A stretch of DNA of 64,000 nucleotides, taken from Meiothermus sp. Pnk-1 (GTDB lineage Bacteria; Deinococcota; Deinococci; Deinococcales; Thermaceae). A program made the position numbers and the translations under genes. This document shows positions 1-64,000 of the stretch, one piece after another (position 1 is the first letter of the stretch; every line of letters begins with the position of its first letter). The stretch is taken from contig NZ_QKOB01000001.1 of NCBI RefSeq assembly GCF_003226535.1, positions 62,001-126,000 on the forward strand, read 5' to 3'. The notes under the pieces are model-generated. The model made no database searches, was not told where the DNA came from, and was given only the letters and a program-made list of their open reading frames with translations.

Positions 1-274
1 CGCCGAAGTGGGCCCGGGGAGCCTCCTGAGCCCGCACCAGGTTGGTTTGGGGAGGGTCGAAGAGCGAGCCCGGCTGGATACCCAGCGCCCCGCAGACCTT
101 GAGCAGCGAGGCCACCGACGCCGTCGCGGCGTCGCGCTCGAGGCGGCTGATAAAAGACTTGTCCAGTCCGCTGCGCTCGGCGACCTGTTCCAGGGTCAGG
201 CCCTTGCTCAAGCGGGTGGCCCTTAGCCGTTGGCCAATAGGGAAGGGGACAGGTGAGGGGCTGCTCCGGGGCAT
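1..274 (-). CDS. Xre-family HTH transcriptional regulator (partial, C-terminus outside window)
   Basis: The visible 91 residues contain a classical helix-turn-helix of the Xre/Cro type at about residues 13-68, with the recognition stretch GLDKSFISRLER. After it comes a linker (GSLFDPPQT) that in this family usually leads to a C-terminal cupin sensor domain, which would lie beyond the window edge. The ATG sits one base downstream of the TGA of the ABC permease, so the two are probably co-translated. The regulator therefore probably senses and controls the neighbouring amino-acid importer. The domain is seen directly; the cupin and the target are inferred. Confidence 0.85.
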   Translation of the reverse strand, partial: MPRSSPSPVPFPIGQRLRATRLSKGLTLEQVAERSGLDKSFISRLERDAATASVASLLKVCGALGIQPGSLFDPPQTNLVRAQEAPRAHFG

Positions 275-275
275 C

Positions 276-926
276 TCAGCGCACCTGCCAACGAGCCTCC
301 AGCCGCCGCGCTACGAAGCTTAGCGCCAGGGTCATGATCAGGTAGATCAGCGAGACCGCCAGGTACATCTCGAAGGGCTTGAAGGTACGGGCCGAGACGA
401 GCTGCCCGGCCCGGGTTAGCTCGATCACCGCGATGGCCGAAAGCAACGAGGAGTTCTTGAGCAGGGCGATCCCCTCGTTGACCAGCGGAGGGATCACCCG
501 GGTGAAGGCCTGGGGCAGGATGATGTAGCGCAGGGTCTGGGTGGGGCTGAGACCCAGGGAAAGCGCGGCCTCGCGCTGGCCCTTGGGGATGCTCTGGATT
601 CCTGCCCGCAGGATCTCGGCTACATAGGCGCTGGAGTTGATGCTGAAGGCGATCACCCCGGCCACGAACTCGTTGATCTGCTGCTGGATAAGCTGGGGAA
701 TGCCGAAGAAGATCAGGAAGATCTGCACCAGCAGCGGGGTGCCGCGCAGTAGCTCGATATAGCCCAGGGTCAGCGCGGAAAGCCAGCGCATCGGGGACAT
801 GCGGGCCAGCGCCACCAGGGTGCCCAGAAGAACCCCGAAAACTAGCGAGAGCGCGGTGATGCGCAGGGTTACCCAGGCCCCCTGGAGCAAGAACGGCAGG
901 CTATCGCGGATCAGGCCGAAGTCCAT
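276..926 (-). CDS. Amino-acid ABC transporter permease (HisM/GlnP type)
   Basis: This 216-residue inner-membrane protein has about five hydrophobic segments and the His/Glu/Gln permease signature. The EAA loop that contacts the ATPase reads EAALSLGLSPTQTLRYIILP at about residues 139-158. Length and sequence fit one subunit of a polar amino-acid importer. It lies 34 bases downstream of the solute-binding protein gene. No ATP-binding subunit follows; the next gene is an Xre regulator, so the ATPase must be encoded elsewhere or be shared. The substrate cannot be told from the sequence. Confidence 0.92.
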   Translation of the reverse strand: MDFGLIRDSLPFLLQGAWVTLRITALSLVFGVLLGTLVALARMSPMRWLSALTLGYIELLRGTPLLVQIFLIFFGIPQLIQQQINEFVAGVIAFSINSSAYVAEILRAGIQSIPKGQREAALSLGLSPTQTLRYIILPQAFTRVIPPLVNEGIALLKNSSLLSAIAVIELTRAGQLVSARTFKPFEMYLAVSLIYLIMTLALSFVARRLEARWQVR

Positions 927-960
927 ACGAAAGGCTCAGCGGAGGGAAGGGGCGAGCCCC

Positions 961-1704
961 CTACTTGAACCACTTGGCGGCCAGCTCATCCATCTTGCCG
1001 ACCCTCTCCAGCTTCTCGATGGCCGCATCGATGGCCTGGCGCAGATCGCTACAGTCTTTGCGCAAGGCTAGCCCGGTATCTACCTGGTTGAGTTCGGCCA
1101 CGATCTTGAGGTCGGGGTATTGCTTGAGGAAGGCCCGGCCTACGAAGCGATGCACGATGAGCGCGTCGGCTTGGCGGGTGTTCACCGCCAGCGCGGCGTC
1201 GGTATAGAGATTGTAGGACTTGACCTCGGCCCCCTTGACCCCGCTGGCGATCTTTTCCTGGGCGCTGCCGATCTGTACCGCTACTTTTTTACCGGCTAGG
1301 TCCTCGAGCTTGCTGATCCCGCTGGTCTCCTTGCGGGTGATGATCACGTTGGGTCCGGAGATATAGGGCCGGGAGAAATCCACCGACTTCTTGCGCTCCT
1401 CGGTGATGGTGAGCCCAGCAGCGATAACATCGATCTTCTTGGAGAGCAAGGCTGGGATCAGCCCGTCGAAGCTCTGCCCGATGAAGTTGACCTTGAGGCC
1501 CAACTCCGCCCCGATGGCGTTGAGCAAGTCCACGTCGAAGCCGATGATCTTGTTGTCCTTGTCCAGCGACTCAAAAGGGGGGTAGTCGGGGCTGGTGCCA
1601 ACGCTCAGGCCGTTGGCCCTAGCGTTGGCCAAGCAACCCTGGGCTAGAGTAGCGGAGGCTCCCAACATCCCTACCAAGACCATTGCCACGATACTTTTGC
1701 GCAT
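961..1704 (-). CDS. Amino-acid ABC transporter substrate-binding protein
   Basis: The 247-residue protein starts with a signal peptide (about residues 1-21, ending near LAQG) and then has the family 3 solute-binding fold. The motif GTSPDYPPFESLD is followed by GFDVDLLNAIGAELGL and the DVIAAGLTITEER segment that lines the ligand cleft. The ATG at 1704 is preceded by a strong Shine-Dalgarno AAGGAGG, so I chose it over an upstream in-frame ATG at 1746. It is the first gene of an operon with the permease and probably the Xre regulator. A charged or polar amino acid is the expected ligand; which one is not visible. Confidence 0.92.
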   Translation of the reverse strand: MRKSIVAMVLVGMLGASATLAQGCLANARANGLSVGTSPDYPPFESLDKDNKIIGFDVDLLNAIGAELGLKVNFIGQSFDGLIPALLSKKIDVIAAGLTITEERKKSVDFSRPYISGPNVIITRKETSGISKLEDLAGKKVAVQIGSAQEKIASGVKGAEVKSYNLYTDAALAVNTRQADALIVHRFVGRAFLKQYPDLKIVAELNQVDTGLALRKDCSDLRQAIDAAIEKLERVGKMDELAAKWFK

Positions 1705-1736
1705 GCTTTCCTCCTTACCGTACGAACGGTGGGGGC

Positions 1737-1765
1737 AGTTTAGCATGTATTTGCTCTATAAGCAA
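1737..1765 (-). promoter_or_regulatory. Promoter with overlapping palindrome upstream of the amino-acid ABC operon
   Basis: On the minus strand a -35 element TTGCTT (1765-1760) and a -10 element TAAACT (1742-1737) are separated by exactly 17 bases. The -35 lies inside the inverted repeat TTGCT-CTATA-AGCAA (1751-1765), a plausible repressor site. The surrounding 1740-1800 stretch is AT-rich. The Xre regulator encoded by the same operon is the obvious candidate to bind here, but that is inference. Confidence 0.5.
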
Positions 1766-1877
1766 TATTATTTGCTACCTGTGCAACATCATGCGCGAAA
1801 AGCTCGATGGAGCCTTGTGCGGTAAAAGTTGGTGGGGTGCCCGGAGCGTGGACCCGGCTGCTGTGGAACGCATGGAC

Positions 1878-1910
1878 AAACGTCGTACGCCTACGAGGCG
1901 TACGACGTTT
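1878..1910. terminator. Perfect 14-bp inverted repeat between two minus-strand genes
   Basis: The arms AAACGTCGTACGCC (1878-1891) and its exact complement (1897-1910) are separated by TACGA. The hairpin lies just after the stop of the Ig-like lipoprotein gene at 1928. There is no long T-run beyond the three T/A bases of the stem, so it may be an atypical terminator or a copy of a repeat containing GTACGAC, which also occurs near 23980 and 28976. Confidence 0.5.
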
Positions 1911-1927
1911 GAGATCCGCTAGGTGGC

Positions 1928-4267
1928 CTAATTGGGAACTTGCAAGGAGTGCTCGAGGTTGTGGCTTTCGAAATTCACCGCCCCTGCCGGCACCGGTCTG
2001 TACTCGACCCACCAGCCGTCATAGGGAATCCAGCGATCCTCGGTGAGGTGGCGCACGAAGAGCCCTGGCTTGATGTACTGGCGCACCGCCGTGGGATCGC
2101 TCGAGGAGACGAGCTGGGTCCCGGTGGTATCGGTATAGAACACCCCCGTGGCCAGGGCTTTGCTGGCGTCGATGCCAAACCCCGTGGTGGCCCCGTCCGC
2201 GACGATGAACCAGCGGTTTTCCCCCCAGTCGTAGTCAGAGGGGCTGCGAATCATCTGATCGCAGGTGGGGTTGCCTTGGGCGTCGTAGGAAGAGGAGCAG
2301 CGGGTCTGGGGGTTATCGGTGTTGTAGCCGCGCCCGCCGAAGAAGCCCAAGGTGGAAGGCAGGCTGGGCTGCCAGGTTTCGTAGCCGTTGCGGTCGATGC
2401 GGGGAATCCGGCGGCGGCCCTGATCGTTGCTCATGGGGATATTCAGGTTTTCCGGGCACTCGGCGGGCTTGTAGCGGGTGGTGTTGGCCTTGCTCGGGTC
2501 GTCCGGGGTTCCGGTGGCGCTGGCGTCCAGGGCTGGGCCGGTATCGGTCATGTAGTGCAAATCGGCTAACAGCTCGGTGGTCCTGCTGTCCACGACCCAC
2601 ACGTTGTACTCGTGGAAACGGGTGCACAGCCGGCCCCTACCGCCGGTACCGATGTGGAACTGGATCAGCCAGTTGTGCCCTTGGCGGTCGTCGTAGGCGA
2701 AGAGCTTGAAGCCCTGGTGTGTCTCGTCCTTTTGGGCTTTGGTGCTTACGTAGCCGAAGGCTGGACGAAGGTCGCCCCGATCCATAGCCGCCTTGAGGGC
2801 GGGCAGCTGGGAGGGATCAGAGCCGTGTTCGTGGCCGAAGTAGCACCAGTATACGGGGTCAATCTGAGGGTGCCAGGTGCGGTATATCTTCCCGTCGTGC
2901 CCTTGCACCACATACTGATCATGTACCCAGTCGGGGCAGGTGGTGTTGGGCTGGGGTACGGGCTGGCCCGAAGGGGTAGCCGGGGTGGGGGTAGGGGTGC
3001 CGTCTTTTTCGGCCAGCAGCACGGTATAGATGCGCCCAGCTTTACGGTCGATGCCCTGTAGGAGATTTCTGCCTGCCGGGAGGTTCTTGAGGAAGACGGT
3101 ATAGGTCTTGCCGCCGGCTTTGACCGTAGAACCCGGAGCCCAGTCGCTCATCCAGGAGGGTCGGTCGGTGGGGCTGCCGTACCAGACCAGTCCCACCCGG
3201 GCCTCGCGGTTGAGGTAGAGCTCGAGCATGTTGTCCGAGCTGGTATAGGCCACATAGCTGCCGTTGGCCGGCATGATGAGCGCATCCCAACCCTTGTAGA
3301 CCCCGGGGTCGTCGAGCTTGAAGTCGGGCTCTTGTTGAGGGGCCGGATCCACGATCAGGGAGAGGCCAGCGTTGAACTGACGCGGGCGGTACTGCATGTA
3401 CTGCACTGAGGTCTGGGTATGCGTGGCGTCCAGGATCTTATTGATCCAGTAGGCCTTGACCAGAGCGGGCTGGGCTGTACCGCTGGGGGGAGGAGTAGGG
3501 GTGGGGGTGGGTGTAGGTGTAGGTGTAGGAGTAGGGGTAGGGCTGGTGGAAGACCCGTTATAGACGACGCGGGTAGAAGCGGAGTCTTTGTTGCCGGCGG
3601 CGTCGTAGGCGTTGAAGATGAGGGTGTTGCTGCCGGGGGCGAGGCCGCTTACGGTAGCGGTGAAATCGACGCTGGCTCCCGGGGTGAAGGAGATGTTCTG
3701 CTCCGGGCCGCCGTTGAGCTGGTAGGCGATGCGGGTGACGGCGAGGTTGTCCTTGGCCTTACCCTGGACGCTGACGCTCGAGCTGGCGACGGTGGTACCC
3801 GGGGTGGGGCTTAGGATGGAGATGTCGGGGCGTAGGGTGTCGGATGGGGCGCCGGAGGTGCCGTAGGTGAGGGAGAGGGAGGCGCTGCCGACGTTGCCGG
3901 TAGCGTCGTAGGCGTTGACGACGATGACGTTCTGACCGGTTTTTAGCTGGACGGTGAAGCTGAAGGGCACCTTCGGGGCGGGGGTGATGGGGAGGTTTTG
4001 CTCGGGGCTGCCGTTGAGCTGATAGGTGATGCGGGTGACGGCCTGGTCGTCGGTAGCGGTGCCCTGGACGGTGAGGTTGAGGCTGACGGCGGCTCCTCCC
4101 ACCGGGTTTTCCAGGGTGACGGTGGGAGCGGTCTGGTCGTCGAGGGGGGGCTGGGCTTGTCGGTTGCAGGCCACGGCTATAAGCCCTATAAGCACCAGTA
4201 CTGGCCATGCTGCTCGATAAAACGTTTTATCCCGCCACCACGGTTTCTCAACACCACTTTGTTTCAC
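1928..4267 (-). CDS. Large lipoprotein with two Ig-like domains, TP-rich linker and an uncharacterised C-terminal region
   Basis: The 779-residue product begins with a membrane segment ending in the lipobox-like LIAVAC (Cys34), so it is probably a lipid-anchored envelope protein. Two similar Ig-like/Big domains follow (about residues 45-135 and 146-236), sharing the pattern VTRI-YQLNG-PEQ. A linker of about ten Thr-Pro pairs comes next. The remaining 500 residues match no family I can name. They include a second Pro/Thr linker near residue 425 and a region with YFGHEHGSDP whose His and Glu could bind metal. The GTG start at 4267 is backed by a GGAGG site five bases upstream. Function is unknown; carbohydrate or surface binding is only a guess from the Ig-like part. 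Confidence 0.8.
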   Translation of the reverse strand: MKQSGVEKPWWRDKTFYRAAWPVLVLIGLIAVACNRQAQPPLDDQTAPTVTLENPVGGAAVSLNLTVQGTATDDQAVTRITYQLNGSPEQNLPITPAPKVPFSFTVQLKTGQNVIVVNAYDATGNVGSASLSLTYGTSGAPSDTLRPDISILSPTPGTTVASSSVSVQGKAKDNLAVTRIAYQLNGGPEQNISFTPGASVDFTATVSGLAPGSNTLIFNAYDAAGNKDSASTRVVYNGSSTSPTPTPTPTPTPTPTPTPPPSGTAQPALVKAYWINKILDATHTQTSVQYMQYRPRQFNAGLSLIVDPAPQQEPDFKLDDPGVYKGWDALIMPANGSYVAYTSSDNMLELYLNREARVGLVWYGSPTDRPSWMSDWAPGSTVKAGGKTYTVFLKNLPAGRNLLQGIDRKAGRIYTVLLAEKDGTPTPTPATPSGQPVPQPNTTCPDWVHDQYVVQGHDGKIYRTWHPQIDPVYWCYFGHEHGSDPSQLPALKAAMDRGDLRPAFGYVSTKAQKDETHQGFKLFAYDDRQGHNWLIQFHIGTGGRGRLCTRFHEYNVWVVDSRTTELLADLHYMTDTGPALDASATGTPDDPSKANTTRYKPAECPENLNIPMSNDQGRRRIPRIDRNGYETWQPSLPSTLGFFGGRGYNTDNPQTRCSSSYDAQGNPTCDQMIRSPSDYDWGENRWFIVADGATTGFGIDASKALATGVFYTDTTGTQLVSSSDPTAVRQYIKPGLFVRHLTEDRWIPYDGWWVEYRPVPAGAVNFESHNLEHSLQVPN
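3491..3543 (-). repeat. Low-complexity Thr-Pro codon repeat in the Ig-like lipoprotein
   Basis: The coding strand runs through alternating ACC/ACT/ACA and CCT/CCC codons, giving about ten Thr-Pro pairs between the second Ig-like domain and the C-terminal region. Such tracts make stiff extended spacers and can change length by slippage. Confidence 0.8.
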
Positions 4268-4600
4268 TTTGCCTCCACTTTGGATAAATCAGGGGATTTT
4301 AAGTATTCGTGCTTACTGCACAATCCTGTTCATTCTTACCGGCTAGGCAAGCCGGACAGTTGAGATCTTCCTTAAGGCAAAGTTCATCTTTTTATGTGGC
4401 TTACGATAGAGCTTAAATTAACTTTTACTCTAGTAAACGGCAGTAAAAATTAGTATTCCATGAAAAAATAGCCGTGGGATTGGGCTGTTCTTTTTTCGCC
4501 GCTGCTGTAAAATCTGCCGCCCTATTTTTGGGGCATGTCGTACGCTATACGCAGGGGATCGTCCAGAGCAAGTGGACGTGCGGGGTGGGCGGGACAATCC
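4268..4600. other. AT-rich intergenic stretch without a recognisable gene
   Basis: From about 4290 to 4475 the base composition drops sharply against the GC-rich surroundings, with runs such as CTTAAATTAACTTTTACTC. I see no reading frame that looks like a real protein. The stretch holds the upstream region of the lipoprotein gene and may include remnants of an old insertion next to the small ORF at 4601-4834. Confidence 0.5.
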
Positions 4601-4834
4601 TTATATGTGCTCGAGGATGTCTTCGCTGTCGTGAAAGTACCGATCTTTGGGAATGAGGATAAATCCTCCGGGAGCCTTGGCGGGGTGGTAGGGTTGCTCG
4701 AGCGTGAGCTGGGTACGCCCCAGGTCATATTTGCGCAATTGCGCCAAGGGCGGAGCCGGGTGCGGCTTCACGGCCTGCGACAGACGCTCCAGGACGAGCG
4801 CCAGGTAAGCCACGAAACTCCAGGTGCGGATCAC
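4601..4834 (-). pseudogene. Small ORF, possibly the C-terminal remnant of a transposase
   Basis: This 77-codon frame starts with GTG three bases after the TAA stop of the VWA gene and is in the same reading frame as it. The product begins RTWSFVAYLALVLERLSQAV. That segment resembles the hydrophobic helix near the end of IS4/IS1634-type transposases (typically RxHxFLxFLALLLER). The rest (TLEQPYHPAKAPGGFILIPK) is not recognised. It sits beside an AT-rich gap, which fits an old insertion. It could equally be a genuine small protein co-expressed with the VWA gene. Evidence is resemblance by eye only. Confidence 0.3.
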
Positions 4835-4837
4835 GAA

Positions 4838-6061
4838 TTAATTCTTGCTCACCTTGCGGGTTAAAAAGTCTAGCAACACGTATTTGCCGATGTTCCCCGG
4901 GGTGGTGAGGTAGGCTTTGCCTTTGGTGATTTGGGTGATCTTTTTGACAAAGGCCAGCAGCTCGGGCTCTCGCGCCAGCATGAAGGTGTGGATGGGGATG
5001 CCTTCCTTGCGGGCTAGTGTGGCCTCCTTGAGGGTCTCGGCCAGGATCACTGGATCGAGGCCCCAGGCGTTTTTGTAAATTTGCCCGCTGGGGAGGGTGA
5101 GGGCGGAGGGTTTTCCATCGGTGATCATGATGATCTGCTTCATCTCCCCACCCATTTTCTTGAGCATTTTGCGGGCTAGCTTGATGCCCTCGGCGGTGTT
5201 GGTGTGGTAGGGCCCGACCTGCACGGTAGGAAGCCTGCCCAGCGGCACTTCCTCGGCGGAGTCGTGAAAGACCCCAAAGCGTACCTGGTCGCCCGGGTAT
5301 TGGGTGCGGATGAGATGGGAAAGCCCTAGCGCGACGCGCTTGGCCGGGGTAAAGCGGTCTTCGCCGTAGAGGATCATGGAGTGCGAGCAGTCGAGCAACA
5401 CTACGGTGTTCATCGCGGCGGTGTACTCGGCCAGCTCGACCACCAGGTCGCCCTCCTCGAGGTTCTCCACCCCTTTCACCACCACCTGCTTGAGGGTCTC
5501 GCCGATGTTGAAGTTGGGTTGGTCGCCAAACTCATAGGGCTTGGTCTCCCCCGAGGACTCCACCCCCGAGGCGTAGTGACGGGTGGCGTGGGCGCCGGGG
5601 TGGTTCTTCCCCAAGGCCCCCATCAGAGAACGCAAGGAGCGTAGCCCCAGAAAGTCCACCGACTTTTGGGTGAGTTCGATGCGCACATCCTGGGCCTGGC
5701 CCTGCTGGCCCATTCCGGCGCTGGGCTCGAGGGGCTCCTGGCCCTGCGGCTGGATGAATCCCTCCTCGCGCAACCGCTGGATGAGCTTCTGGATCTCCTG
5801 GTAGAGCCGGGTGTCTTCCTTTCGGTTGGCGAAGCGGGCCTCCCTTAGCCACTCCTCGGGAATGCGGTCTTGCTCCAGCAAGGCTTGCAACAAGGCGTCG
5901 TAGAGGTCCTCCATGGTGGGGGCGCGGTTGGGGTCTGGGTCGTAGCGGTTGTAGGGGTCGCGGAAGCCTGAGTCGAGGAGGAAGTCCTCGAGCATGTCCA
6001 TGAGCTCGGAGCTCGTCAGGTCGTCGAGGCTGGCTTCGTACTTGCTATAGCGAACGCGCAT
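4838..6061 (-). CDS. VWA-domain protein paired with a chelatase-type AAA ATPase
   Basis: The 407-residue protein has a charged, mostly helical N-terminal half (about 1-200) and a C-terminal von Willebrand A domain. Its metal site (MIDAS) motif DCSHS lies in [16 protein letters not shown] and a second conserved MITDGKPSA strand follows. The start at 6061 has a GGAGG site, which rules out the slightly longer in-frame start. The gene lies 80 bases downstream of the AAA ATPase. MoxR/ChlI ATPases and VWA proteins commonly work as pairs in metal insertion or protein maturation. No ChlH or BchH gene is nearby, so true magnesium chelation is unlikely. The target of this pair is unknown. Confidence 0.85.
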
Positions 6062-6078
6062 GCTGCCTCCGGCGGCAC

Positions 6079-6136
6079 CCAACGCCAAACGCCCAGCCCC
6101 AGCGGTTGGCGTCTTGCGTCTTGCGTTTGGCGCCTT
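6079..6136. repeat. Heptad repeat (GCGTYTT family), inverted pair between AAA and VWA genes
   Basis: Four consecutive 7-base units run from 6109 to 6136: GCGTCTT twice, then GCGTTTG and GCGCCTT. Upstream, at 6079-6092, two units lie in the opposite orientation. CAAACGC at 6086-6092 can pair with GCGTTTG at 6123-6129, so the transcript can fold into a hairpin in the 80-base gap between the two genes. This is one member of a family of such repeats in the window. Confidence 0.75.
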
Positions 6137-6141
6137 GCATC

Positions 6142-7563
6142 TCAGTTCCCGCTCCCCCAGCGCTCCCGCTCGCGCTCGACCGGAGCGCTATAGGACTCCT
6201 CCCCCCGGGCGATCTTGCGCCTCCCGGCCAGGCCCTCCAGGATGAACTCGCCCGCCGAGACCAGCATCTCTGGACTTGGGTTGCCCCCGGCGAGCTTCTT
6301 GGCGGCGGCGAGGAGGCCGGGGACCTTCTCCATCTCGCGCAGTACGGTTTTGCTGGGGCCATCCGGTAGGGTGAGCAGGTTGCCCTGGGCGAAGTAGTCC
6401 ACCACTGGCGTCACCTCCAGGCCCCGGCTACGTTCCCCATAGGCCAGGCCAAAAGCTTTTTGCAACAGGTCGCGGGCCACCCGCTCGGCTCCCTGGAGTT
6501 CGCCCTCGTACTCGAGCTCGATCTTGCCGGTGATAGCCGGCAGGGCGAAATAAAGATCTATCGGCCTCGCCACCGGGCGCTCGTTATAGCGTAGGGCCCG
6601 GCGCTCGGCGTTGGAGGCCACTAGCTCCAAAAGGCTGATGGAAAGGCGCTGCGAAACCCCGGAGGTCTTGTCCACCCGCTTGTCCTCACGGGCCACGAAG
6701 GCCACCGCCTCGGAAGACTCGGCCACGAAGTCGGGGACCTCGAGCCCTTCGGCCCGCTCGATCCAGGCTTCCTGTAGGCTGATCGAAAGCCCTTCCTCGA
6801 GGGTCTTGGGGTAGTGGGTACGGATCTCCGAGCCGATGCGGTCTTTGAGCGGGGTGACGATCTTGCCCCGCGCGGTGTAGTCCTGAGGGTTGGCGGTGAA
6901 GGTGAGCCATACGTCCAGCTCGAGCCGGATCGGGTAACCCCGGATCTGCACGTCGCCTTCTTGCAGGATGTTGAAGAGGGCCACCTGTACCTTGGGGGCC
7001 AGGTCAGCCAGCTCGTTCACCGCGAAGATGCCCCGGTTGGCGCGGGGCAAAAGGCCATAGTTGATGGCCTCGAGGTCCGAGAGGCCCATCCCGCGCTTGG
7101 CGGCCTTGATGGGGTCGATATCGCCCAGGATGTCGGCCACGGTGGTATCGGGGGTGGCCAGCTTCTCCACGTAGCGCTCGTCGCGGGGAACCCAGACGAT
7201 GGGGGCATCGTCTCCGGCTTCGGCCAACAGGCGCTTCGCCTCCGCCGAAAGCGGCGCGATGGGGTTGTCGCGCAAGTCGGTGGGCAAAGCCGGGATTTCC
7301 TCGTCTAGCAGCTCGGTGAGCTGGCGTAGGATGCGGCTTTTGGCCTGACCGCGCAGGCCCAACAGGATAAAGTTGTGGTTGGCCAAAATGGCGTTGACCA
7401 ACGAGGGGATCACGGTATCTTCGTACCCTTGAATGCCGGGAAAGAGCCGCTCCCCCCTTCGCAGCTTGGCGATGAGGTTTTCCCGCGCCTCCTCCTTCAC
7501 CGTGCGGCGGAGCTTCTCTATCGGATAGGTGCGCTTCAACTCCCCTAAGGTTTGGGCCTTCAT
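6142..7563 (-). CDS. AAA ATPase of the magnesium-chelatase ChlI/MoxR type
   Basis: The 473-residue protein has an AAA+ core in the N-terminal 300 residues. The Walker A loop reads GLRGQAKS, with Ala where the classical GKS has Gly. A Walker B-like segment in [21 protein letters not shown] and the sensor region [13 protein letters not shown] follow. The family feature is the ChlI insert with the arginine-bearing [15 protein letters not shown]. The ATG at 7563 has no Shine-Dalgarno but sits six bases after a TACACT box, so the mRNA is probably leaderless. It is expressed just ahead of the VWA gene and probably remodels a substrate together with it. Confidence 0.85.
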
Positions 7564-7622
7564 GGAGGGAGTGTAGCGCCCAGAGGCTCGGGCGTGTGTG
7601 GACTGGAGCGCTTTGCGAGCCG

Positions 7623-8201
7623 TCAACCCTCCCAGGCGATGATGGCGGCGATGAGGCGCCCCGGCCCATGCACGCCCCGCACCATGACCTGTCCGATGTC
7701 CGCTGATCTACTGGGTCCGGAGTGCAGGGCGATGGCCGAGGGGAGCTGGCCTTTGAGTTCGGCTAAAGCTTCGGCCAGCGTCCCGAAGACCTTGCTCTGG
7801 GGGAGGAACACCAGGTGGGTGGGGGGCAGCAGCTGAAGACGGCGGCCTTCGGCACTGCCTACGATCACCGAACCGGTCTCGGCCACCGCCCCCAGGGCCC
7901 AGGAAATACCCAGCGGGGCCTCCTCGGGGGGCAGGGCCGGAAGAGGGGGCGTGAGCGGGGCGGGGAGGAGAGAGCCTACAGCTGCCCCGCTAAAGGCCCG
8001 GACGAACTCGGCCAACCAAGACTGGGCCTCCTCGAGCCCAGCGAGCCGCACCACCTCGCCCCCGTTGCCGCCCAGCCGCTCGGTGAAGAGGGCGAGGGCT
8101 TCCTCGCGGGAGAGGCCGGGCAGGGTGAGGGGGTCGGGCAGGACGGGGCTGGGGCGGTGCTCGAGGGCCCGACGTACGCGCGCCAGGATGCGCTCTTTCA
8201 T
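7623..8201 (-). CDS. lutC: Lactate utilisation protein C (LUD domain)
   Basis: This 192-residue cytoplasmic protein belongs to the LutC/YkgG family. It carries the LUD-domain landmarks [20 protein letters not shown] and [15 protein letters not shown], and the C-terminal [20 protein letters not shown]. In Bacillus, LutABC oxidise L-lactate to pyruvate; LutC is the small subunit. Here lutC has its own near-leaderless promoter and is separated from lutAB by an inverted SDR gene, which is unusual for this operon. Confidence 0.9.
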
Positions 8202-8210
8202 CTACTCAAA

Positions 8211-8219
8211 AGTATAATA
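8211..8219. promoter_or_regulatory. Shared divergent -10 region between lutC and the SDR gene
   Basis: Only 28 bases separate the two divergent start codons. The sequence AGTATAATA gives TATAAT (8213-8218) for the plus-strand SDR gene, 11 bases before its ATG. It also gives TATACT (8216-8211) on the minus strand, nine bases before the lutC ATG. The two promoters overlap, so the genes should compete for polymerase or be reciprocally regulated. Confidence 0.65.
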
Positions 8220-8229
8220 GAGCCGCCGT

Positions 8230-8976
8230 ATGGACCTCGGGATTGATGGGAAAGTCGCATTGGTGACGGGCGGAAGCCGGCTCATCGGCCTCGCGATCGC
8301 CCAGCGGCTGGGACTGGAGGGGGCCAAAGTGGCGATCTGCGGACGCGACTCGCAGAGGCTCGAGGAAGCCGGGCACCTCCTGCGCGAGCAAGGGATCCGG
8401 GCATTCACCTACCCCGCCGACGTCCGGGACGACGCCCAGGTAGAAGGGTTGCTCCAGGCCGTCACGGAGGAGTTCGGGGGCCTCGACCTCCTGGTCAACA
8501 ACCCCGGCGGGATCGTCAGAACCGGGCCCTTCAGCACCGTCTCGCTCGAGGAGTGGCGGCTGGGCTACGAGGTCAACGTGGTGAGCATCCTGCGGGTGGT
8601 CCGGGCCGCCCTACCCAGCCTCAAGGCGGCACCCTGGGGGCGCATCGTCAACCTGGGGGCTTTTTACGTCTCGCCAGGCACGCCGGGGCTGCTCACCGAA
8701 CTCGCCGAGAACGCCGTGGCCAAGACGTCGGTGGCGGCTTTGACGAAGGTGATGTCGGAGGAGCTGGCCCCGAACATCACCGTCAACTGCGTGGCCCCAG
8801 GGCCGGTGGGCGACGCCCATGCGATGCGGGAGATGACCCGAACCTTCCCCATTCCCAGGGCGGCCGATCCAGGGGAATTGGCCGATCTGGTGGCATTTTT
8901 GTGCTCGAGGCAGGCCGGCTACATCACCGGGCTGACCATCCCCTTCGACGGCGGCGCGAGCCGCCGTCTCGTCTAG
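8230..8976 (+). CDS. Short-chain dehydrogenase/reductase homologue with altered active site
   Basis: The 248-residue protein has the full SDR Rossmann layout: TGGSRLIG (13-20), LLVNNPGG (88-94), the structural Asn116 and the C-terminal PFDGG. Two key features differ from FabG-like enzymes. The third glycine of TGxxxGxG is Leu18. The YxxxK signature reads NAVAK, so the catalytic Tyr is Asn161, although Lys165 is kept. The usual catalytic Ser position falls on GAF (143-145). The insert between strand and helix is also about five residues longer than usual. It may bind NAD(P) without classical oxidoreductase chemistry. Its 3' end overlaps lutB by four bases in convergent orientation. Confidence 0.85.
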   Translation: MDLGIDGKVALVTGGSRLIGLAIAQRLGLEGAKVAICGRDSQRLEEAGHLLREQGIRAFTYPADVRDDAQVEGLLQAVTEEFGGLDLLVNNPGGIVRTGPFSTVSLEEWRLGYEVNVVSILRVVRAALPSLKAAPWGRIVNLGAFYVSPGTPGLLTELAENAVAKTSVAALTKVMSEELAPNITVNCVAPGPVGDAHAMREMTRTFPIPRAADPGELADLVAFLCSRQAGYITGLTIPFDGGASRRLV

Positions 8977-10364
8977 ATCCCCTCCTCCCACAACTCCCTG
9001 AAGCTCCTGGGGCTCGGCTTCAGCCCGGCCCGGCCCTCCACCCAGGCCTTGAGCACCGGGACTACGGTGTTGTCGAGGGCTTTCTCGGGCAGCAGGCGCA
9101 GGGCTTTGGCGGCCAGGCGGTAGGCCCAGGGGCGGGTCATGGCCAGGGCGTAGCCCTGGATGGCGGCCTTTTCGAAGCGGGGGGTGAGGCCCTCCTCCAC
9201 GGCGCGGTGGCGCCAGGTGAGCAGCAGCTTGGGGATGGGGATCTTCACCGGGCAGGCCTCGTAGCAGGCCCCGCACAGCGAGGAGGCGTAAGGGAGGGGT
9301 TTGGTGTTCTCCAGGCCCACCAGCCCCGGGCTCAGCACCGCGCCGATGGGGCCGGAGTAGACGTAGCCGTAGGCGTGGCCACCGGTCTGGCGGTAGACCG
9401 GGCAGGCGTTGAGGCAGGCCCCGCAGCGCACGCAGCGCAGGGTTTCCCAGGCTTCTTCGTCGGCCAGGACGCTGCTGCGCCCGTTGTCCACGAAGACGAC
9501 GTGGACCTCCTCGGGGCCATCCGGTTCGCTCGAGCGGCGGGGGCCCTGGATCAGCGAGACGAAGGTGCCCAGGCGCTGGCCGGTGGCAGCGCGGGCGGTG
9601 AGCGAGAGGAACACCGCGAGGTCAGAGAAGCGGGGCAGGAGCTTCTCGATGCCCACCAGCGCGACGTGGAGGCGGGGGGCGGAGGTGGAGAGGCGGATGT
9701 TGCCCTCGTTCTCGATGAGGGCGATGGTTCCGGTCTCGGCCACCATGAAGTTGGCCCCGCTGATGCCCATCTCGGCCTCGAGGAAGCCCTGCCGCAGCAG
9801 CTTGCGGGCCGCCGCCGCCAGGGCATCGGGCGCGGCGTCGAGGGGGGTGCCGAAGCGCTCGTGGAAGAGCCGGCGGATCTGCTCGAGGCCTAAGTGGATG
9901 GCCGGGCCGACGATGTGGCTGGGGGGCTGCTCCAGGAGCTGGATGATGTACTCGCCCAGGTCGGTCTCGAGCACGCTCACGCCCAGGCTCTCGAGCAGCG
10001 GGTTGATGCCCAGCTCCTCCGAGAGCATGCTCTTGGCCTTGACCACCCGCTTCACGCCCCGCTCGCGCACCAGCGTGGCCACGATGCGCTGGGCCTCCTC
10101 GGCGTCTTCGGCCCAGTGCACCTGGACACCGTTGCGCTTTAGCGCAGCTTCGGCTTGCTCGAGGTAGTGCTCGAGGTTCATCAGGACGTGGTTTTTGACC
10201 CCTTCGGCGAAGTGGCGCCACTGCTCGGAGTCCACCTCGGCATAGGCCGCCCGGCGCTTGGCGTCGAAGCTCAGGGTGGCCCCCGTCACCGACTCGCGCA
10301 CCTGGGGCTCTTCCCGGATGACCCGCGCCGCTTCCTTGGGGTATTCGTTGGATCTAACCTGCAT
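8973..10364 (-). CDS. lutB: Lactate utilisation iron-sulfur protein B
   Basis: The 463-residue protein has an N-terminal LUD region (about 60-300, with VAETGTIALIENEGNIRLST) and a ferredoxin-like C-terminal part. That part holds two clusters, CxxCxxCxxxCP at 311-321 and CxxCxxxCP at 364-371. This is the LutB arrangement for the L-lactate dehydrogenase iron-sulfur complex. The ATG at 10364 follows GAGGAGA, which itself contains the lutA stop codon, so the two genes are translationally coupled. Confidence 0.93.
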   Translation of the reverse strand: MQVRSNEYPKEAARVIREEPQVRESVTGATLSFDAKRRAAYAEVDSEQWRHFAEGVKNHVLMNLEHYLEQAEAALKRNGVQVHWAEDAEEAQRIVATLVRERGVKRVVKAKSMLSEELGINPLLESLGVSVLETDLGEYIIQLLEQPPSHIVGPAIHLGLEQIRRLFHERFGTPLDAAPDALAAAARKLLRQGFLEAEMGISGANFMVAETGTIALIENEGNIRLSTSAPRLHVALVGIEKLLPRFSDLAVFLSLTARAATGQRLGTFVSLIQGPRRSSEPDGPEEVHVVFVDNGRSSVLADEEAWETLRCVRCGACLNACPVYRQTGGHAYGYVYSGPIGAVLSPGLVGLENTKPLPYASSLCGACYEACPVKIPIPKLLLTWRHRAVEEGLTPRFEKAAIQGYALAMTRPWAYRLAAKALRLLPEKALDNTVVPVLKAWVEGRAGLKPSPRSFRELWEEGI

Positions 10365-10375
10365 GGGGATTCTCC

Positions 10376-11116
10376 TCAGGCGTCTTGCGTTCTGCGGTTT
10401 TGCGCTGCTTCCCAGAGCACCGCGGCCAGCGGCTTCACGCAGAGGGGCAGCCCGCGGTTGTGGATGCGGCCCGACAGGTGCAGCAGGCAACCGCCGTCGG
10501 CGCTGGTGAGCACGTCGATCTCGGGCAGGGTCGAGAGCTTGCGGTCGGCCATGCCCAGCGACACCTCGGGCAGCTTGACCGAGAACAGCCCGCCGAAGCC
10601 GCAGCACTCGGTGGCGGCGGGCCAATCGACGATCTCGGCTCCGGCGCTCCGCAGCAGGGCGATGGGCTCGTCCTTGAGGCCCAGCTCGCGCAGGGCGTGG
10701 CAGCCGTGGTGATAGGCGATGCGCTGCCCGGCGAGGCCCTGTCCCAGCCGGGTGATGCCCAGCACCCTGACGATGAACTCGGCTAGTTCGTAGCTCTTGC
10801 CGCTGAGGCTGCTGGCGCGGGCGAACATCCTGGGGTTGTCGCGGTAGAGCTCGGGGTAGAAGGCCCGCAGCATGGTGGTGCAGGAGCCCGAGGGCAGCAC
10901 CACGTAGTCGGCGTCCTCGAACACTCCCAGGGTGTGCTCGGCCATCTGGCGGGCCTCACTCCAGTAGCCCGCGTTGTAGGCGGGCTGGCCGCAGCAGGTC
11001 TGGGCTGGGGGAAAGTCTACCTCTACCCCCAGGTGCCGCAGGAGCTTGACCGCCGCCACCCCGGCTTCGGCGAAGAACTGATCGGCCAGACAGGTTACGA
11101 AGAGGGCTACCCGCAT
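10376..11116 (-). CDS. lutA: Lactate utilisation iron-sulfur oxidoreductase A (CCG domains)
   Basis: The 246-residue protein carries two cysteine-rich CCG motifs: TCCGQPAY near residue 40 and ECCGFGG in the C-terminal half. These bind the non-canonical iron-sulfur cluster found in LutA, GlcF and HdrB. The ATG at 11116 lies ten bases after TATACT, so the operon starts with little or no leader. The last ten residues (AAQNRRTQDA) are encoded by a copy of the heptad repeat, which extends the reading frame to the coupled lutB. Confidence 0.93.
   Translation of the reverse strand: MRVALFVTCLADQFFAEAGVAAVKLLRHLGVEVDFPPAQTCCGQPAYNAGYWSEARQMAEHTLGVFEDADYVVLPSGSCTTMLRAFYPELYRDNPRMFARASSLSGKSYELAEFIVRVLGITRLGQGLAGQRIAYHHGCHALRELGLKDEPIALLRSAGAEIVDWPAATECCGFGGLFSVKLPEVSLGMADRKLSTLPEIDVLTSADGGCLLHLSGRIHNRGLPLCVKPLAAVLWEAAQNRRTQDA
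10380..10408 (-). repeat. Heptad repeat copy inside the 3' end of lutA
   Basis: On the plus strand the units GCGTCTT (10380-10386) and GCGTTCT (10387-10393) are followed by an 8-base variant starting GCGG and then GCGCTGC. Read on the minus strand, the copy forms the last codons of lutA, ending just before its stop codon. Confidence 0.65.
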
Positions 11117-11186
11117 GGATAGGCTGAGTATACCGCCTCTTAGCCCAGCGCCGCCGGGCAGGGGGCGTAGAATGATAGCCGTGTTG

Positions 11187-12056
11187 ATGCGACCCACCGA
11201 ACTCTATGCCGATATATGGCGGCCTTACCCTGTTGGCCCCGACCACACCGTGGTAGGAAGGGTTCTGGTGGCCAAGGACTTCTACAGCCCAGAGCTGGAC
11301 AACCACCGGGATCTTCTGGTGTACTTACCTCCCTCTTACGGTAGCGATGGGCGGCGCTACCCGGTGCTGTACATGCACGATGGGCAAAACCTCTTCGATA
11401 ACTACACCAGCTACGTGGGCGAGTGGCGCGTAGACGAGACCATGGAGGGGCTGGCCAAAGAGGGCCTCGAGGCCCTCGTGGTGGGCATACCCAACGCAAG
11501 GGCCGAGCGCCTTCGCGAGTACAGCCCCTTTCCCGATCCTGAGCACGGCGGGGGCAAGGGCGAAGCCTATCTGGCGTTTATCGTCGAGACGATCAAGCCC
11601 CGGATCGACCGGGATTTTCGTACCCTGCCCACCCGCGAGCATACCTATGTGATGGGCTCGAGCCTGGGCGGCCTGATCAGCCTCTACGCCCTATTCCGTT
11701 ACCCCGAGGTGTTCGGGGCGGCGGGGGTGGTGAGCCCGGCTTTTTGGTTTGCTAACCGCGCCATCTTCGACTATGTGGAGGGGCATGCGAGGGTGCCGGG
11801 GCGGGTGTACATGGATGTGGGGTTCAAGGAGGTAACCCGTTCCGAGGTCTCGAGCCGCCGCTACCTGGCCGAGGTGCGCCGGATGCACCGACTCTTGCAG
11901 CATAAAGGGCTGCGCCCCGGCCCCGATTATCTCTACGTGGAGGACCGTCAAGGCCAGCACAACGAGTCCGACTGGGCCCGGCGGCTGCCGGGGGCGTTGC
12001 GCTTCCTGCTGGGTAGGAGCGTTGGGGCGTCAGTCCTCTTCGATGTCGCTCAATAG
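11187..12056 (+). CDS. Esterase-like alpha/beta hydrolase (enterochelin esterase family)
   Basis: The 289-residue protein fits the esterase D/Fes family. It has YPVLYMHDGQNLFD, which supplies the oxyanion region, the nucleophile elbow GSSLGG, and a late Asp and His (a His in GQHNESDW). No signal peptide is present, so it should be cytoplasmic. The chosen ATG at 11187 is 13 bases after TAGAAT; a GTG at 11181 would be a strictly leaderless alternative. Its end overlaps the convergent histidine kinase gene by 27 bases. The substrate is unknown. Confidence 0.85.
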   Translation: MRPTELYADIWRPYPVGPDHTVVGRVLVAKDFYSPELDNHRDLLVYLPPSYGSDGRRYPVLYMHDGQNLFDNYTSYVGEWRVDETMEGLAKEGLEALVVGIPNARAERLREYSPFPDPEHGGGKGEAYLAFIVETIKPRIDRDFRTLPTREHTYVMGSSLGGLISLYALFRYPEVFGAAGVVSPAFWFANRAIFDYVEGHARVPGRVYMDVGFKEVTRSEVSSRRYLAEVRRMHRLLQHKGLRPGPDYLYVEDRQGQHNESDWARRLPGALRFLLGRSVGASVLFDVAQ

Positions 12057-13358
12057 GGGTAGGTACACGGTAAAGCGGGTATCCCCCGGCTTGGAAGTGA
12101 CCTCGATCTTGCCCCCGTGGGCCATGGCGATCTGCCGGGCGATGGCCAGCCCCAGCCCGGTTCCGCCTTGGGGACCGCGGGCAAAGCGCTGGAAGAGCCG
12201 GGGCAGGATCTCCGGGTCGATGCCGGGACCGTCGTCGCGCACCGCGAACACCGCCCAGCCTTCGGGGGGGGTGCCCTGGGTAGGGGGTAGGGTCTCGAAC
12301 GGGTCCAGGTTTTCCCGCCAGGCCATGACCCGCACCCCCTGAGGGCGCTCGGCGGCCCGCACCGCGTTGGAGATGAGGTTTCGCGCCAGTTGCATCAACC
12401 GGTCGGGGTCGCCCAGCACCTCCAGGTCTTCCTCGGGGAGGCGCAAGGTCACGCCGGGGTATTCCTGCACCACCTGCCTGAGCACCTCTCCTAAGCTCAC
12501 GATGTGGGCGTTCACACTGCGCTCGGCCTCGCCCCGGGCCAGGGCCAAGAGGTCGCCCACCATGCGGGTCAGGTGCTCGGTGGTGCGTTTGGCCCCCTCG
12601 AGCGCGCTTTGTTCAGCCGGGTTGCGGGAGAGGCGCTCGAGGTAGCCGGTGAGCGAAGTCAGGGGGGTGCGCAGTTCGTGCGAGACCTCGGCCAGGAAAG
12701 CCCGCTCGCGCTCGCGGGCTTCGCGCACCGCAAAGAGCAGGCTATTCACCCGGTCCACGATGCGCCCTAGCTCGTCGGGGGGGCCGGGGTATCGGACCTC
12801 CGAGAGGTTTTCCGGCCCCCGGTTCTGGATGGCTCGGCTAGCCTCCTGCAAGGGGCGCAGGGTGAGCTGGGAGGTCACGATGATGAGGAGCACCCCCACC
12901 GGCAACAAGAAGAGGAGGCTCAGGGCCACGCTGCGCGCCACCTGGTCGGAAAGCGCGTAGATGTAACCGATATCCTGACTGAGCGCGATGGTGCCGAAGG
13001 AGACCCGCTGATAGGCGGCGATGAAACGCAGGCTGGTGTAGATGCGCGGGCTGTTCCCGGCGGTGAGGATGACCTCTTGGGGGATGATCTGCTCGGGGTT
13101 ATCCTCGCGGGGAAGAAAGCGGTGGCCCGTCAGGTCGTAAAAGCTGACGTTGATGTTGCCGGTACCCTCTAGAGGAGCCGTCCCGGTGAGCCCGGCGGAG
13201 TAAAACTTGGCCAGCTGCTCGGTATCGTGGAGCAGAGCGTTCTCCACATAGGCGAAAAGGCCCCGGGTGACCCCTACCTGAGCGGCTAGGGCTGCCAGGA
13301 GCACCAACATGCCCCAGACGATGGTGAAGATGAGGGTGAGCCGGACGCGGAAGGACAT
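12030..13358 (-). CDS. Sensor histidine kinase (HAMP, HisKA, HATPase)
   Basis: The 442-residue kinase has two membrane segments (about 8-30 and 145-168) flanking a periplasmic sensor of roughly 110 residues. A HAMP segment follows, then the H-box SHELRTPLTSLTGYLERL. The ATP-binding domain contains NLISNAVRAAE, DDGPGIDPE and the GTGLGLAI lid. It is 74 bases downstream of the response regulator gene and is its presumed partner. The stimulus is unknown. Confidence 0.94.
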   Translation of the reverse strand: MSFRVRLTLIFTIVWGMLVLLAALAAQVGVTRGLFAYVENALLHDTEQLAKFYSAGLTGTAPLEGTGNINVSFYDLTGHRFLPREDNPEQIIPQEVILTAGNSPRIYTSLRFIAAYQRVSFGTIALSQDIGYIYALSDQVARSVALSLLFLLPVGVLLIIVTSQLTLRPLQEASRAIQNRGPENLSEVRYPGPPDELGRIVDRVNSLLFAVREARERERAFLAEVSHELRTPLTSLTGYLERLSRNPAEQSALEGAKRTTEHLTRMVGDLLALARGEAERSVNAHIVSLGEVLRQVVQEYPGVTLRLPEEDLEVLGDPDRLMQLARNLISNAVRAAERPQGVRVMAWRENLDPFETLPPTQGTPPEGWAVFAVRDDGPGIDPEILPRLFQRFARGPQGGTGLGLAIARQIAMAHGGKIEVTSKPGDTRFTVYLPLLSDIEED

Positions 13359-13432
13359 GACCGAAGCTCGGCGCAGAACTGCGGAAGCCCGTCTATTGTA
13401 AGCGTTGGGCGTATCGCGCGTTGCGCTGAGCG

Positions 13433-14107
13433 CTATTCTTTTTCCCGCTGCCGCAGGGCGTACCCTACCCCGCGCACGGTGCGCAAATAGCCGTAGGCCC
13501 CGGCTTCACGCAACTTGGAGCGCAGGTTGGCGACGTGCACATCCACCACATTGGAGTCGCGCTCGAGGCTGCGGCCCCAGAGGTGCTCTTCGATCTCCAC
13601 GCGGCTGAATACCTTGCCGGGGCGAGTGCATAGAAGCGAGAGCAGCTCGAACTCTTTGGGCGAGAGCCGCACTTCCTGACCCTCGTAAAAGACCTGGCGC
13701 TTGGAGAGGTGGATTTCGAGCCCTCCGATGGTGACCTGTTCGCCCCCCTCGCGGTGGCGCAGCTGCACCTGGATGCGGGCCAATAGTTCGGCGGGGTGAA
13801 AGGGCTTGACGATATAGTCGTCAGCTCCCTCCGAGAGCAGGGTGACCTTGCGCTCCACGCTGTCGGCGGCGGTCAGCACGATGATGGGCACCTCCGCCCC
13901 AACCCGAATGCGCCGCGCCACCTCGCCTCCGTCCAGATCGGGCAGTCCCAGATCCAGGATGACCAAGTCGGGGGGGGCTTCGCGTAACCGCACCAGGCCC
14001 GACATGCCGCCGGGTGCCCAGTCCACCTCGAACCCCGCGTCCCCCAGCTCGAGCTGGAGGAGATGGGCGATCTCCGGGTCGTCCTCGATCAGCAGGATGC
14101 GCTTCAT
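13433..14107 (-). CDS. OmpR/PhoB-family response regulator
   Basis: The 224-residue protein has a receiver domain (IEDDPE acidic pocket at 7-12, phospho-acceptor in VILDLGLPDLDG, and KPFHPAELLARI). A winged-helix effector domain of the OmpR type follows, with LSPKEFELLSLL and SNVVDVHVANLRSKL. The ATG at 14107 overlaps the stop of the upstream small gene (ATGA) and has a GGAGG site. It acts with the downstream histidine kinase. Confidence 0.95.
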   Translation of the reverse strand: MKRILLIEDDPEIAHLLQLELGDAGFEVDWAPGGMSGLVRLREAPPDLVILDLGLPDLDGGEVARRIRVGAEVPIIVLTAADSVERKVTLLSEGADDYIVKPFHPAELLARIQVQLRHREGGEQVTIGGLEIHLSKRQVFYEGQEVRLSPKEFELLSLLCTRPGKVFSRVEIEEHLWGRSLERDSNVVDVHVANLRSKLREAGAYGYLRTVRGVGYALRQREKE

Positions 14108-14463
14108 CGTTCCTCCGGTAACACTTTGCCATCCGGCAAACTCAGCCGGTAGGTGCGGGTCAGCAACTCGTTCAAGCTGATCTGACCCCCTTCGACATTC
14201 AGCCATACATCACCCCTGGGGGCGCTCAGTCCACTATAGATGTAGGGTTTACCCCCAGTTTGGATAAAAAGCAGGATGTCCCGGGCAATGGGTACGCTGA
14301 CCCCCTTGGCCCTGGCCACCAGGCGCCGGTCCTCGGAGACCACATACGAGGCGTAGACGGTACGCAGGTCCGGGGACACCAGCCGCAATTCGCTCCCCGG
14401 AGGGATCCAGGGGAGGCCGGGGAGCGGCGCCAGCGAGAGAAGCACCAGAAAGAATACGCGCAT
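14104..14463 (-). CDS. Small exported protein in the two-component operon
   Basis: The 119-residue product begins with a clear signal peptide (FFLVLLSLAPLPGLPW) and continues as a mostly beta, charged domain of about 100 residues, including TGGKPYIYSG. I recognise no family. It is the first gene of the operon and overlaps the response regulator by ATGA. It may therefore be a periplasmic accessory or ligand sensor of the kinase, but nothing in the sequence proves that. A CATACT box lies ten bases before its ATG. Confidence 0.7.
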   Translation of the reverse strand: MRVFFLVLLSLAPLPGLPWIPPGSELRLVSPDLRTVYASYVVSEDRRLVARAKGVSVPIARDILLFIQTGGKPYIYSGLSAPRGDVWLNVEGGQISLNELLTRTYRLSLPDGKVLPEER

Positions 14464-14739
14464 CTAGGCCCTCAGTATGTGCGCAGACCTCACGGCCTGG
14501 GGATGGGAAGACGGTAAAGGAAGATTAAGCCTTAAGCTTTCCCCTCAAGCAGACAAACTTCCACCGACACGCTAAGAAAGCTACCCTATTCCAAATCGCT
14601 TAATCAAGCCTAGGGCTTCTTGCTCAGGAATCTCTCATGCTTGTTGGCCCCCCGTGGAAGCGGAGGGGTTTTATTGAAGTCCGCCCAAAGCACCCCTGGG
14701 TGCGAGCAAGAGCTATCCAGCCTGTCCGCTTTTGGGATT
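14464..14739. other. Intergenic region between the sugar kinase and the two-component operon
   Basis: I see no gene here. The 14520-14620 part is AT-richer and contains the close repeat TTAAGCCTTAAGC, which could be a regulator site upstream of the two-component operon. A weak GC hairpin near 14645-14664 is followed by TTTT on the plus strand, but no plus-strand gene precedes it. Confidence 0.4.
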
Positions 14740-15672
14740 TCAATTCTGCTCCCAGGCTACCTCCTCCCGCCAGGGCGGGTCGGCTCCAGGGCGGGTACAA
14801 GTGATGGCTGCGACCTGCGCCGCAAAGCCTAGGAGCTGGCGGACTTGCTCGCTCGAGAGGGCCTCGAGGGCCGCTCGCGACAGCGCACCCGCCCGCCACA
14901 GCCAAGCGAGCAAGGCCCCCATGAACGCATCCCCCGCCCCGACGGTATCGGCGACGGTGACCGGGGGGGCCGCGACCTGCAGGGTCTCTTCTCCCCGCTG
15001 GGCAAAAGCCCCGCGTCCACCTTGGGTTACGATCACCAGGACGGGGCCGTAGCCCCTCCACCCGGCGGCGATCTCCTCCAGGGCCTGGCCTGGGTAGAGC
15101 CACTCCAAATCAGCCTGGCTGACCTTGACCAGATCCACTTGCCGGAGCCAGCCCTCGAGCTTGCGCAGGTAGGCGGCCTTGTCGGGGATCAAAAAGGGGC
15201 GCACGTTGGGGTCCAGGCTGACGAGGCGCTGGCCCGCCTCGCGGGCCAAGAGGCCCTCGAGGGTGGAAGCGGTCGGTTCCAGCAGCAGCGAGATCGAGCC
15301 CAGGTGCAGCGCGGCGCCCGGGGGAAGTGCGCTGGGCAGATCCTCGGGCCGGAGCAGGGTGTCGGCGGTGTTTTGGCAGTAGAAGGAGAAGAACTCACCC
15401 CCTTCGGTGGGGGTCACCAGGGCCAGGGTGGTGAGTTCGGGGCCTTCCACCACGTACTCGAGGCCCACCCCGCTCTGGCGGATATGGGCGCGCAATAGCT
15501 GCCCGAACCCGTCGCGGGAGATTCGCCCTAAAAACCGCACCGGCGCCCCCAGGCGCCCCACCCCCACCGCCACGTTGTAGGGCGAGCCCCCGGGGTGGGG
15601 GATATAGGCCAGCCGCCCCTCTACTCGGGTGGGGCTCAGGTCAATCAGCGCCTCACCGGCGACGACGATCAT
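14740..15672 (-). CDS. PfkB-family sugar kinase (fructokinase-like)
   Basis: The 310-residue protein has both PfkB signatures: the N-terminal GGSPYNVAVGVGRLGAPVRFLG, which binds sugar, and the C-terminal DTVGAGDAFMGALLA with the catalytic Asp. The phosphate acceptor is probably fructose or a related sugar. It overlaps the upstream transaldolase-like gene by ATGA, so the two act as one unit. Together they suggest phosphorylation of a ketose and interconversion of sugar phosphates. Ribose or 2-keto-3-deoxygluconate are alternative substrates. Confidence 0.9.
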   Translation of the reverse strand: MIVVAGEALIDLSPTRVEGRLAYIPHPGGSPYNVAVGVGRLGAPVRFLGRISRDGFGQLLRAHIRQSGVGLEYVVEGPELTTLALVTPTEGGEFFSFYCQNTADTLLRPEDLPSALPPGAALHLGSISLLLEPTASTLEGLLAREAGQRLVSLDPNVRPFLIPDKAAYLRKLEGWLRQVDLVKVSQADLEWLYPGQALEEIAAGWRGYGPVLVIVTQGGRGAFAQRGEETLQVAAPPVTVADTVGAGDAFMGALLAWLWRAGALSRAALEALSSEQVRQLLGFAAQVAAITCTRPGADPPWREEVAWEQN

Positions 15673-16322
15673 CGGTTCACCTCGCTCGCGGCATTTTCAA
15701 AGCTGCGGGTGGCCTCGAGGGTCAGAGGCTCCTGGAATAGCCGCTCGGCGATGCTCGGCGATACGGTGGCGCAGCGCACCCCCGCCTGGGCCAGGCTGAC
15801 CAAATCGGCGGTGGAGCGGATCGAAGCGGCCAGGATCTCGGTGGAAGAGCCAGTCTGGCGCAGGGCATGGGCCATCTGGGCGATGACCGCGTGGCCGTCG
15901 CGCCCGCTGTCGTTGATGCGGCCCAGATAGGGAGCTACGTAAGCGGCCCCCGCCGCCGCGGCCAGCAGGGCCTGGAAGGGGGCGTAGACCGCGGTGACGC
16001 AGGTCCGAACCCCCTCGGCGGCCAGCCGTGAGGCCACCGTGAGCCCCTCGCGGGTGGCGGGCAGCTTGACCACCACCCGGGGGTCCAGCCGGGCCAGCTC
16101 GCGCCCCTGTTCGAGCAACGGCTGGGTCTCGCCCCCCCAGCTTTGGAAGTAGACCTCCCGCGCTCCCCGCTCCAGGACACCCTCGGCGAACGCCGAAAGC
16201 TGCCTTTTGCCCAGGCCCGCCTCCCGCAGCAGCAGGGGATTGGTGGTCACCCCGTAAAAGACACCGGTCTCGAGCAGGGGGGAGAGGCGCTCGAGGTCGG
16301 CGGAGTCCAGGTAGAGCTTCAT
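15669..16322 (-). CDS. Transaldolase / fructose-6-phosphate aldolase family protein
   Basis: The 217-residue length is typical of the short TalC/FSA class. The signatures LDSADLERL and GVTTNPLLL are at the N-terminus, the Schiff-base lysine is in VVVKLPAT (about residue 84) and the barrel is closed by APYLGRINDSGRDG. It converts sugar phosphates through a lysine-bound enamine. It is co-transcribed with, and overlaps, the PfkB kinase. Confidence 0.9.
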   Translation of the reverse strand: MKLYLDSADLERLSPLLETGVFYGVTTNPLLLREAGLGKRQLSAFAEGVLERGAREVYFQSWGGETQPLLEQGRELARLDPRVVVKLPATREGLTVASRLAAEGVRTCVTAVYAPFQALLAAAAGAAYVAPYLGRINDSGRDGHAVIAQMAHALRQTGSSTEILAASIRSTADLVSLAQAGVRCATVSPSIAERLFQEPLTLEATRSFENAASEVNR

Positions 16323-16397
16323 GGCGCTACCCCGGCGGCGCGCCGTGTAAGGAGTCCGGCAGCGGATCTCATCGCTCCGATTTTACCTCGCGCTCGG

Positions 16398-18188
16398 CTA
16401 GGGATCGGCGCTCAGGTTCAGCCCGATCAGCAGCGGGTCGTGGTCGGAGGAGCGGAAGGGGGTGGGGGCGTAGCGGTCGTCGGGTTTGAACTCGGTGTTG
16501 TAATCGAGCACCCGGGGCTCGTCGGCGTTGATGTGCCACTCGGTGATCCCGGTAACCTGCGAAGCGAGGCTCGAGGTCGCCAGGGCGTGGTCGAGGTTGC
16601 CGGACTCGCCGTTGAACACGTAGCTGTAGCGCCGGGCGGCCGGGATGCGCAGGATCAGGTTTTCCAGGCCGGACCCTACGAGCACCTTCAGCGGGTCCTC
16701 CTCGGCGTAGGCGTTGAGATCGCCCACCACCAGCACGTCGGGATCGGTGGCCCTGAGGTCGTTGAGGAAGCTCACGAGCCGCTGGGCTTGTCGTACGCGC
16801 AGGGCGTTCCAGCAGCCCTGGCCGGTATCCGCCTGGTCCCCGCTGGCCCCCTCGCAGCCTTTGGATTTGAAGTGGTTGACCACCACCGTGAAGCGTCCCC
16901 CGGTGGCCCGGTCACGAAAGGTTTGGGCCAGCGGAGGGCGGGAGTAGACCGGGTCATCGTCCACCCGGAAGGCTCCCTCCGGCCTGACCCGGGCCGGTTT
17001 GTAGATCAGGGCGACTTTGATCTGGTCGGTGCCGAGGCTGCCGGTCGCCAGGGCGGTGTAGGCCTCGCCGCCCAGCGCTGCGTTGAGCGCCCGAACGAGG
17101 TCCTCTAGCGCAGCGTCGCCGTTGTTTTGTATCTCGATCAGCCCCACTATATCGGCGTCCAGGGTGCGTAGGGCAGCTACCAGCTTGGCCCGTTGCCGCT
17201 CGAGCTCGGCCTGGTTGCTGGCGCCGCGGGCGCCCAGGGTGGTGAAGTAGTTGAGCACGTTGTAGCTGGCTACCCTGAGGGAGCCCCCCACGTCTTCGGG
17301 GGCCTCGGGCCGGGGGTTGCTAGGGATAAAATTGACGGTGCCCACCGGCTCTACTCGGTAGCTGGAGAAGCCGTAAGAGAGGACCCCAGTGAGCCCTACC
17401 ACGCTGTCCCCGACCCGCCGGGTGCCCGAGGTATCCGCTGCCGAAAGGTAGGGGATAGGGCGGGGGTTTTGCCCGTTGCTGCCATCGTCCAGCAGGATGC
17501 GCCGCAAGGGATTGCCCTTTGCCGTGTCGCCCAAGCCGTTGCCGTTGTTGGGATGGAACAGCCGCCCGCCCGCCGAGAGGCCGATCTCCCCAAAGCGGCC
17601 CAGGTTATACACCTCGCTGACGGTGAGGGTTTGGGGAAAGCCCACCAGCATCCCCTCGTAGCGCTCGAGGTCGCCTGGACTCGCCAGCGGCAGGGCCAGC
17701 GGGGTGGGATCTACGGCGACCCCCGTGGCGCACACCAGGACGCTACGCACCTCCTCGAGTTCGGTTAGGGTGCCCTGAGCATCCCCTGGAGAGGCGTACT
17801 CGCGCACCTTGCCGGTGACCCGCACGTAGTCCCCCGCGTTCACCGGGAAGCCCGAAGGGGTATAGACGAACAGGCCATCCGAGGTCTCGGGGTCGCCGTC
17901 GCCGGGGAGGTCCTGGAGGAAAAAGCCTTGGAGCTGGTTTGGCTCCTGGTAATCCCCCACCACCACCCCTTCGGTGGTCACCACCTGCCCCACCAGGGGG
18001 CTCGAGGCTCCCCTGCCTTGTATCTGAAAGGTACGTGCTACGCCGGAATCTGCCGGACAGGAAGCCGCCTGGCCCAAGGCCGCTACGGCCACGCCCCACC
18101 CTTGGGCAGGGGGGCTTTGCTGGCCAAGCGCCACGAGCAAGGCCAAAACGATCCACCATTTTGAAACTTTTCCATAAATATGCCGCAT
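16398..18188 (-). CDS. Secreted endonuclease/exonuclease/phosphatase-family nuclease (ExeM/NucH-like)
   Basis: The 596-residue protein starts with a signal peptide, followed by an OB-fold-like region (about 55-280) typical of extracellular nucleases. The EEP domain occupies the C-terminal half, with LRVASYNVLNYF, VGLIEIQNNGD (metal-binding Glu), VVNHFKSKG, the GDLNAY active-site pair and the final SDHDPLL. It probably degrades extracellular DNA for nutrition or biofilm turnover. Its AATACT box is nine bases before the ATG. Confidence 0.88.
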   Translation of the reverse strand: MRHIYGKVSKWWIVLALLVALGQQSPPAQGWGVAVAALGQAASCPADSGVARTFQIQGRGASSPLVGQVVTTEGVVVGDYQEPNQLQGFFLQDLPGDGDPETSDGLFVYTPSGFPVNAGDYVRVTGKVREYASPGDAQGTLTELEEVRSVLVCATGVAVDPTPLALPLASPGDLERYEGMLVGFPQTLTVSEVYNLGRFGEIGLSAGGRLFHPNNGNGLGDTAKGNPLRRILLDDGSNGQNPRPIPYLSAADTSGTRRVGDSVVGLTGVLSYGFSSYRVEPVGTVNFIPSNPRPEAPEDVGGSLRVASYNVLNYFTTLGARGASNQAELERQRAKLVAALRTLDADIVGLIEIQNNGDAALEDLVRALNAALGGEAYTALATGSLGTDQIKVALIYKPARVRPEGAFRVDDDPVYSRPPLAQTFRDRATGGRFTVVVNHFKSKGCEGASGDQADTGQGCWNALRVRQAQRLVSFLNDLRATDPDVLVVGDLNAYAEEDPLKVLVGSGLENLILRIPAARRYSYVFNGESGNLDHALATSSLASQVTGITEWHINADEPRVLDYNTEFKPDDRYAPTPFRSSDHDPLLIGLNLSADP

Positions 18189-18242
18189 ACGTGCTCCAGT
18201 ATTACCACCGGCGGTCAGGCGTAGGCAACCAAGGCCGCTGGG

Positions 18243-20423
18243 TTAGCGCTCGAGGCTCACGCGGGGCATCCAGTTTTTAAGCCAGCCGGGGAGCCACCAA
18301 TTCCACCGCCCGGCTAGCACCAACACCGCCGGCACCAGCACCAAGCGCACCAGGCTGGCGTCCAGGATGACCGCTACCGCAAGCCCTAAGCCGATGGTCC
18401 TGTTGGCCACCACGTCGCCCTGCACGAAGGCCAGGAAGACGATCACCATGATCAGCGCGGCGCTGGTGATCACCGAGGCGGTGCGTTCCAGGGCAGCTTT
18501 CACCGCCAGGCGGGTCTCGAGCCCTTTCAGGTGGCCCTCTTGTACCCTCGAGAGCAAGAAGATCTCGTAGTCCATGCTGAGGCCGAAGATCACCGCGAAG
18601 AGGATCAGCGGCAGGCTCGAGTCGATCACGCCCGCGCCTTGCGGTAGGAAGATCAGGGTGATGACCCCATAGGCCGCCCCCACGGTGAGGCTATTCATCA
18701 CGATGGACTTGAGGGGGATCACCAGCGAGCGGAACATCACCCCCAGCAGCACGAAGGTGGCGGCGTAGACCAGCCCGATCGCCAGAGGCATGGCCCCCAC
18801 CAGGGCGTCGGTGAACTCCTGGGAACCCACCGGGGCTCCGCCCAACAGCACTTTCCGGAATCCTGCCCGGTGCGCTGCTTCACGCAGACGGGTTTCCCAG
18901 CTCCGGATCGCCTCGGGCCGGATGTGCTCCTTAGGGATCACTGTCAGCCGCAGGTAGCGCCGGTCCTGGCTGATCGAGCGCTGGGTGAGCGAGGCCAGAT
19001 CGCCCAGGCCCCCATCTGATGGGCTCCGCGCGGCGAGGAACGGCGAGATCACCAGCCGCACCTCGGGCCAGCGGTTTAGCTCTCCATCCAGCTTTCTCCA
19101 CTTGCTTCGGGCCTCGGCCTCGAAGCCGCCTTGCCCTAGGTCTAAGAGGATCTCGAAGGCGTCCAGGCTTCCGCCCAGCTCGAGCGGGCGGATGAGCTCG
19201 AGGCCCCTGCGGCTTTCCACCTGCGAGGAAAGCCCAAAGGCACCGGTGTACCCCAGCCGCATCGAGAGGGTGGGCCAGGCCAGCCCCAGCAAGAACCCCA
19301 CCCCCAGCAGCGTGAACCGCCAAGGCCGCTCCATCACCCGCTCGCCCCAGTGGCCCCAGAAGGCGCTGGCTCTTCCCGAGGCGGTGAGCCGGAACTGAAG
19401 CCGGCGGGGAGAGTTGACCCGCTCGCCCAAGAGGGCCAGCAGGCTCGGAACCAGGGTGATCGAGGTGAGCACCGTGACCGCCACCGCCAGCACCCCGCCC
19501 AGGCCCATCGAGCGGGCGAACGCCAGGTCGGGGACGAGCAGCGCGCTCATGGCGATCCCCACCGTAAGCCCGCTGAAGGCCACGCTGCGCCCGGCGGTGC
19601 GGGTGGTGACGGCAGCCGCCTCCCGAGCGGAAAGCCCCCGGGCCAGCTCCTCGCGGAAGCGGTTGACCATCAACAGGGCGTAGTCGATCCCCGCGCCCAA
19701 ACACAGCAGCGTCACCACGCTCCGCGCCAGGCTGGCCACCGGGATCAGGTGGGTGAGGCCCCACACTAACGCCAGGGTCAGGGTGATCGAGAGCATCCCC
19801 ACCACCAGGGGGATCCCTGCGGCCACGAGGGCGCCGAACGCCAAGACCAGCACCAGTCCGGTCAGCGGCAAGGCGGTGACCTCTGAGCGCGTAGCGTCGG
19901 CCTCGAGGCGGTGGAGGAAGTCCTGGGTGACCGCGCTTGCGCCGGTGACGTAGAACCGGGTCTGGGGGAGGTTCACGGCTTGGGTTTCCCGCCGGATGGC
20001 CCGGATCACCGGGTCGGCGTTCGCCAACCGGGTCTCCACAATCGTCGCGGTGACGTACTGGCCGCCGACCTTCCCCGAAAGCTTCAATGGGCTCTCGGCG
20101 TCGAAGCGGGTCAGGGTGCGCACCCCGTCCAACTGTTTCAGCCGCTCGGTGAGGGAGCCATAAGCCTGGAGGAAGCGAGGGTCGGCAGGGGGGAGGGCCG
20201 ACGCACTCACCACCAGGGTGCGGTCTAGGCTCTCGAGGCCAAAGGCCTGGTTCAAGATGCGCATCACCTGCTGCGACTCGCTTCCCTTGACGGCCGAAGT
20301 GTTAGCGCCCAGGCGGCCTGGGGCCAGCGCAGCCAGGGGAAGGGAGACCAGCGACAGGGCAAACCAAGCGAGCAAGACCCAGCGCGGTCGGGTGGCGTTG
20401 AGGTGGGCGAGGAATGGGAACAC
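18243..20423 (-). CDS. MMPL/RND-superfamily membrane transporter
   Basis: The 726-residue protein has the duplicated RND topology, with one N-terminal helix, a periplasmic domain, five to six helices, and then the same again. The family motif GAGIDYALLMVNRFREEL in the first half is mirrored by IFGLSMDYEIFLLSRVQEG in the second. MMPL proteins export lipids or hydrophobic compounds using the proton gradient. It starts with GTG and has no obvious Shine-Dalgarno. The cargo is unknown; the neighbouring galE is a hint toward glycolipid, but only a weak one. Confidence 0.9.
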   Translation of the reverse strand: MFPFLAHLNATRPRWVLLAWFALSLVSLPLAALAPGRLGANTSAVKGSESQQVMRILNQAFGLESLDRTLVVSASALPPADPRFLQAYGSLTERLKQLDGVRTLTRFDAESPLKLSGKVGGQYVTATIVETRLANADPVIRAIRRETQAVNLPQTRFYVTGASAVTQDFLHRLEADATRSEVTALPLTGLVLVLAFGALVAAGIPLVVGMLSITLTLALVWGLTHLIPVASLARSVVTLLCLGAGIDYALLMVNRFREELARGLSAREAAAVTTRTAGRSVAFSGLTVGIAMSALLVPDLAFARSMGLGGVLAVAVTVLTSITLVPSLLALLGERVNSPRRLQFRLTASGRASAFWGHWGERVMERPWRFTLLGVGFLLGLAWPTLSMRLGYTGAFGLSSQVESRRGLELIRPLELGGSLDAFEILLDLGQGGFEAEARSKWRKLDGELNRWPEVRLVISPFLAARSPSDGGLGDLASLTQRSISQDRRYLRLTVIPKEHIRPEAIRSWETRLREAAHRAGFRKVLLGGAPVGSQEFTDALVGAMPLAIGLVYAATFVLLGVMFRSLVIPLKSIVMNSLTVGAAYGVITLIFLPQGAGVIDSSLPLILFAVIFGLSMDYEIFLLSRVQEGHLKGLETRLAVKAALERTASVITSAALIMVIVFLAFVQGDVVANRTIGLGLAVAVILDASLVRLVLVPAVLVLAGRWNWWLPGWLKNWMPRVSLER

Positions 20424-20483
20424 AAAGCACCAGGCCTAGTGTGTACCTGGGCGGCTGTGCCCCACAAGTGCGCTCGCCAACTT

Positions 20484-23146
<2,663 letters not shown>

Positions 23147-23202
23147 AGCTCTTTGCGGGGGTGCCGATTTGCGTTATCAACATCTTGCGGGCTACCAGAT
23201 AT

Positions 23203-23259
23203 CGCCTCGTAGAGGCGGTCGCGCAGGGTAGGCCTCCAAAGGGTGCAGGACGATCCTGC
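23203..23259. terminator. Two short hairpins between convergent genes
   Basis: CGCCTC-GTA-GAGGCG (23203-23217) and GCAGGA-CGA-TCCTGC (23245-23259) are perfect 6-bp stems with 3-base loops. They lie between the guaB stop and the end of the convergent gene at 23294. They could end transcription in both directions, but neither has a T-run. Confidence 0.4.
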
Positions 23260-23293
23260 CTGAGGCATTCCAAAAGCGCGCCGGATTCGAATC

Positions 23294-23872
23294 TTATACC
23301 TCGGCGACCCAGACGATCTTGCCCGCTGTGCTCCAGATCCGCACCGTCCTGCCCAGGACCCGAGAGGCCACGGCCGAGAGGTCTTCTTCGGGATCAGGGA
23401 GGGCGGGGGTCTGCTGGAGGAGGCTGAGGGCTTCGGGAGGGGAGAGCTGTGGGGCTCGCTCGAGCACCGCATCCACCTCCCAGCGGCTGGCCCAAAGGCG
23501 CTTCAGAGCCCATAACGTCTCCTGCTTGCCCGCCCCCAAAGCGAAGGGCGCTTCCCCGGCATAGCGCACCAGCAGGGGGGGTTCCGGCAAAGCCCGGCGC
23601 AGCTCCTCGGCTCGCTCGGGCAGCAGGTAGCTTTCCCGCACCAGGCGCTCGGCCTGGGCGCAGGCGGCCTCGAGCCGCTCCTCGTCAATCCGCGCCCCGA
23701 AGACCCCCTCGAAAGCCCAGCGGATCTGCTCGGGGAGGTTGGCCAGTTGGTAGAACTCGGCCTCGAGGCCCTGCAAGACCACGGTATCCACCACCGGCAA
23801 CCCGGCGGCCTGGAGCTTCTGGAGATCGGCCACTTCGCCCGCGGCGGGGGCCTTTTGCAAAGGGAAAATCAT
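23294..23872 (-). CDS. Small protein resembling the N-terminal domain of PEP synthase/PPDK
   Basis: The 192-residue product shows fragments of the pyruvate phosphate dikinase N-terminal (ATP-grasp) domain. LQKLQAAGLPVVDTVVL matches the usual AGLPVPPGFVL strand. LLVRYAGEAPFALGAGKQET followed by LWALKRLWASRW parallels the conserved VRSSA-ED-SFAGQQET-L-V and WASL region. The key Arg-Ser-Ser is replaced by RYAG, and no His-phosphorylation or PEP-binding domain exists. Catalysis is therefore doubtful. The ATG at 23872 is exactly seven bases after TATAAT. Family assignment is by eye. Confidence 0.55.
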   Translation of the reverse strand: MIFPLQKAPAAGEVADLQKLQAAGLPVVDTVVLQGLEAEFYQLANLPEQIRWAFEGVFGARIDEERLEAACAQAERLVRESYLLPERAEELRRALPEPPLLVRYAGEAPFALGAGKQETLWALKRLWASRWEVDAVLERAPQLSPPEALSLLQQTPALPDPEEDLSAVASRVLGRTVRIWSTAGKIVWVAEV

Positions 23873-23957
23873 CGGCCCGATTATAGGCCGTAGAGACAGG
23901 AGACGGGTGGAGAACCCCACCCCGGCCCTCTCCACGCGCGGGGAGGGTAAACAAAGG

Positions 23958-23985
23958 GCGTCTTGCGTTTTGCGTACGCCGTACG
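23958..23985. repeat. Heptad repeat copy (GCGTYTT family)
   Basis: Units GCGTCTT, GCGTTTT, GCGTACG and CCGTACG follow each other from 23958 to 23985. Just before it, 23915-23950 is a GC-rich stretch of the CCCTCTCC type. The copy lies between the start of the PEP-synthase-like gene and the end of the MFS gene. Confidence 0.75.
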
Positions 23986-24000
23986 ACCATCGACAACCCC

Positions 24001-25233
24001 TCAAGCCGCCGCCGCCCGCAACGCCCGCCGGATGCCCAGCGAAAGCATCCCCCCCATGATCGCCAGCGCCCCGGCGGCGAAGAAGGCCAGGTTGTACTCG
24101 CCCAGCGCGTCGCGCACGCTACCGCCCGCCCAGGCAGCAAAGGCCGCCCCGAGTTGGTGTGCCGCGAAGACCCAGCCATAGACCGTGCCCACGTTCTGCC
24201 GCCCAAAGTTGTCGGCCACCAGGGCCACGGTGGGAGGCACGGTAGCGATGTAGTCGAGGCCGAAGAGAATGGCGAAGGGGACCATGGTCTCGGGGGTCAC
24301 CGCATAGGGCAGCAGCAGCAGGGAGAAGCCGCGGAAGGCGTAGTACACGCACAGCAGCTTGCGGGGGTCGTAGCGGTCGGTGAGCCAGCCCGAGGCGATG
24401 GTGCCCACGAAGTTCATCGCGCCCAGCAGGGCCAGCATCCCCGAAGCCATCCCCTGCGAGATGCCACAGTCCACGGCGTAGGGAATGAAGTGGACGCCGA
24501 TCAGGCCGTTGGAGGTCGCGCCGCAGATGAAGAAGGTACCCGCCAGCAGCCAGAAGGTGCTCGAGCGCACCGCCTGTCCCATGATCCCGGCGTCGGCGGT
24601 GATCTTGGCGGAGGCGCTCTCCGCCGCGGCCCCCAGGGGCCGCTCCCCGATCTCGGCGGGGCTGTCCTTCATCAGCAGAAAGATGGGCAGCATCACCGCC
24701 AGGGCTATCCCCGCCATGATCCAACTGGCCTCGCGCCAGCCCAGGCCCGTGGCCCAGGCCACCAGCGCCGGGATGAAGATGAGCTGCCCCGCGGAAGTGG
24801 CCCCGCCGAAAATCCCCGTGACCAGCCCCCGCTGCCGGATGAACCAGCGGTTGGCCACCGTGGCACCCAGCACGCTGCCCACGATGCCCGTACCCACCCC
24901 GCTCACCACGCCCCAGATCAGGTGGAGCTGCCAAACCTGGGTCATGAGGGCGCTGCCCGCCATGCTCAGGCCCATCAGCAGCAGCCCGAAGAGGGTGATG
25001 CGGCGCGGGCCGTAGCGGTCCATCAGGTAGCCGCTGAAAGGCCCCCCCAACCCGAAGAGCACCAGGCCGATGGACACCGCCAACGAGAGGGTGGTCTTGC
25101 TCCAGCCCAAATCCTGCTCCAGCGGCACCAGCAAAGCCCCTGGCGCCGAGCGAATCCCGGCGGCGACCAGCGTCGCCAGCACCGCCACCGCCACCACAAT
25201 CCAGCCGTAGAAAAACCGATGGGAGTTCGCCAC
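24001..25233 (-). CDS. Major facilitator superfamily transporter (OFA/monocarboxylate type)
   Basis: The 410-residue protein has 12 predicted helices. The MFS loop motif GYLMDRYGPRRITL lies after helix 2, and a related ASGWLTDRYDPRKLL lies in the second half. The opening FYGWIVVAVAVLATLVAAG is typical of the oxalate/formate antiporter and monocarboxylate group. The GTG start has a GGAGGG site. It is 28 bases downstream of a DMT transporter gene and probably co-transcribed. The substrate is unknown. Confidence 0.9.
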   Translation of the reverse strand: MANSHRFFYGWIVVAVAVLATLVAAGIRSAPGALLVPLEQDLGWSKTTLSLAVSIGLVLFGLGGPFSGYLMDRYGPRRITLFGLLLMGLSMAGSALMTQVWQLHLIWGVVSGVGTGIVGSVLGATVANRWFIRQRGLVTGIFGGATSAGQLIFIPALVAWATGLGWREASWIMAGIALAVMLPIFLLMKDSPAEIGERPLGAAAESASAKITADAGIMGQAVRSSTFWLLAGTFFICGATSNGLIGVHFIPYAVDCGISQGMASGMLALLGAMNFVGTIASGWLTDRYDPRKLLCVYYAFRGFSLLLLPYAVTPETMVPFAILFGLDYIATVPPTVALVADNFGRQNVGTVYGWVFAAHQLGAAFAAWAGGSVRDALGEYNLAFFAAGALAIMGGMLSLGIRRALRAAAA

Positions 25234-25261
25234 AAACCCTCCGCTCGTGTCAGGCTACACC

Positions 25262-26152
25262 CTAACGCCGGGCCACGGCCACCAGCCCTACGCCCAGCAG
25301 GATCACCGGCAGGGCCACCAGGGTGACGAGGGTGATGGGCTCGGCGGCCAGGGCCACCCCCAGCAGCACCGCCACCACCGGGTTGACGTAGGCGTAGCTG
25401 CCGGCCAGCGCGGGGCGGACCCTCGAGAGCAAGAACATGTAGGCGCTGTAGCCCACCACCGAGCCGAAGACCACCAGGTAGGCCCAGGCAGCCAGGGACG
25501 AGAGGCTGGGAAGCTGGGTGAAGCGCTCGCCCAGGAGCGTGCCCATGACTACCAGCACCCCACCCCCCACCAGCATCTCGGCAGCGCTGCCCATCATGCC
25601 CTTGGGCAAGGTCATGTGGCGGCTCCAGGCCGAGCCGAAGGCCCAGCAGACCGGGGCCAGGAAGATCAGGAGGGTGCCCAGCAGGTTCGAGCGCAGGTTG
25701 CCCTCGAGCATCAGCAGCGCCACCCCGGCGAAGCCCAGCGCCATGCCCAGCCACTCGAGGCCGCGGGTCTTCTCGCCCCACAAGCGGCCGAACAGGGCCA
25801 GCCACAGCGGCATAGTGGCGATGATGGTGGCCGCCAGCCCCGAGGCCACCCCCAGCGACTCGCCCAGCGCCACCATCCCCATGCCCCCGCCCATCAGCAG
25901 CGTGCCTACCCAGGCTGCGCCCCACCACTCCCGGCGGGTCGGGGCGGGGGCACCGCGCAATCGGAGCACGAGGAACATCCCGCCGCCGGCGACCAGGAAA
26001 CGAACCCCGGTCGCCAGCAGCGCAGGCATGGTCTCGACCATGTAGACGATGGCCAGGTAGGTCGAGCCCCAGATCAGGTACAAAGCCAGCAGGGCGGCGA
26101 GGACCAACCCGCGGTCGCCAGCGGTACGGGGTAATACCTGATGGGTCTGCAT
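25262..26152 (-). CDS. EamA/DMT-family exporter
   Basis: The 296-residue protein has ten helices formed by two EamA repeats. The first contains LYLIWGSTYLAIVYMVETMP and RFLVAGG, and the second a typical SRVRPALAGSYAYVNPVVAV. These features fit the YedA/RhtA-like group that exports amino acids or metabolites. It is preceded by a 43-codon ORF whose stop is two bases from its ATG, and by an AT-rich promoter shared with an Lrp-type gene. Regulation by that Lrp protein is likely. Confidence 0.9.
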   Translation of the reverse strand: MQTHQVLPRTAGDRGLVLAALLALYLIWGSTYLAIVYMVETMPALLATGVRFLVAGGGMFLVLRLRGAPAPTRREWWGAAWVGTLLMGGGMGMVALGESLGVASGLAATIIATMPLWLALFGRLWGEKTRGLEWLGMALGFAGVALLMLEGNLRSNLLGTLLIFLAPVCWAFGSAWSRHMTLPKGMMGSAAEMLVGGGVLVVMGTLLGERFTQLPSLSSLAAWAYLVVFGSVVGYSAYMFLLSRVRPALAGSYAYVNPVVAVLLGVALAAEPITLVTLVALPVILLGVGLVAVARR

Positions 26153-26154
26153 CC

Positions 26155-26286
26155 TCAGGCCTCGCTGCGTCTTAGCTGTGGGGTTGCCGGAGGTTGGACG
26201 AGAGCTTGCCTCGCCCCCGAGGGCTCCCGCCGACGCAGAAGAGGTGCGAGATCGAATACGGTTCGGCCTTCATGGGGTAAAGTCAT
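26155..26286 (-). CDS. Leader ORF (43 codons) translationally coupled to the DMT exporter
   Basis: An ATG at 26286 follows the near-ideal ribosome site GGAGGTGATC. The frame stays open for 43 codons, and the TGA ends two bases before the exporter ATG. The peptide is rich in Arg, Leu and Pro (it contains LAPLLRRREP) and resembles no family I know. Its site CCGGAGGT (26298-26291) is complementary over 8 bases to ACCTCCGG (26194-26187) in the same transcript, and CTGCGTC/GACGCAG (26238-26232 with 26171-26165) can also pair. A regulatory leader peptide is more likely than a functional protein. Confidence 0.5.
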   Translation of the reverse strand: MTLPHEGRTVFDLAPLLRRREPSGARQALVQPPATPQLRRSEA

Positions 26287-26317
26287 GATCACCTCCGGGA
26301 AACACCGCGAATAAATC

Positions 26318-26357
26318 AATAATATATGATAAAGGCATAATTTGTCTATATATTATT
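26318..26357. promoter_or_regulatory. Divergent promoter region with Lrp-like operator
   Basis: Two exact inverted 10-mers, AATAATATAT (26318-26327) and ATATATTATT (26348-26357), have centres 30 bases apart, close to three DNA turns. On the minus strand a TAGACA element and a TATTAT box 18 bases later fall on the two arms and would drive the exporter leader. On the plus strand TACAAT (26369-26374) is next to the right arm. The AT-rich, paired layout suits an Lrp/AsnC octamer. The site call is inference. Confidence 0.55.
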
Positions 26358-26381
26358 CGGGACCGTGTTACAATGCCGAAT

Positions 26382-26846
26382 ATGGTTCAGCTAGATGCCA
26401 TCGACCGGGCGATTTTGCTCGAGCTGCAAAAAGAAAGCCGCCTTTCTTATGCGGAAATTGGGGCTCGAGTGGGGCTTTCGGCGGCTGCGGTACACGAGCG
26501 GGTGAAGAAGCTCGAGCGCAAAGGAGTCATCCAGGCGTACAGAATTCAGGTCAACCCCAAAGCCATCGGGCTGCAGGTGACGGCCTTCATCGCGGTACGG
26601 CTGCAGAACGACACCGCCTGCGCCGACGTGGCCCCCACCTTCGCCGACTTCCCCGAGGTCGAGGAGTGCCACAGCGCCGCCGGCGACATCGACGTGCTGC
26701 TCAAGGCCCGCACCGCCACCCCCGAAGACCTCGAGCGGCTGCTCTACCGCATCAAGCGGGTGCCCGGCGTCTCGCGCACCACCTCGACCGTGGTGCTCTC
26801 GACGCAGTTCGAGGCCCGGCCCCTGATCCCCGTTGAGCCCGAGTAA
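26382..26846 (+). CDS. Lrp/AsnC-family transcriptional regulator
   Basis: The 154-residue protein has the N-terminal helix-turn-helix, opening LDAIDRAILLELQKESRLSY and followed by RVGLSAAAVHERVKKLE. A RAM ligand-binding domain follows, with VEECHSAAGDIDVLLKARTA. Such proteins sense amino acids and control their transport. The start at 26382 is seven bases after TACAAT, so a leaderless mRNA is likely; an ATG three codons earlier overlaps that box and is less likely. It probably represses itself and the divergent exporter. Confidence 0.92.
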   Translation: MVQLDAIDRAILLELQKESRLSYAEIGARVGLSAAAVHERVKKLERKGVIQAYRIQVNPKAIGLQVTAFIAVRLQNDTACADVAPTFADFPEVEECHSAAGDIDVLLKARTATPEDLERLLYRIKRVPGVSRTTSTVVLSTQFEARPLIPVEPE

Positions 26847-26870
26847 AGACCCTGCTAGGATGGGCGGCCT

Positions 26871-27707
26871 ATGCCCCTGCGACTGCCCTCCTGGGACCAA
26901 GCCTACCCCTCCAAGGCCCGGCTGCGGCTCGAGGTCAGCATGATGCTGGAGTCGGTGGTGGAAGCCCTGCTGGGCCAGCTCGGCGAGGGGGCCTTCGTGG
27001 GCATCTACGCCAAAGGCTCGGCCCTCAAGCCCTGGGACAGCCCCCTCGACTACGTGCCCGAGCTCTCCGACCTCGACGTGCAGCTCCTCCTGCACGACCC
27101 CGGCCTGCTCGACGACCTCGAGCGGGCCCTGGCGGTGCAGGCCGACCTCGAGCGCCGCTTCTTCCGCCGCGCCCCCCAGCCCCTGCACCTGCCCCGCCCT
27201 CAGATCCTGGTCATCAACCGCTTTCTGGAGAGCCCCACCTTCTCCCCCTCCCCCGCTTCCGTCGTGCAGACCCTCTTCGGCAAGCCCTACGCCGAGGTGC
27301 ACCCGCTCACCGACCGCGAGGCCGTGCGGGAGGCCGACCGTTGGAGCCTGCTCGAGCACGCCAAACCCGAGGACCTGCGGGCCTTCCCCCTCAACTTCAT
27401 GGACATGCCCGGCAAGTACCTCTTCCACTGCCTGCGCCAGCTCACCTGGCGGGTAGGGCCCACCGCCTCGCGGGCGCTCTCGCTGCTGGGCAGCAGCTTC
27501 GAGGAGGCCTGGGGCCACAACCGCACCCACCTGGTGGGGCGGCTCGAGGCCGCCGGGCAGGCCGGGTTGGCCGCCGACTACGCGGGCTTCTACCTGTGCG
27601 CCTGGGACTTCTACCGCTCGGGCTACGCCGACTCTGAGGCAGCGCGGCAGGCCGTCCGGCACGGGGTACGGGTGCTCGAGGCCGGGCGGCGGCTGGCCCA
27701 GGGTTGA
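26871..27707 (+). CDS. Nucleotidyltransferase-like protein of unknown substrate
   Basis: The 278-residue protein has a Pol-beta-type start: a helix, then AKGSALKP (Gly49-Ser50) and SDLDVQLLL, giving Asp67-x-Asp69. The spacing between the Gly-Ser and the Asp pair is about 17 residues, longer than in minimal MNT proteins. The rest is helical, with RHGVRVLEAGRRL at the end. It may be an antibiotic-modifying or standalone nucleotidyltransferase. It lies 24 bases after the Lrp gene and has TAGGAT nine bases before its ATG. Family assignment is moderate and function is unknown. Confidence 0.55.
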   Translation: MPLRLPSWDQAYPSKARLRLEVSMMLESVVEALLGQLGEGAFVGIYAKGSALKPWDSPLDYVPELSDLDVQLLLHDPGLLDDLERALAVQADLERRFFRRAPQPLHLPRPQILVINRFLESPTFSPSPASVVQTLFGKPYAEVHPLTDREAVREADRWSLLEHAKPEDLRAFPLNFMDMPGKYLFHCLRQLTWRVGPTASRALSLLGSSFEEAWGHNRTHLVGRLEAAGQAGLAADYAGFYLCAWDFYRSGYADSEAARQAVRHGVRVLEAGRRLAQG

Positions 27708-27739
27708 GCTTGGGGGCCCCGTGGCCTAGGGTAGGAGGC

Positions 27740-28867
27740 GTGAGACAACTCCTCTTGCCCTTAGCCCTAACCCTGACCCCCGCCCTGGCCCAAAGCTGCC
27801 TGGGTTTTCGTGGGCTCGAGGTCGTCACCCCCGCCGGCTTCTGCGCCGGGGTCGTCCGCAGCGGCCTGAACTTCCCCAGGGGCGTGCTTCCCCTGGCCAA
27901 CGGTGACCTCCTGGTGGTCGAGATGGGCGGTTGGAGCCCCCACCGCGGCGCGGTGACCCTGCTGGCCAAGGCTAAAGGCTACGCCCCCCAGCGCCTGTTC
28001 ACCCAGCTCGACCGCCCCAACGGCATCGTCCTGGGCCCCGACGGCAAGGTCTACGTGGGCGAGGTGGGCCGGATCTTCCGCTTCAGCCTGGACAAGCCCG
28101 CCAAGGAGTACGTCATCACCAACCTCCCCGGCAACGGCCGCCACCCCCTCACCCAAATGGTCTTCGATACCAACCGGCGCCTTTTGGTCAACGTCGGCAG
28201 CGCCAGCGACAACTGCCAGCAGGACAGGGGCCAGGCCGCTTGCCGCGAAGCCCAGACCAACGGGCTGGTGCGGCGCTACACCTTCGACTGGGAGAGCGGG
28301 AAGGTCAGCGGCTGGGGCGTGCTGGCGAGTGGCCTGCGCAACTCCATGGCCCTGGCCGTGCACCCCTCGGGCACCGTGCTCCAGGGGGAGAACTCCCGCG
28401 ACGCCATCAGCGCCGCCGACCCCAAGCTCGACGACGAGGAACACCCCAAGGACGAGCTGAACGTGCTCGAGGCCGGTGCCAACTACGGCTGGCCCTACTG
28501 CTACGAGAACGCCCGCAACGCCCCCGAGTTCCCCGGCTACCCCTGTGCCAACACCCGCAAGCCCGCCGTGCTGCTCCCCGCCCACGCCGCCCCGCTGGGC
28601 ATGACCTACTGGAGCGAGGGTCCCCAGCCCTACCGGGGCTGGCTGGTGGTGGGCTACCACGGCTACCGCAAGTACGGCCACCGCCTGGTGGCCTTCCCCC
28701 CAGACGCCAAGGGCATCCCCAACGGCGACCCCGCCGACCTGATCAAGGCCTGGGTGCTGCCCGGCGGCAAGCTGGGGGCCCCGGTGGACGTCAAGGCCGG
28801 CCCCGACGGCAGGCTCTACATCAGCGACGATCGCAACGGCATGCTGATCGTATTCGGCAGGCGATAA
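27740..28867 (+). CDS. Secreted PQQ-type sugar dehydrogenase (GDH/sorbosone family)
   Basis: The 375-residue protein starts with a signal peptide (VRQLLLPLALTLTPALAQS) and forms a beta-propeller of the soluble glucose/sorbosone dehydrogenase family. Recognisable blades include LDRPNGIVLGPDGKVYVGEV and the hallmark LEAGANYGWPYCYENA. PQQ and calcium binding are expected, but the residues cannot be assigned with certainty. The GTG at 27740 is seven bases after TAGGGT and gives a proper signal peptide; an upstream in-frame ATG would overlap the preceding gene. It oxidises aldoses or related sugars in the envelope. Confidence 0.82.
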   Translation: MRQLLLPLALTLTPALAQSCLGFRGLEVVTPAGFCAGVVRSGLNFPRGVLPLANGDLLVVEMGGWSPHRGAVTLLAKAKGYAPQRLFTQLDRPNGIVLGPDGKVYVGEVGRIFRFSLDKPAKEYVITNLPGNGRHPLTQMVFDTNRRLLVNVGSASDNCQQDRGQAACREAQTNGLVRRYTFDWESGKVSGWGVLASGLRNSMALAVHPSGTVLQGENSRDAISAADPKLDDEEHPKDELNVLEAGANYGWPYCYENARNAPEFPGYPCANTRKPAVLLPAHAAPLGMTYWSEGPQPYRGWLVVGYHGYRKYGHRLVAFPPDAKGIPNGDPADLIKAWVLPGGKLGAPVDVKAGPDGRLYISDDRNGMLIVFGRR

Positions 28868-29009
28868 TTTGGGAGCAAGAAGCGCTCGGCTATTATCCGC
28901 TAACTCGTAGCCTGCGGTTTACCCTTCCCAGCCCCCCTTGCTAAAGGGGAACAAGGCGTATTGCGTTTTGCGTACGACCCGCGCCCGACGCCAGGCATCC
29001 AGCCATCAG
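28868..29009. repeat. Intergenic hairpin plus heptad repeat copy
   Basis: CCCCTT-GCTA-AAGGGG (28934-28949) forms a perfect 6-bp hairpin between convergent genes. It is followed at 28956-28976 by the units GCGTATT, GCGTTTT and GCGTACG. The same order, a GC-rich palindromic stretch and then the heptads, is seen before 23958. Confidence 0.65.
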
Positions 29010-29621
29010 CTAAAAACCACCCGCCCCGGCGTTCTCCACCACCCGCCACATGTACCAAGCAGCATGGGAGCGGAAGGGGCGGAAGCGCTCGCCCAGGGCC
29101 TCGAGCCCGGCTCGATCGCTCACCCCGTAGACCCGCTCGAGGCCCCTGCGCACCCCGAGGTCGAGGAGGGGCCACACGTCGGGGCGGCGCAGGCCGAACA
29201 TCAAGAACATCTGCACCGTCCAGACCCCGATGCCCTTGAGCTGGGTGAGGTGGGCGATGATCTCCTCGTCGGAGCGCTGTTCGAGGCCCTCGAGACCGCC
29301 CTCAAGGGCGAAGCGCGAGAGGTCATGGATGAAGCCGACCTTGGCCCGCGAGAGGCCCAAAGCCCGCAGCTCGTCGGGGTGGGCGGTGGCCAGGACGGCG
29401 GGTTCGATGGGAAAGCGCCCCTCGAGCCGCTTCCATATGGTCTGGGCCGCCTTGCCGGAGAGTTGCTGTCCCACGATAGAGCTCACCAGGGTGGGGTAGG
29501 CGGGCCGCACCTCGGCGGCGTGAGGCTGGAAAGGGGCGGGGCCGAAGCGCCGCTGGAGCTCGGCCATCCGCGGGTCGCCGAACGTGACCGTGCCCGCCTT
29601 TTGCCGCTGGGGCCTAGACAA
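29010..29621 (-). CDS. DNA-3-methyladenine glycosylase II (AlkA-like)
   Basis: The 203-residue protein is an HhH-GPD glycosylase. SSIVGQQLSGKAAQTIWKRL opens the fold. The helix-hairpin-helix is LKGIGVWTVQMFLMF, and the catalytic Asp lies in WPLLDLGVRRG. It lacks the N-terminal domain of E. coli AlkA, as is usual for short bacterial members, and has no iron-sulfur cysteines. It removes alkylated purines in base excision repair. Its start overlaps the end of the upstream isochorismatase-type gene by eight bases. Confidence 0.9.
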   Translation of the reverse strand: MSRPQRQKAGTVTFGDPRMAELQRRFGPAPFQPHAAEVRPAYPTLVSSIVGQQLSGKAAQTIWKRLEGRFPIEPAVLATAHPDELRALGLSRAKVGFIHDLSRFALEGGLEGLEQRSDEEIIAHLTQLKGIGVWTVQMFLMFGLRRPDVWPLLDLGVRRGLERVYGVSDRAGLEALGERFRPFRSHAAWYMWRVVENAGAGGF

Positions 29622-30204
29622 ACCGCACCCCGGCGCAGGTGGTGACCTTACCCTGATACAAGAAGGTGACCTGGCGCAGCGCGGCCTCGAGGTCGAAGGG
29701 GGTGAGGGCGCTGGTGCCGTCTTCGGGCAGGACCACGTCGTACCAGCGCAGCGCAGCGCTGCCCGCCGTGTGCAGCACGCAGATGTTGGCCACCGTGCCC
29801 ACCACCACCACGTGCTTGATGCCCCACAGGTGCAGCAGGTGCTCGAGCGGAGTGCCGTAGAAGCCGTCGTAGCGGGCCTTGCGGAGGACGGTCTCCTCGG
29901 GGCGGGGCTTGAGCGCCTCCACGATCTCGGCCCCCCAGGTGTTCTGCACCCCGTGGCGCGGCCAGATGTTGAACTCGGGGTCGTCCTTGGGGTGCCAGTC
30001 CTGGGTGTAGACCACCCTGACCCCGGCGGCGCGGGCCCGCTCGAGCAGCTCGGCGATGGGCGGTATGGTCTTGGGCGCGTCCGGGACGAAGAGCGCCCCT
30101 TCGGGCTCCACGAAGTCGTTTTGCATGTCCACCACGATCAGAGCGGTCTGGGAAGCCGGCAGCGCTACCTCGGCCTGCCTGGGAATCTCGGGGACCTCGA
30201 CCAT
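29614..30204 (-). CDS. Isochorismatase-family cysteine hydrolase (nicotinamidase-like)
   Basis: The 196-residue protein has the Asp-Lys-Cys triad of the family: Asp in ALIVVDMQNDF, Lys in VLRKARYDGFYGT and Cys in VGTVANICVLHTA. TQDWHPKDDPEF, carrying metal-binding residues, points towards nicotinamidase, so a role in NAD salvage is likely. Pyrazinamidase-like or other amide substrates are possible. TACAAT lies six bases before its ATG. Confidence 0.88.
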   Translation of the reverse strand: MVEVPEIPRQAEVALPASQTALIVVDMQNDFVEPEGALFVPDAPKTIPPIAELLERARAAGVRVVYTQDWHPKDDPEFNIWPRHGVQNTWGAEIVEALKPRPEETVLRKARYDGFYGTPLEHLLHLWGIKHVVVVGTVANICVLHTAGSAALRWYDVVLPEDGTSALTPFDLEAALRQVTFLYQGKVTTCAGVRFV

Positions 30205-30272
30205 GGCCTAATTGTAAATCGAAAGCCGGACCCGGCGCAGAGCGCCGCATGCCCGGCCCCTCTGGGCTGCGG

Positions 30273-30866
30273 TTACTTCTGTCCCACGAAGCGCCACGCT
30301 AGCGGCAGCAAAGAGGCCGCCAGCACCGCCTTGATGAAGTCGCCGATGAGGAACTTGGTCATCCCGGCCATGATCACCGTGTTCCAGTCCTTGAAGATGC
30401 CCAACTTGAAGCCTACATAGCCCAGCCAGGGCACTCCGATGGCGTAGATGAGCAAGCTGGCTGCTAGCATCAGGCCCAGGGTCTTGAAGAAGCTGCGGTC
30501 AGCCCCATAGCGCTCGACCAAGTAGCCCACCAGCCAGGCGGCGATGGGGAAAGCCACCAGATAGCCCAGCGTCAGGCCTTTGCCGATTCCCGAGGCCCCC
30601 CCGGCGAAGAAGGGAGCCCCTAGGCTGCCGGCCAAGACGTAGGTGACCAGGGCCAAAAATCCCAGCCGCCCGCCCAGCGCCGCACCCACCAAGAGCACCC
30701 CGAAGGTCTGCCCGGTGATGGGCACCGGGGAACCCACCGCAAACTGCGCGGTCAAGGCCACGAACAGGCAACCCGCCAGCACCAAAACCACGTCGCGGGT
30801 CAGGGTACGGGCGGGCAAAAGGGATTTGGCAAGAGGCAGATAAGGAAGGGTTTGGGTTGGGTTCAT
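30273..30866 (-). CDS. bioY: Biotin transporter substrate-binding (S) component
   Basis: The 197-residue membrane protein has six helices and the BioY signatures: QFAVGSPVPITGQTFGVLLVGAALG, then GGASGIGKGLTLGYLVAFP. It binds biotin in the membrane, alone or with the shared ECF transporter module. The ATG at 30866 overlaps the birA stop (ATGA) and lies seven bases from AGGAGG. An upstream GTG is too close to that site to be used. Confidence 0.93.
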   Translation of the reverse strand: MNPTQTLPYLPLAKSLLPARTLTRDVVLVLAGCLFVALTAQFAVGSPVPITGQTFGVLLVGAALGGRLGFLALVTYVLAGSLGAPFFAGGASGIGKGLTLGYLVAFPIAAWLVGYLVERYGADRSFFKTLGLMLAASLLIYAIGVPWLGYVGFKLGIFKDWNTVIMAGMTKFLIGDFIKAVLAASLLPLAWRFVGQK

Positions 30867-31612
30867 GTCCACACCTCCTGAATGTTACCTACCAAGTCCA
30901 CGTCACCCGAGGTGACGCGCCGCATTGTACCTGAGACCTCCAGCCACAGGGAACCGTCTTCGGCGATATCCACGGCTCGGCCCCGCAGGGTCTCCTGGGG
31001 GGTCTCGAGCACCACCTCCTGGCCCAGGGTGAGGCTGTAGCGCCGCCAGGCGGAAAGTATCTGGTTGGGCTGCCCCTCGAGCCCAGGGTACAGACGCCCC
31101 AGGCGATTGAGAAAGCCAGCCAGTACCTCGATCCGGCCCGCCGGAGCGAACTCCACCAGCGCCGCCCTGCCCGGTGGGGCGGCGCGGACGTTGAGGCCGA
31201 TGCCCAAAACCACGTATCCTCGCCCGGCCTCGAGCAGGATCCCTGCCAGTTTGCGCCCATCGGAGGCCAATAGGTCGTTGGGCCACTTGAGCCCCCCCAC
31301 CCCACAGGCCTCGCGCAGGGCGACTCCGGCGGCGAAGGAGAGGAGGGGGAAGCGCTCCGGAGAGATACGGGGGCGCAGCAGCAGCGAGAAGGTGAGGCTT
31401 TCTCCCGGCGTGCTCTGCCAGGGCCGCCCCCGCCGCCCCCGGCCCTTTTCCTGCACCTCCGCCACCACCAAAGCTCCTTCGGGCGCCCCCGCCTCGGCCC
31501 AGGCTTTGGCCACGTCCTGGGTGGAGGTGGTGCGCTCCAGGTAGCAGTACCTCTGCCCCAGCGGGGTCTCGAGCAAGGGAAGCAACGCCTCCGGGCTCAG
31601 TTCACCAGACAC
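30863..31612 (-). CDS. birA: Biotin--[acetyl-CoA-carboxylase] ligase (single-function)
   Basis: The 249-residue enzyme joins biotin to the carboxylase carrier protein. It has TTSTQDVAKAWAEAGA, the biotinyl-AMP loop GRGRRGRPW, the KWPNDLL strand and a C-terminal SH3-like domain. The DNA-binding N-terminal domain of E. coli BirA is absent, so it cannot repress biotin genes. It overlaps bioY, linking uptake and use of the vitamin. The GTG start is five bases from TACAAT. Confidence 0.94.
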   Translation of the reverse strand: MSGELSPEALLPLLETPLGQRYCYLERTTSTQDVAKAWAEAGAPEGALVVAEVQEKGRGRRGRPWQSTPGESLTFSLLLRPRISPERFPLLSFAAGVALREACGVGGLKWPNDLLASDGRKLAGILLEAGRGYVVLGIGLNVRAAPPGRAALVEFAPAGRIEVLAGFLNRLGRLYPGLEGQPNQILSAWRRYSLTLGQEVVLETPQETLRGRAVDIAEDGSLWLEVSGTMRRVTSGDVDLVGNIQEVWT

Positions 31613-31742
31613 GCTCGATTGTACCCCAAGCGCAGGCGGGAGGAACTGGGGGGTCCGGGCGCGTGGCGCTGTCCCGGAGTCGTCTCTTGTTCAGCCGTGC
31701 GAAAAGTAGAGCTAGGCGCGAGCCGCACTACCCTGGGGGCCG

Positions 31743-32072
31743 TCAGCCTATTTCGCCGGAGGTGAGGCGGTGGGGGCGCCCATCGCTCCAGGGCCGCCCG
31801 TACCAACGTACCTCGGCTTGCGGGAAGGCCCGCTCGAGCAACCCCTGCAGATACTCCGAGGCCCCCGGCAGCAAGCCGTTACAAGAGCCCGATACGTAGA
31901 CGAAGGCTCCGTGTGGCTTGCGAGGGGCCGGAAACCCGCTCAGGCAGCCTTCGTATTCGGGAAAGGCCTGGTAGAAGGTGCGCAAAAGGGGCTCGAGGAG
32001 GTTTTCCGCCCCCGGCAACCCCGCCTCGTCCTTGGGGCGCACCCAGAAGGCCACCACCTTAAATTCCTTCAC
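31743..32072 (-). CDS. Conserved-looking hypothetical protein in the cobalamin operon
   Basis: The 109-residue soluble protein has no recognisable domain. It contains YVSGSCNGLLPGASEYLQGL and ends with a basic stretch including WSDGRPHRL. Its start overlaps the upstream cobalamin-binding-protein gene by 14 bases, so it is translated with it. A role in cobalamin handling is guilt by association only. Confidence 0.6.
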   Translation of the reverse strand: MKEFKVVAFWVRPKDEAGLPGAENLLEPLLRTFYQAFPEYEGCLSGFPAPRKPHGAFVYVSGSCNGLLPGASEYLQGLLERAFPQAEVRWYGRPWSDGRPHRLTSGEIG

Positions 32073-32871
32073 CCCCGCCCCCTTTTACCCCTGAAATCGG
32101 CTTGGTCCACACCGGGACGCGCTGCAGCCTGTTGGCCAGGCGCTGTACCCCTTCGGCTAAACGTGGCCCCGGGCGGCCTAAGTAGGCTTCCTCGAGGGGA
32201 AAAACCTGCCCGTAGCGGATGGCTGGAATCCGCAACTTCCGCTTCAGCACCACTTCGGGCCGCAGTTTTTTCGCCCCGCACCACGACACCGTGATGAGGT
32301 CGGGCTGGGCCTCCTCCACCTCGGCCTCGCTCAGCGGCTTCGAGCGCACTTCCAGGTGAGCGAAGGCGTTCTGGGCCCCCAGGGCCTCGAGCATCTGGGT
32401 CACCCAGCTTCTTCGCCCCGCCGCGATCATCGGGCGCGGCCACCACTCCACCATCACCCGCGGCGGGCGCACCCAGTTGGGCAAGCCGCCTCGAGCCGCA
32501 GCGATCATCCGCTGCATGGCCTGCACCACGTGGGTCCCCCGCTGCGGGACCCCCAAAAGCTCCGCGACCCGCCGGATGTCGGCGTACACGTCGGCCAAGG
32601 TCTCGGGGTCCAGGATCACCTGGGGAATACCGCGCCGCTCCAGGCCCTCTACCACCCGCTCCATGCCGGGCACGGAAAGGCTCGAGAGCACCAAGTCTGG
32701 CCTAAGGGCTTCCACTTTGTCCAGATTCACCTGCAAATCCGGCCCCACCCGGGGGAGGTGCGCAACCTCCGCCGGAAAGTCCGAGTGGTCGTCCACCCCT
32801 ACCAGCTGCTCCAGGCAGCCCAGGGCCCAGACGATCTCGGTGTTGGAAGCGGTCAGACTAACGAGGCGCAT
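32059..32871 (-). CDS. BtuF-like cobalamin-binding protein lacking a signal peptide
   Basis: The 270-residue protein follows the helical-backbone receptor fold: RLVSLTASNTEIVWALGCLE, then GVDDHSDFP and VEALRPDLVLSSLS. Homologues bind vitamin B12 or iron complexes in the periplasm. Here the reading frame begins directly at the fold with no signal peptide or lipobox, and the spacing of six bases to the upstream pduO gene leaves no room for one. It may work in the cytoplasm or be exported in an unknown way. Residues 100-130 and the tail differ from classic BtuF. Confidence 0.75.
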   Translation of the reverse strand: MRLVSLTASNTEIVWALGCLEQLVGVDDHSDFPAEVAHLPRVGPDLQVNLDKVEALRPDLVLSSLSVPGMERVVEGLERRGIPQVILDPETLADVYADIRRVAELLGVPQRGTHVVQAMQRMIAAARGGLPNWVRPPRVMVEWWPRPMIAAGRRSWVTQMLEALGAQNAFAHLEVRSKPLSEAEVEEAQPDLITVSWCGAKKLRPEVVLKRKLRIPAIRYGQVFPLEEAYLGRPGPRLAEGVQRLANRLQRVPVWTKPISGVKGGGGEGI

Positions 32872-32877
32872 ATGCGT

Positions 32878-33441
32878 TTAGCGGCGCTTTTTCACCAACC
32901 ACTTCTCCTCCGAGAAGCCTTCGCGCCGGTTCACCACCCGCGCCAGGGTGAAGAGCAGATCCGAGAGGCGGTTGAGGTAGCGCCGGGCCTCGGGGTTGAT
33001 CTCCTCCTGGTGCGAAAGCTTCACCACGCAGCGCTCGGCCCGGCGCACCACGGTGCGGGCCAGATGCAGCGCGGCGGCGGCGGGGTGGCCACCGGGGTGG
33101 ATGAAGCCGGTGAAGGGGGGGGCTTCCTCCTGGTAGCGGTCGATGAGCTGCTCGAGCCGCTCCACGTCTGCTGCGTCGAGGCGGACCACGTTTTTGGCGT
33201 AGGGGGAGCCCTGGCGGGTGGCGAGGTCAGCCCCTAAGTCGAAGAGGGCGTTCTGGAGGTACTCGAGGTCGCCCTGGAGGTCGGCGTGTTGGGCCGGGAG
33301 GAGGCTACGGGCCAGCCCCAGGGCGCTGTTGGCCTCGTCCACGGTGCCGTAAGCCTCCACCCGGGGGTGATCCTTGGGAACCCGCTCGGCGCCGTAGAGG
33401 CCGGTCTCGCCCTGGTCGCCGGTTTTGGTGTAGATCTTCAT
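32878..33441 (-). CDS. pduO: Cob(I)alamin adenosyltransferase, PduO type
   Basis: The 187-residue trimer-forming enzyme makes adenosylcobalamin from ATP and cob(I)alamin. The N-terminal KIYTKTGDQGETGLYG binds ATP, and the C-terminal helices contain RRAERCVVKLS and RYLNRLSDLLFTLARV. It is the first gene of a three-gene cluster with the BtuF-like protein. TAGAGT lies six bases before the ATG. Confidence 0.94.
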   Translation of the reverse strand: MKIYTKTGDQGETGLYGAERVPKDHPRVEAYGTVDEANSALGLARSLLPAQHADLQGDLEYLQNALFDLGADLATRQGSPYAKNVVRLDAADVERLEQLIDRYQEEAPPFTGFIHPGGHPAAAALHLARTVVRRAERCVVKLSHQEEINPEARRYLNRLSDLLFTLARVVNRREGFSEEKWLVKKRR

Positions 33442-33536
33442 GCTTCCACTCTAACCACCGCTTGGGTCGGCAACCGTAAGCGAACTCGCCTCGCTCATCG
33501 CAACAACGCGGCCCTGGATCGGAGGGGAGGCGCGGT

Positions 33537-35378
33537 CTACCTGAGCTTCTGCTCGATCAGCCGGGCGACCTGCTCACGGGGGAACCCCGACTGCGCCCAG
33601 GCCCCGCTGGCCGAGTAGGGCAGGAGCTGAATGTCGATGTTCGGGACGTTTCCATTGGCCACCCGGACCGGGTTGGGGTAGGCCCCCAGGGGTTCGCTGT
33701 CGTACTCCCCGTTGCCGTTGATGTCCTGGAAGGCCGCGGCCAGGTAGGTCCCGGGCTCGAGGCCGCCGATGGAGTAGGGGGTGCGCTCTTGGGTTTGCAA
33801 GACCACGTTGAGCTTGGAGCGGCTGAAATCTATGGCCAAATCGCCCCCCGCGTCCAGGCAGCTCCGGGTGGTGCAGAAGAAGGCCACCACGTACGTCGTC
33901 ACCGGGCGGGTGGATGGCGGGGGCGGGGGCGCGGGCGTGGAACCACTGGTCAGGGCTTTGGCCGCGTCCACCAAGCCCGCCCCGCAATCGCTCCCCGAGG
34001 GGCGGTTGCACTGCGAGGCCGTCAGAGGGGTCGCGCTAGTCCTGAGTTTTTGTAGAGCTTGGTCAAAGGTGAGGCTGGGGGCCTGCGCCTTCATCAGGGA
34101 GACGATGCCCGCCACGTGCGGCGCGGCCATCGAGGTGCCCTGGTAGAAGGCGTAAACCCATTTTTGGTTGGCATCATCCCTCAAGGTGCTGAGCACCCCC
34201 GCCGGGTAAGATCGTCCGTTGAAGGTGAAGGTCTGGTTGAGGTCACCGCCCGCGGCCATCACGTCGATGCGCGGGCCATAGTTGGAGTAGGGGGCGCGCT
34301 TCCCGTCGGGGCCGACCGCGCCCACCGTGATGACCTTCTGGCAGCTCGCGGGGGTGAAGCCGGAGGCGTCCGTGTTGCTGTTTCCCGCCGCCACCACCAC
34401 GATGGCGCCCTGCGAGGTGGCGAAGTTGATGGCCTCCTGCCAGGCCGGATCACAGCTCCCCTGCCCCCCCAGGCTCAGGTTGATGACATCGGCCCGGTTG
34501 GGGTTGGCGGGAACCCCGCTCACCGAACCGCCCGCCGCCCACCTGATGGCCTCCACGATGTCGGCGGTAGTGCCGCCCCCCCTGCCCAAGACCCGGATCG
34601 GCACGATCTTGGCGGCCCAGTTCACCCCGGCTACCCCTTGGTTGTTGTCGGTGGCCGCGCCCACCGTACCGGCCACGTGGGTGCCGTGGTAGGAATTCGG
34701 CTCGCCGGCCTGCTCGGCATCCCCCTCGTCGGTGGGGTCGGAGTCGCGGCCATCCCCATCGCCCGCGACGGCGGGATCGGAGATGAAGTCGTAGCCGCCC
34801 GTTACCCTTCCGGCCAGATCGGGGTGGGGCAGGATCCCGGTGTCGATCACCGCGACCTTGGTGCTGGCCGAACCGGTGGTGGTGTCCCAGGCCGCCGGGA
34901 GGTTCATCAGCGGGTAGTGCCACTGGGCGCCGTAGTAGGGATCGTTGGGCGTCTTGAGGGCGCGCCAGATGCGGTTCGGCACCGCGTATTCCACGTCGGC
35001 GCGGGCGGCGAGGCGCTCTACCAGGGCCAGGGTTCCGGCTGTATCTAACCCCGAGGCCCGGTACAGCTGGGTGCGCTCGAGCGCCAGCGGCCGCACCAGG
35101 CTCAGGGTCTGGCCGTTCACCCTGAGGCTCGAGGCCGACTGCAAGCTCACCGTGGGTTTGAACTTGACGATGACCTCGCCGGGAACGATCTCCTCACCGC
35201 GGTGGGCATTGAGGTCGTTGCGCAAGGCAGGGTTGATACCGAGGCCGGCAGCCCCGTTCTGGATGGCCCCCGGGGCGATCACCACCCCCGAGATCGAGCC
35301 CGACCCGGCAGGATTGCTCGACGGACAAGCCGTCAACACCAACGCTAGAAGGGGAAACCCCAAAAGAGATCTACGCAT
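33537..35378 (-). CDS. Subtilisin-family (S8) serine protease with lipoprotein signal
   Basis: The 613-residue protein begins with a lipobox (LTAC, Cys18), then an I9-like propeptide including GEVIVKFKPTV. The protease domain has Asp in VAVIDTGILPHPDLAG, His in YHGTHVAGTVGA and Ser in YQGTSMAAPHVAGIVSL. A Pro-rich linker follows, then a C-terminal beta domain of about 120 residues with DINGNGEYDSE, which may bind calcium. Such proteases are common in Thermaceae and Deinococcus; this one would be tethered to a membrane. The C-terminal domain is not named. Confidence 0.92.
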   Translation of the reverse strand: MRRSLLGFPLLALVLTACPSSNPAGSGSISGVVIAPGAIQNGAAGLGINPALRNDLNAHRGEEIVPGEVIVKFKPTVSLQSASSLRVNGQTLSLVRPLALERTQLYRASGLDTAGTLALVERLAARADVEYAVPNRIWRALKTPNDPYYGAQWHYPLMNLPAAWDTTTGSASTKVAVIDTGILPHPDLAGRVTGGYDFISDPAVAGDGDGRDSDPTDEGDAEQAGEPNSYHGTHVAGTVGAATDNNQGVAGVNWAAKIVPIRVLGRGGGTTADIVEAIRWAAGGSVSGVPANPNRADVINLSLGGQGSCDPAWQEAINFATSQGAIVVVAAGNSNTDASGFTPASCQKVITVGAVGPDGKRAPYSNYGPRIDVMAAGGDLNQTFTFNGRSYPAGVLSTLRDDANQKWVYAFYQGTSMAAPHVAGIVSLMKAQAPSLTFDQALQKLRTSATPLTASQCNRPSGSDCGAGLVDAAKALTSGSTPAPPPPPSTRPVTTYVVAFFCTTRSCLDAGGDLAIDFSRSKLNVVLQTQERTPYSIGGLEPGTYLAAAFQDINGNGEYDSEPLGAYPNPVRVANGNVPNIDIQLLPYSASGAWAQSGFPREQVARLIEQKLR

Positions 35379-35496
35379 GCTTCTAACCCCCTGCCCAGCA
35401 AGTTGCCCTGGCCCCAGTGTATTCCATCGAGCCCCTCTTCTGCCGGCGAAAGAAAGTCGAGCGTTGCCCGCCAGGGGTTGTATATTAGGCGCGAAT

Positions 35497-36405
35497 ATGG
35501 CTCAGGTTACTGCTTCTGGGCTGCGCAGGGCCCAGGGAAGTCGTCGAAGAAGTGTTGCCGGTTGGTGGTTTTTGGCCCCCGCGTTGCTCTTTATAATGGC
35601 CTTCACCGTCTACCCAGCCCTGAGCGCCTTCTGGCTCTCGCTGCACAGCGAAGCCCCGTTCTCAGGGAACTCGGTGTGGGTGGGGCTACAAAACTACCAA
35701 GACCTGCTGCACGACCGTGAGTTTCATAGCAGCCTGCTCACCACCTTGCTCTTCACCCTGATGACCGTGCCGCTCTCGATCGGCGGAGGGTTGCTGGCGG
35801 CGGTGCTCTTGCACCGCACCCTGCCGGGGATCCGCATCTACCGGGTGCTGCTGTTCCTCCCGGTGGCGGTGCCGACCGCTACCGCGGCCATCGCCTGGCG
35901 CTGGCTGTACCACCCGGTGGTGGGGTATATCAACTACGCCCTCAGCCTGTTCCACCTGCCCCCGGTCTCCTGGCTGCAAGACCCCAGCGTAGCCCTGGCT
36001 GCGGTAGCCCTGGCGGTAGCTTGGCAGCAGCTTGGGCTGAATGCCATCCTGCTGCTGGCCGCCTTGCAGGGCATCCCCGAGGACCTGATCGAGGCCGCGC
36101 GGCTAGACGGGGCTACCCCCCTGAATATCTTCGCCCGCATCACCCTGCCCTTGCTCTCTCCCACCTTGTTTTTCGCCTCGATCGTGGGGGTGATCCACGC
36201 CATGACCACCTTCGGCCCCATTGACCTGCTGACCCGGGGCGGCCCGGCAAGCGCTACCCAAGTGGCCGTATACCGCATCTACACCGAAGGGTTTATCAAC
36301 TTCCGCTTCGGCTACGCCACCGCCCAAGCGGTGCTGCTCTTTATCGTGATCCTGGGCTTTACCCTGCTGCAAAACCGCCTCGAGCGAAGGGTGCATTACC
36401 AATGA
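35497..36405 (+). CDS. Carbohydrate ABC transporter permease (MalF/UgpA type)
   Basis: The 302-residue inner-membrane protein has six helices, with the EAA loop EAARLDGATPLNIFARITLP that docks the ATPase. It belongs to the CUT1 family. The start at 35497 is ten bases after TATATT, and a longer upstream in-frame start would overlap the divergent protease gene. It is the first of three importer genes; no ATPase is in the cluster, so a shared MsmK-like ATPase is expected. Confidence 0.92.
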   Translation: MAQVTASGLRRAQGSRRRSVAGWWFLAPALLFIMAFTVYPALSAFWLSLHSEAPFSGNSVWVGLQNYQDLLHDREFHSSLLTTLLFTLMTVPLSIGGGLLAAVLLHRTLPGIRIYRVLLFLPVAVPTATAAIAWRWLYHPVVGYINYALSLFHLPPVSWLQDPSVALAAVALAVAWQQLGLNAILLLAALQGIPEDLIEAARLDGATPLNIFARITLPLLSPTLFFASIVGVIHAMTTFGPIDLLTRGGPASATQVAVYRIYTEGFINFRFGYATAQAVLLFIVILGFTLLQNRLERRVHYQ

Positions 36406-37262
36406 ACGCCAGCCAACCCCTCCCACAAACCCGCAAACGTCGCCCCTGGGGCGAGTGGATCCTCTCCTACGCCGGGCTCACCCTGCTCGCGCTGCTGGTG
36501 CTGATGCCGGTGCTGGTGCTGTTGTCGGCCTCGCTCAAGCCGCCGGGAGAGGTGTTCGAGTACCCACCCCGCCTGATTCCCCGGGAGTTCTCGCTCGAGA
36601 ACTATCGGGGCGCCTTAGAAAAAGCCCCCCTGGCCCGCTACTTGTTCAACACTTTGCTGGTCGCCGTAGGGGTAACGCTGGGCCAACTGCTGACCTCGGC
36701 CCTGGCCGCCTTCGGCTTCGCCCGGCTTAACTTCCCGGCCAAGCGGGCCCTGTTTTTGGGGGTGCTGGCCACCTACATGGTGCCCTGGGAGCTCACCTTG
36801 ATTCCCAACTACCTGACCATATCCCACCTGCGGCTGCTGGATAGCTACTGGGGGTTGGTGCTGCCCTTTTTGGCCGGAGCTTTCGGCATCTTCCTGTTAC
36901 GGCAGAACTTTTTGCAAATCCCCGAGGAGTACTTCGACGCCGCCAAGATAGATGGGGCTACCCCCTTGCAGCAGCTGCGCTTCGTGGCCGCACCGCTGGC
37001 CCGGCCCGCTCTGGCTTCGCTGGCCCTGCTGACCTTCCTCAACACCTGGAACCAGTACCTCTGGCCGCTGGTCGTGACCAGCTCCCCCACCTGGCGCACG
37101 GCCCAGATTGGGCTGCGCTTTTTCCTGGTGGACCAGGAGGGCTCCAACTACGGGTTCGTGGCCGCCGGGGCCATCCTGGTGCTGGCCCCTACGCTGATCG
37201 CTTTCATCGTGCTCGAGCGGGCTTTTGTGCGCGGCATCTCGGTGGGTGGGGTCAAGGGCTGA
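36402..37262 (+). CDS. Carbohydrate ABC transporter permease (MalG/UgpE type)
   Basis: The 286-residue partner permease has six helices and the EAA loop YFDAAKIDGATPLQQLRFV. Its ATG overlaps the stop of the first permease by four bases (ATGA). It ends 71 bases before the binding-protein gene, in a gap containing no strong hairpin. Confidence 0.92.
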   Translation: MNASQPLPQTRKRRPWGEWILSYAGLTLLALLVLMPVLVLLSASLKPPGEVFEYPPRLIPREFSLENYRGALEKAPLARYLFNTLLVAVGVTLGQLLTSALAAFGFARLNFPAKRALFLGVLATYMVPWELTLIPNYLTISHLRLLDSYWGLVLPFLAGAFGIFLLRQNFLQIPEEYFDAAKIDGATPLQQLRFVAAPLARPALASLALLTFLNTWNQYLWPLVVTSSPTWRTAQIGLRFFLVDQEGSNYGFVAAGAILVLAPTLIAFIVLERAFVRGISVGGVKG

Positions 37263-37333
37263 TCGGTCCCTGACAACTCCCCAGCAAAGTCGGTAAGGTA
37301 TTAGGCGAGGGACACCTCACCAAGGAGGCTTTA

Positions 37334-38647
37334 ATGAAAGGTCAACGATGGAGAAGCGTCGGCATCGGCCTTGTAGCGATGAGCTTAGGACTGGCGGCGG
37401 CCCAGGCCCCGGTCAAGGTGAGCTTTTGGCATTCTATGGGCGGGGTCAACGGCGAGGCGGTGGACCGCATGGTCAAGGCATATAACGCCTCGCAAAACGC
37501 CTGTACGGTGGAAGCCACCTACGTGGGTTCCTACGACGACGGCCTGACCAAGCTGCAAGCCGCCCTTAGGGGAAAGAACCCCCCGCACATTCAGCAGATT
37601 TACGACATAGGCCTACAGGCCATGGCCGAATCCGGGCAGATTATCCCCGCTTCGGACTTGGCTCGCCAGGACAGGTACGACCTCTCGGGGATCCTCTTCC
37701 CGCTGGCCCGCTACTATAACCTCGACGGCAAGTATTACGGCATCCCCTTCAATGCCTCCACGGCGGAGCTTTACTATAACGTGGACGCGCTCAAGGCCGC
37801 CGGGTTTACCCGTCCGCCCAAGACCTTCGAGGAGTTCGTGGACTACGCCCGCAAGCTGACCAAGAAAGACGCCAATGGCAACGTGATCCAGTACGGGGCT
37901 ACCATCCGGGTATATGGCTGGTTTATCGAGCAGCTGATCTACAACCAGGGCGGCTACGTGGTCAACAACGACAACGGGCGCACCAAGCGGGCTACCGCGG
38001 TGACCTACAACGGCCCCGAGGGGGTGCGGGCGGTGAAGTGGATCGTGGACATGACCCGCGAGGGCCTGATGCCCAACGTGGGGCGCGACGGCGCCGCTCA
38101 GCGCCAAGCCTTCACCTCGGGCAAGGCCGCGATGTTCGTGGAGTCCACCGCCACTCTGGGGGCGGTACAGCGCGAGGTGGGCGGGCGCTTCCAGTTCAAG
38201 ACCGCGCCGCTACCCCGCCCGGCGGGCACCAAAGGCGGCACCGCCATCGGCGGGGCGGCCCTGTACGTCTTCAAAGGCCACCCCGACAACGAGACCAGGT
38301 GCGCCTGGGACTTCATCAAGTACGCCATCTCCCCCAAAGTGCAATTCGAGTGGCACAAGGCCACCGGCTATTACCCGGTCTCGAGGGCGGCCCTCGAGCT
38401 TCCCGAGACCAAGGCCTACTGGAAGGAAAACCCCAACGCTAAAACGCCGGTGGACATCATTCTCTCCAGCCCGCCTACCAAGTCCAGCCAGGGCGCGGTG
38501 GCGGGGGTGATGCCGCAGATCCGCCAGCACATCGAAGAGGCGATGGAACTGGCCATCGCGGGCAAGGCCAGCGTGGAAGAAGCGCTAAACCAGGCGGCGC
38601 AGAAGTCCAACGAGGCCATCGCCCGCTACAACGCCGCCGTACGCTAA
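37334..38647 (+). CDS. ABC transporter substrate-binding protein, UgpB-like
   Basis: The 437-residue protein has a signal peptide (about 1-23, ending AAAQA). The mature part opens VKVSFWHSMGGVNGEAVDRM, the pattern of UgpB glycerol-3-phosphate binders, and includes GIPFNASTAELYYNVDALKAAG. It has a strong AAGGAGG site. The order permease, permease, binding protein matches ugpA-ugpE-ugpB, so glycerol-3-phosphate or a related phosphodiester is the likely ligand; other sugars are possible. Confidence 0.85.
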   Translation: MKGQRWRSVGIGLVAMSLGLAAAQAPVKVSFWHSMGGVNGEAVDRMVKAYNASQNACTVEATYVGSYDDGLTKLQAALRGKNPPHIQQIYDIGLQAMAESGQIIPASDLARQDRYDLSGILFPLARYYNLDGKYYGIPFNASTAELYYNVDALKAAGFTRPPKTFEEFVDYARKLTKKDANGNVIQYGATIRVYGWFIEQLIYNQGGYVVNNDNGRTKRATAVTYNGPEGVRAVKWIVDMTREGLMPNVGRDGAAQRQAFTSGKAAMFVESTATLGAVQREVGGRFQFKTAPLPRPAGTKGGTAIGGAALYVFKGHPDNETRCAWDFIKYAISPKVQFEWHKATGYYPVSRAALELPETKAYWKENPNAKTPVDIILSSPPTKSSQGAVAGVMPQIRQHIEEAMELAIAGKASVEEALNQAAQKSNEAIARYNAAVR

Positions 38648-38660
38648 GCTAGCCATCCCC

Positions 38661-38685
38661 GTAGGCCGCCCGCCGGGCGGCCTAC
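38661..38685 (+). terminator. Strong 11-bp hairpin after the importer operon
   Basis: GTAGGCCGCCC and its exact complement are separated by GCC. It follows the binding-protein stop by 13 bases. There is no U-tract beyond it, so it could terminate weakly or protect the 3' end. Confidence 0.6.
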
Positions 38686-38705
38686 TCGCTTGTATCATCG
38701 GAGCT

Positions 38706-39197
38706 ATGGACCAAGGGCTTGTGCTCACCTATTCGTGGGTTCGGCGCACCCGGGCCCAAGTGCTGGACTTTTGCCAAGGGTTACCGCTCGAGGTCTATAC
38801 CCGTGAGCACCCCGACTTCGGCTTCGGTAGCCTCCGCAACCTACACGCCCACGTGGCAGAGTGCTATTTGTGGTGGGTGGGGAATGTGGGGCTCGGCAAT
38901 GCAAGCCTATCCGTACAAGGCCAGGATATCCCCGATGTCCCGGCGATGCGAAGGCTATTTGACCAGGTAGACGCGACCGTGGAGGAGGCTTTCCAAAAGT
39001 TCACCCGTCTGGATGAGGTCTACGAGTGGACTCACCCAATCCGGGGCTGGCGCATGCCTGTCTCCCAGCGCTGGCTGCTGATGCACCCCATTACCCACGA
39101 GTTCCACCACAAGGGCCAGATGATGACCCTGGCGCGCATCTGGGGGTATAAAATGCCCCCAGAAACCGATACCGACCTCGTTCCGCCCACCCTTTGA
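38706..39197 (+). CDS. DinB-family four-helix protein
   Basis: The 163-residue protein has the DinB/YfiT metal-site pattern: His in NLHAHVAECYLWW and two His in HPITHEFHHKGQMMTL. Family members bind nickel or zinc and some are thiol-dependent transferases. TATCAT is seven bases before its ATG. It is not linked to a specific pathway here. Confidence 0.85.
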   Translation: MDQGLVLTYSWVRRTRAQVLDFCQGLPLEVYTREHPDFGFGSLRNLHAHVAECYLWWVGNVGLGNASLSVQGQDIPDVPAMRRLFDQVDATVEEAFQKFTRLDEVYEWTHPIRGWRMPVSQRWLLMHPITHEFHHKGQMMTLARIWGYKMPPETDTDLVPPTL

Positions 39198-39239
39198 GCC
39201 CGCGTGTTACTATGAGAGGCTTGTGGAGCAGGTGTCGCT

Positions 39240-40553
39240 ATGTACAAAGTCGTGATCGTGGGTCGCCCCAACGTGGGCAAGTCCAGCCTCTTCAACCGCT
39301 TGTTGGGTAAGCGGAACGCCGCCGTGGTGGCCGACCAGCCCGGGGTAACCCGCGACCTCAAGGAGGCTACCGTGGAAAGCGAGCGGGGCCGCTTCAAGCT
39401 GGTGGACACCGGGGGGCTGTGGTCAGGCGACGTGTGGGAGCAGAAGATCAAAGAAAAGGTGGAGGCCGCGCTCGAGGATGCCGACCTGGTGCTCTTCACC
39501 GTGGACGGTCGGGCCGATATCAGCCCGGCGGATCTGGAGGTGGCGGATTTTCTGCGGCGCAAACATCCCAATGTGCTGCTGGTGGCCACCAAGGTAGATG
39601 ACCCCAAGCACGAGCACTACCTGGGAGACCTCTGGGCCTTAGGCTTTGGCGAACCGATAGCGACTTCCAGCAGCCACGCCCGGGGGTTAGAGGAGCTCGA
39701 GGACAAAATCTGGAGCAAACTGCCCGTGCGCCAAGAGGGGGAATCTGAGCCCGAGGTAGTACCCATCAAGATCGCTATCGTAGGCCGCCCCAATGCGGGA
39801 AAGTCGAGCCTGCTGAACGCCATCTTGGGCGAGGAGCGGGTCATCGTCTCGGAGGAGCCCGGAACCACCCGTGACTCGATCGACGTGGAGTTTGATTACG
39901 GCGGTACGCTTTTCCAGTTGGTGGACACCGCCGGGATTCGCAAGCGCCCCGAGACGTTGGTGGAGGAACTGGCCATCGCCCGCGCGCACAAGAGCATCGA
40001 GGAGGCCGATATCGTATTCTTGGTGATCGATCCGGCCAACTTCGGCGACCGCGAACTCAAGCTCGCCAACGAGGCCCTCGAGGCGGGGAAACCGGTGATT
40101 CTCACCGTTACCAAGTGGGACCTGGTGAAAAAAGACGACCAGCCCAAGGTGCGCCGGGAGATCGGCGAGCGGCTGGCCCACCTAGGACACCTACCGCGGG
40201 TCTATGTTTCCTCGGTAACGGGGCTCAACCTGCACAAGCTCTTCACCGAGGCCACCCGGCTATACGCCCTGGCCCGCCAGCGCTTCGAAACCGCCGACCT
40301 CAACCGCTACCTCTCGGCCTGGACGGCCAAGGTGGCCCTGCCCAACTTCAAGGGCAAGCCGCTCAAGATCTTCTTCGTCACCCAGCCGGAAATCGCCCCT
40401 CCAACCTTCGTGTTCTTTGTCAACTATCCCGAGTTTGTGACGAGGGCCTTCGAAGGATACCTCAGAAACCGCATCGGGGAGGATCTGGGGTTGGCGGAAG
40501 TGCCCTTCCGGTTGGTCTTTAGGGGGCGACGGGGAGGGGAGAAGGAGGCCTGA
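39240..40553 (+). CDS. der: Ribosome biogenesis GTPase Der (EngA)
   Basis: The 437-residue protein has two GTPase domains in tandem, each with its P-loop (GRPNVGKSS near residue 8 and GRPNAGKSS near 180) and DTGGLW/DTAGIRKR switch regions. A C-terminal KH-like domain (about 355-437) follows. It assists 50S subunit assembly. Length and order match the family. Confidence 0.96.
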   Translation: MYKVVIVGRPNVGKSSLFNRLLGKRNAAVVADQPGVTRDLKEATVESERGRFKLVDTGGLWSGDVWEQKIKEKVEAALEDADLVLFTVDGRADISPADLEVADFLRRKHPNVLLVATKVDDPKHEHYLGDLWALGFGEPIATSSSHARGLEELEDKIWSKLPVRQEGESEPEVVPIKIAIVGRPNAGKSSLLNAILGEERVIVSEEPGTTRDSIDVEFDYGGTLFQLVDTAGIRKRPETLVEELAIARAHKSIEEADIVFLVIDPANFGDRELKLANEALEAGKPVILTVTKWDLVKKDDQPKVRREIGERLAHLGHLPRVYVSSVTGLNLHKLFTEATRLYALARQRFETADLNRYLSAWTAKVALPNFKGKPLKIFFVTQPEIAPPTFVFFVNYPEFVTRAFEGYLRNRIGEDLGLAEVPFRLVFRGRRGGEKEA

Positions 40554-40562
40554 CCACCTGGG

Positions 40563-41369
40563 TTATTCCAGCCCCAGGGGTGCTGCTCCGTTTTGCGGCG
40601 AGAGCAGCAGCTCTAGCCCCTCCACCGCTCCCATCCGTAGGCTGCAATCGGCCAGCCCTGAGAGCGGGGTTGTGCTCGGGTTGATCTCGATCAAGTAGGC
40701 CCCGGCCCAGCTCGCCACTCGACCCAGGCTAGCCGCAGGTTCGACTTCTGCGCTGGTTCCCACCACCAAGGCCACCTCCGCCCTGGCGAAAGCGCGCTCG
40801 GCCCGCTCGAAGGATCCCGGGGGCAGCGGCTCGCCGAACCAGACCACGTCCGGGCGGCCCCGCCCGCCGCAGTTGGGGCAGACCGGCGGGGGGATGAACA
40901 AGCTGGGATCGGGGAGGGGGAAACGAGCCCCGCATTCCTCACAGCGGGCCCGCCCGATCGAGCCGTGGAGTTCGACCAGGTGGGTAGAACCGGCCCGGGC
41001 GTGGAGCCCGTCCACGTTTTGGGTGACCAGGAGAAACCCGCTTCCTTCGCGCAGCGTGGAGGTGAGCCGATCGCCCACCCGGGGAAAAGGGGTGGTGAGC
41101 TGGCGTTCTAGCTCGGCCAAGAGCCGGTGGGCCCGGTTGGGCTGGGCCTGCATCGCGTTGGCGTAGCGCCAGGCATACCACTCCCACACCTTAAGGGGGT
41201 CGCGGCGGTAGGCTTCGGGGGTGGCGTAGTCTTCTGGGCGAAAACCCTTCCATAGCCCCGCTGCGTCGCGGAAGGTGGGGATGCCCGAGGGGGCGGAAAT
41301 CCCCGCCCCGGTAAGCACCGCGACACGCTTGGCTTCCTTGATCCGCCTGCGTGCTTCTCCCACATCCAT
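40563..41369 (-). CDS. Sir2-family NAD-dependent protein deacylase
   Basis: The 268-residue protein has the NAD pocket GAGISAPSGIPTFRD and the catalytic His in LVTQNVDGLHARAG. It also has the zinc site CEECGARF...CPNCGG and the GTSAEVEPAA loop. It removes acyl groups from lysines and releases O-acyl-ADP-ribose; it is CobB-like. TACACT is six bases before the ATG. Confidence 0.94.
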   Translation of the reverse strand: MDVGEARRRIKEAKRVAVLTGAGISAPSGIPTFRDAAGLWKGFRPEDYATPEAYRRDPLKVWEWYAWRYANAMQAQPNRAHRLLAELERQLTTPFPRVGDRLTSTLREGSGFLLVTQNVDGLHARAGSTHLVELHGSIGRARCEECGARFPLPDPSLFIPPPVCPNCGGRGRPDVVWFGEPLPPGSFERAERAFARAEVALVVGTSAEVEPAASLGRVASWAGAYLIEINPSTTPLSGLADCSLRMGAVEGLELLLSPQNGAAPLGLE

Positions 41370-41472
41370 AGCCCAAGTGTACGGGCCTCCGCGCCTCTCC
41401 GAAAGGTCGCGGCGGCGCTGTGCCCTTCTCGAGCGCTGACCCTTCAGTCAGTTTGTGTTTTAGGATAGGGGC

Positions 41473-43287
41473 ATGTCAGAGGTCCTCCCCAAACGTTCGG
41501 AGTTGCCCAAAGAACAGCAATGGAGCATTGAAACCGTGTTCGCCGACGAGGCCGAGTGGAAGAGGGCCTTCCAGGAGGTCTTGGCTTCCCTGGACGCCCT
41601 CCGAGCCTTCGCGGGGCGGCTGGGGGAATCGGCCCAAACCCTTCTGCTGGCCCTACAGACCCGTGACCGGCTGAGCCTGGCGGCTCAGAAGGTGGGGCTT
41701 TACGCCTCGCTCAACCTCTCCACCGATGGGGCCAACCCCACTTATGCTGCCATGAACGCCCAGGCCAGCGGCCTGATCGCCCAGGTGAATGCCGCGGCGG
41801 CTTTTATCGTGCCCGAGATCCTGCGCATCGAACCTGCCAAGCTCGAGCAGTTCATGGCCCAAGAGCCGGGGCTGGCCGTATACCGGCACTACCTGGAGCG
41901 GCTCCAGCTACGTCGCGCGCACATCCGCAGCGCCGAGGTGGAGGAGGTTATGGCCCAGGTCGGCGACCCCTTGGCTAGCCTCAGCGCAGCTGCGGCCGCC
42001 GCCACCAACGCCGACATGGCCTTCCGCCCGGTGGAGTTCGACGGGATGCGCCTGCCGGTTTCGCACGCCACCATCGGCGGCCTGTTGGTGCACGAGAGCC
42101 CCTTGGTGCGCAAACTGGCCTGGGAGCACTACGCCGATGGCCATCTAGCCCTCAAGAACACCCTGGCCGCTACCCTCCAGGGCAGCATGAAGGCTTTTGT
42201 CTTCCAGGCCAGAGCCCGGAACTACCCCAGCTCGCTCGAGATGTCTTTGGCCCTCAACCACATTCCCAAGAAGGTCTACGACAACCTGCTGGAGACCTTC
42301 CGGGCTCACCTCCCCCTCTGGCACCGCTACTGGGCTATTCGCAAGAGGGCCAACGGCGGCGTCTTGCACACCTACGACGTACCCACCTACGACGCACCCG
42401 CTCCGTTGCGTAGCGGCCCCACCCTCTCTTTTGCAGAAGCCGCGGAGATGGTCATCCGGGGGATGGAGCCGCTGGGGCCAGAGTACGTGGAGCCGATGCG
42501 CAAAGGGCTTTTCGAGGAGCGCTGGGTGGACTGGGGGCTCAACCAAGGCAAGCGGGCGGGGGCCTACTCCTCGGGGCTCAAGGGCACCCACCCGTTCATC
42601 TTCATGAGCTTCCAGAACGACCTTTTCTCCATGAGCACGCTGGCCCACGAGCTGGGCCACTCGATGCACTCGTATTTCACCCGGCTCCACCAGCCGCACG
42701 TGTACTGCCGCTACTCCCTCTTCGTGGCGGAGGTCGCCAGCAACTTCAACCAGGCCCTGACCCGCGCCCGGCTGCTCGAGGAAGCCCCCAACGACGACTT
42801 CAAGATCGCGGTACTCGAGGAGGCTTTTGCCAACTTCCACCGCTACCTCTTCGTGATGCCCACCCTGGCCCGTTTTGAGCTGGAGTGCTACCAGAAGCTC
42901 GAACGCGGCGAGGCCCTGAATGCGGCCTTCCTTACCGGCCGCATGGCCGAGCTCTTCGCCGAGGGCTACGGGGGGGAGGTCGAGATAGACCCCGAGCGGC
43001 TGGGCTCGAGCTGGATGAACTTCTCCCACCTCTATTCCCCCTACTACGTCTACCAGTACGCCACCGGCATCTCGGCGGCCAACGCCCTGGCCCAAGACGT
43101 GTTGCGCGAGGGTGAGCCCGCTGCTCGGCGCTACCTCGAGTTCCTCAAGGCGGGGGACTCGGTCTTCCCCCTGGACGCCCTTAGAATCGCCGGGATCGAC
43201 ATGGAAAGCCCTGAGCCAATCCGGCGCGCGTTTGGGGTGCTGGAGCGCCTGATCGACGAGCTCGAGCGGCTGGTTTCCTCGCGGTGA
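41473..43287 (+). CDS. pepF: M3-family oligoendopeptidase F
   Basis: The 604-residue zinc metallopeptidase has the HExxH motif in LAHELGHSMHSYFT (about residue 390) with a downstream Glu in VAEVASNFNQ. It hydrolyses oligopeptides in the cytoplasm. TAGGAT is six bases before the ATG. Its 3' end is 27 bases from a convergent gene. Confidence 0.94.
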   Translation: MSEVLPKRSELPKEQQWSIETVFADEAEWKRAFQEVLASLDALRAFAGRLGESAQTLLLALQTRDRLSLAAQKVGLYASLNLSTDGANPTYAAMNAQASGLIAQVNAAAAFIVPEILRIEPAKLEQFMAQEPGLAVYRHYLERLQLRRAHIRSAEVEEVMAQVGDPLASLSAAAAAATNADMAFRPVEFDGMRLPVSHATIGGLLVHESPLVRKLAWEHYADGHLALKNTLAATLQGSMKAFVFQARARNYPSSLEMSLALNHIPKKVYDNLLETFRAHLPLWHRYWAIRKRANGGVLHTYDVPTYDAPAPLRSGPTLSFAEAAEMVIRGMEPLGPEYVEPMRKGLFEERWVDWGLNQGKRAGAYSSGLKGTHPFIFMSFQNDLFSMSTLAHELGHSMHSYFTRLHQPHVYCRYSLFVAEVASNFNQALTRARLLEEAPNDDFKIAVLEEAFANFHRYLFVMPTLARFELECYQKLERGEALNAAFLTGRMAELFAEGYGGEVEIDPERLGSSWMNFSHLYSPYYVYQYATGISAANALAQDVLREGEPAARRYLEFLKAGDSVFPLDALRIAGIDMESPEPIRRAFGVLERLIDELERLVSSR

Positions 43288-43314
43288 GCCTTCTTGGCCC
43301 CCGGGACGATCGAT

Positions 43315-43809
43315 TTACCTGCGCGGGACCTGGTGAAACACATCCAGGAACAGCCCAAGCCGCTCGCCCCAGACCTCCTGCTCGCGCATGGCCTGCTCGA
43401 AGGCGAGGGGCTCCATCACCAGCTGGGGCAGCCGTAACCAGCCCAGGTAGTAGCGCCCCGCCAAGCCCGGCTCAGGTAGCCTCGAGCGCTCTTCCTGGGT
43501 GAGCAAGCCCTCGAAATCTTGAGGAGAACTCAAGGCGGGGATACGCAAGGGGGCGAAGCGGCGCAGAAAGGCTTTCATCGTGGTGGGGTTGGACCAGAAG
43601 CCGTAGTTGAGCTCCTCGGTCAACTGCTCGATCTGCGCCAGGAGATAGGGGTCACCCTGCCGCGCTACCAGCCTGCGCACCAGCTCACTCCGCCGTAGCC
43701 GCAAGCGGGCATACTCGCTCAAGGGCAAAGGCCGCCCGGTGGGCTGGCCCAAGGCTGCCCTCAGGCGGTGGGCGACGACGTAATCCTGGTACTCCCGGTA
43801 AGGGTCCAT
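43315..43809 (-). CDS. Hypothetical soluble helical protein
   Basis: The 164-residue product has no signal peptide or membrane segment and no domain I recognise. It is mostly charged helix, with SEYARLRLRRSELVRRLVARQ in the first half and YYLGWLRLPQLVMEPLAFEQ in the second. It starts 38 bases from the divergent small winged-helix gene. Confidence 0.6.
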   Translation of the reverse strand: MDPYREYQDYVVAHRLRAALGQPTGRPLPLSEYARLRLRRSELVRRLVARQGDPYLLAQIEQLTEELNYGFWSNPTTMKAFLRRFAPLRIPALSSPQDFEGLLTQEERSRLPEPGLAGRYYLGWLRLPQLVMEPLAFEQAMREQEVWGERLGLFLDVFHQVPRR

Positions 43810-43847
43810 GGGTCTATTGTCGCCGGATGGCGCACTAAAATAGCGGC

Positions 43848-44078
43848 ATGGACACCAAAGGCTGGGTGCTGCGGGCGGTGGAGAGGCTGCGCTTCGCCAG
43901 CGAAAAGGACATTCAGCGCTGGCTGGACGAAGAGGGCGAACCCCTCGCGCGCGAGGAGTTGAGAAAAGCGCTCGAGGCCCTCCTGCGCGAACAAAAGCTG
44001 GAGCGCAAAGGCGACCTCTACCGCCTCAAGAATAAGGAGGGCGGCAAAGAGGCCTTTTCCAAGTTGTTCAACGATTAA
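43848..44078 (+). CDS. Small winged-helix-like protein
   Basis: The 76-residue protein is charged, with a pattern of three helices and a hairpin (DIQRWLDEEGEPL, then LRKALEALLREQKLERKGDLYRL). This resembles a winged-helix DNA-binding unit. TAAAAT is six bases before the ATG. It lies head to head with the hypothetical gene at 43809 and may regulate it. The fold is predicted by eye. Confidence 0.6.
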   Translation: MDTKGWVLRAVERLRFASEKDIQRWLDEEGEPLAREELRKALEALLREQKLERKGDLYRLKNKEGGKEAFSKLFND

Positions 44079-44225
44079 TACGCCAGGAGGGGACGATCCT
44101 CCGTATTTAGCGTTTTGCCCATGACCTAGCGCATAGCTGTCGCACGATGCTCCCGATCCAATAGGAGGGTTTTTACTTGACATTGCCCTGACCGACATCG
44201 GCTTGGCCTCCGGTAAGCTGAAGTC
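44079..44225. other. Short region with a weak hairpin and the arsC promoter
   Basis: GGAGG-GGACGAT-CCTCC near 44087 can form a short hairpin. The bases 44108-44130 contain GCGTTTT and GCCCATG, weak units of the heptad type. TAAGCT (44214-44219) is six bases before the arsC ATG. Confidence 0.4.
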
Positions 44226-44687
44226 ATGCGCATTCTGGTACTGTGCACCCATAACTCAGCCCGCAGCCAGATGGCCGAGGGCTGGCTGCGCCATCATGCC
44301 CAGCAGGCCGGCTTAGACGCCGAGATCTTTTCTGCGGGAACCGAGGCCACCCAGGTCAAGCCCGAGGCTATCCAGGTGATGGGCGAGGTGGGGATTGACC
44401 TTTCGGGTCATACCTCCAAGACCCTCTACGACCTTCCCGACCCCTGGAATTTCGACCTGGTGCTCACCGTCTGTGATAGCGCCGCCGAGAATTGCCCGGT
44501 CTATCCGGCCAAGACCCACCGCCTGCACGTCTCCTTCCCTGATCCCTCCAGCCAGGACCTAAAGCAGTGGCGCCGGGTACGGGACGGTCTGGGGCGGATG
44601 AGTAAGCATCTGGTTTCCGAACTGAGCTCGGGGCGTATCCCGACCGAAGCTGGCTTGATCGAAGCGGCAGGCTCGAGGTTTTGCTGA
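44226..44687 (+). CDS. arsC: Arsenate reductase of the low-molecular-weight phosphatase type
   Basis: The 153-residue protein has the P-loop CTHNSARSQMAEGWLR (Cys-X5-Arg). A further Cys lies in LVLTVCDSAAENCPV, the region of the resolving cysteines, and SFPDPS near 100 supplies the acid. These features fit thioredoxin-coupled ArsC, which reduces arsenate to arsenite. No arsB or arsR is next to it, so a low-molecular-weight tyrosine phosphatase role is an alternative. Confidence 0.88.
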   Translation: MRILVLCTHNSARSQMAEGWLRHHAQQAGLDAEIFSAGTEATQVKPEAIQVMGEVGIDLSGHTSKTLYDLPDPWNFDLVLTVCDSAAENCPVYPAKTHRLHVSFPDPSSQDLKQWRRVRDGLGRMSKHLVSELSSGRIPTEAGLIEAAGSRFC

Positions 44688-44749
44688 CCCCTATCCCCCA
44701 GGTCGGAGCCCTCACAACCCTCTGGGGGGGCTCTGCCATACTTAACCCC

Positions 44750-45739
44750 ATGCGCTCCCTCGCCCCAGCCCTTCTCCTGAGCCTGGCCCTGGCCGCCCAG
44801 CCCGATAGCTTCCGGCTCGAGGGCATCCGCCACGAATACCAGCGGTTCAACAACTGCGGCCCGGCGACGCTCGGCATGGCGATGAGCTTTTGGGGTAGCC
44901 GCCTGACCCAGTACCAGATCGCCCCGGTGCTCAAGCCCAACCGAGCCGACAAAAATGTGGGCCCCGAGGAGCTGGCGGCCTATGCCCGTAGCCAGGGCTA
45001 CCGGGTTCATTACGGGGTGGCCGGAGACTTGGAGCTGCTCAAGCAGCTCCTGGCCGCCGGGTTCCCGGTGATCGCCGAGAGCGGGTTTGTGGTGCCGGAG
45101 CACGGCTGGATGGGGCACTACCGCCTGCTGGTAGGCTACGACGACAGAAGCCAACGCTTCTTCGCTTTCGACTCCTACTATGGCCCCAAGGTCACGCTGG
45201 GATACAGCGATTTCGACGCGGTGTGGAGCCACTTCAACCGCACCTACTTGGTGGTGTATCCCCCTAAGGAGGCCGGGGAAGTCGAACGGGTCTTAGGCCC
45301 GCATGCCCGTCCCGAATGGGCGTGGAAGCGGGCGCTCGAGGTGGCCTTATCCCAAACCAAAGCCGAGCCCGCAAACGTCCACGCTTGGTTCAACCTGGGC
45401 AGCGCGCTGCTCGAGCAAGGCAACGTCGAAGGAGCCGCCGAGGCTTTCGACAAGGCCCGCGCCCTGGGCTGGCCCTGGCGGATGCTGTGGTACCAGTTCG
45501 GGCCCTTCGAAGCCTACTACCGGGCCGGGCGCTACACCGAGGTGGTGCGGCTGGCCAGCGCGAACCTGGCCAAGGCCCCGGACCTCGAGGAGTCCCTCTA
45601 CTGGCGGGGCCGAGCGCAAGCCGCCTTGGGCAACTTGCGTTTGGCCAAAACCGATCTGCAAGCTGCCCTCAGGCTCCGCCCTAGCTACGGCGAAGCCGCC
45701 CAAGTCCTGAAAAGCCTGGGGGTGCAGGGCTCGAGGTAG
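44750..45739 (+). CDS. Exported C39-like cysteine peptidase fused to TPR repeats
   Basis: The 329-residue protein has a signal peptide (about 1-17). The papain-like C39_2 domain has the active Cys36 in FNNCGPATLGM and His in GHYRLLVGYDD. From about 185 to the end are TPR-type helical pairs, with WFNLGSALLEQGNVEGAAEA and YWRGRAQAALGNLRLAKTDL. The TPR part may bind a partner or substrate. CATACT is seven bases before the ATG. The fusion is visible in one uninterrupted frame. Confidence 0.85.
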   Translation: MRSLAPALLLSLALAAQPDSFRLEGIRHEYQRFNNCGPATLGMAMSFWGSRLTQYQIAPVLKPNRADKNVGPEELAAYARSQGYRVHYGVAGDLELLKQLLAAGFPVIAESGFVVPEHGWMGHYRLLVGYDDRSQRFFAFDSYYGPKVTLGYSDFDAVWSHFNRTYLVVYPPKEAGEVERVLGPHARPEWAWKRALEVALSQTKAEPANVHAWFNLGSALLEQGNVEGAAEAFDKARALGWPWRMLWYQFGPFEAYYRAGRYTEVVRLASANLAKAPDLEESLYWRGRAQAALGNLRLAKTDLQAALRLRPSYGEAAQVLKSLGVQGSR

Positions 45740-45747
45740 GTTGGGCC

Positions 45748-46614
45748 TCAGCCCAACGCCAAAAACACCACCCCCAGCACCATCCCGCTCGCCGCCCACA
45801 GCCTCCGCCGCACCTCCCCTTCGGCCAGGAAGCGGGCCCCCAGCACCGCGCCGATCAGGATGCTCACCTCGCGGGCCGGGGCTACGTAGCTGACCGGGGT
45901 GAACTTCAGGGCGGTGAGCACCAGGATGTAGGACAGTGGGGAGAGAATAGCGATCCCGATGGCCTCGAGCCGGTTCTTCCGCCACTCCTCCCGCACCTCG
46001 CCCCAGCGCTGAACGGCCAGCGGCGAGAGCAGGAGGGTGCGGCCCAGGTCGTTGCCCCAATTGAGCAAAATCGGCGGCAGGAGCAGCGCGCTCACGGCGT
46101 GCTTGTCCCACAGCGTATAGGCCGCGATGAGGCCGCCGGTAAGCAGCCCGTAGCGCACCGCCCAACGGGGCTTCTCGCTCGAACCCGAAAAAGCCCGGCC
46201 ACCCCCCGCCATCACGAACACCCCGACCACCACCGCCAGCGCCCCCAGCAGGGCCAAAGGGGTGGGCCGTTCGGCGAAAAAAGCCATGGCCGCGATGGTC
46301 GAGAGCAGCGGCCCGGTGCCTCGGGCGAGGGGGTATACCAAGGACAGATCCCCGACCTGGTAGCCTTTTTGCAGGGTCAAAAAATAGGCCAGGTGCAAGA
46401 GGACACTTCCCCCCATGAACCCTATCTGCCCGGGGCCGAGGTGGGGTTGTTGCCACACCATAAAGCCGACGGCGAGGGGAGCCCAGAAAAGGGCGGAGAG
46501 GGCACAGAAGAGCCAGACGAACACAGCCCCGCCTCCCGAACGCTTGGCGAGGAGGTTCCAACCGGCGTGCAACCCCGCCGAGACCAGGATCAGCGCGAGG
46601 GCCAGGGCGGTCAT
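45748..46614 (-). CDS. EamA/DMT-family transporter
   Basis: The 288-residue protein has ten helices and two EamA repeats; the second opens after GLLTGGLIAAYTLWDKHAVSA. The ATG is six bases after TATAAT (rc 46626-46621), giving a leaderless mRNA. The cargo is unknown. It is convergent with the C39-TPR gene, eight bases apart. Confidence 0.88.
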   Translation of the reverse strand: MTALALALILVSAGLHAGWNLLAKRSGGGAVFVWLFCALSALFWAPLAVGFMVWQQPHLGPGQIGFMGGSVLLHLAYFLTLQKGYQVGDLSLVYPLARGTGPLLSTIAAMAFFAERPTPLALLGALAVVVGVFVMAGGGRAFSGSSEKPRWAVRYGLLTGGLIAAYTLWDKHAVSALLLPPILLNWGNDLGRTLLLSPLAVQRWGEVREEWRKNRLEAIGIAILSPLSYILVLTALKFTPVSYVAPAREVSILIGAVLGARFLAEGEVRRRLWAASGMVLGVVFLALG

Positions 46615-46641
46615 GCCGGGATTATACCGCCGGGCCTTGCA

Positions 46642-46676
46642 GCGATTGGCCTTTGGCGTATAGCGTTTGGCCTATG
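46642..46676 (+). repeat. Heptad repeat copy that supplies the hisJ start codon
   Basis: Five perfect 7-base units run without a gap. The first is GCGATTG (46642-46648), the third GCGTATA (46656-46662) and the last GCCTATG (46670-46676). The ATG in the last unit is the chosen start of the PHP-phosphatase gene. Confidence 0.75.
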
Positions 46677-47465
46677 TTCGACTCCCACCTGCACACCCCT
46701 CTTTGCCAGCACGCGGTCGGTACGCCCGCCGAGTACGTGGCAGCAGCGCGGAAAGCGGGCTTGCGAGGCATCGTGATCACCGACCACAGCCCCATGCCTC
46801 CTTGGTTCGATGCGGCATTCCGCATGCGCCTCGAGCAGTTGCCCATCTATCACGCCATGCTCGAGCAGGCCCGCGAGCAGGCGGGAGACTTCTACGTGGG
46901 GATCGGGCTCGAGGCCGACTATCATCCGGGCACCGAGGGCTTCGTGCGGCGGATGGTGGCGGGCTACCCCTACGACTACGTCATCGGCTCCGTGCACTAC
47001 ATCGGAGCCTGGCCCTTCGACAACCCGGCCTTCGCCGCCGAGTTCGACGAGCGCGAGTTGCGCGAGGTCTATCGCGAGTACTTCAGGCTGGTGGCCCAGG
47101 CCGCCCGTTCGGGGCTCTACCACAGCATCGGGCACCTCGACTTGCCCAAGAAGTTCGGGCATATCCCCGCCGAGGGCTACCTCGACTTGGCCGAGGAGGC
47201 TTTGCAGGTGATCGCAGGGGAGGGTCTGACGTTGGACGTGAACACGGCGGGCTGGCGCAAGAGGGTCGGGGAGCTTTATCCCAGCCCGGCCCTCCTCGAG
47301 CGGGCCCGGGAGCTGGGCATCCCCGTGGTGCTCGGTTCCGATGCCCATGCCCCTGGGGAGGTCGCTCACCGCTTCGCCGAGGCGGTGTCCGTGCTCAAAC
47401 AGGCCGGTTACGCCCAGGCGCTGGTGTTTCGCTCGGGAAGGCCACAGCCGTACGGGCTGGGGTAG
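46674..47465 (+). CDS. hisJ: Histidinol-phosphatase of the PHP family
   Basis: The 263-residue enzyme has the PHP metal sites DSHLHTPLC, VITDHSPMP and VIGSVHYI, and the final GSDAHAP. It removes phosphate from L-histidinol phosphate; T. thermophilus uses the same family. I chose the ATG inside the last heptad unit because the fold starts right after it. It is followed 49 bases later by a second PHP protein. Confidence 0.9.
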   Translation: MFDSHLHTPLCQHAVGTPAEYVAAARKAGLRGIVITDHSPMPPWFDAAFRMRLEQLPIYHAMLEQAREQAGDFYVGIGLEADYHPGTEGFVRRMVAGYPYDYVIGSVHYIGAWPFDNPAFAAEFDERELREVYREYFRLVAQAARSGLYHSIGHLDLPKKFGHIPAEGYLDLAEEALQVIAGEGLTLDVNTAGWRKRVGELYPSPALLERARELGIPVVLGSDAHAPGEVAHRFAEAVSVLKQAGYAQALVFRSGRPQPYGLG

Positions 47466-47490
47466 TATACGCACCAGAGGCCCAAAAACC

Positions 47491-47518
47491 GCGTTTTGCC
47501 TTTACGCTATAGCCATGA
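47491..47518 (+). repeat. Heptad repeat copy ending at the PolX start codon
   Basis: Four 7-base units run from 47491, beginning GCGTTTT and GCCTTTA. The last unit contains the ATG. TACGCT (47504-47509), a possible -10 box six bases before the ATG, is made by the junction of two units. Confidence 0.65.
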
Positions 47519-49119
47519 ACCGCAAAGAGCTGGCCGGGATGCTCGAGTACGCCGCCGACTTGATGGAAGTCCTGGGTGAGGGTGAATTCCGGGCTCAGGC
47601 CTATCGCCGAGCCGCCCGCAACATCGAGCGGCTCGAGGCCGACCTCGAGGCCCTGGCCGCCCAAGGCTTCAAGGGGGTCCCCGGCGTGGGTCCGACGCTG
47701 GCTCCCCTGCTCACCGAGATCGTGCAGAGTGGAGAGTTCGCCTACATGGCCGAACTCGAGGCCCAGGTACCGCCGGGCGTGCTGGAGTTCTTCCGGGTGC
47801 AGGGGCTGGGTCCCAAGCGCATCCGGGCGCTGTGGGAGCATGGGGTGGACTCGCTCGAGGAGCTCATCCGCCACGGCGAGGCCGGACGGCTGCGGGAGAT
47901 CCCCGGCTTCGGGGCTAAAACCGAGGCCAACCTGGTCCAGGCGGCGCGCTTTGCCATCGAGGGCCTGCGCCGCGTCTTGTGGGGCGAGGCGGCCGCAGCC
48001 GCCGAGCTGCTGCTGGCCGACTTCGCCGGTGCGGGCATCCAGGCCGAGGTGGCCGGGAGCTTCCGGCGGGGCCTCGAGACCATCGGCAACCTCGACTTCG
48101 TGGCCCTGGCCCGGCCCGAAGCCGTGCAGAATGCCCTCGGGCGCCATATTGAGCGCGTTGAGGGCTCGGTGCTGCACGGTCATCTGGGGGGCCTGCCCCT
48201 CAAAGTTTTCTGCGCCGCACAGCACGACTACGGCACCGTGCTTTTGCAGGCTACGGGCTCGAGGGCCTTCGTCGAGTCGCTGGGAGAGCTTCCGGCGGGC
48301 CAAAGCGAAGCCGAGGTCTTCGAGCGGCTGGGTCGCAGGCCGCTTTCCCCTTACTGGCGCGAGCCGGAGCACCTGGGCCTGGAGGAACCCGGTCAACCTT
48401 TGCGGCGCGAGGACTTGCGGGGCCTGATCCACTGTCACTCCACCTACTCCGATGGCACCGCCAGCCTGCGGGCCATGGCCGAGGCCGCCATCGCCGAGGG
48501 CTATGCTTACATGGTCATCTCCGACCACTCCCAATCGGCCTCCTACGCGGGGGGCTTGGAGCCGCAGCGCGTGAAGGCGCAGTGGGCCGAGATCGAAAAA
48601 CTCAACGCCGAGCTGGCCCCCTTCCGCATCCTCAAGGGCATCGAGTCCGATATCCTCCCCGATGGCTCGCTGGATTACCCCGAAGAGATGCTGGCCGGCT
48701 TCGACGTGGTGATCGGCAGCCTGCACTCGGGGCTCAACCTACCCAAAGAAGAGCAAACCCAGCGCTTGCTGAGGGCGCTGGACAACCCCTACCTAAAGAT
48801 TCTCGGGCACCCCACCGGGCGGCTGCTGTTGCGGCGCAGGGGGGCCGAGGCCGACTGGGAGCGGGTGCTCGAGCGCGCCGCCGAGCGCGGGGTGATCGTC
48901 GAGATCAACTGCAACTACTACCGCTGTGACCTCGACTGGCGGCTGGTGCTGAAGTGGCGCGACCGGCTGCGCTTTTCCCTGGGGACCGACGCCCATAGCG
49001 TGGAGGGTCTACCCACCATCGCCTATGGCTTGGTCCTCGCGGCCAAGGCCGGTCTGAGTGGAAAACAGCTGGTCAATGCTTGGGCGCCTGAGCGCTGGTG
49101 TCCAGCGAAAACGACCTAA
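47515..49119 (+). CDS. PolX/PHP protein with a substituted polymerase site
   Basis: The 534-residue protein has the PolX layout: helix-hairpin-helix segments (VPGVGPTLA near 55, IPGFGAKTEANL near 130), a polymerase palm (about 150-290) and a PHP domain (from 300). The palm keeps GSFRRG (181-186), but the metal-binding GDxD is GNLD (191-194), so one catalytic Asp is Asn192. The third Asp, normally in VDLRV, is Pro228 in LPLKV. The PHP residues look intact: HCHSTYSDG, VISDHS, GIESD, GSLHSG, GHPTG and GTDAHS. Polymerase activity is unlikely; nuclease or phosphoesterase activity remains possible. Confidence 0.85.
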   Translation: MNRKELAGMLEYAADLMEVLGEGEFRAQAYRRAARNIERLEADLEALAAQGFKGVPGVGPTLAPLLTEIVQSGEFAYMAELEAQVPPGVLEFFRVQGLGPKRIRALWEHGVDSLEELIRHGEAGRLREIPGFGAKTEANLVQAARFAIEGLRRVLWGEAAAAAELLLADFAGAGIQAEVAGSFRRGLETIGNLDFVALARPEAVQNALGRHIERVEGSVLHGHLGGLPLKVFCAAQHDYGTVLLQATGSRAFVESLGELPAGQSEAEVFERLGRRPLSPYWREPEHLGLEEPGQPLRREDLRGLIHCHSTYSDGTASLRAMAEAAIAEGYAYMVISDHSQSASYAGGLEPQRVKAQWAEIEKLNAELAPFRILKGIESDILPDGSLDYPEEMLAGFDVVIGSLHSGLNLPKEEQTQRLLRALDNPYLKILGHPTGRLLLRRRGAEADWERVLERAAERGVIVEINCNYYRCDLDWRLVLKWRDRLRFSLGTDAHSVEGLPTIAYGLVLAAKAGLSGKQLVNAWAPERWCPAKTT

Positions 49120-49271
49120 GCAGCCCGACAAGATTTACGCACTGCTAGGAGAGCGTAGTTCACTGCGCTTGGCGTTTCACGCCGCAGCCCAATGCTCTGA
49201 AAGTCGCACTAAATCCCAATCCCCCTAATAGGGGGTGGTTCACAATACATCCACCCAGCTAGACTAAAACC
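49120..49271. terminator. Intergenic stretch with hairpin and pilin promoter
   Basis: CCCCC-TAATA-GGGGG (49221-49235) may end the upstream transcript. TAGACT (49260-49265) is six bases before the first pilin ATG. Nothing else recognisable is present. Confidence 0.5.
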
Positions 49272-49721
49272 ATGAAACGGTCTCGAGGGTTGACCCTTAT
49301 CGAGCTCTTGCTAGTTGCTGCGCTAATCGGAATAGTGCTTGGGATTACAGTGGTCTCGGGCCGCAGAATACTCGGCAACCAGCAGGCTAGCGCGAGCCTC
49401 AACTCCATACGGCAGATCGTTTGGCAAGGGGCTACCGCCGCAGCTAGCCGTGGCCAACGCCTCGATCTGGTGCTCAACGGTCAGCGTCTCCAGGTGCAGA
49501 CTCAGGAATCCACCCCCAAGGTGATCCGTTTTGTGGATCTAACCAGCAGCCTGAGCGGACAACTTCCCAGCGGAACCTGGTTTAGTTTCACACCCCCTGG
49601 CAAGGTTATCTTTCCTTCCAGCTTCAGCCAACCCATCAACGTCACGGTCAACGGGCGTTCTTACGCCCTTAGGTTTTCGCTCATTGGAGAAGTGGATGTG
49701 CAGCAGGTGGGGTCGCGATGA
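49272..49721 (+). CDS. Prepilin-like protein (GspH/FimT type)
   Basis: The 149-residue protein has the type III signal: basic leader MKRSRG, then LTLIELLLVAALIGIVLGI, with cleavage after Gly6 by the prepilin peptidase. The C-terminal part is a small beta domain. It starts a four-gene operon overlapping by ATGA. It probably corresponds to the PilA1-type minor pilin of T. thermophilus. Confidence 0.9.
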   Translation: MKRSRGLTLIELLLVAALIGIVLGITVVSGRRILGNQQASASLNSIRQIVWQGATAAASRGQRLDLVLNGQRLQVQTQESTPKVIRFVDLTSSLSGQLPSGTWFSFTPPGKVIFPSSFSQPINVTVNGRSYALRFSLIGEVDVQQVGSR

Positions 49722-50203
49722 ACAGGCGGGGATTGACGCTCATCGAGGTTATAGTGGCTCTGGCCATTCTGAGTGTGGCCTTATCGGCTTTTACCCTTCT
49801 AATCCTTGGGAGTGTACGCCAAAACGTCGAATCGGGAGGGCGCACCCAGGCGGCTCAGTTGCTGAATTATCTCGGGCGACGCCTGGTAGGGGCCGACGAC
49901 GCAGTAATGCCGGACAGCACGTCCACGTATAGAGAGTGGAACTATGGAACCCTCAGAACCAGCTTTCCTGAGTTGACCCGGGAGGGGCGCTTTGCTAACC
50001 CCGACCTGTATCGGGCAAGGATTGATAACGAAGGAACCCCTGCTTGGGCGGTGAGCGGCGGCCTGAACCTCGACAGCCTGCGGGCTTATCGCATTCAGGT
50101 GTGCTGGCGTGGCGCGCGGGGGGAGTCGTGCGTGGAAGCTCGAACCGTTGGGGCTGCTCCCGTGGCGGGCGGGGCAGCGGCACCTTTGCCTGGCATCAAC
50201 TAG
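49718..50203 (+). CDS. Prepilin-like protein (PilV/GspI type)
   Basis: The 161-residue product has the leader MNRRG, then LTLIEVIVALAILSVALSAF, with Glu5 in the mature form. Its ATG overlaps the preceding stop by four bases. By position it resembles PilA2, which is involved in DNA uptake. Confidence 0.9.
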   Translation: MNRRGLTLIEVIVALAILSVALSAFTLLILGSVRQNVESGGRTQAAQLLNYLGRRLVGADDAVMPDSTSTYREWNYGTLRTSFPELTREGRFANPDLYRARIDNEGTPAWAVSGGLNLDSLRAYRIQVCWRGARGESCVEARTVGAAPVAGGAAAPLPGIN

Positions 50204-50212
50204 GAGAAAGGC

Positions 50213-51061
50213 ATGCGCAAAGCTAGAGGCTTTACCCTAATCGAAGTCCTGATCGCGCTGGCCGTACTGATCACGGTGATGACGATTGCCTACAACGGCC
50301 TGATTCAGTCGTTGCGAACGCAGAGCGATCAGGAGGCTGTGACTAACTCTCAGGCAAAGCTGCGAAGGGTGATGGAGGTAATTACGCAGGACCTGCGCAG
50401 TGCGATCTTCGGTGGAATCATCAATCAGCCTTACACACCTACCGCTCAGGCTGTTTCCATCGGCCTAATCGACGGCGGAGCCGGGTACCCGGTCGTCAAC
50501 AAGCAGGACTACTATGCCGATATTCTATCCCCCGCCACGACAGCATCTGCATTGGGGATCAACCCTGGCGATCAGCTACTGATGGTCAACGGGGCCCAGT
50601 CCATCGTGCTGCCCGTCTCCGGCGTAGCCCAGAACGGGCAGCCCAGCCAGTGGAGGCTTTCCCACGCTACTTGCCGCAATCCGCTAGCCTTTGCCCCTAC
50701 CGGCACGCTGGTTTTCCGGATTCGAGCCATGGGAATTCGCTACGATCCTAGCCAGAATACCCTCTACACCCGCGAGGGCAGCACGGAGCAGCCCATGGCC
50801 TTTGGCATCACCAATTTCCGCATCGACTATATCTACTCGAGCTCCGGTGGCACCCTGAGGACATGGAATTTTTCCAGCGGTGCTTTCCCGGGTATGACGT
50901 TTACCGATGCGGGCACGACCTACGCCCTCCAGCGCTTGCAGGTAGTGATGGAGGCTCGGGAGAACTCGCGAGGGCGTGCCATCACCAGAACGTACACCGG
51001 CCAGGTAGAACTCCTCAACAACGGTACCTACGCCATGGGGACGGTGGTCTCATGCTCATGA
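50213..51061 (+). CDS. Prepilin-like protein (PilW/GspJ type)
   Basis: The 282-residue product has the leader MRKARG, then FTLIEVLIALAVLITVMTI and a large beta-rich domain. AGGAGAAAGG precedes the ATG. It probably corresponds to PilA3 and helps build the pilus tip. Confidence 0.9.
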   Translation: MRKARGFTLIEVLIALAVLITVMTIAYNGLIQSLRTQSDQEAVTNSQAKLRRVMEVITQDLRSAIFGGIINQPYTPTAQAVSIGLIDGGAGYPVVNKQDYYADILSPATTASALGINPGDQLLMVNGAQSIVLPVSGVAQNGQPSQWRLSHATCRNPLAFAPTGTLVFRIRAMGIRYDPSQNTLYTREGSTEQPMAFGITNFRIDYIYSSSGGTLRTWNFSSGAFPGMTFTDAGTTYALQRLQVVMEARENSRGRAITRTYTGQVELLNNGTYAMGTVVSCS

Positions 51062-52980
51062 GAAAGTCGCACGGCATCGCTCTGGTCGTCGCTCTCGTTT
51101 CGATCTTGGTCATCGGTGGGGTTTTGGCCCTGATGTTCAGCCGAATGATCGATGAGATGCGCCACAGCCGCGACGACACCGCGGTCGTTCAGACCTTGAT
51201 GTTAGCACGCGGTGGGGCCAACGTGGCTGGGGCTTTGCTTACGGGGCCCGTAAGGGATCGTTTGCGGCAGGTGGTGAACGCGACCTCGAGTACCACCAAC
51301 CGCTGGAGCTATGGGGGGAATGGCAGTGGAACCCAACCCGACCCCGCTACCGTAGCGAGCGATTTGGCAGTTGTCGCTGGGCAGCTTCAAACCCAGGTTG
51401 ACAGCTTGGTGTGCGATCTTAATCCAGCGCCCGCAGGATCCGGGGCTACTGTGCGGGTGCGGGTGTACTTCACTAATACGGCCTGTGCGGGCTCCACTAC
51501 TTACCCCAGCGGTGTGGGGTTGCCTACAGGAGTTAAACTGCCATCTGGCCGATTCGTGGATGGTTCTCCGAGGGGTGGCACCGGGGACAACAACCTTCAG
51601 CAGTACTCTCTGCCTTTTGTGATGGTTGCCGAAGCTACCCAGGGAACCTATCGGCGTAACGTTGTACTGCAAGGAGAGTATCGTTTTCCTATTGGGCGTA
51701 GCAGCTTTGCCCGCTATGCGCTGTTTACCAACGTCCATGCTTCCCGTGGCGGTGAAGACATTTGGTTCACGGATCGTACCCTCTTCGATGGCCCAGTACA
51801 CACCAACCAGTACTTCCGCTTCTACCGCAACCCCTGGTTCGGAGGCGAGGTAACCAGTGCCGGCTGCACGTCTCCGGGGGTGTCGAGTTGCAGTGGGAGC
51901 ATAACTCCTGGGGCAAGCTTCATGTCTGCCGATGGCAGAAGCCAAAATTTTATCGCTGAAAGCTCAATGTCCCCCAACGCCTCTGCCCCGACCTATAGGG
52001 GGACCCAACCGGCATTTACCGATGGTGTGAGCTGGAGGTCGAGCTTCGTAAAGCTACCGGACAACGACAATCGCCAACGTGAGGCTGCCAATGACCGGGG
52101 GCTGCTCTTCGCAAGCAACCTCTATTCCCTTGACCTATACGCGACCGACAGCAATGGTAACCTCCTGACCCGCAACGCCTCGGGGCAGTGGCAGCCTGCG
52201 GCCACCTACCAGTACATCAAGGCTTGCACCAGCTCAAGCTCGAGCAGTTGTACAGAGTATCGTTACACGGACGGTCCCAGCAAGGTTTTGTACCGCAAGA
52301 GCGGAAGCAGTTGGGTGGTGGTGCAGAACAACTTCAACGGGGTCATCTATGTCGAAGGAAGCATTGACCGGTTGCGGGGGCCCAGCCGAGTGCCTGCGAA
52401 TAGCTCTAATCCCGACAATGCTCCTCCCGCGCTAGCTCACTTCGCGGAGATCACCATAGCAGCCAGGAACGACATCCGTATCACGCGCGACCTCAAGTAC
52501 GAGAATCCGCCGTGCAGCTCGAGCCCCACTCGCAACCCGGATGGAAGCGTAACCCGCGCTACCTGTGACAACTTGGATGTCAACAACATCCTTGGGATTT
52601 ATGCTCAGGGTACCTCCTCTGACCCGGGCGACATCTTGATCGGTGGAGGGGATGCCTCCAGCGGATTACTCGCTCCTGCGAATATTGCGATTCAGGGAGT
52701 CCTCATGAGCTCTAGGGGCATTGTTGGGGTCGAGAATTACAATAGCATTTCACCTGCTGGTGACGTAAACCTACTGGGAGGGATTATCGAGTACTACTAC
52801 GGAGCTTTTGGCACCTTCAATTCCTCGACCGGAACGTTCTCTACCGGCTACGGACGCAAGTTCACCTACGACCAGCGAATGCTCAATGGTAAGGCGCCGC
52901 CCTATTTCCCCACCACCGAACTCGACGAGGTGGGTACGCCTCGAGTCATCAGCTTCGGGCAACGCGAGCAGGTCTACTGA
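51058..52980 (+). CDS. Large PilX-like pilus protein, possibly ComZ
   Basis: The 640-residue protein has one N-terminal helix (ALVVALVSILVIGGVLALMF). It has no Gly-FTLIE site and a Glu in the mature helix, as in PilX and T. thermophilus ComZ. A large beta-rich domain of the DUF4900 type follows. The ATG at 51058 overlaps the previous stop (ATGA); a second ATG two codons earlier is an alternative. Order and size match the T. thermophilus cluster pilA1-pilA2-pilA3-comZ, where ComZ sits at the pilus tip and is needed for DNA uptake. The pilA4-like major pilin is not here. Confidence 0.75.
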   Translation: MRKSHGIALVVALVSILVIGGVLALMFSRMIDEMRHSRDDTAVVQTLMLARGGANVAGALLTGPVRDRLRQVVNATSSTTNRWSYGGNGSGTQPDPATVASDLAVVAGQLQTQVDSLVCDLNPAPAGSGATVRVRVYFTNTACAGSTTYPSGVGLPTGVKLPSGRFVDGSPRGGTGDNNLQQYSLPFVMVAEATQGTYRRNVVLQGEYRFPIGRSSFARYALFTNVHASRGGEDIWFTDRTLFDGPVHTNQYFRFYRNPWFGGEVTSAGCTSPGVSSCSGSITPGASFMSADGRSQNFIAESSMSPNASAPTYRGTQPAFTDGVSWRSSFVKLPDNDNRQREAANDRGLLFASNLYSLDLYATDSNGNLLTRNASGQWQPAATYQYIKACTSSSSSSCTEYRYTDGPSKVLYRKSGSSWVVVQNNFNGVIYVEGSIDRLRGPSRVPANSSNPDNAPPALAHFAEITIAARNDIRITRDLKYENPPCSSSPTRNPDGSVTRATCDNLDVNNILGIYAQGTSSDPGDILIGGGDASSGLLAPANIAIQGVLMSSRGIVGVENYNSISPAGDVNLLGGIIEYYYGAFGTFNSSTGTFSTGYGRKFTYDQRMLNGKAPPYFPTTELDEVGTPRVISFGQREQVY

Positions 52981-52997
52981 TTCACCTGCGCGAAGAG

Positions 52998-53025
52998 AAC
53001 GCCCCGGCTCAGGAGCCGGGGCGTT
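52998..53025. terminator. 12-bp perfect hairpin between convergent genes
   Basis: AACGCCCCGGCT and its complement are separated by CAGG. It lies between the pilin operon and lpdA and probably serves both strands. No T-run follows. Confidence 0.65.
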
Positions 53026-53031
53026 GTCGCC

Positions 53032-54426
53032 TTAGCGGTTGGCGATATGGATAGCCTGCTTGTGCAGGTGCTCGGCGGCTTCCATGATCCCCTCGGAAAG
53101 GGTGGGGTGGGCGTGTACGGTGAGGGCCACGTCGGTGACGGTGGCGCCCATCTCTAAGGCCAGCGCCGCCTCGCCGATCATGTCGGAGGCGTTGGGGCCC
53201 AGGATGTGCACGCCCAGGAGCAGGTCGGTCTCGGCGTCGCCGACCAGCTTGATCAGGCCGTCGGTGGCCTCTAGGGTCATGGCGCGGCCCGAGGCGGAGA
53301 GGGGGAACTTGCCCACCTTGACCTTGTAGCCGGCCTTGGCGGCCTCCTCCTCGGTCAGGCCCACGGCGGCCCACTCGGGGGAGGTGTAGACCACGTTGGG
53401 GATGTGGTAGTCCATCACCGCGTTGCCCCCGGCGGCATTCTCGGCGGCCACCAGGCCCTCCTTCATGGCCTTGTGGGCCAAGAGGGGCGGGCGGGTCACG
53501 TCGCCGATGGCGTAGATGCCGGGCACGCCCGTCTCCATCCGCTCGTTGGTGGGGATGAAGCCGCGTTCGTCCACCCTGACGCCGATGGCCTCGAGCCCCA
53601 GCCCCTTGCCGCGCGGGCGGCGGCCGGTGGCCACCAGGATTTTATCCACCACGATCTCTTCCTGCGCCCCGCTCTTCACGTCCTCCAGCGTCACGTGCAG
53701 GCCGTCCTTCTTGCGCTCGACATTCACGCCTTTGGTGTGGGTCTTGATGGCGATGCCCTGCTTGGTGAGCACCTTGGCGAGGAGGCCCGCGGTCTCGGGG
53801 TCGGCGGCGGGCAGGATCTGGCCCATGAACTCGATCACCGTGACCTCGGCGCCCATGCGCTTGTAGACCTGGGCAAACTCGAGGCCGATCGCCCCGCCCC
53901 CGATGCACAGCAGGCGCTTGGGGAAGTTGTCCTCCACCCGCAGCGCGCCCGTAGAGTCGATGATCTCCTTCTGATCTACCTCGAAGCCGGGCAGGGTGTT
54001 GGGCTCGCTTCCGGTGGCGATGATGAAGGTTTTGCCCTCGATGCGCTCCCCGCCGACTTCGATGGTCTTGGGACCGACGAACTTGGCGAAGCCGGTCTTG
54101 AGCTCGACCTTGTTGCCCTTGAAAAGCTGCGAGACCCCGCCGGTGAGCCGCTTGACGATGCCGTCGCGCCAGCTTCCCAGCTTCTTGAGGTCCATCCTGG
54201 CGTCTTTGACCTCGAGCCCGAAGCTCGCGCCGTGCTTGACGCCTTCGAATTCCTCGGCCGCGTGCAGCAGGGCCTTGGTGGGGATGCACCCCACGTTGAG
54301 GCAGACTCCGCCCACGTACTCCGCCTCCACCGCCAGTACCTTCTTGCCCAGTTGCGCCGCCCGGATCGCTGCGTGGTAGCCGCCGGGGCCGGTGCCGATG
54401 ACGATGACATCGTAGATGGTTGACAT
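53032..54426 (-). CDS. lpdA: Dihydrolipoyl dehydrogenase (E3)
   Basis: The 464-residue FAD enzyme has [17 protein letters not shown], the redox pair in [16 protein letters not shown], the NAD motif [13 protein letters not shown] and the C-terminal HAHPTLSEG with the catalytic His and Glu. It reoxidises the lipoyl group of the E2 encoded upstream. An S23-type gene and two heptad repeats lie between it and the E2 gene. Confidence 0.97.
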
Positions 54427-54444
54427 AGCGCTCCTATTATGAGC

Positions 54445-54472
54445 TAAACGCCAGACGCAAAACGCAAGACGC
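54445..54472 (-). repeat. Heptad repeat copy flanking the S23-type gene (downstream side)
   Basis: Read on the minus strand the units begin GCGTCTT and GCGTTTT, and two more follow. This copy is inverted relative to the one at 54857-54891, so the pair encloses the S23-type gene. Confidence 0.8.
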
Positions 54473-54476
54473 GGGG

Positions 54477-54851
54477 CTAATCCTGCTTGAGCGTGCTGAT
54501 GAGGGCGTTGATCTTGGCGTTCAGCCTGCCTGCATGATCGTTCAAGGCTTCGTAGGCCGACGCTTCCAAGAAACCAAGCCTAACGGCAATCTGTAGTCCT
54601 GCGAGGGCTTCGAGAAGAGAACCTCGAGCGTTGTGAAGAAAGCGGCAGAAGTCCTTATCCGTGCCGCGCCCGCGGCCTTCAGCGATGTTCAGCGCGATCG
54701 AGGTGGCTGCCCGGCAGATCTGGTCACTCAGCCTGTACTGTTCGGTTTTAGGGAAAGCGGCTGTGACCCTGTAAATTTCGGCTGTCATGTCCAGAGCGAG
54801 CTGGTAGACCTCGAGGTTCTCGAAGCCAAAGCGGTTGTTGAAGTTGCCCAT
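54477..54851 (-). CDS. S23/IVP-type four-helix-bundle protein
   Basis: The 124-residue protein has the signature of the 23S rRNA intervening-sequence protein family: [39 protein letters not shown] and a Phe/Leu-rich helix with [13 protein letters not shown]. Relatives are the DGR accessory protein Avd and the S23 proteins encoded in rRNA intervening sequences. Here it stands between E2 and E3 genes with heptad repeats on both sides. Its length is typical. Function is unknown. Confidence 0.9.
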
Positions 54852-54856
54852 GTGTC

Positions 54857-54891
54857 GCGTTTTGCGTCTAGCGTTTTGCGTTTTGCTTTAG
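54857..54891 (+). repeat. Heptad repeat copy flanking the S23-type gene (upstream side)
   Basis: Five 7-base units follow each other: GCGTTTT at 54857, 54871 and 54878, GCGTCTA at 54864 and GCTTTAG at 54885. The last unit overlaps the stop of the E2 gene (54888-54890). Confidence 0.85.
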
Positions 54892-56306
54892 ATGGCCTCC
54901 AGCAAGAGCAGATCAGGCCTCTGCAGCAGCCGGATGACCTCCTTACAGAACATCGCCGCCTCGGCCCCGTCCACCAGGCGGTGGTCGAAGGAAAGGGAGA
55001 GGTACATCATGTGCCGCACCCGGATCTCGTCGTCGATCACCACCGGGCGCTTCTGGATGGAGTGCACGCCCAGGATGGCCGCGTCGGGCACGTTGATGAT
55101 GGGGAAGCTGAAGAGCGCGCCGATGGAGCCGATGTTGGTGACGGAGAAGCTCGAGCCCACCATGTCCTCGGGGGAGAGCTTGCCGGCCCTGGCCCTCTCG
55201 GCCAGCTCGCCCACCTCGGCGGCGAGCTCGAGCACGCTCTTGCGGTCGACGTCCTTGATGACCGGCACCACCAGCCCGGCGTCGGTGGCGACGGCCATGC
55301 CGATGTTGTAGTACTTCTTGAGGACGATCTCCTGGCGGGCCTCGTCCAGCGAGGAGTTGAGGCTGGGGAACTTCTTGAGCGCGCGGGCGATGGCCTTGAA
55401 GATGAAGGGCAGGTAGGAGAGCTTGACGCCCTGGCGCTCGGCCTCGGCCTTCAGGCGCACGCGCAGCTCGACGAGCTCGGTCAGGTCGGCCTCGTCCACG
55501 CTCAGGGTGCGCACGGTGTAGAGGTGCGAGGCCACCATCTGGTTGGCGATGGCCCGGCGCAAGCCGCGCAGGGGGAGGCGCTCCTCGAGGGCCTCGTAGC
55601 CCTTGGGCGACCTGTACTGCACGGGAGCGGGGAATCCCGCAGGGGCCGGGGCCTGCGCAGGTGCTGGGGTGGCGGGCTGGGGCGCGATGGGCGCGGGGCT
55701 CTCGAGCCTCGACCCGGCATAGCTCTTCACGTCCTCCACCCGCACCCTTCCATTGGGGCCGGAGCCGGGGATCTGAGAGATGTCCAGGCCGAGGTCCCTG
55801 GCCAGTTTCCGGGCGGCAGGCACCGCGATCACCCGGCCATAGGGGTTGGTGGCGGCCCGCGGTGGCTCGGCTACGGCAACCCCGCGCGGAGTGGCCTGGG
55901 TGAAGGGATTTTTCACCTGTTCTTGCTTTTTGTCTGGCTTGAATAGCGAAAGCTCCTCCCCCGAGTCTTCCACCGCGTTGCCCGGCTCCACGATGCTGCG
56001 CTCCTCTTGCGCCTGAAGTGAGGGCGGAGGGGCGGGCTTGTGGTCACGGATGGCCCCGGTCACCTCACCGGGCTCGGCGATGAGGGCGATGGGGGCGTGA
56101 ACCTTGACGATATCCCCCTCCTTCACCAGCTTTTGCACCAGCACCCCTGCATAGGGGCTGGGTAACTCCACCGTGACCTTGTCAGTCATGACCTCGACGA
56201 AGGGCTGATCCTTTTTGAGCTCGTCGCCTTCGTTGACGAGCCACTTTAGGATTTCGCCCTCGACCACCGATTCGGCTAGCTCAGGCAAGACGATCTCTTT
56301 GGGCAT
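54888..56306 (-). CDS. 2-oxoacid dehydrogenase E2 (dihydrolipoamide acyltransferase)
   Basis: The 472-residue protein has one lipoyl domain (1-80, lipoyl Lys in TDKVTVELPSP) and a peripheral-subunit-binding domain near 170-205 (RKLARDLGLDISQIPGSGPNG). The C-terminal acyltransferase core ends with SFDHRLVDGAEAAMF, which holds the catalytic His and Asp. The linkers are Pro/Ala-rich. It is the scaffold of the complex with the E1 and E3 genes around it; a branched-chain oxo-acid type is likely because of the separate E1 alpha and beta. Confidence 0.93.
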   Translation of the reverse strand: MPKEIVLPELAESVVEGEILKWLVNEGDELKKDQPFVEVMTDKVTVELPSPYAGVLVQKLVKEGDIVKVHAPIALIAEPGEVTGAIRDHKPAPPPSLQAQEERSIVEPGNAVEDSGEELSLFKPDKKQEQVKNPFTQATPRGVAVAEPPRAATNPYGRVIAVPAARKLARDLGLDISQIPGSGPNGRVRVEDVKSYAGSRLESPAPIAPQPATPAPAQAPAPAGFPAPVQYRSPKGYEALEERLPLRGLRRAIANQMVASHLYTVRTLSVDEADLTELVELRVRLKAEAERQGVKLSYLPFIFKAIARALKKFPSLNSSLDEARQEIVLKKYYNIGMAVATDAGLVVPVIKDVDRKSVLELAAEVGELAERARAGKLSPEDMVGSSFSVTNIGSIGALFSFPIINVPDAAILGVHSIQKRPVVIDDEIRVRHMMYLSLSFDHRLVDGAEAAMFCKEVIRLLQRPDLLLLEAI

Positions 56307-56422
56307 ACCTCTCCTTTGGTCTTCGTCGCTTCTGGGGTTTCCACCGCGGGCGGAACGAGGGGTCCGCCCGCTGATTTTCCCACATCCAAGACCCTGGGCG
56401 AAGGGGCTGGGGGGTTCAGCGG

Positions 56423-57397
56423 TCAGTAGTCCAACGCCCTTTTGGCCGCGTTCAGGATGCGGGTTACGGTGGGCATATAGAGCTTATCCTGGGCGTAAGG
56501 ATACGGGGTGTCGAAGCCGGTTACGCGCAAGGGGGGGGCTTCTAGCTGGTCGAGCAACTCTTCTGCGATGGTCGCTGCGACTTCGCTGGCGATGCTTGCG
56601 GTGCGCGGAGCTTCCGAGATGACTAGCACCCTTCCGGTTTTGGCTACGGAGTTGAGCACAGCCTCTTTGTCCCAGGGCATCACCGTACGCAGATCGATCA
56701 CCTCCGCGCTGATACCTACAGAAGCCAGCTCCTCAGCGGCTTTTTGGGTCTCGATCATGCTCCCGCCGTAGGAGATCAAACTTATGTCGCTGCCCTCGCG
56801 GCGGACGGCAGCCTTGCCGATGGGGATCAGGTACTCCTCGCTCGGCACCTCTTCCTTGAGGGCTCGGTACAGCCGCTTGGGCTCCATGAAGATCACCGGG
56901 TCGTCGTCGCGGATAGCGCTTTTCAAGAGGCCTTTGGTGTCGTAGGGGGTAGAGACCACGATGGTCTTGAGCCCGCCGGTGTGGGCGAAATGGGCCTCGG
57001 GGCTTTGCGAGTGGTGGTGCCCACCCCTGACCCCGCCTCCGCTGGGCATACGCACTACCATGGGGGCGGTGAACTGCCCGCCCGAGCGGTAGCGCAACTT
57101 GGCAGCCTGTGAGACGAGCTGGTCGAAGCCGGGGAACACGTAGTCGGCGAACTGAATCTCGGCCACCGGGCGCATCCCATGGGCGGCCATCCCCACCGCG
57201 GCCCCGATGATGGCTGCCTCGGAGAGGGGGGTGTCCATCACCCGGTCGGGGCCGTACTTCTGTTGTAAGCCTTCGGTGGCGAGGAAGACCCCGCCGCGCT
57301 TGCCCACGTCTTCGCCCAGCACCATTACCCGCGCGTCGCGGGCCATCTCTTCGTCGAGGGCTGCGTTGATGGCCTGGATCATCGTCAAGGTCGGCAC
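56423..57397 (-). CDS. 2-oxoacid dehydrogenase E1 beta subunit
   Basis: The 324-residue protein contains [18 protein letters not shown], then [15 protein letters not shown] and [20 protein letters not shown]. It pairs with the alpha subunit to bind thiamine diphosphate. It starts with GTG after GGAGGT. The gap to the alpha gene is 55 bases and contains a GTACGAC-like element. Confidence 0.94.
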
Positions 57398-57452
57398 ATC
57401 GTACCTCCGTCGTACGTCTCAGGTCCTGGTACGCAAAAGATTCGTTAGAGCC

Positions 57453-58742
<1,290 letters not shown>

Positions 58743-58745
58743 TCA

Positions 58746-58791
58746 ATTATACCCTGCCGTCGAAGGGCCGTATACTTTGCCGACGTATACT
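58746..58791. promoter_or_regulatory. Divergent promoters for the dehydrogenase operon and rlmH
   Basis: Minus strand: TATAAT at 58751-58746. Plus strand: two TATACT boxes at 58771-58776 and 58786-58791, the second 15 bases before the rlmH ATG. Only 20 bases separate the opposite -10 boxes. Confidence 0.5.
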
Positions 58792-58806
58792 GCGAGGCGA
58801 AGGGCT

Positions 58807-59244
58807 ATGCGGATCCGGGTGGCCGCGGTAGGTAAACCCAAGCTGGCCTATGCCAGGGCTGGAGTGGAAGAATATTCGCACCGCTTGAATAAAACCGGCA
58901 GATTCGAGCTGCTCCAGGTGCGGGAGGGAAAGCCGGGGGAGGAAAGCTCGAGGCTGCTCGAAGTTAGCCAGGGCTACCTGCGGGTAGTGCTGGACGAGCG
59001 CGGCGAACTGGTCGATACCCTCAGCCTGCACAAGAAGCTCTTGGACTGGGAGCTGCACGGCGAAAAGGGGGTGGCTTTCCTGATCGGCGGGGCGAATGGG
59101 CACACCGAGGAATTGCGTCGGAGGGCCGACTGGCTCTTAAGCCTATCCAGGTTCACCCTCCAGCACGAGCTGGCTTTAGTGGTGTTGCTCGAGCAGCTAT
59201 ATCGGGTCGAGACCTTGAAGCGCGGCGAGCCCTACCACCGTTAG
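58807..59244 (+). CDS. rlmH: 23S rRNA pseudouridine-1915 N3-methyltransferase
   Basis: The 145-residue SPOUT enzyme has MRIRVAAVGKPK at the start and the knotted SAM site VAFLIGGANGHTEELRRRAD, then FTLQHELALVVLLEQLYR. It methylates the helix-69 pseudouridine. It was placed by homology at 58807, not the longer frame. Confidence 0.94.
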   Translation: MRIRVAAVGKPKLAYARAGVEEYSHRLNKTGRFELLQVREGKPGEESSRLLEVSQGYLRVVLDERGELVDTLSLHKKLLDWELHGEKGVAFLIGGANGHTEELRRRADWLLSLSRFTLQHELALVVLLEQLYRVETLKRGEPYHR

Positions 59245-59307
59245 GCGTCCCTCCAAAGTCTCTGCGTGCACGGGTAACTTGATTGGTGCCAACCGCACGT
59301 CAAACCT

Positions 59308-59328
59308 CGTACGCAAAACGCAAGGCGC
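59308..59328 (-). repeat. Heptad repeat copy
   Basis: The minus-strand units are GCGCCTT, GCGTTTT and GCGTACG. The copy lies in the 146-base gap between rlmH and the convergent VOC gene. Confidence 0.7.
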
Positions 59329-59390
59329 GGGGAATCAAACCCATCGCTCCTCGAGCGCCTCGGCTGATCTTCGCCATAACGTCCCGCGCC

Positions 59391-60254
59391 TTAGGCCGTA
59401 CGTCGAGCGCTGGGATCCGCCTCCGGAGAGTAGGGGTAGGCAAGCAGATGGAGCGCGTCCCCGTTGGGGTCGGTCAAGGTAAAGCCCTGCGAAGAAGCCA
59501 TAAACTCGAGACCCAGGTGGTTTAGCCGGGTCTCAAGCTCATCCCGGCTTTCCCCGCTTTGCCAGGTGTAGCTGATCAAGCCTGTGCTGCCTTCGGGGGC
59601 GGTGCGGCCCTCTGCCCAGGTATTGATCCCTAGGTGGTGGTGGTAGCCCCCCACGGCGAGAAAGCGCGCGCCAGGGTAGTTGCGCTGGGTGAGTTGCATG
59701 TTTGTGCTTTGGGCGAAAAACCGTTCGGCTTCGTCGAGGTCCGCCACGTGAAGGTGGAGGTGGCCGAGGAGGGTATCGGGGGAGAGGGGGGCGGGTCTGG
59801 GGGCCGCTGTGAGCAACCGATCCAGGTCGAGCCGCCGGGAGTACATCGCCACCCCGCTACGGCTTCGAGGCCACTCGGAGCGGGGGCGGTCGCGGTATAG
59901 CTCGAGCCCATTGCCTTCCGGGTCGCGCAGGTACAAGGCTTCCGAGACCCCGTGGTCGGAAGCCCCTTCCCAACTCGGGTAGCGGGCTTCAACGAGCCGC
60001 CGGAACACCGCCGCCAGGCTGCTCTGGTCGGGCAGGAGCAGGGCGAAGTGGTACAGGCCCAACGAGGGTTGAGGGCGCAGCGGCGCGCTGGGATCGTGGA
60101 GCAGCTCGAGGGTAAACCCTTTACCCTGGGGGGCTAGCCGGGTCAGGTCGCCGCCTTGCTCGAGGACCTCTAGGCCGAGCAGGTCGCGGTAGAAGTCCAG
60201 CTCGGCCTCTAAATCCTTGACCCGCAAGCAGAGGCTTCGCAGGGGCCAACGCAT
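59391..60254 (-). CDS. Two-domain VOC-family protein (CatE-like)
   Basis: The 287-residue protein has two glyoxalase/VOC repeats, one with LRVKDLEAELDFYRDLLGL and LYHFALLLP, the other starting LGHLHLHVADLDEAERFFAQ. Homologues are catechol-2,3-dioxygenases. The usual first His is not in place in domain 1 (LCLRVKD), so dioxygenase activity needs care. TAGGCT lies six bases before the ATG. Confidence 0.8.
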   Translation of the reverse strand: MRWPLRSLCLRVKDLEAELDFYRDLLGLEVLEQGGDLTRLAPQGKGFTLELLHDPSAPLRPQPSLGLYHFALLLPDQSSLAAVFRRLVEARYPSWEGASDHGVSEALYLRDPEGNGLELYRDRPRSEWPRSRSGVAMYSRRLDLDRLLTAAPRPAPLSPDTLLGHLHLHVADLDEAERFFAQSTNMQLTQRNYPGARFLAVGGYHHHLGINTWAEGRTAPEGSTGLISYTWQSGESRDELETRLNHLGLEFMASSQGFTLTDPNGDALHLLAYPYSPEADPSARRTA

Positions 60255-60612
60255 GGGGTTAGCCTACAATCACGCTTTAGAATTAAAAGTGTACTGGCTC
60301 GCCCCCAGCAGGGCCTCCCAAGGTCGAGGAGATTGACGGTGGTGAAGGGCTGAGCGCGGGTCACGGGAGAGGTCGGGGTCAGCGGGGGGCTTCAAACCCA
60401 CCGCCTTCAGGGGATGTAGCAGCCCCTCCTACGTGGTCCCAGAGCATGGCGAGCGGCGGATGGGCCATCCGTAGTGTCCAAGCCGTCCAAGTCGCCGGTC
60501 ACACGGCGACGCAAAGCGCTTGGGGAGCCCCGGTAAGACCTACACGCGAGCGGTGATGAACCAAGGGCCCCACCGGCTTCCCGCCACGGCGAGGGAGTGT
60601 CAACCTAAGGCC
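60255..60612 (+). pseudogene. Region resembling the end of an IS605-type tnpB gene
   Basis: No intact gene is present. One frame near 60468-60510 reads AGHTATQSAWGAP, and an overlapping frame SPGKTYTRAVMNQGP. Both resemble C-terminal tails of TnpB-like proteins. The end GAGGGAGTGTCAA (60591-60603) resembles an IS605-family right end. No zinc-ribbon or RuvC residues remain visible. I take this as a possible degraded remnant. Confidence 0.3.
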
Positions 60613-60948
60613 ATGCGCCCGACATCCAGTTCGACTTTGTGGTTAGAACTCCTCGGTGGCCTTTTGATCGTGCTAGGAGCCCTGTTGGCCTGGTGGGCGT
60701 ACACGCTGGCCAACTACCCTCCCGACGCGGGCCTCAGCCGGGCTTTGGCGAACGTACGGGTGGACTTCCCCGGTTTCTTGGAGGGGATCGCCAGGCGGAT
60801 TTCGGCGTTTGGGGCTATCCTGGCGGCGCTGGGGGCGGGGCTTTTTTTCGGGGCGGTGTACCTGGTGCGCTTTTTCCGCTTGCTGCTGGGGGTGGCGGCG
60901 GTGTTTGCGGTAGGGGTTTGGTTTTGGATCGTGGTCTTGAAGGCCTAG
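60613..60948 (+). CDS. Small membrane protein
   Basis: The 111-residue product has three hydrophobic segments: LLGGLLIVLGALLAWWAYTL, then GAILAALGAGLFFGAVYLV and LLLGVAAVFAVGVWFWIVVL. I do not recognise it. The ATG at 60613 is preceded by AAGG; an in-frame earlier start would run into the remnant region. Confidence 0.6.
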   Translation: MRPTSSSTLWLELLGGLLIVLGALLAWWAYTLANYPPDAGLSRALANVRVDFPGFLEGIARRISAFGAILAALGAGLFFGAVYLVRFFRLLLGVAAVFAVGVWFWIVVLKA

Positions 60949-60972
60949 GTTTTGTGGGAAGTGCAGCCCGAT

Positions 60973-61614
60973 CTACCGCCTGAAGGCCACCAGTTCAATG
61001 GTCTGGCGGCTCGAGACGGTCTTGACCAGCCCTACTCCCTCGGCGTACCAGCTGGTGCTTTGGAATTGCTGGTTGAAGGGGAAGCTCAAGAGGCCAAACC
61101 TGGCGTCGATTTTAAAAGTGGTGGTGGTCTCCACCCTAAAGGCCTCAAAGCGCCCTGCCGGGACGCTCACGGTTTCTTTGCCGCTTACCCGGTAGCGCAC
61201 CTCGAGCGTTCCTTTCCCCCAGATCTTGGGCCCTTGGGTGGTCTCGCCCTGGATATCCGCCACGTACCCCCAGGAGCTTCCCACCGCCCACCTGTCATAA
61301 GGAGGGATGGCCACCCCGGTAACATTACCCACTTCGACCTTGAAACCCTCGAAACCGGCGAAGTCTATGGGGACCAGCCCTTCCGGGGTGCAGCGGTAAC
61401 GCTCGGTGCGCTCGAGCTTTTCCCCCTTGCTCACCTGAACAAAACCCTGGCTGCTGAGGTTGGTCTTGCGCTGGATATAGACCCCAGCGCTCTCGCCGCC
61501 GGTGATGCGATACTGCCACTCCAGGCCCTCGCGGGTAGGGGAGAAGGGTTGGTCGCAGAGCTGGGCCACAGCCCATCCCCAAGCCAGGATCAGGACGAGC
61601 CAGAGCGGACGCAC
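60973..61614 (-). CDS. Exported protein of unknown function (DUF3108-like)
   Basis: The 213-residue protein has a signal peptide (about 1-17) and an all-beta pattern with VSVPAGRFEAFRVETTTTF and TSWYAEGVGLVKTVSSR, as in DUF3108/TapB-like envelope proteins. The GTG start is seven bases after TAAACT. Its role is unknown. Confidence 0.65.
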   Translation of the reverse strand: MRPLWLVLILAWGWAVAQLCDQPFSPTREGLEWQYRITGGESAGVYIQRKTNLSSQGFVQVSKGEKLERTERYRCTPEGLVPIDFAGFEGFKVEVGNVTGVAIPPYDRWAVGSSWGYVADIQGETTQGPKIWGKGTLEVRYRVSGKETVSVPAGRFEAFRVETTTTFKIDARFGLLSFPFNQQFQSTSWYAEGVGLVKTVSSRQTIELVAFRR

Positions 61615-61663
61615 ATAGGGAAGTTTAGGAGAGCCGCCACACAGAAGCGTGAGGATCAGCGGA

Positions 61664-62578
61664 CTAGCGAGTTTCCCGGCTCCCTAACACCGCCGCCACG
61701 ACCCCCACCAGCAGTACTCCCGCCCCAAGCAGGACGGGCAGGCCGGGAAGTTCGCCGAAGACGAAATAGGCCAGCAGGCTCGCCCCCACCGGCTCAAAAA
61801 GGATCGCCAGCGTCACCAGCACCGGGGCCACCCAACGCACCGCCCAGTTGAAGCTGGTGTGCCCGATAAGCTGGGGAATCAAGGCCATAAGGAGGATCCA
61901 CGCATAGGCTTGGGTAGGGTAGCCCAGGTAGGGAGTACCGAATAGAAAAGGGAGCGGCAGCAGTACGAGGGCAGCCGCACTATAGGCGACCGCGGCGTAA
62001 AGACCGATGGGAAACCCCCGCTGTTGGGCTTCCCGCCCCAGCAGAAAATAAAACGAGACCGCTACCGCTCCCGCCACGGCCAGGAAGTTTCCCAAAGCCG
62101 GGTTGGGGCCGGGGTTGGAGCCTCCCCCCAGGGCGATGATCAGCCCTCCGATGAAGGCCACCGTGATCCCCAAGATCGTAAGCCGTGCCGGGGGCTGCTT
62201 GAGCCAGACCCAGGAGATCAGGGCGACCCAGATGGGGTTGGTGTTGACCAGGGTCACGCTGGCGGCGATGGAGGTGTAGGAGATGGAGGTGATCCAGGTG
62301 GCGAAGTGAACGGCCAGAAACACGCCCGCCAGGATGGCATAGCGCCAGGCTCCGGCCCTTAGCTTGGCCTTGCGCAACGCTCTCCAGGCGGGGAGCAGGA
62401 CCAGCGAGGCCAGGGTGAGCCGCAGGGCGCTCACCACCAGGCTGAATCCCACGCCCTGTACCGCGGCGGCCTCGGTCGCTAACCGAACAAAGATCGAGCC
62501 AAAGGACACCGCCAACACCCCGGCGACCAGGACAAAGAGGACGGTGAGGCTCGAGGGCCGTGGGAGCGAAGGGTGCAT
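61664..62578 (-). CDS. EamA/DMT-family transporter
   Basis: The 304-residue protein has ten helices; the first repeat shows LAVSFGSIFVRLATEAAAVQ, the second AYAWILLMALIPQLIGHTSF. A longer in-frame start exists, but homologues begin near 62578. It has GAAAAT seven bases upstream. The cargo is unknown. Confidence 0.88.
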   Translation of the reverse strand: MHPSLPRPSSLTVLFVLVAGVLAVSFGSIFVRLATEAAAVQGVGFSLVVSALRLTLASLVLLPAWRALRKAKLRAGAWRYAILAGVFLAVHFATWITSISYTSIAASVTLVNTNPIWVALISWVWLKQPPARLTILGITVAFIGGLIIALGGGSNPGPNPALGNFLAVAGAVAVSFYFLLGREAQQRGFPIGLYAAVAYSAAALVLLPLPFLFGTPYLGYPTQAYAWILLMALIPQLIGHTSFNWAVRWVAPVLVTLAILFEPVGASLLAYFVFGELPGLPVLLGAGVLLVGVVAAVLGSRETR

Positions 62579-62650
62579 GGCCCCGATTTTCGCATGTACG
62601 CCCACTGCCGTGCTAGTGGGATATACTTCACTGCATAAGTGGAGGTGGCG

Positions 62651-63784
62651 ATGGTACACGTGGCTGTGCCAAAGGAAGCCGCACCAGAGGAGCGCCGGGT
62701 AGCCCTCACTCCGGAGGTGGTGGCCCGGCTGGTCAAGGAGGGCTGCGCGGTGCGGCTCGAGCACGGGGCCGGGGAGGGGGCGTTTTTCTCCGATGAGGCG
62801 TTTCACCAAGCCGGGGCCGAGATTGTGGAGGCTCACGAGCTATACTCGGGGGTCGAGGTGGTCTTCTCGGTGGGGCCGCTGCCCTGGGAAGCGATCCACC
62901 AACTATCCGCGGGTACGGTGCTGGTTAGTTTCCAGTACCCCCACCGCGATCCCCAGCGGGTACGGGCCATGGCCGAGCGGGGTTTGTCGGCGCTGGCGAT
63001 GGAGCTCATCCCCCGCATCACCCGGGCCCAGAGCATGGACGCCCTCTCCAGCCAGGCCACCGTGGCGGGGTACAAGGCCGCGCTGTTAGCGGCGAACCTC
63101 TCGAGCCGATTTTTCCCCATGCTCACCACCGCCGCCGGGACCATCCGCCCGGCCAAGGTGCTGGTGATGGGGGTAGGGGTGGCGGGGTTGCAGGCCATCG
63201 CTACGGCGCGGCGCTTGGGGGCCAACGTTTGGGCCTACGACGTACGCAAAGCAGCCGCCGAGCAGGCCCTCTCCTTGGGGGCTAAGGTCATCGAGCTGCC
63301 CATCAGCGCCGAGGGAGAAGGAGGCTACGCCCGCGAGCTCACCGAGGAGGAGCGGCGTATCCAGCAAGAAGCTTTAGCCAAGGAAATAGGCGGGATGGAC
63401 GCGGTGATCACCACCGCGCAGATTCCGGGGCGCACGGCCCCTGTTTTGATCACCCAGGATATGGTGGCCCGGATGGCCCCCGGTGCGGTGATCGTGGACT
63501 TGGCGGCGGAGTCGGGAGGGAACTGCGAACTCACCCGCCCTGGCGAGGTGGTGGAAGTGGGCGGGGTGCGGATCTACGGTCCCCTAAACCTTCCCAGCGA
63601 GCTAGCCGTCCACGCCAGCGAGATGTACGCCAAGAACCTCTATAACCTCTCCAAGCTTCTGATCAACCACGGCGAGCTGGCCCCTGACTGGTCCGATGAG
63701 ATCCTGGCCGGGGCTTTGCTGGTGCAGGGCGGCCAGGTGGTGCACGGGCCCACCCAAGAGCTGATCAAAAAGGAGGCGCGCTGA
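62651..63784 (+). CDS. pntAA: NAD(P) transhydrogenase subunit alpha, part 1
   Basis: The 377-residue protein is the NAD(H)-binding dI domain: VHVAVPKEAAPEERRVALTP, then VLVMGVGVAGLQAIATARRLG and VIVDLAAESGGNCELT. It has GGAGGTGG before the ATG and TATACT further upstream. Its stop overlaps the next ATG (ATGA). The proton-driven enzyme makes NADPH. Confidence 0.93.
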   Translation: MVHVAVPKEAAPEERRVALTPEVVARLVKEGCAVRLEHGAGEGAFFSDEAFHQAGAEIVEAHELYSGVEVVFSVGPLPWEAIHQLSAGTVLVSFQYPHRDPQRVRAMAERGLSALAMELIPRITRAQSMDALSSQATVAGYKAALLAANLSSRFFPMLTTAAGTIRPAKVLVMGVGVAGLQAIATARRLGANVWAYDVRKAAAEQALSLGAKVIELPISAEGEGGYARELTEEERRIQQEALAKEIGGMDAVITTAQIPGRTAPVLITQDMVARMAPGAVIVDLAAESGGNCELTRPGEVVEVGGVRIYGPLNLPSELAVHASEMYAKNLYNLSKLLINHGELAPDWSDEILAGALLVQGGQVVHGPTQELIKKEAR

Positions 63785-64000
63785 TGGATCCCACTTGGGC
63801 GGCGCTGTACATTTTCTTGCTGGCGGCGTTTACCGGTTACGAGGTGATCTCGAGGGTCCCGGTGATCCTCCACACCCCCCTTATGTCCGGTTCCAACTTC
63901 ATCCACGGCATCGTGCTGGTGGGGGCCATGGTGGTATTGGGCAAGGCCGAGACCCCGCTCGAGCAGGCCATCGGCTTCATCGGGGTGATGCTGGGCGCGG
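63784..64000 (+). CDS. pntAB: NAD(P) transhydrogenase subunit alpha, part 2 (partial)
   Basis: The first 72 residues are visible. YIFLLAAFTGYEVISRVP and PLMSGSNFIHGIVLVGAMVV are typical of the small membrane subunit (dII, alpha part). It overlaps the preceding gene by ATGA and continues past the window. A PntB gene should follow. Confidence 0.9.
   Translation, partial: MDPTWAALYIFLLAAFTGYEVISRVPVILHTPLMSGSNFIHGIVLVGAMVVLGKAETPLEQAIGFIGVMLGA

Follow-up and report, generated by a model that had tools for sequence, protein, structure and literature searches.

The noncanonical polX gene and its neighbours

The window, which is the whole 64,000-nt stretch of DNA that we analysed, belongs to contig NZ_QKOB01000001.1 of Meiothermus sp. 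Pnk-1, and all positions follow its numbering. A noncanonical polX gene occupies positions 47515–49119 of the plus strand; the ORF, its coordinates and its start had been given correctly in a preliminary description of this DNA. The product of this ORF, a protein of 534 amino acids, is referred to here as Pnk-1 PolX. Directly upstream on the plus strand, at 46653–47465, lies a HisJ-family (histidinol-phosphatase) PHP gene, which matches PRK07328 with 390.9 bits (cut-off 202). A HisJ-family gene adjoins the noncanonical polX on its upstream side in 29 of 30 Thermales loci, and the two genes are possibly cotranscribed. In Thermus-like genomes the HisJ-family gene is located elsewhere.

The domains of Pnk-1 PolX are arranged in the order HhH/lyase, thumb, palm, fingers and PHP, all encoded on the plus strand. 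An N-terminal 8-kDa (lyase-type) domain and the thumb make up residues 1–150 (47515–47964), followed by a degenerate palm (residues 174–244; 48034–48246), truncated fingers (residues 245–264; 48247–48306) and a PHP nuclease domain (residues 303–511; 48421–49047). These assignments are based on alignment and, except for the fingers, on Pfam models. HHH_8 (residues 1–74), HHH_5 (93–145) and PHP (306–465) scored above their Pfam cut-offs, while the palm and thumb models reached only 16.3 and 11.8 bits, respectively, against a cut-off of 25 each. The top NCBIfam match was PolX PRK08609, whose score of 347.8 bits falls under its cut-off of 426. An AlphaFold model of the protein has a mean pLDDT of 92.6 and a pTM of 0.80. 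By sequence, the closest solved structures are Deinococcus radiodurans PolX 2W9M (38% identity in the Foldseek comparison) and Thermus thermophilus PolX 3AU2 (35%), and the same two proteins are closest by fold.

The polymerase site

The catalytic triad was mapped by a MAFFT alignment with PolX of T. thermophilus (Tth), D. radiodurans and other members of the class. As a control, this alignment reads the D. radiodurans triad as AEE, in agreement with the structure-curated triad of PMC9226535. A second mapping, by profile–profile alignment of the Thermales noncanonical against the canonical PolX proteins, paired identical triad residues. The first catalytic aspartate (Tth Asp198) aligns with Asn192 (codon AAC, 48088–48090, plus strand), as the preliminary description had proposed. 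The second (Tth Asp200) is retained as Asp194 (48094–48096, plus strand), which is invariant in all 32 Thermales noncanonical proteins. The third (Tth Asp243) corresponds to Lys230 (codon AAA, 48202–48204, plus strand) in both alignments, and Lys or Arg stands here in each of the 32 proteins. The earlier placement of this third position on Pro228 was wrong, that residue being the counterpart of Tth Gln241. Consequently, the statement that the polymerase carboxylates have been lost holds for two of the three, which are now Asn192 and Lys230, but not for Asp194. The alignment with the T. thermophilus and D. radiodurans proteins gives N-D-K where a canonical PolX has three catalytic acids, the arrangement that had been named in advance as evidence against the loss of the site. 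The strand that bore the third aspartate is now without any acidic residue.

The palm is short, as had been noted from the sequence: between GSxRR and the YLTG position T. thermophilus PolX has 70 residues and Pnk-1 PolX 63. For the fingers segment the lengths are 37 and 18 residues, respectively; the boundaries of both segments are our own definition and are not equated with the thresholds of <77 and <55 used in PMC9226535. The dNTP pocket is altered at Tth Tyr258, the steric-gate residue, which is replaced by Gln245, and at Tth Ser266, replaced by Val253. Within the fingers the GS motif is kept and the Lys263 position is occupied by Arg. The GSxRRxxET-G frame is kept as well. The sequence features of noncanonical PolX, namely a substituted triad, deletions in palm and fingers and changes of dNTP residues, are each present in Pnk-1 PolX.

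The PHP nuclease site and the lyase position

All nine ligands of the PHP metal site (HHHEHHEDH) are present: H306, H308, H338, E377, H404, H432, E463, D492 and H494. The alignment therefore confirms the earlier description of the PHP motifs as complete. A basic DNA path, mapped from work on Bacillus subtilis PolX, is conserved as R436, R441, N465 and R470. The position of B. subtilis Phe440 is occupied by Leu407, and Leu is common here in the clade of Pnk-1 PolX. Since the nuclease activity of B. subtilis PolX was strongly reduced by the F440A change (PMC6616362), Leu407 counts against a nuclease reading. In the 8-kDa domain, Leu65 stands at the position of Pol beta Lys72 (Tth Lys68), and the protein thus departs from the sequence of a Pol beta-type dRP lyase. 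This suggests that lyase activity may have been lost, although another Lys could stand in. Canonical PolX of Thermaceae has Lys at this position, but canonical proteins of Deinococcaceae often have another residue, and the change is therefore linked to clade.

Comparison with known PolX proteins

The noncanonical PolXs were established as a group by Prostova et al. (2022, PMC9226535), the defining features being substituted triads, deletions in palm and fingers and intact PHP domains. In that study the noncanonical proteins of D. radiodurans and Deinococcus gobiensis were polymerase-inactive, Mn2+-dependent 3′-5′ exonucleases, and the Meiothermus silvanus protein was modelled (PMC9226535). In agreement with this, a 2026 survey found higher conservation at the PHP site of PolX than at the polymerase site (PMC12926913). 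The class of proteins that lost the polymerase and kept the nuclease is thus published already, and Pnk-1 PolX adds a member to a known group. We found no published assay of any Thermales noncanonical PolX in the literature.

Pnk-1 PolX belongs to the same clade as the ‘double-truncated’ M. silvanus protein (PMC9226535), and both have an altered triad, a palm and fingers that are shortened, and a complete PHP site. It shares with D. radiodurans PolX, which is polymerase-inactive, an altered triad and an intact HHHEHHEDH site. The triads differ, however, and the D. radiodurans fingers are untruncated at 36 residues, double the length found here. 2W9M ranks first among PDB entries in sequence similarity and in fold E-value, but the Pnk-1 model as a whole superposes poorly on it (rmsd ∼15 Å) and does not reproduce its extended domain arrangement. 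The best overall superposition was obtained with the T. thermophilus DNA complex 3AU6 (TM 0.79/0.75, rmsd 5.9). The T. thermophilus protein (3AU2, 3AU6, 3AUO) has the same five-domain order, but it carries a canonical DDD triad and full palm and fingers, and its first PHP ligand is Gln instead of His.

Distribution and origin of the gene

No second PolX was found in the Pnk-1 genome (99.95% complete) with Pnk-1 PolX, the NCBIfam model or a canonical protein as query. This search had been proposed with the preliminary description, whose label of paralogue does not apply within a genome with a sole PolX. Some relatives do carry a second, complete PolX. Among genera g1–g3, which include Calidithermus and Meiothermus, a noncanonical polX is present in 21 of 22 genomes, and eight of these (G023, G025, G028, G034, G037, G038, G040 and G042) carry a canonical polX together with it. 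In the 28 genomes of the Thermus-like genera g4–g5, canonical polX was the only kind found.

In the tree, Pnk-1 PolX groups with D. radiodurans PolX, and the DDD canonical proteins lie across a branch with 100/100 support, indicating that the two kinds are old, separate lineages. All Thermales noncanonical proteins form one 100/100 clade, within which Pnk-1 PolX joins the proteins of C. roseus and C. chliarophilus, again at 100/100. The tree was built under LG+G4 with no mixture model and carries a long-branch warning, so the order of its deep clades is uncertain. Two proteins of the larger noncanonical clade carry acidic residues at all three triad positions (DEE and DDE).

The RpoB of Pnk-1 is 97% identical to that of genome G023, which we take to be Meiothermus (Allomeiothermus) silvanus, and 88–89% identical to that of Calidithermus. 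In contrast, Pnk-1 PolX is 91% and 85% identical to the proteins of two Calidithermus and 67% identical to that of G023. The G023 protein has Arg at the third triad position, where Pnk-1 PolX has Lys, and G023 possesses a canonical PolX that Pnk-1 lacks. Downstream of the Pnk-1 gene, positions 49272–52980 hold a gene for a DUF4900 protein and three genes whose products have prepilin-type methylation motifs at the N terminus. This prepilin-like block lies beside polX in C. chliarophilus as well; at the corresponding loci of G023 and C. roseus it was not found. At the G023 locus a pyridine nucleotide-disulphide oxidoreductase gene directly follows polX, and its Pnk-1 counterpart is at 53032–54426. 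The segment 47515–52980, comprising polX and the next block, is Calidithermus-like, whereas RpoB and the genes from ∼56.4 kb onwards are closest to G023. Because RpoB is nearest to G023 while PolX is nearest to Calidithermus and the prepilin-like block is shared with C. chliarophilus, the simplest reading is that Calidithermus-like donor DNA would have replaced the local polX, by recombination or horizontal replacement.

Several irregular genes were seen in other genomes. One genome, G013, encodes a canonical PolX (L090 / L100, G013:C76) with a DDD triad whose PHP site is destroyed (KFRERREGK versus QHHEHHEDH). The palm of this protein is 85–91% identical to its kin and the PHP domain 60–64%, the PHP domains of those kin being 87–90% alike. 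The same genome also encodes a noncanonical PolX (L036, G013:C79) with the triad GDK and an intact PHP site. The pair is an apparent natural division of labour, with a loss that is the mirror image of the noncanonical one. In two Thermus-like genomes the canonical polX is seemingly broken (G062:C4:304628-306345 and G060:C1:896673-898387), one having two in-frame stops and one a split reading frame, although errors of sequencing could account for this. In C. chliarophilus an ORF (G024:C5:123966-124388) resembles only residues 3–143 (lyase/thumb) of canonical PolX.

Constraint on the domains and the altered site

We compared mean protein distances among noncanonical proteins with those among canonical proteins, using matched species pairs from seven genomes that have both kinds of PolX (21 pairs, which are non-independent). 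The ratio was 1.77 for the palm and 3.30 for the fingers, compared with 0.89 for the lyase/thumb part and 0.95 for PHP. Between Pnk-1 polX and its C. roseus homologue, dN/dS per domain was 0.06–0.10. From the matched ratios and dN/dS, selection maintains both ends of the protein and is relaxed on the catalytic core. The low dN/dS also rules out a pseudogene.

The altered site itself is frozen in Thermales, where the triad follows the pattern (N/S/G)-D-(K/R) in 32 of 32 noncanonical proteins, Pnk-1 PolX included. Both GAC and GAT encode the second position, and six codons encode the basic third position. Arg184, Arg185 and Gly248 are invariant among the same proteins. By comparison, 19 other Deinococci of the larger clade vary widely at the triad positions, and noncanonical triads in general were reported to be highly varied after inactivation, with 302 variants (Prostova et al. 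2022, PMC9226535). That the Asp/basic pair stays fixed in Thermales suggests that these residues may have a structural or DNA-binding use. The divergence of palm and fingers relative to the N-terminal and PHP parts, and the frozen Thermales site, are new in this analysis, as are the apparent acquisition of the gene from a Calidithermus-like donor and the reciprocal loss in G013. Four noncanonical proteins of family f3 (L038, L039, L040 and L068) have the triads DDQ or DDS, in which only the third Asp is missing, and are possible intermediates of triad loss.

Function of Pnk-1 PolX

We consider it very probable that the Pnk-1 protein is a noncanonical PolX that has lost DNA synthesis and acts as a PHP-dependent, Mn2+ 3′-5′ exonuclease. 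The preliminary description had likewise suggested a polymerase turned nuclease, and alignment, substitution rates, phylogeny and the biochemistry of homologues (PMC9226535) all support this reading. The PHP domain would function as a metal-dependent (Mn2+) 3′-5′ exonuclease and probably also as an AP endonuclease and a 3′-end-cleaning phosphodiesterase. The half of the protein made up of the HhH/8-kDa domain and the thumb probably binds DNA that is nicked, gapped or broken, while the PHP domain would trim damaged 3′ ends, leaving other polymerases and ligases to complete repair. Its most likely role would be to process 3′ ends during the repair of single- or double-strand breaks.

The preliminary description had also proposed that binding may be the sole use left to the former polymerase part. 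This is plausible and fits the conserved HhH/thumb half. The fast evolution of palm and fingers suggests that, apart from a small set of frozen residues, little of the catalytic core may be needed. The invariance of Asp194 and GSxRR counts against a wholly dead site, in which neither would be needed. A possible refinement of the nuclease reading, rather than an alternative to it, is that the palm has been rebuilt, with a salt bridge between Asp194 and Lys/Arg230, or a phosphate-binding patch formed with Arg184/Arg185, taking the place of the metal ions and positioning DNA ends for the PHP domain. We hold this only tentatively. The retention of the second Asp and of a basic third residue in every Thermales protein, each through several codons, argues for it, as do the invariance of Arg184, Arg185 and Gly248 and the many different triads of other Deinococci. 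Against it, palm and fingers as a whole show 1.8 and 3.3 times the divergence seen in canonical PolX, and canonical PolX shares most of the invariant palm residues, which may be structural.

The preserved GSxRRxxET-G frame, Asp194 and GS motif could instead point to a residual or unusual polymerase or nucleotidyltransferase activity that uses Asp194 and a displaced acidic residue. We regard this as very unlikely, since two of the three metal ligands are gone and one is now basic, the protein lacks both the steric gate and the base-contact residues, deletion has removed about half of the fingers segment and the homologues assayed are inactive (PMC9226535). Equally improbable is a small-molecule phosphoesterase of the histidinol-phosphate type with the polymerase part as a relic, for which the nearly constant adjacency of a HisJ-family phosphatase gene could be cited. 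The PHP domain is of the PolX type, as judged from PRK08609 as best match and from the nearest solved structures; R436, R441, N465, R470 and the HhH domains are conserved, and the neighbouring gene already supplies a separate HisJ-like protein. A sequencing, assembly or frameshift artefact that mimics catalytic loss has a negligible probability, given that the ORF is uninterrupted, that dN/dS is low and that 31 other genomes show this pattern; a triad pattern shared by all 32 proteins excludes chance or sequencing error.

A broader scenario, which we consider somewhat unlikely, is that Thermales divided the functions of PolX between a canonical polymerase and a nuclease whose palm was rebuilt as an Asp194/basic-230 site for DNA ends. 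Later lineages would then have dropped one of the two, Thermus keeping the polymerase and Pnk-1 the nuclease alone. In one genome, the polymerase of the pair would in turn have lost its PHP site. The frozen altered site and the reciprocal loss are the parts most deserving of a test. The role of the dead polymerase part could be tested directly with a canonical and a noncanonical PolX taken as a thermostable pair from a single species. Pnk-1 PolX adds a thermophile to the known polymerases turned nucleases, and the evolutionary picture of noncanonical PolX is sharpened by the matched-species rates, the frozen site of one order and the reciprocal loss in one genome.

Repair partners

Ku is absent from the 50 genomes of the family, and the ATP-dependent ligase domain PF01068 of a LigD-type partner was not found in the Pnk-1 genome. 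These results rule out a Ku/LigD end-joining partner for Pnk-1 PolX. Since noncanonical PolX persists without Ku, it cannot act in Ku-dependent end joining as a general rule. SbcD is encoded in the Pnk-1 genome, which fits the link between D. radiodurans PolX and SbcCD (PMC9226535).
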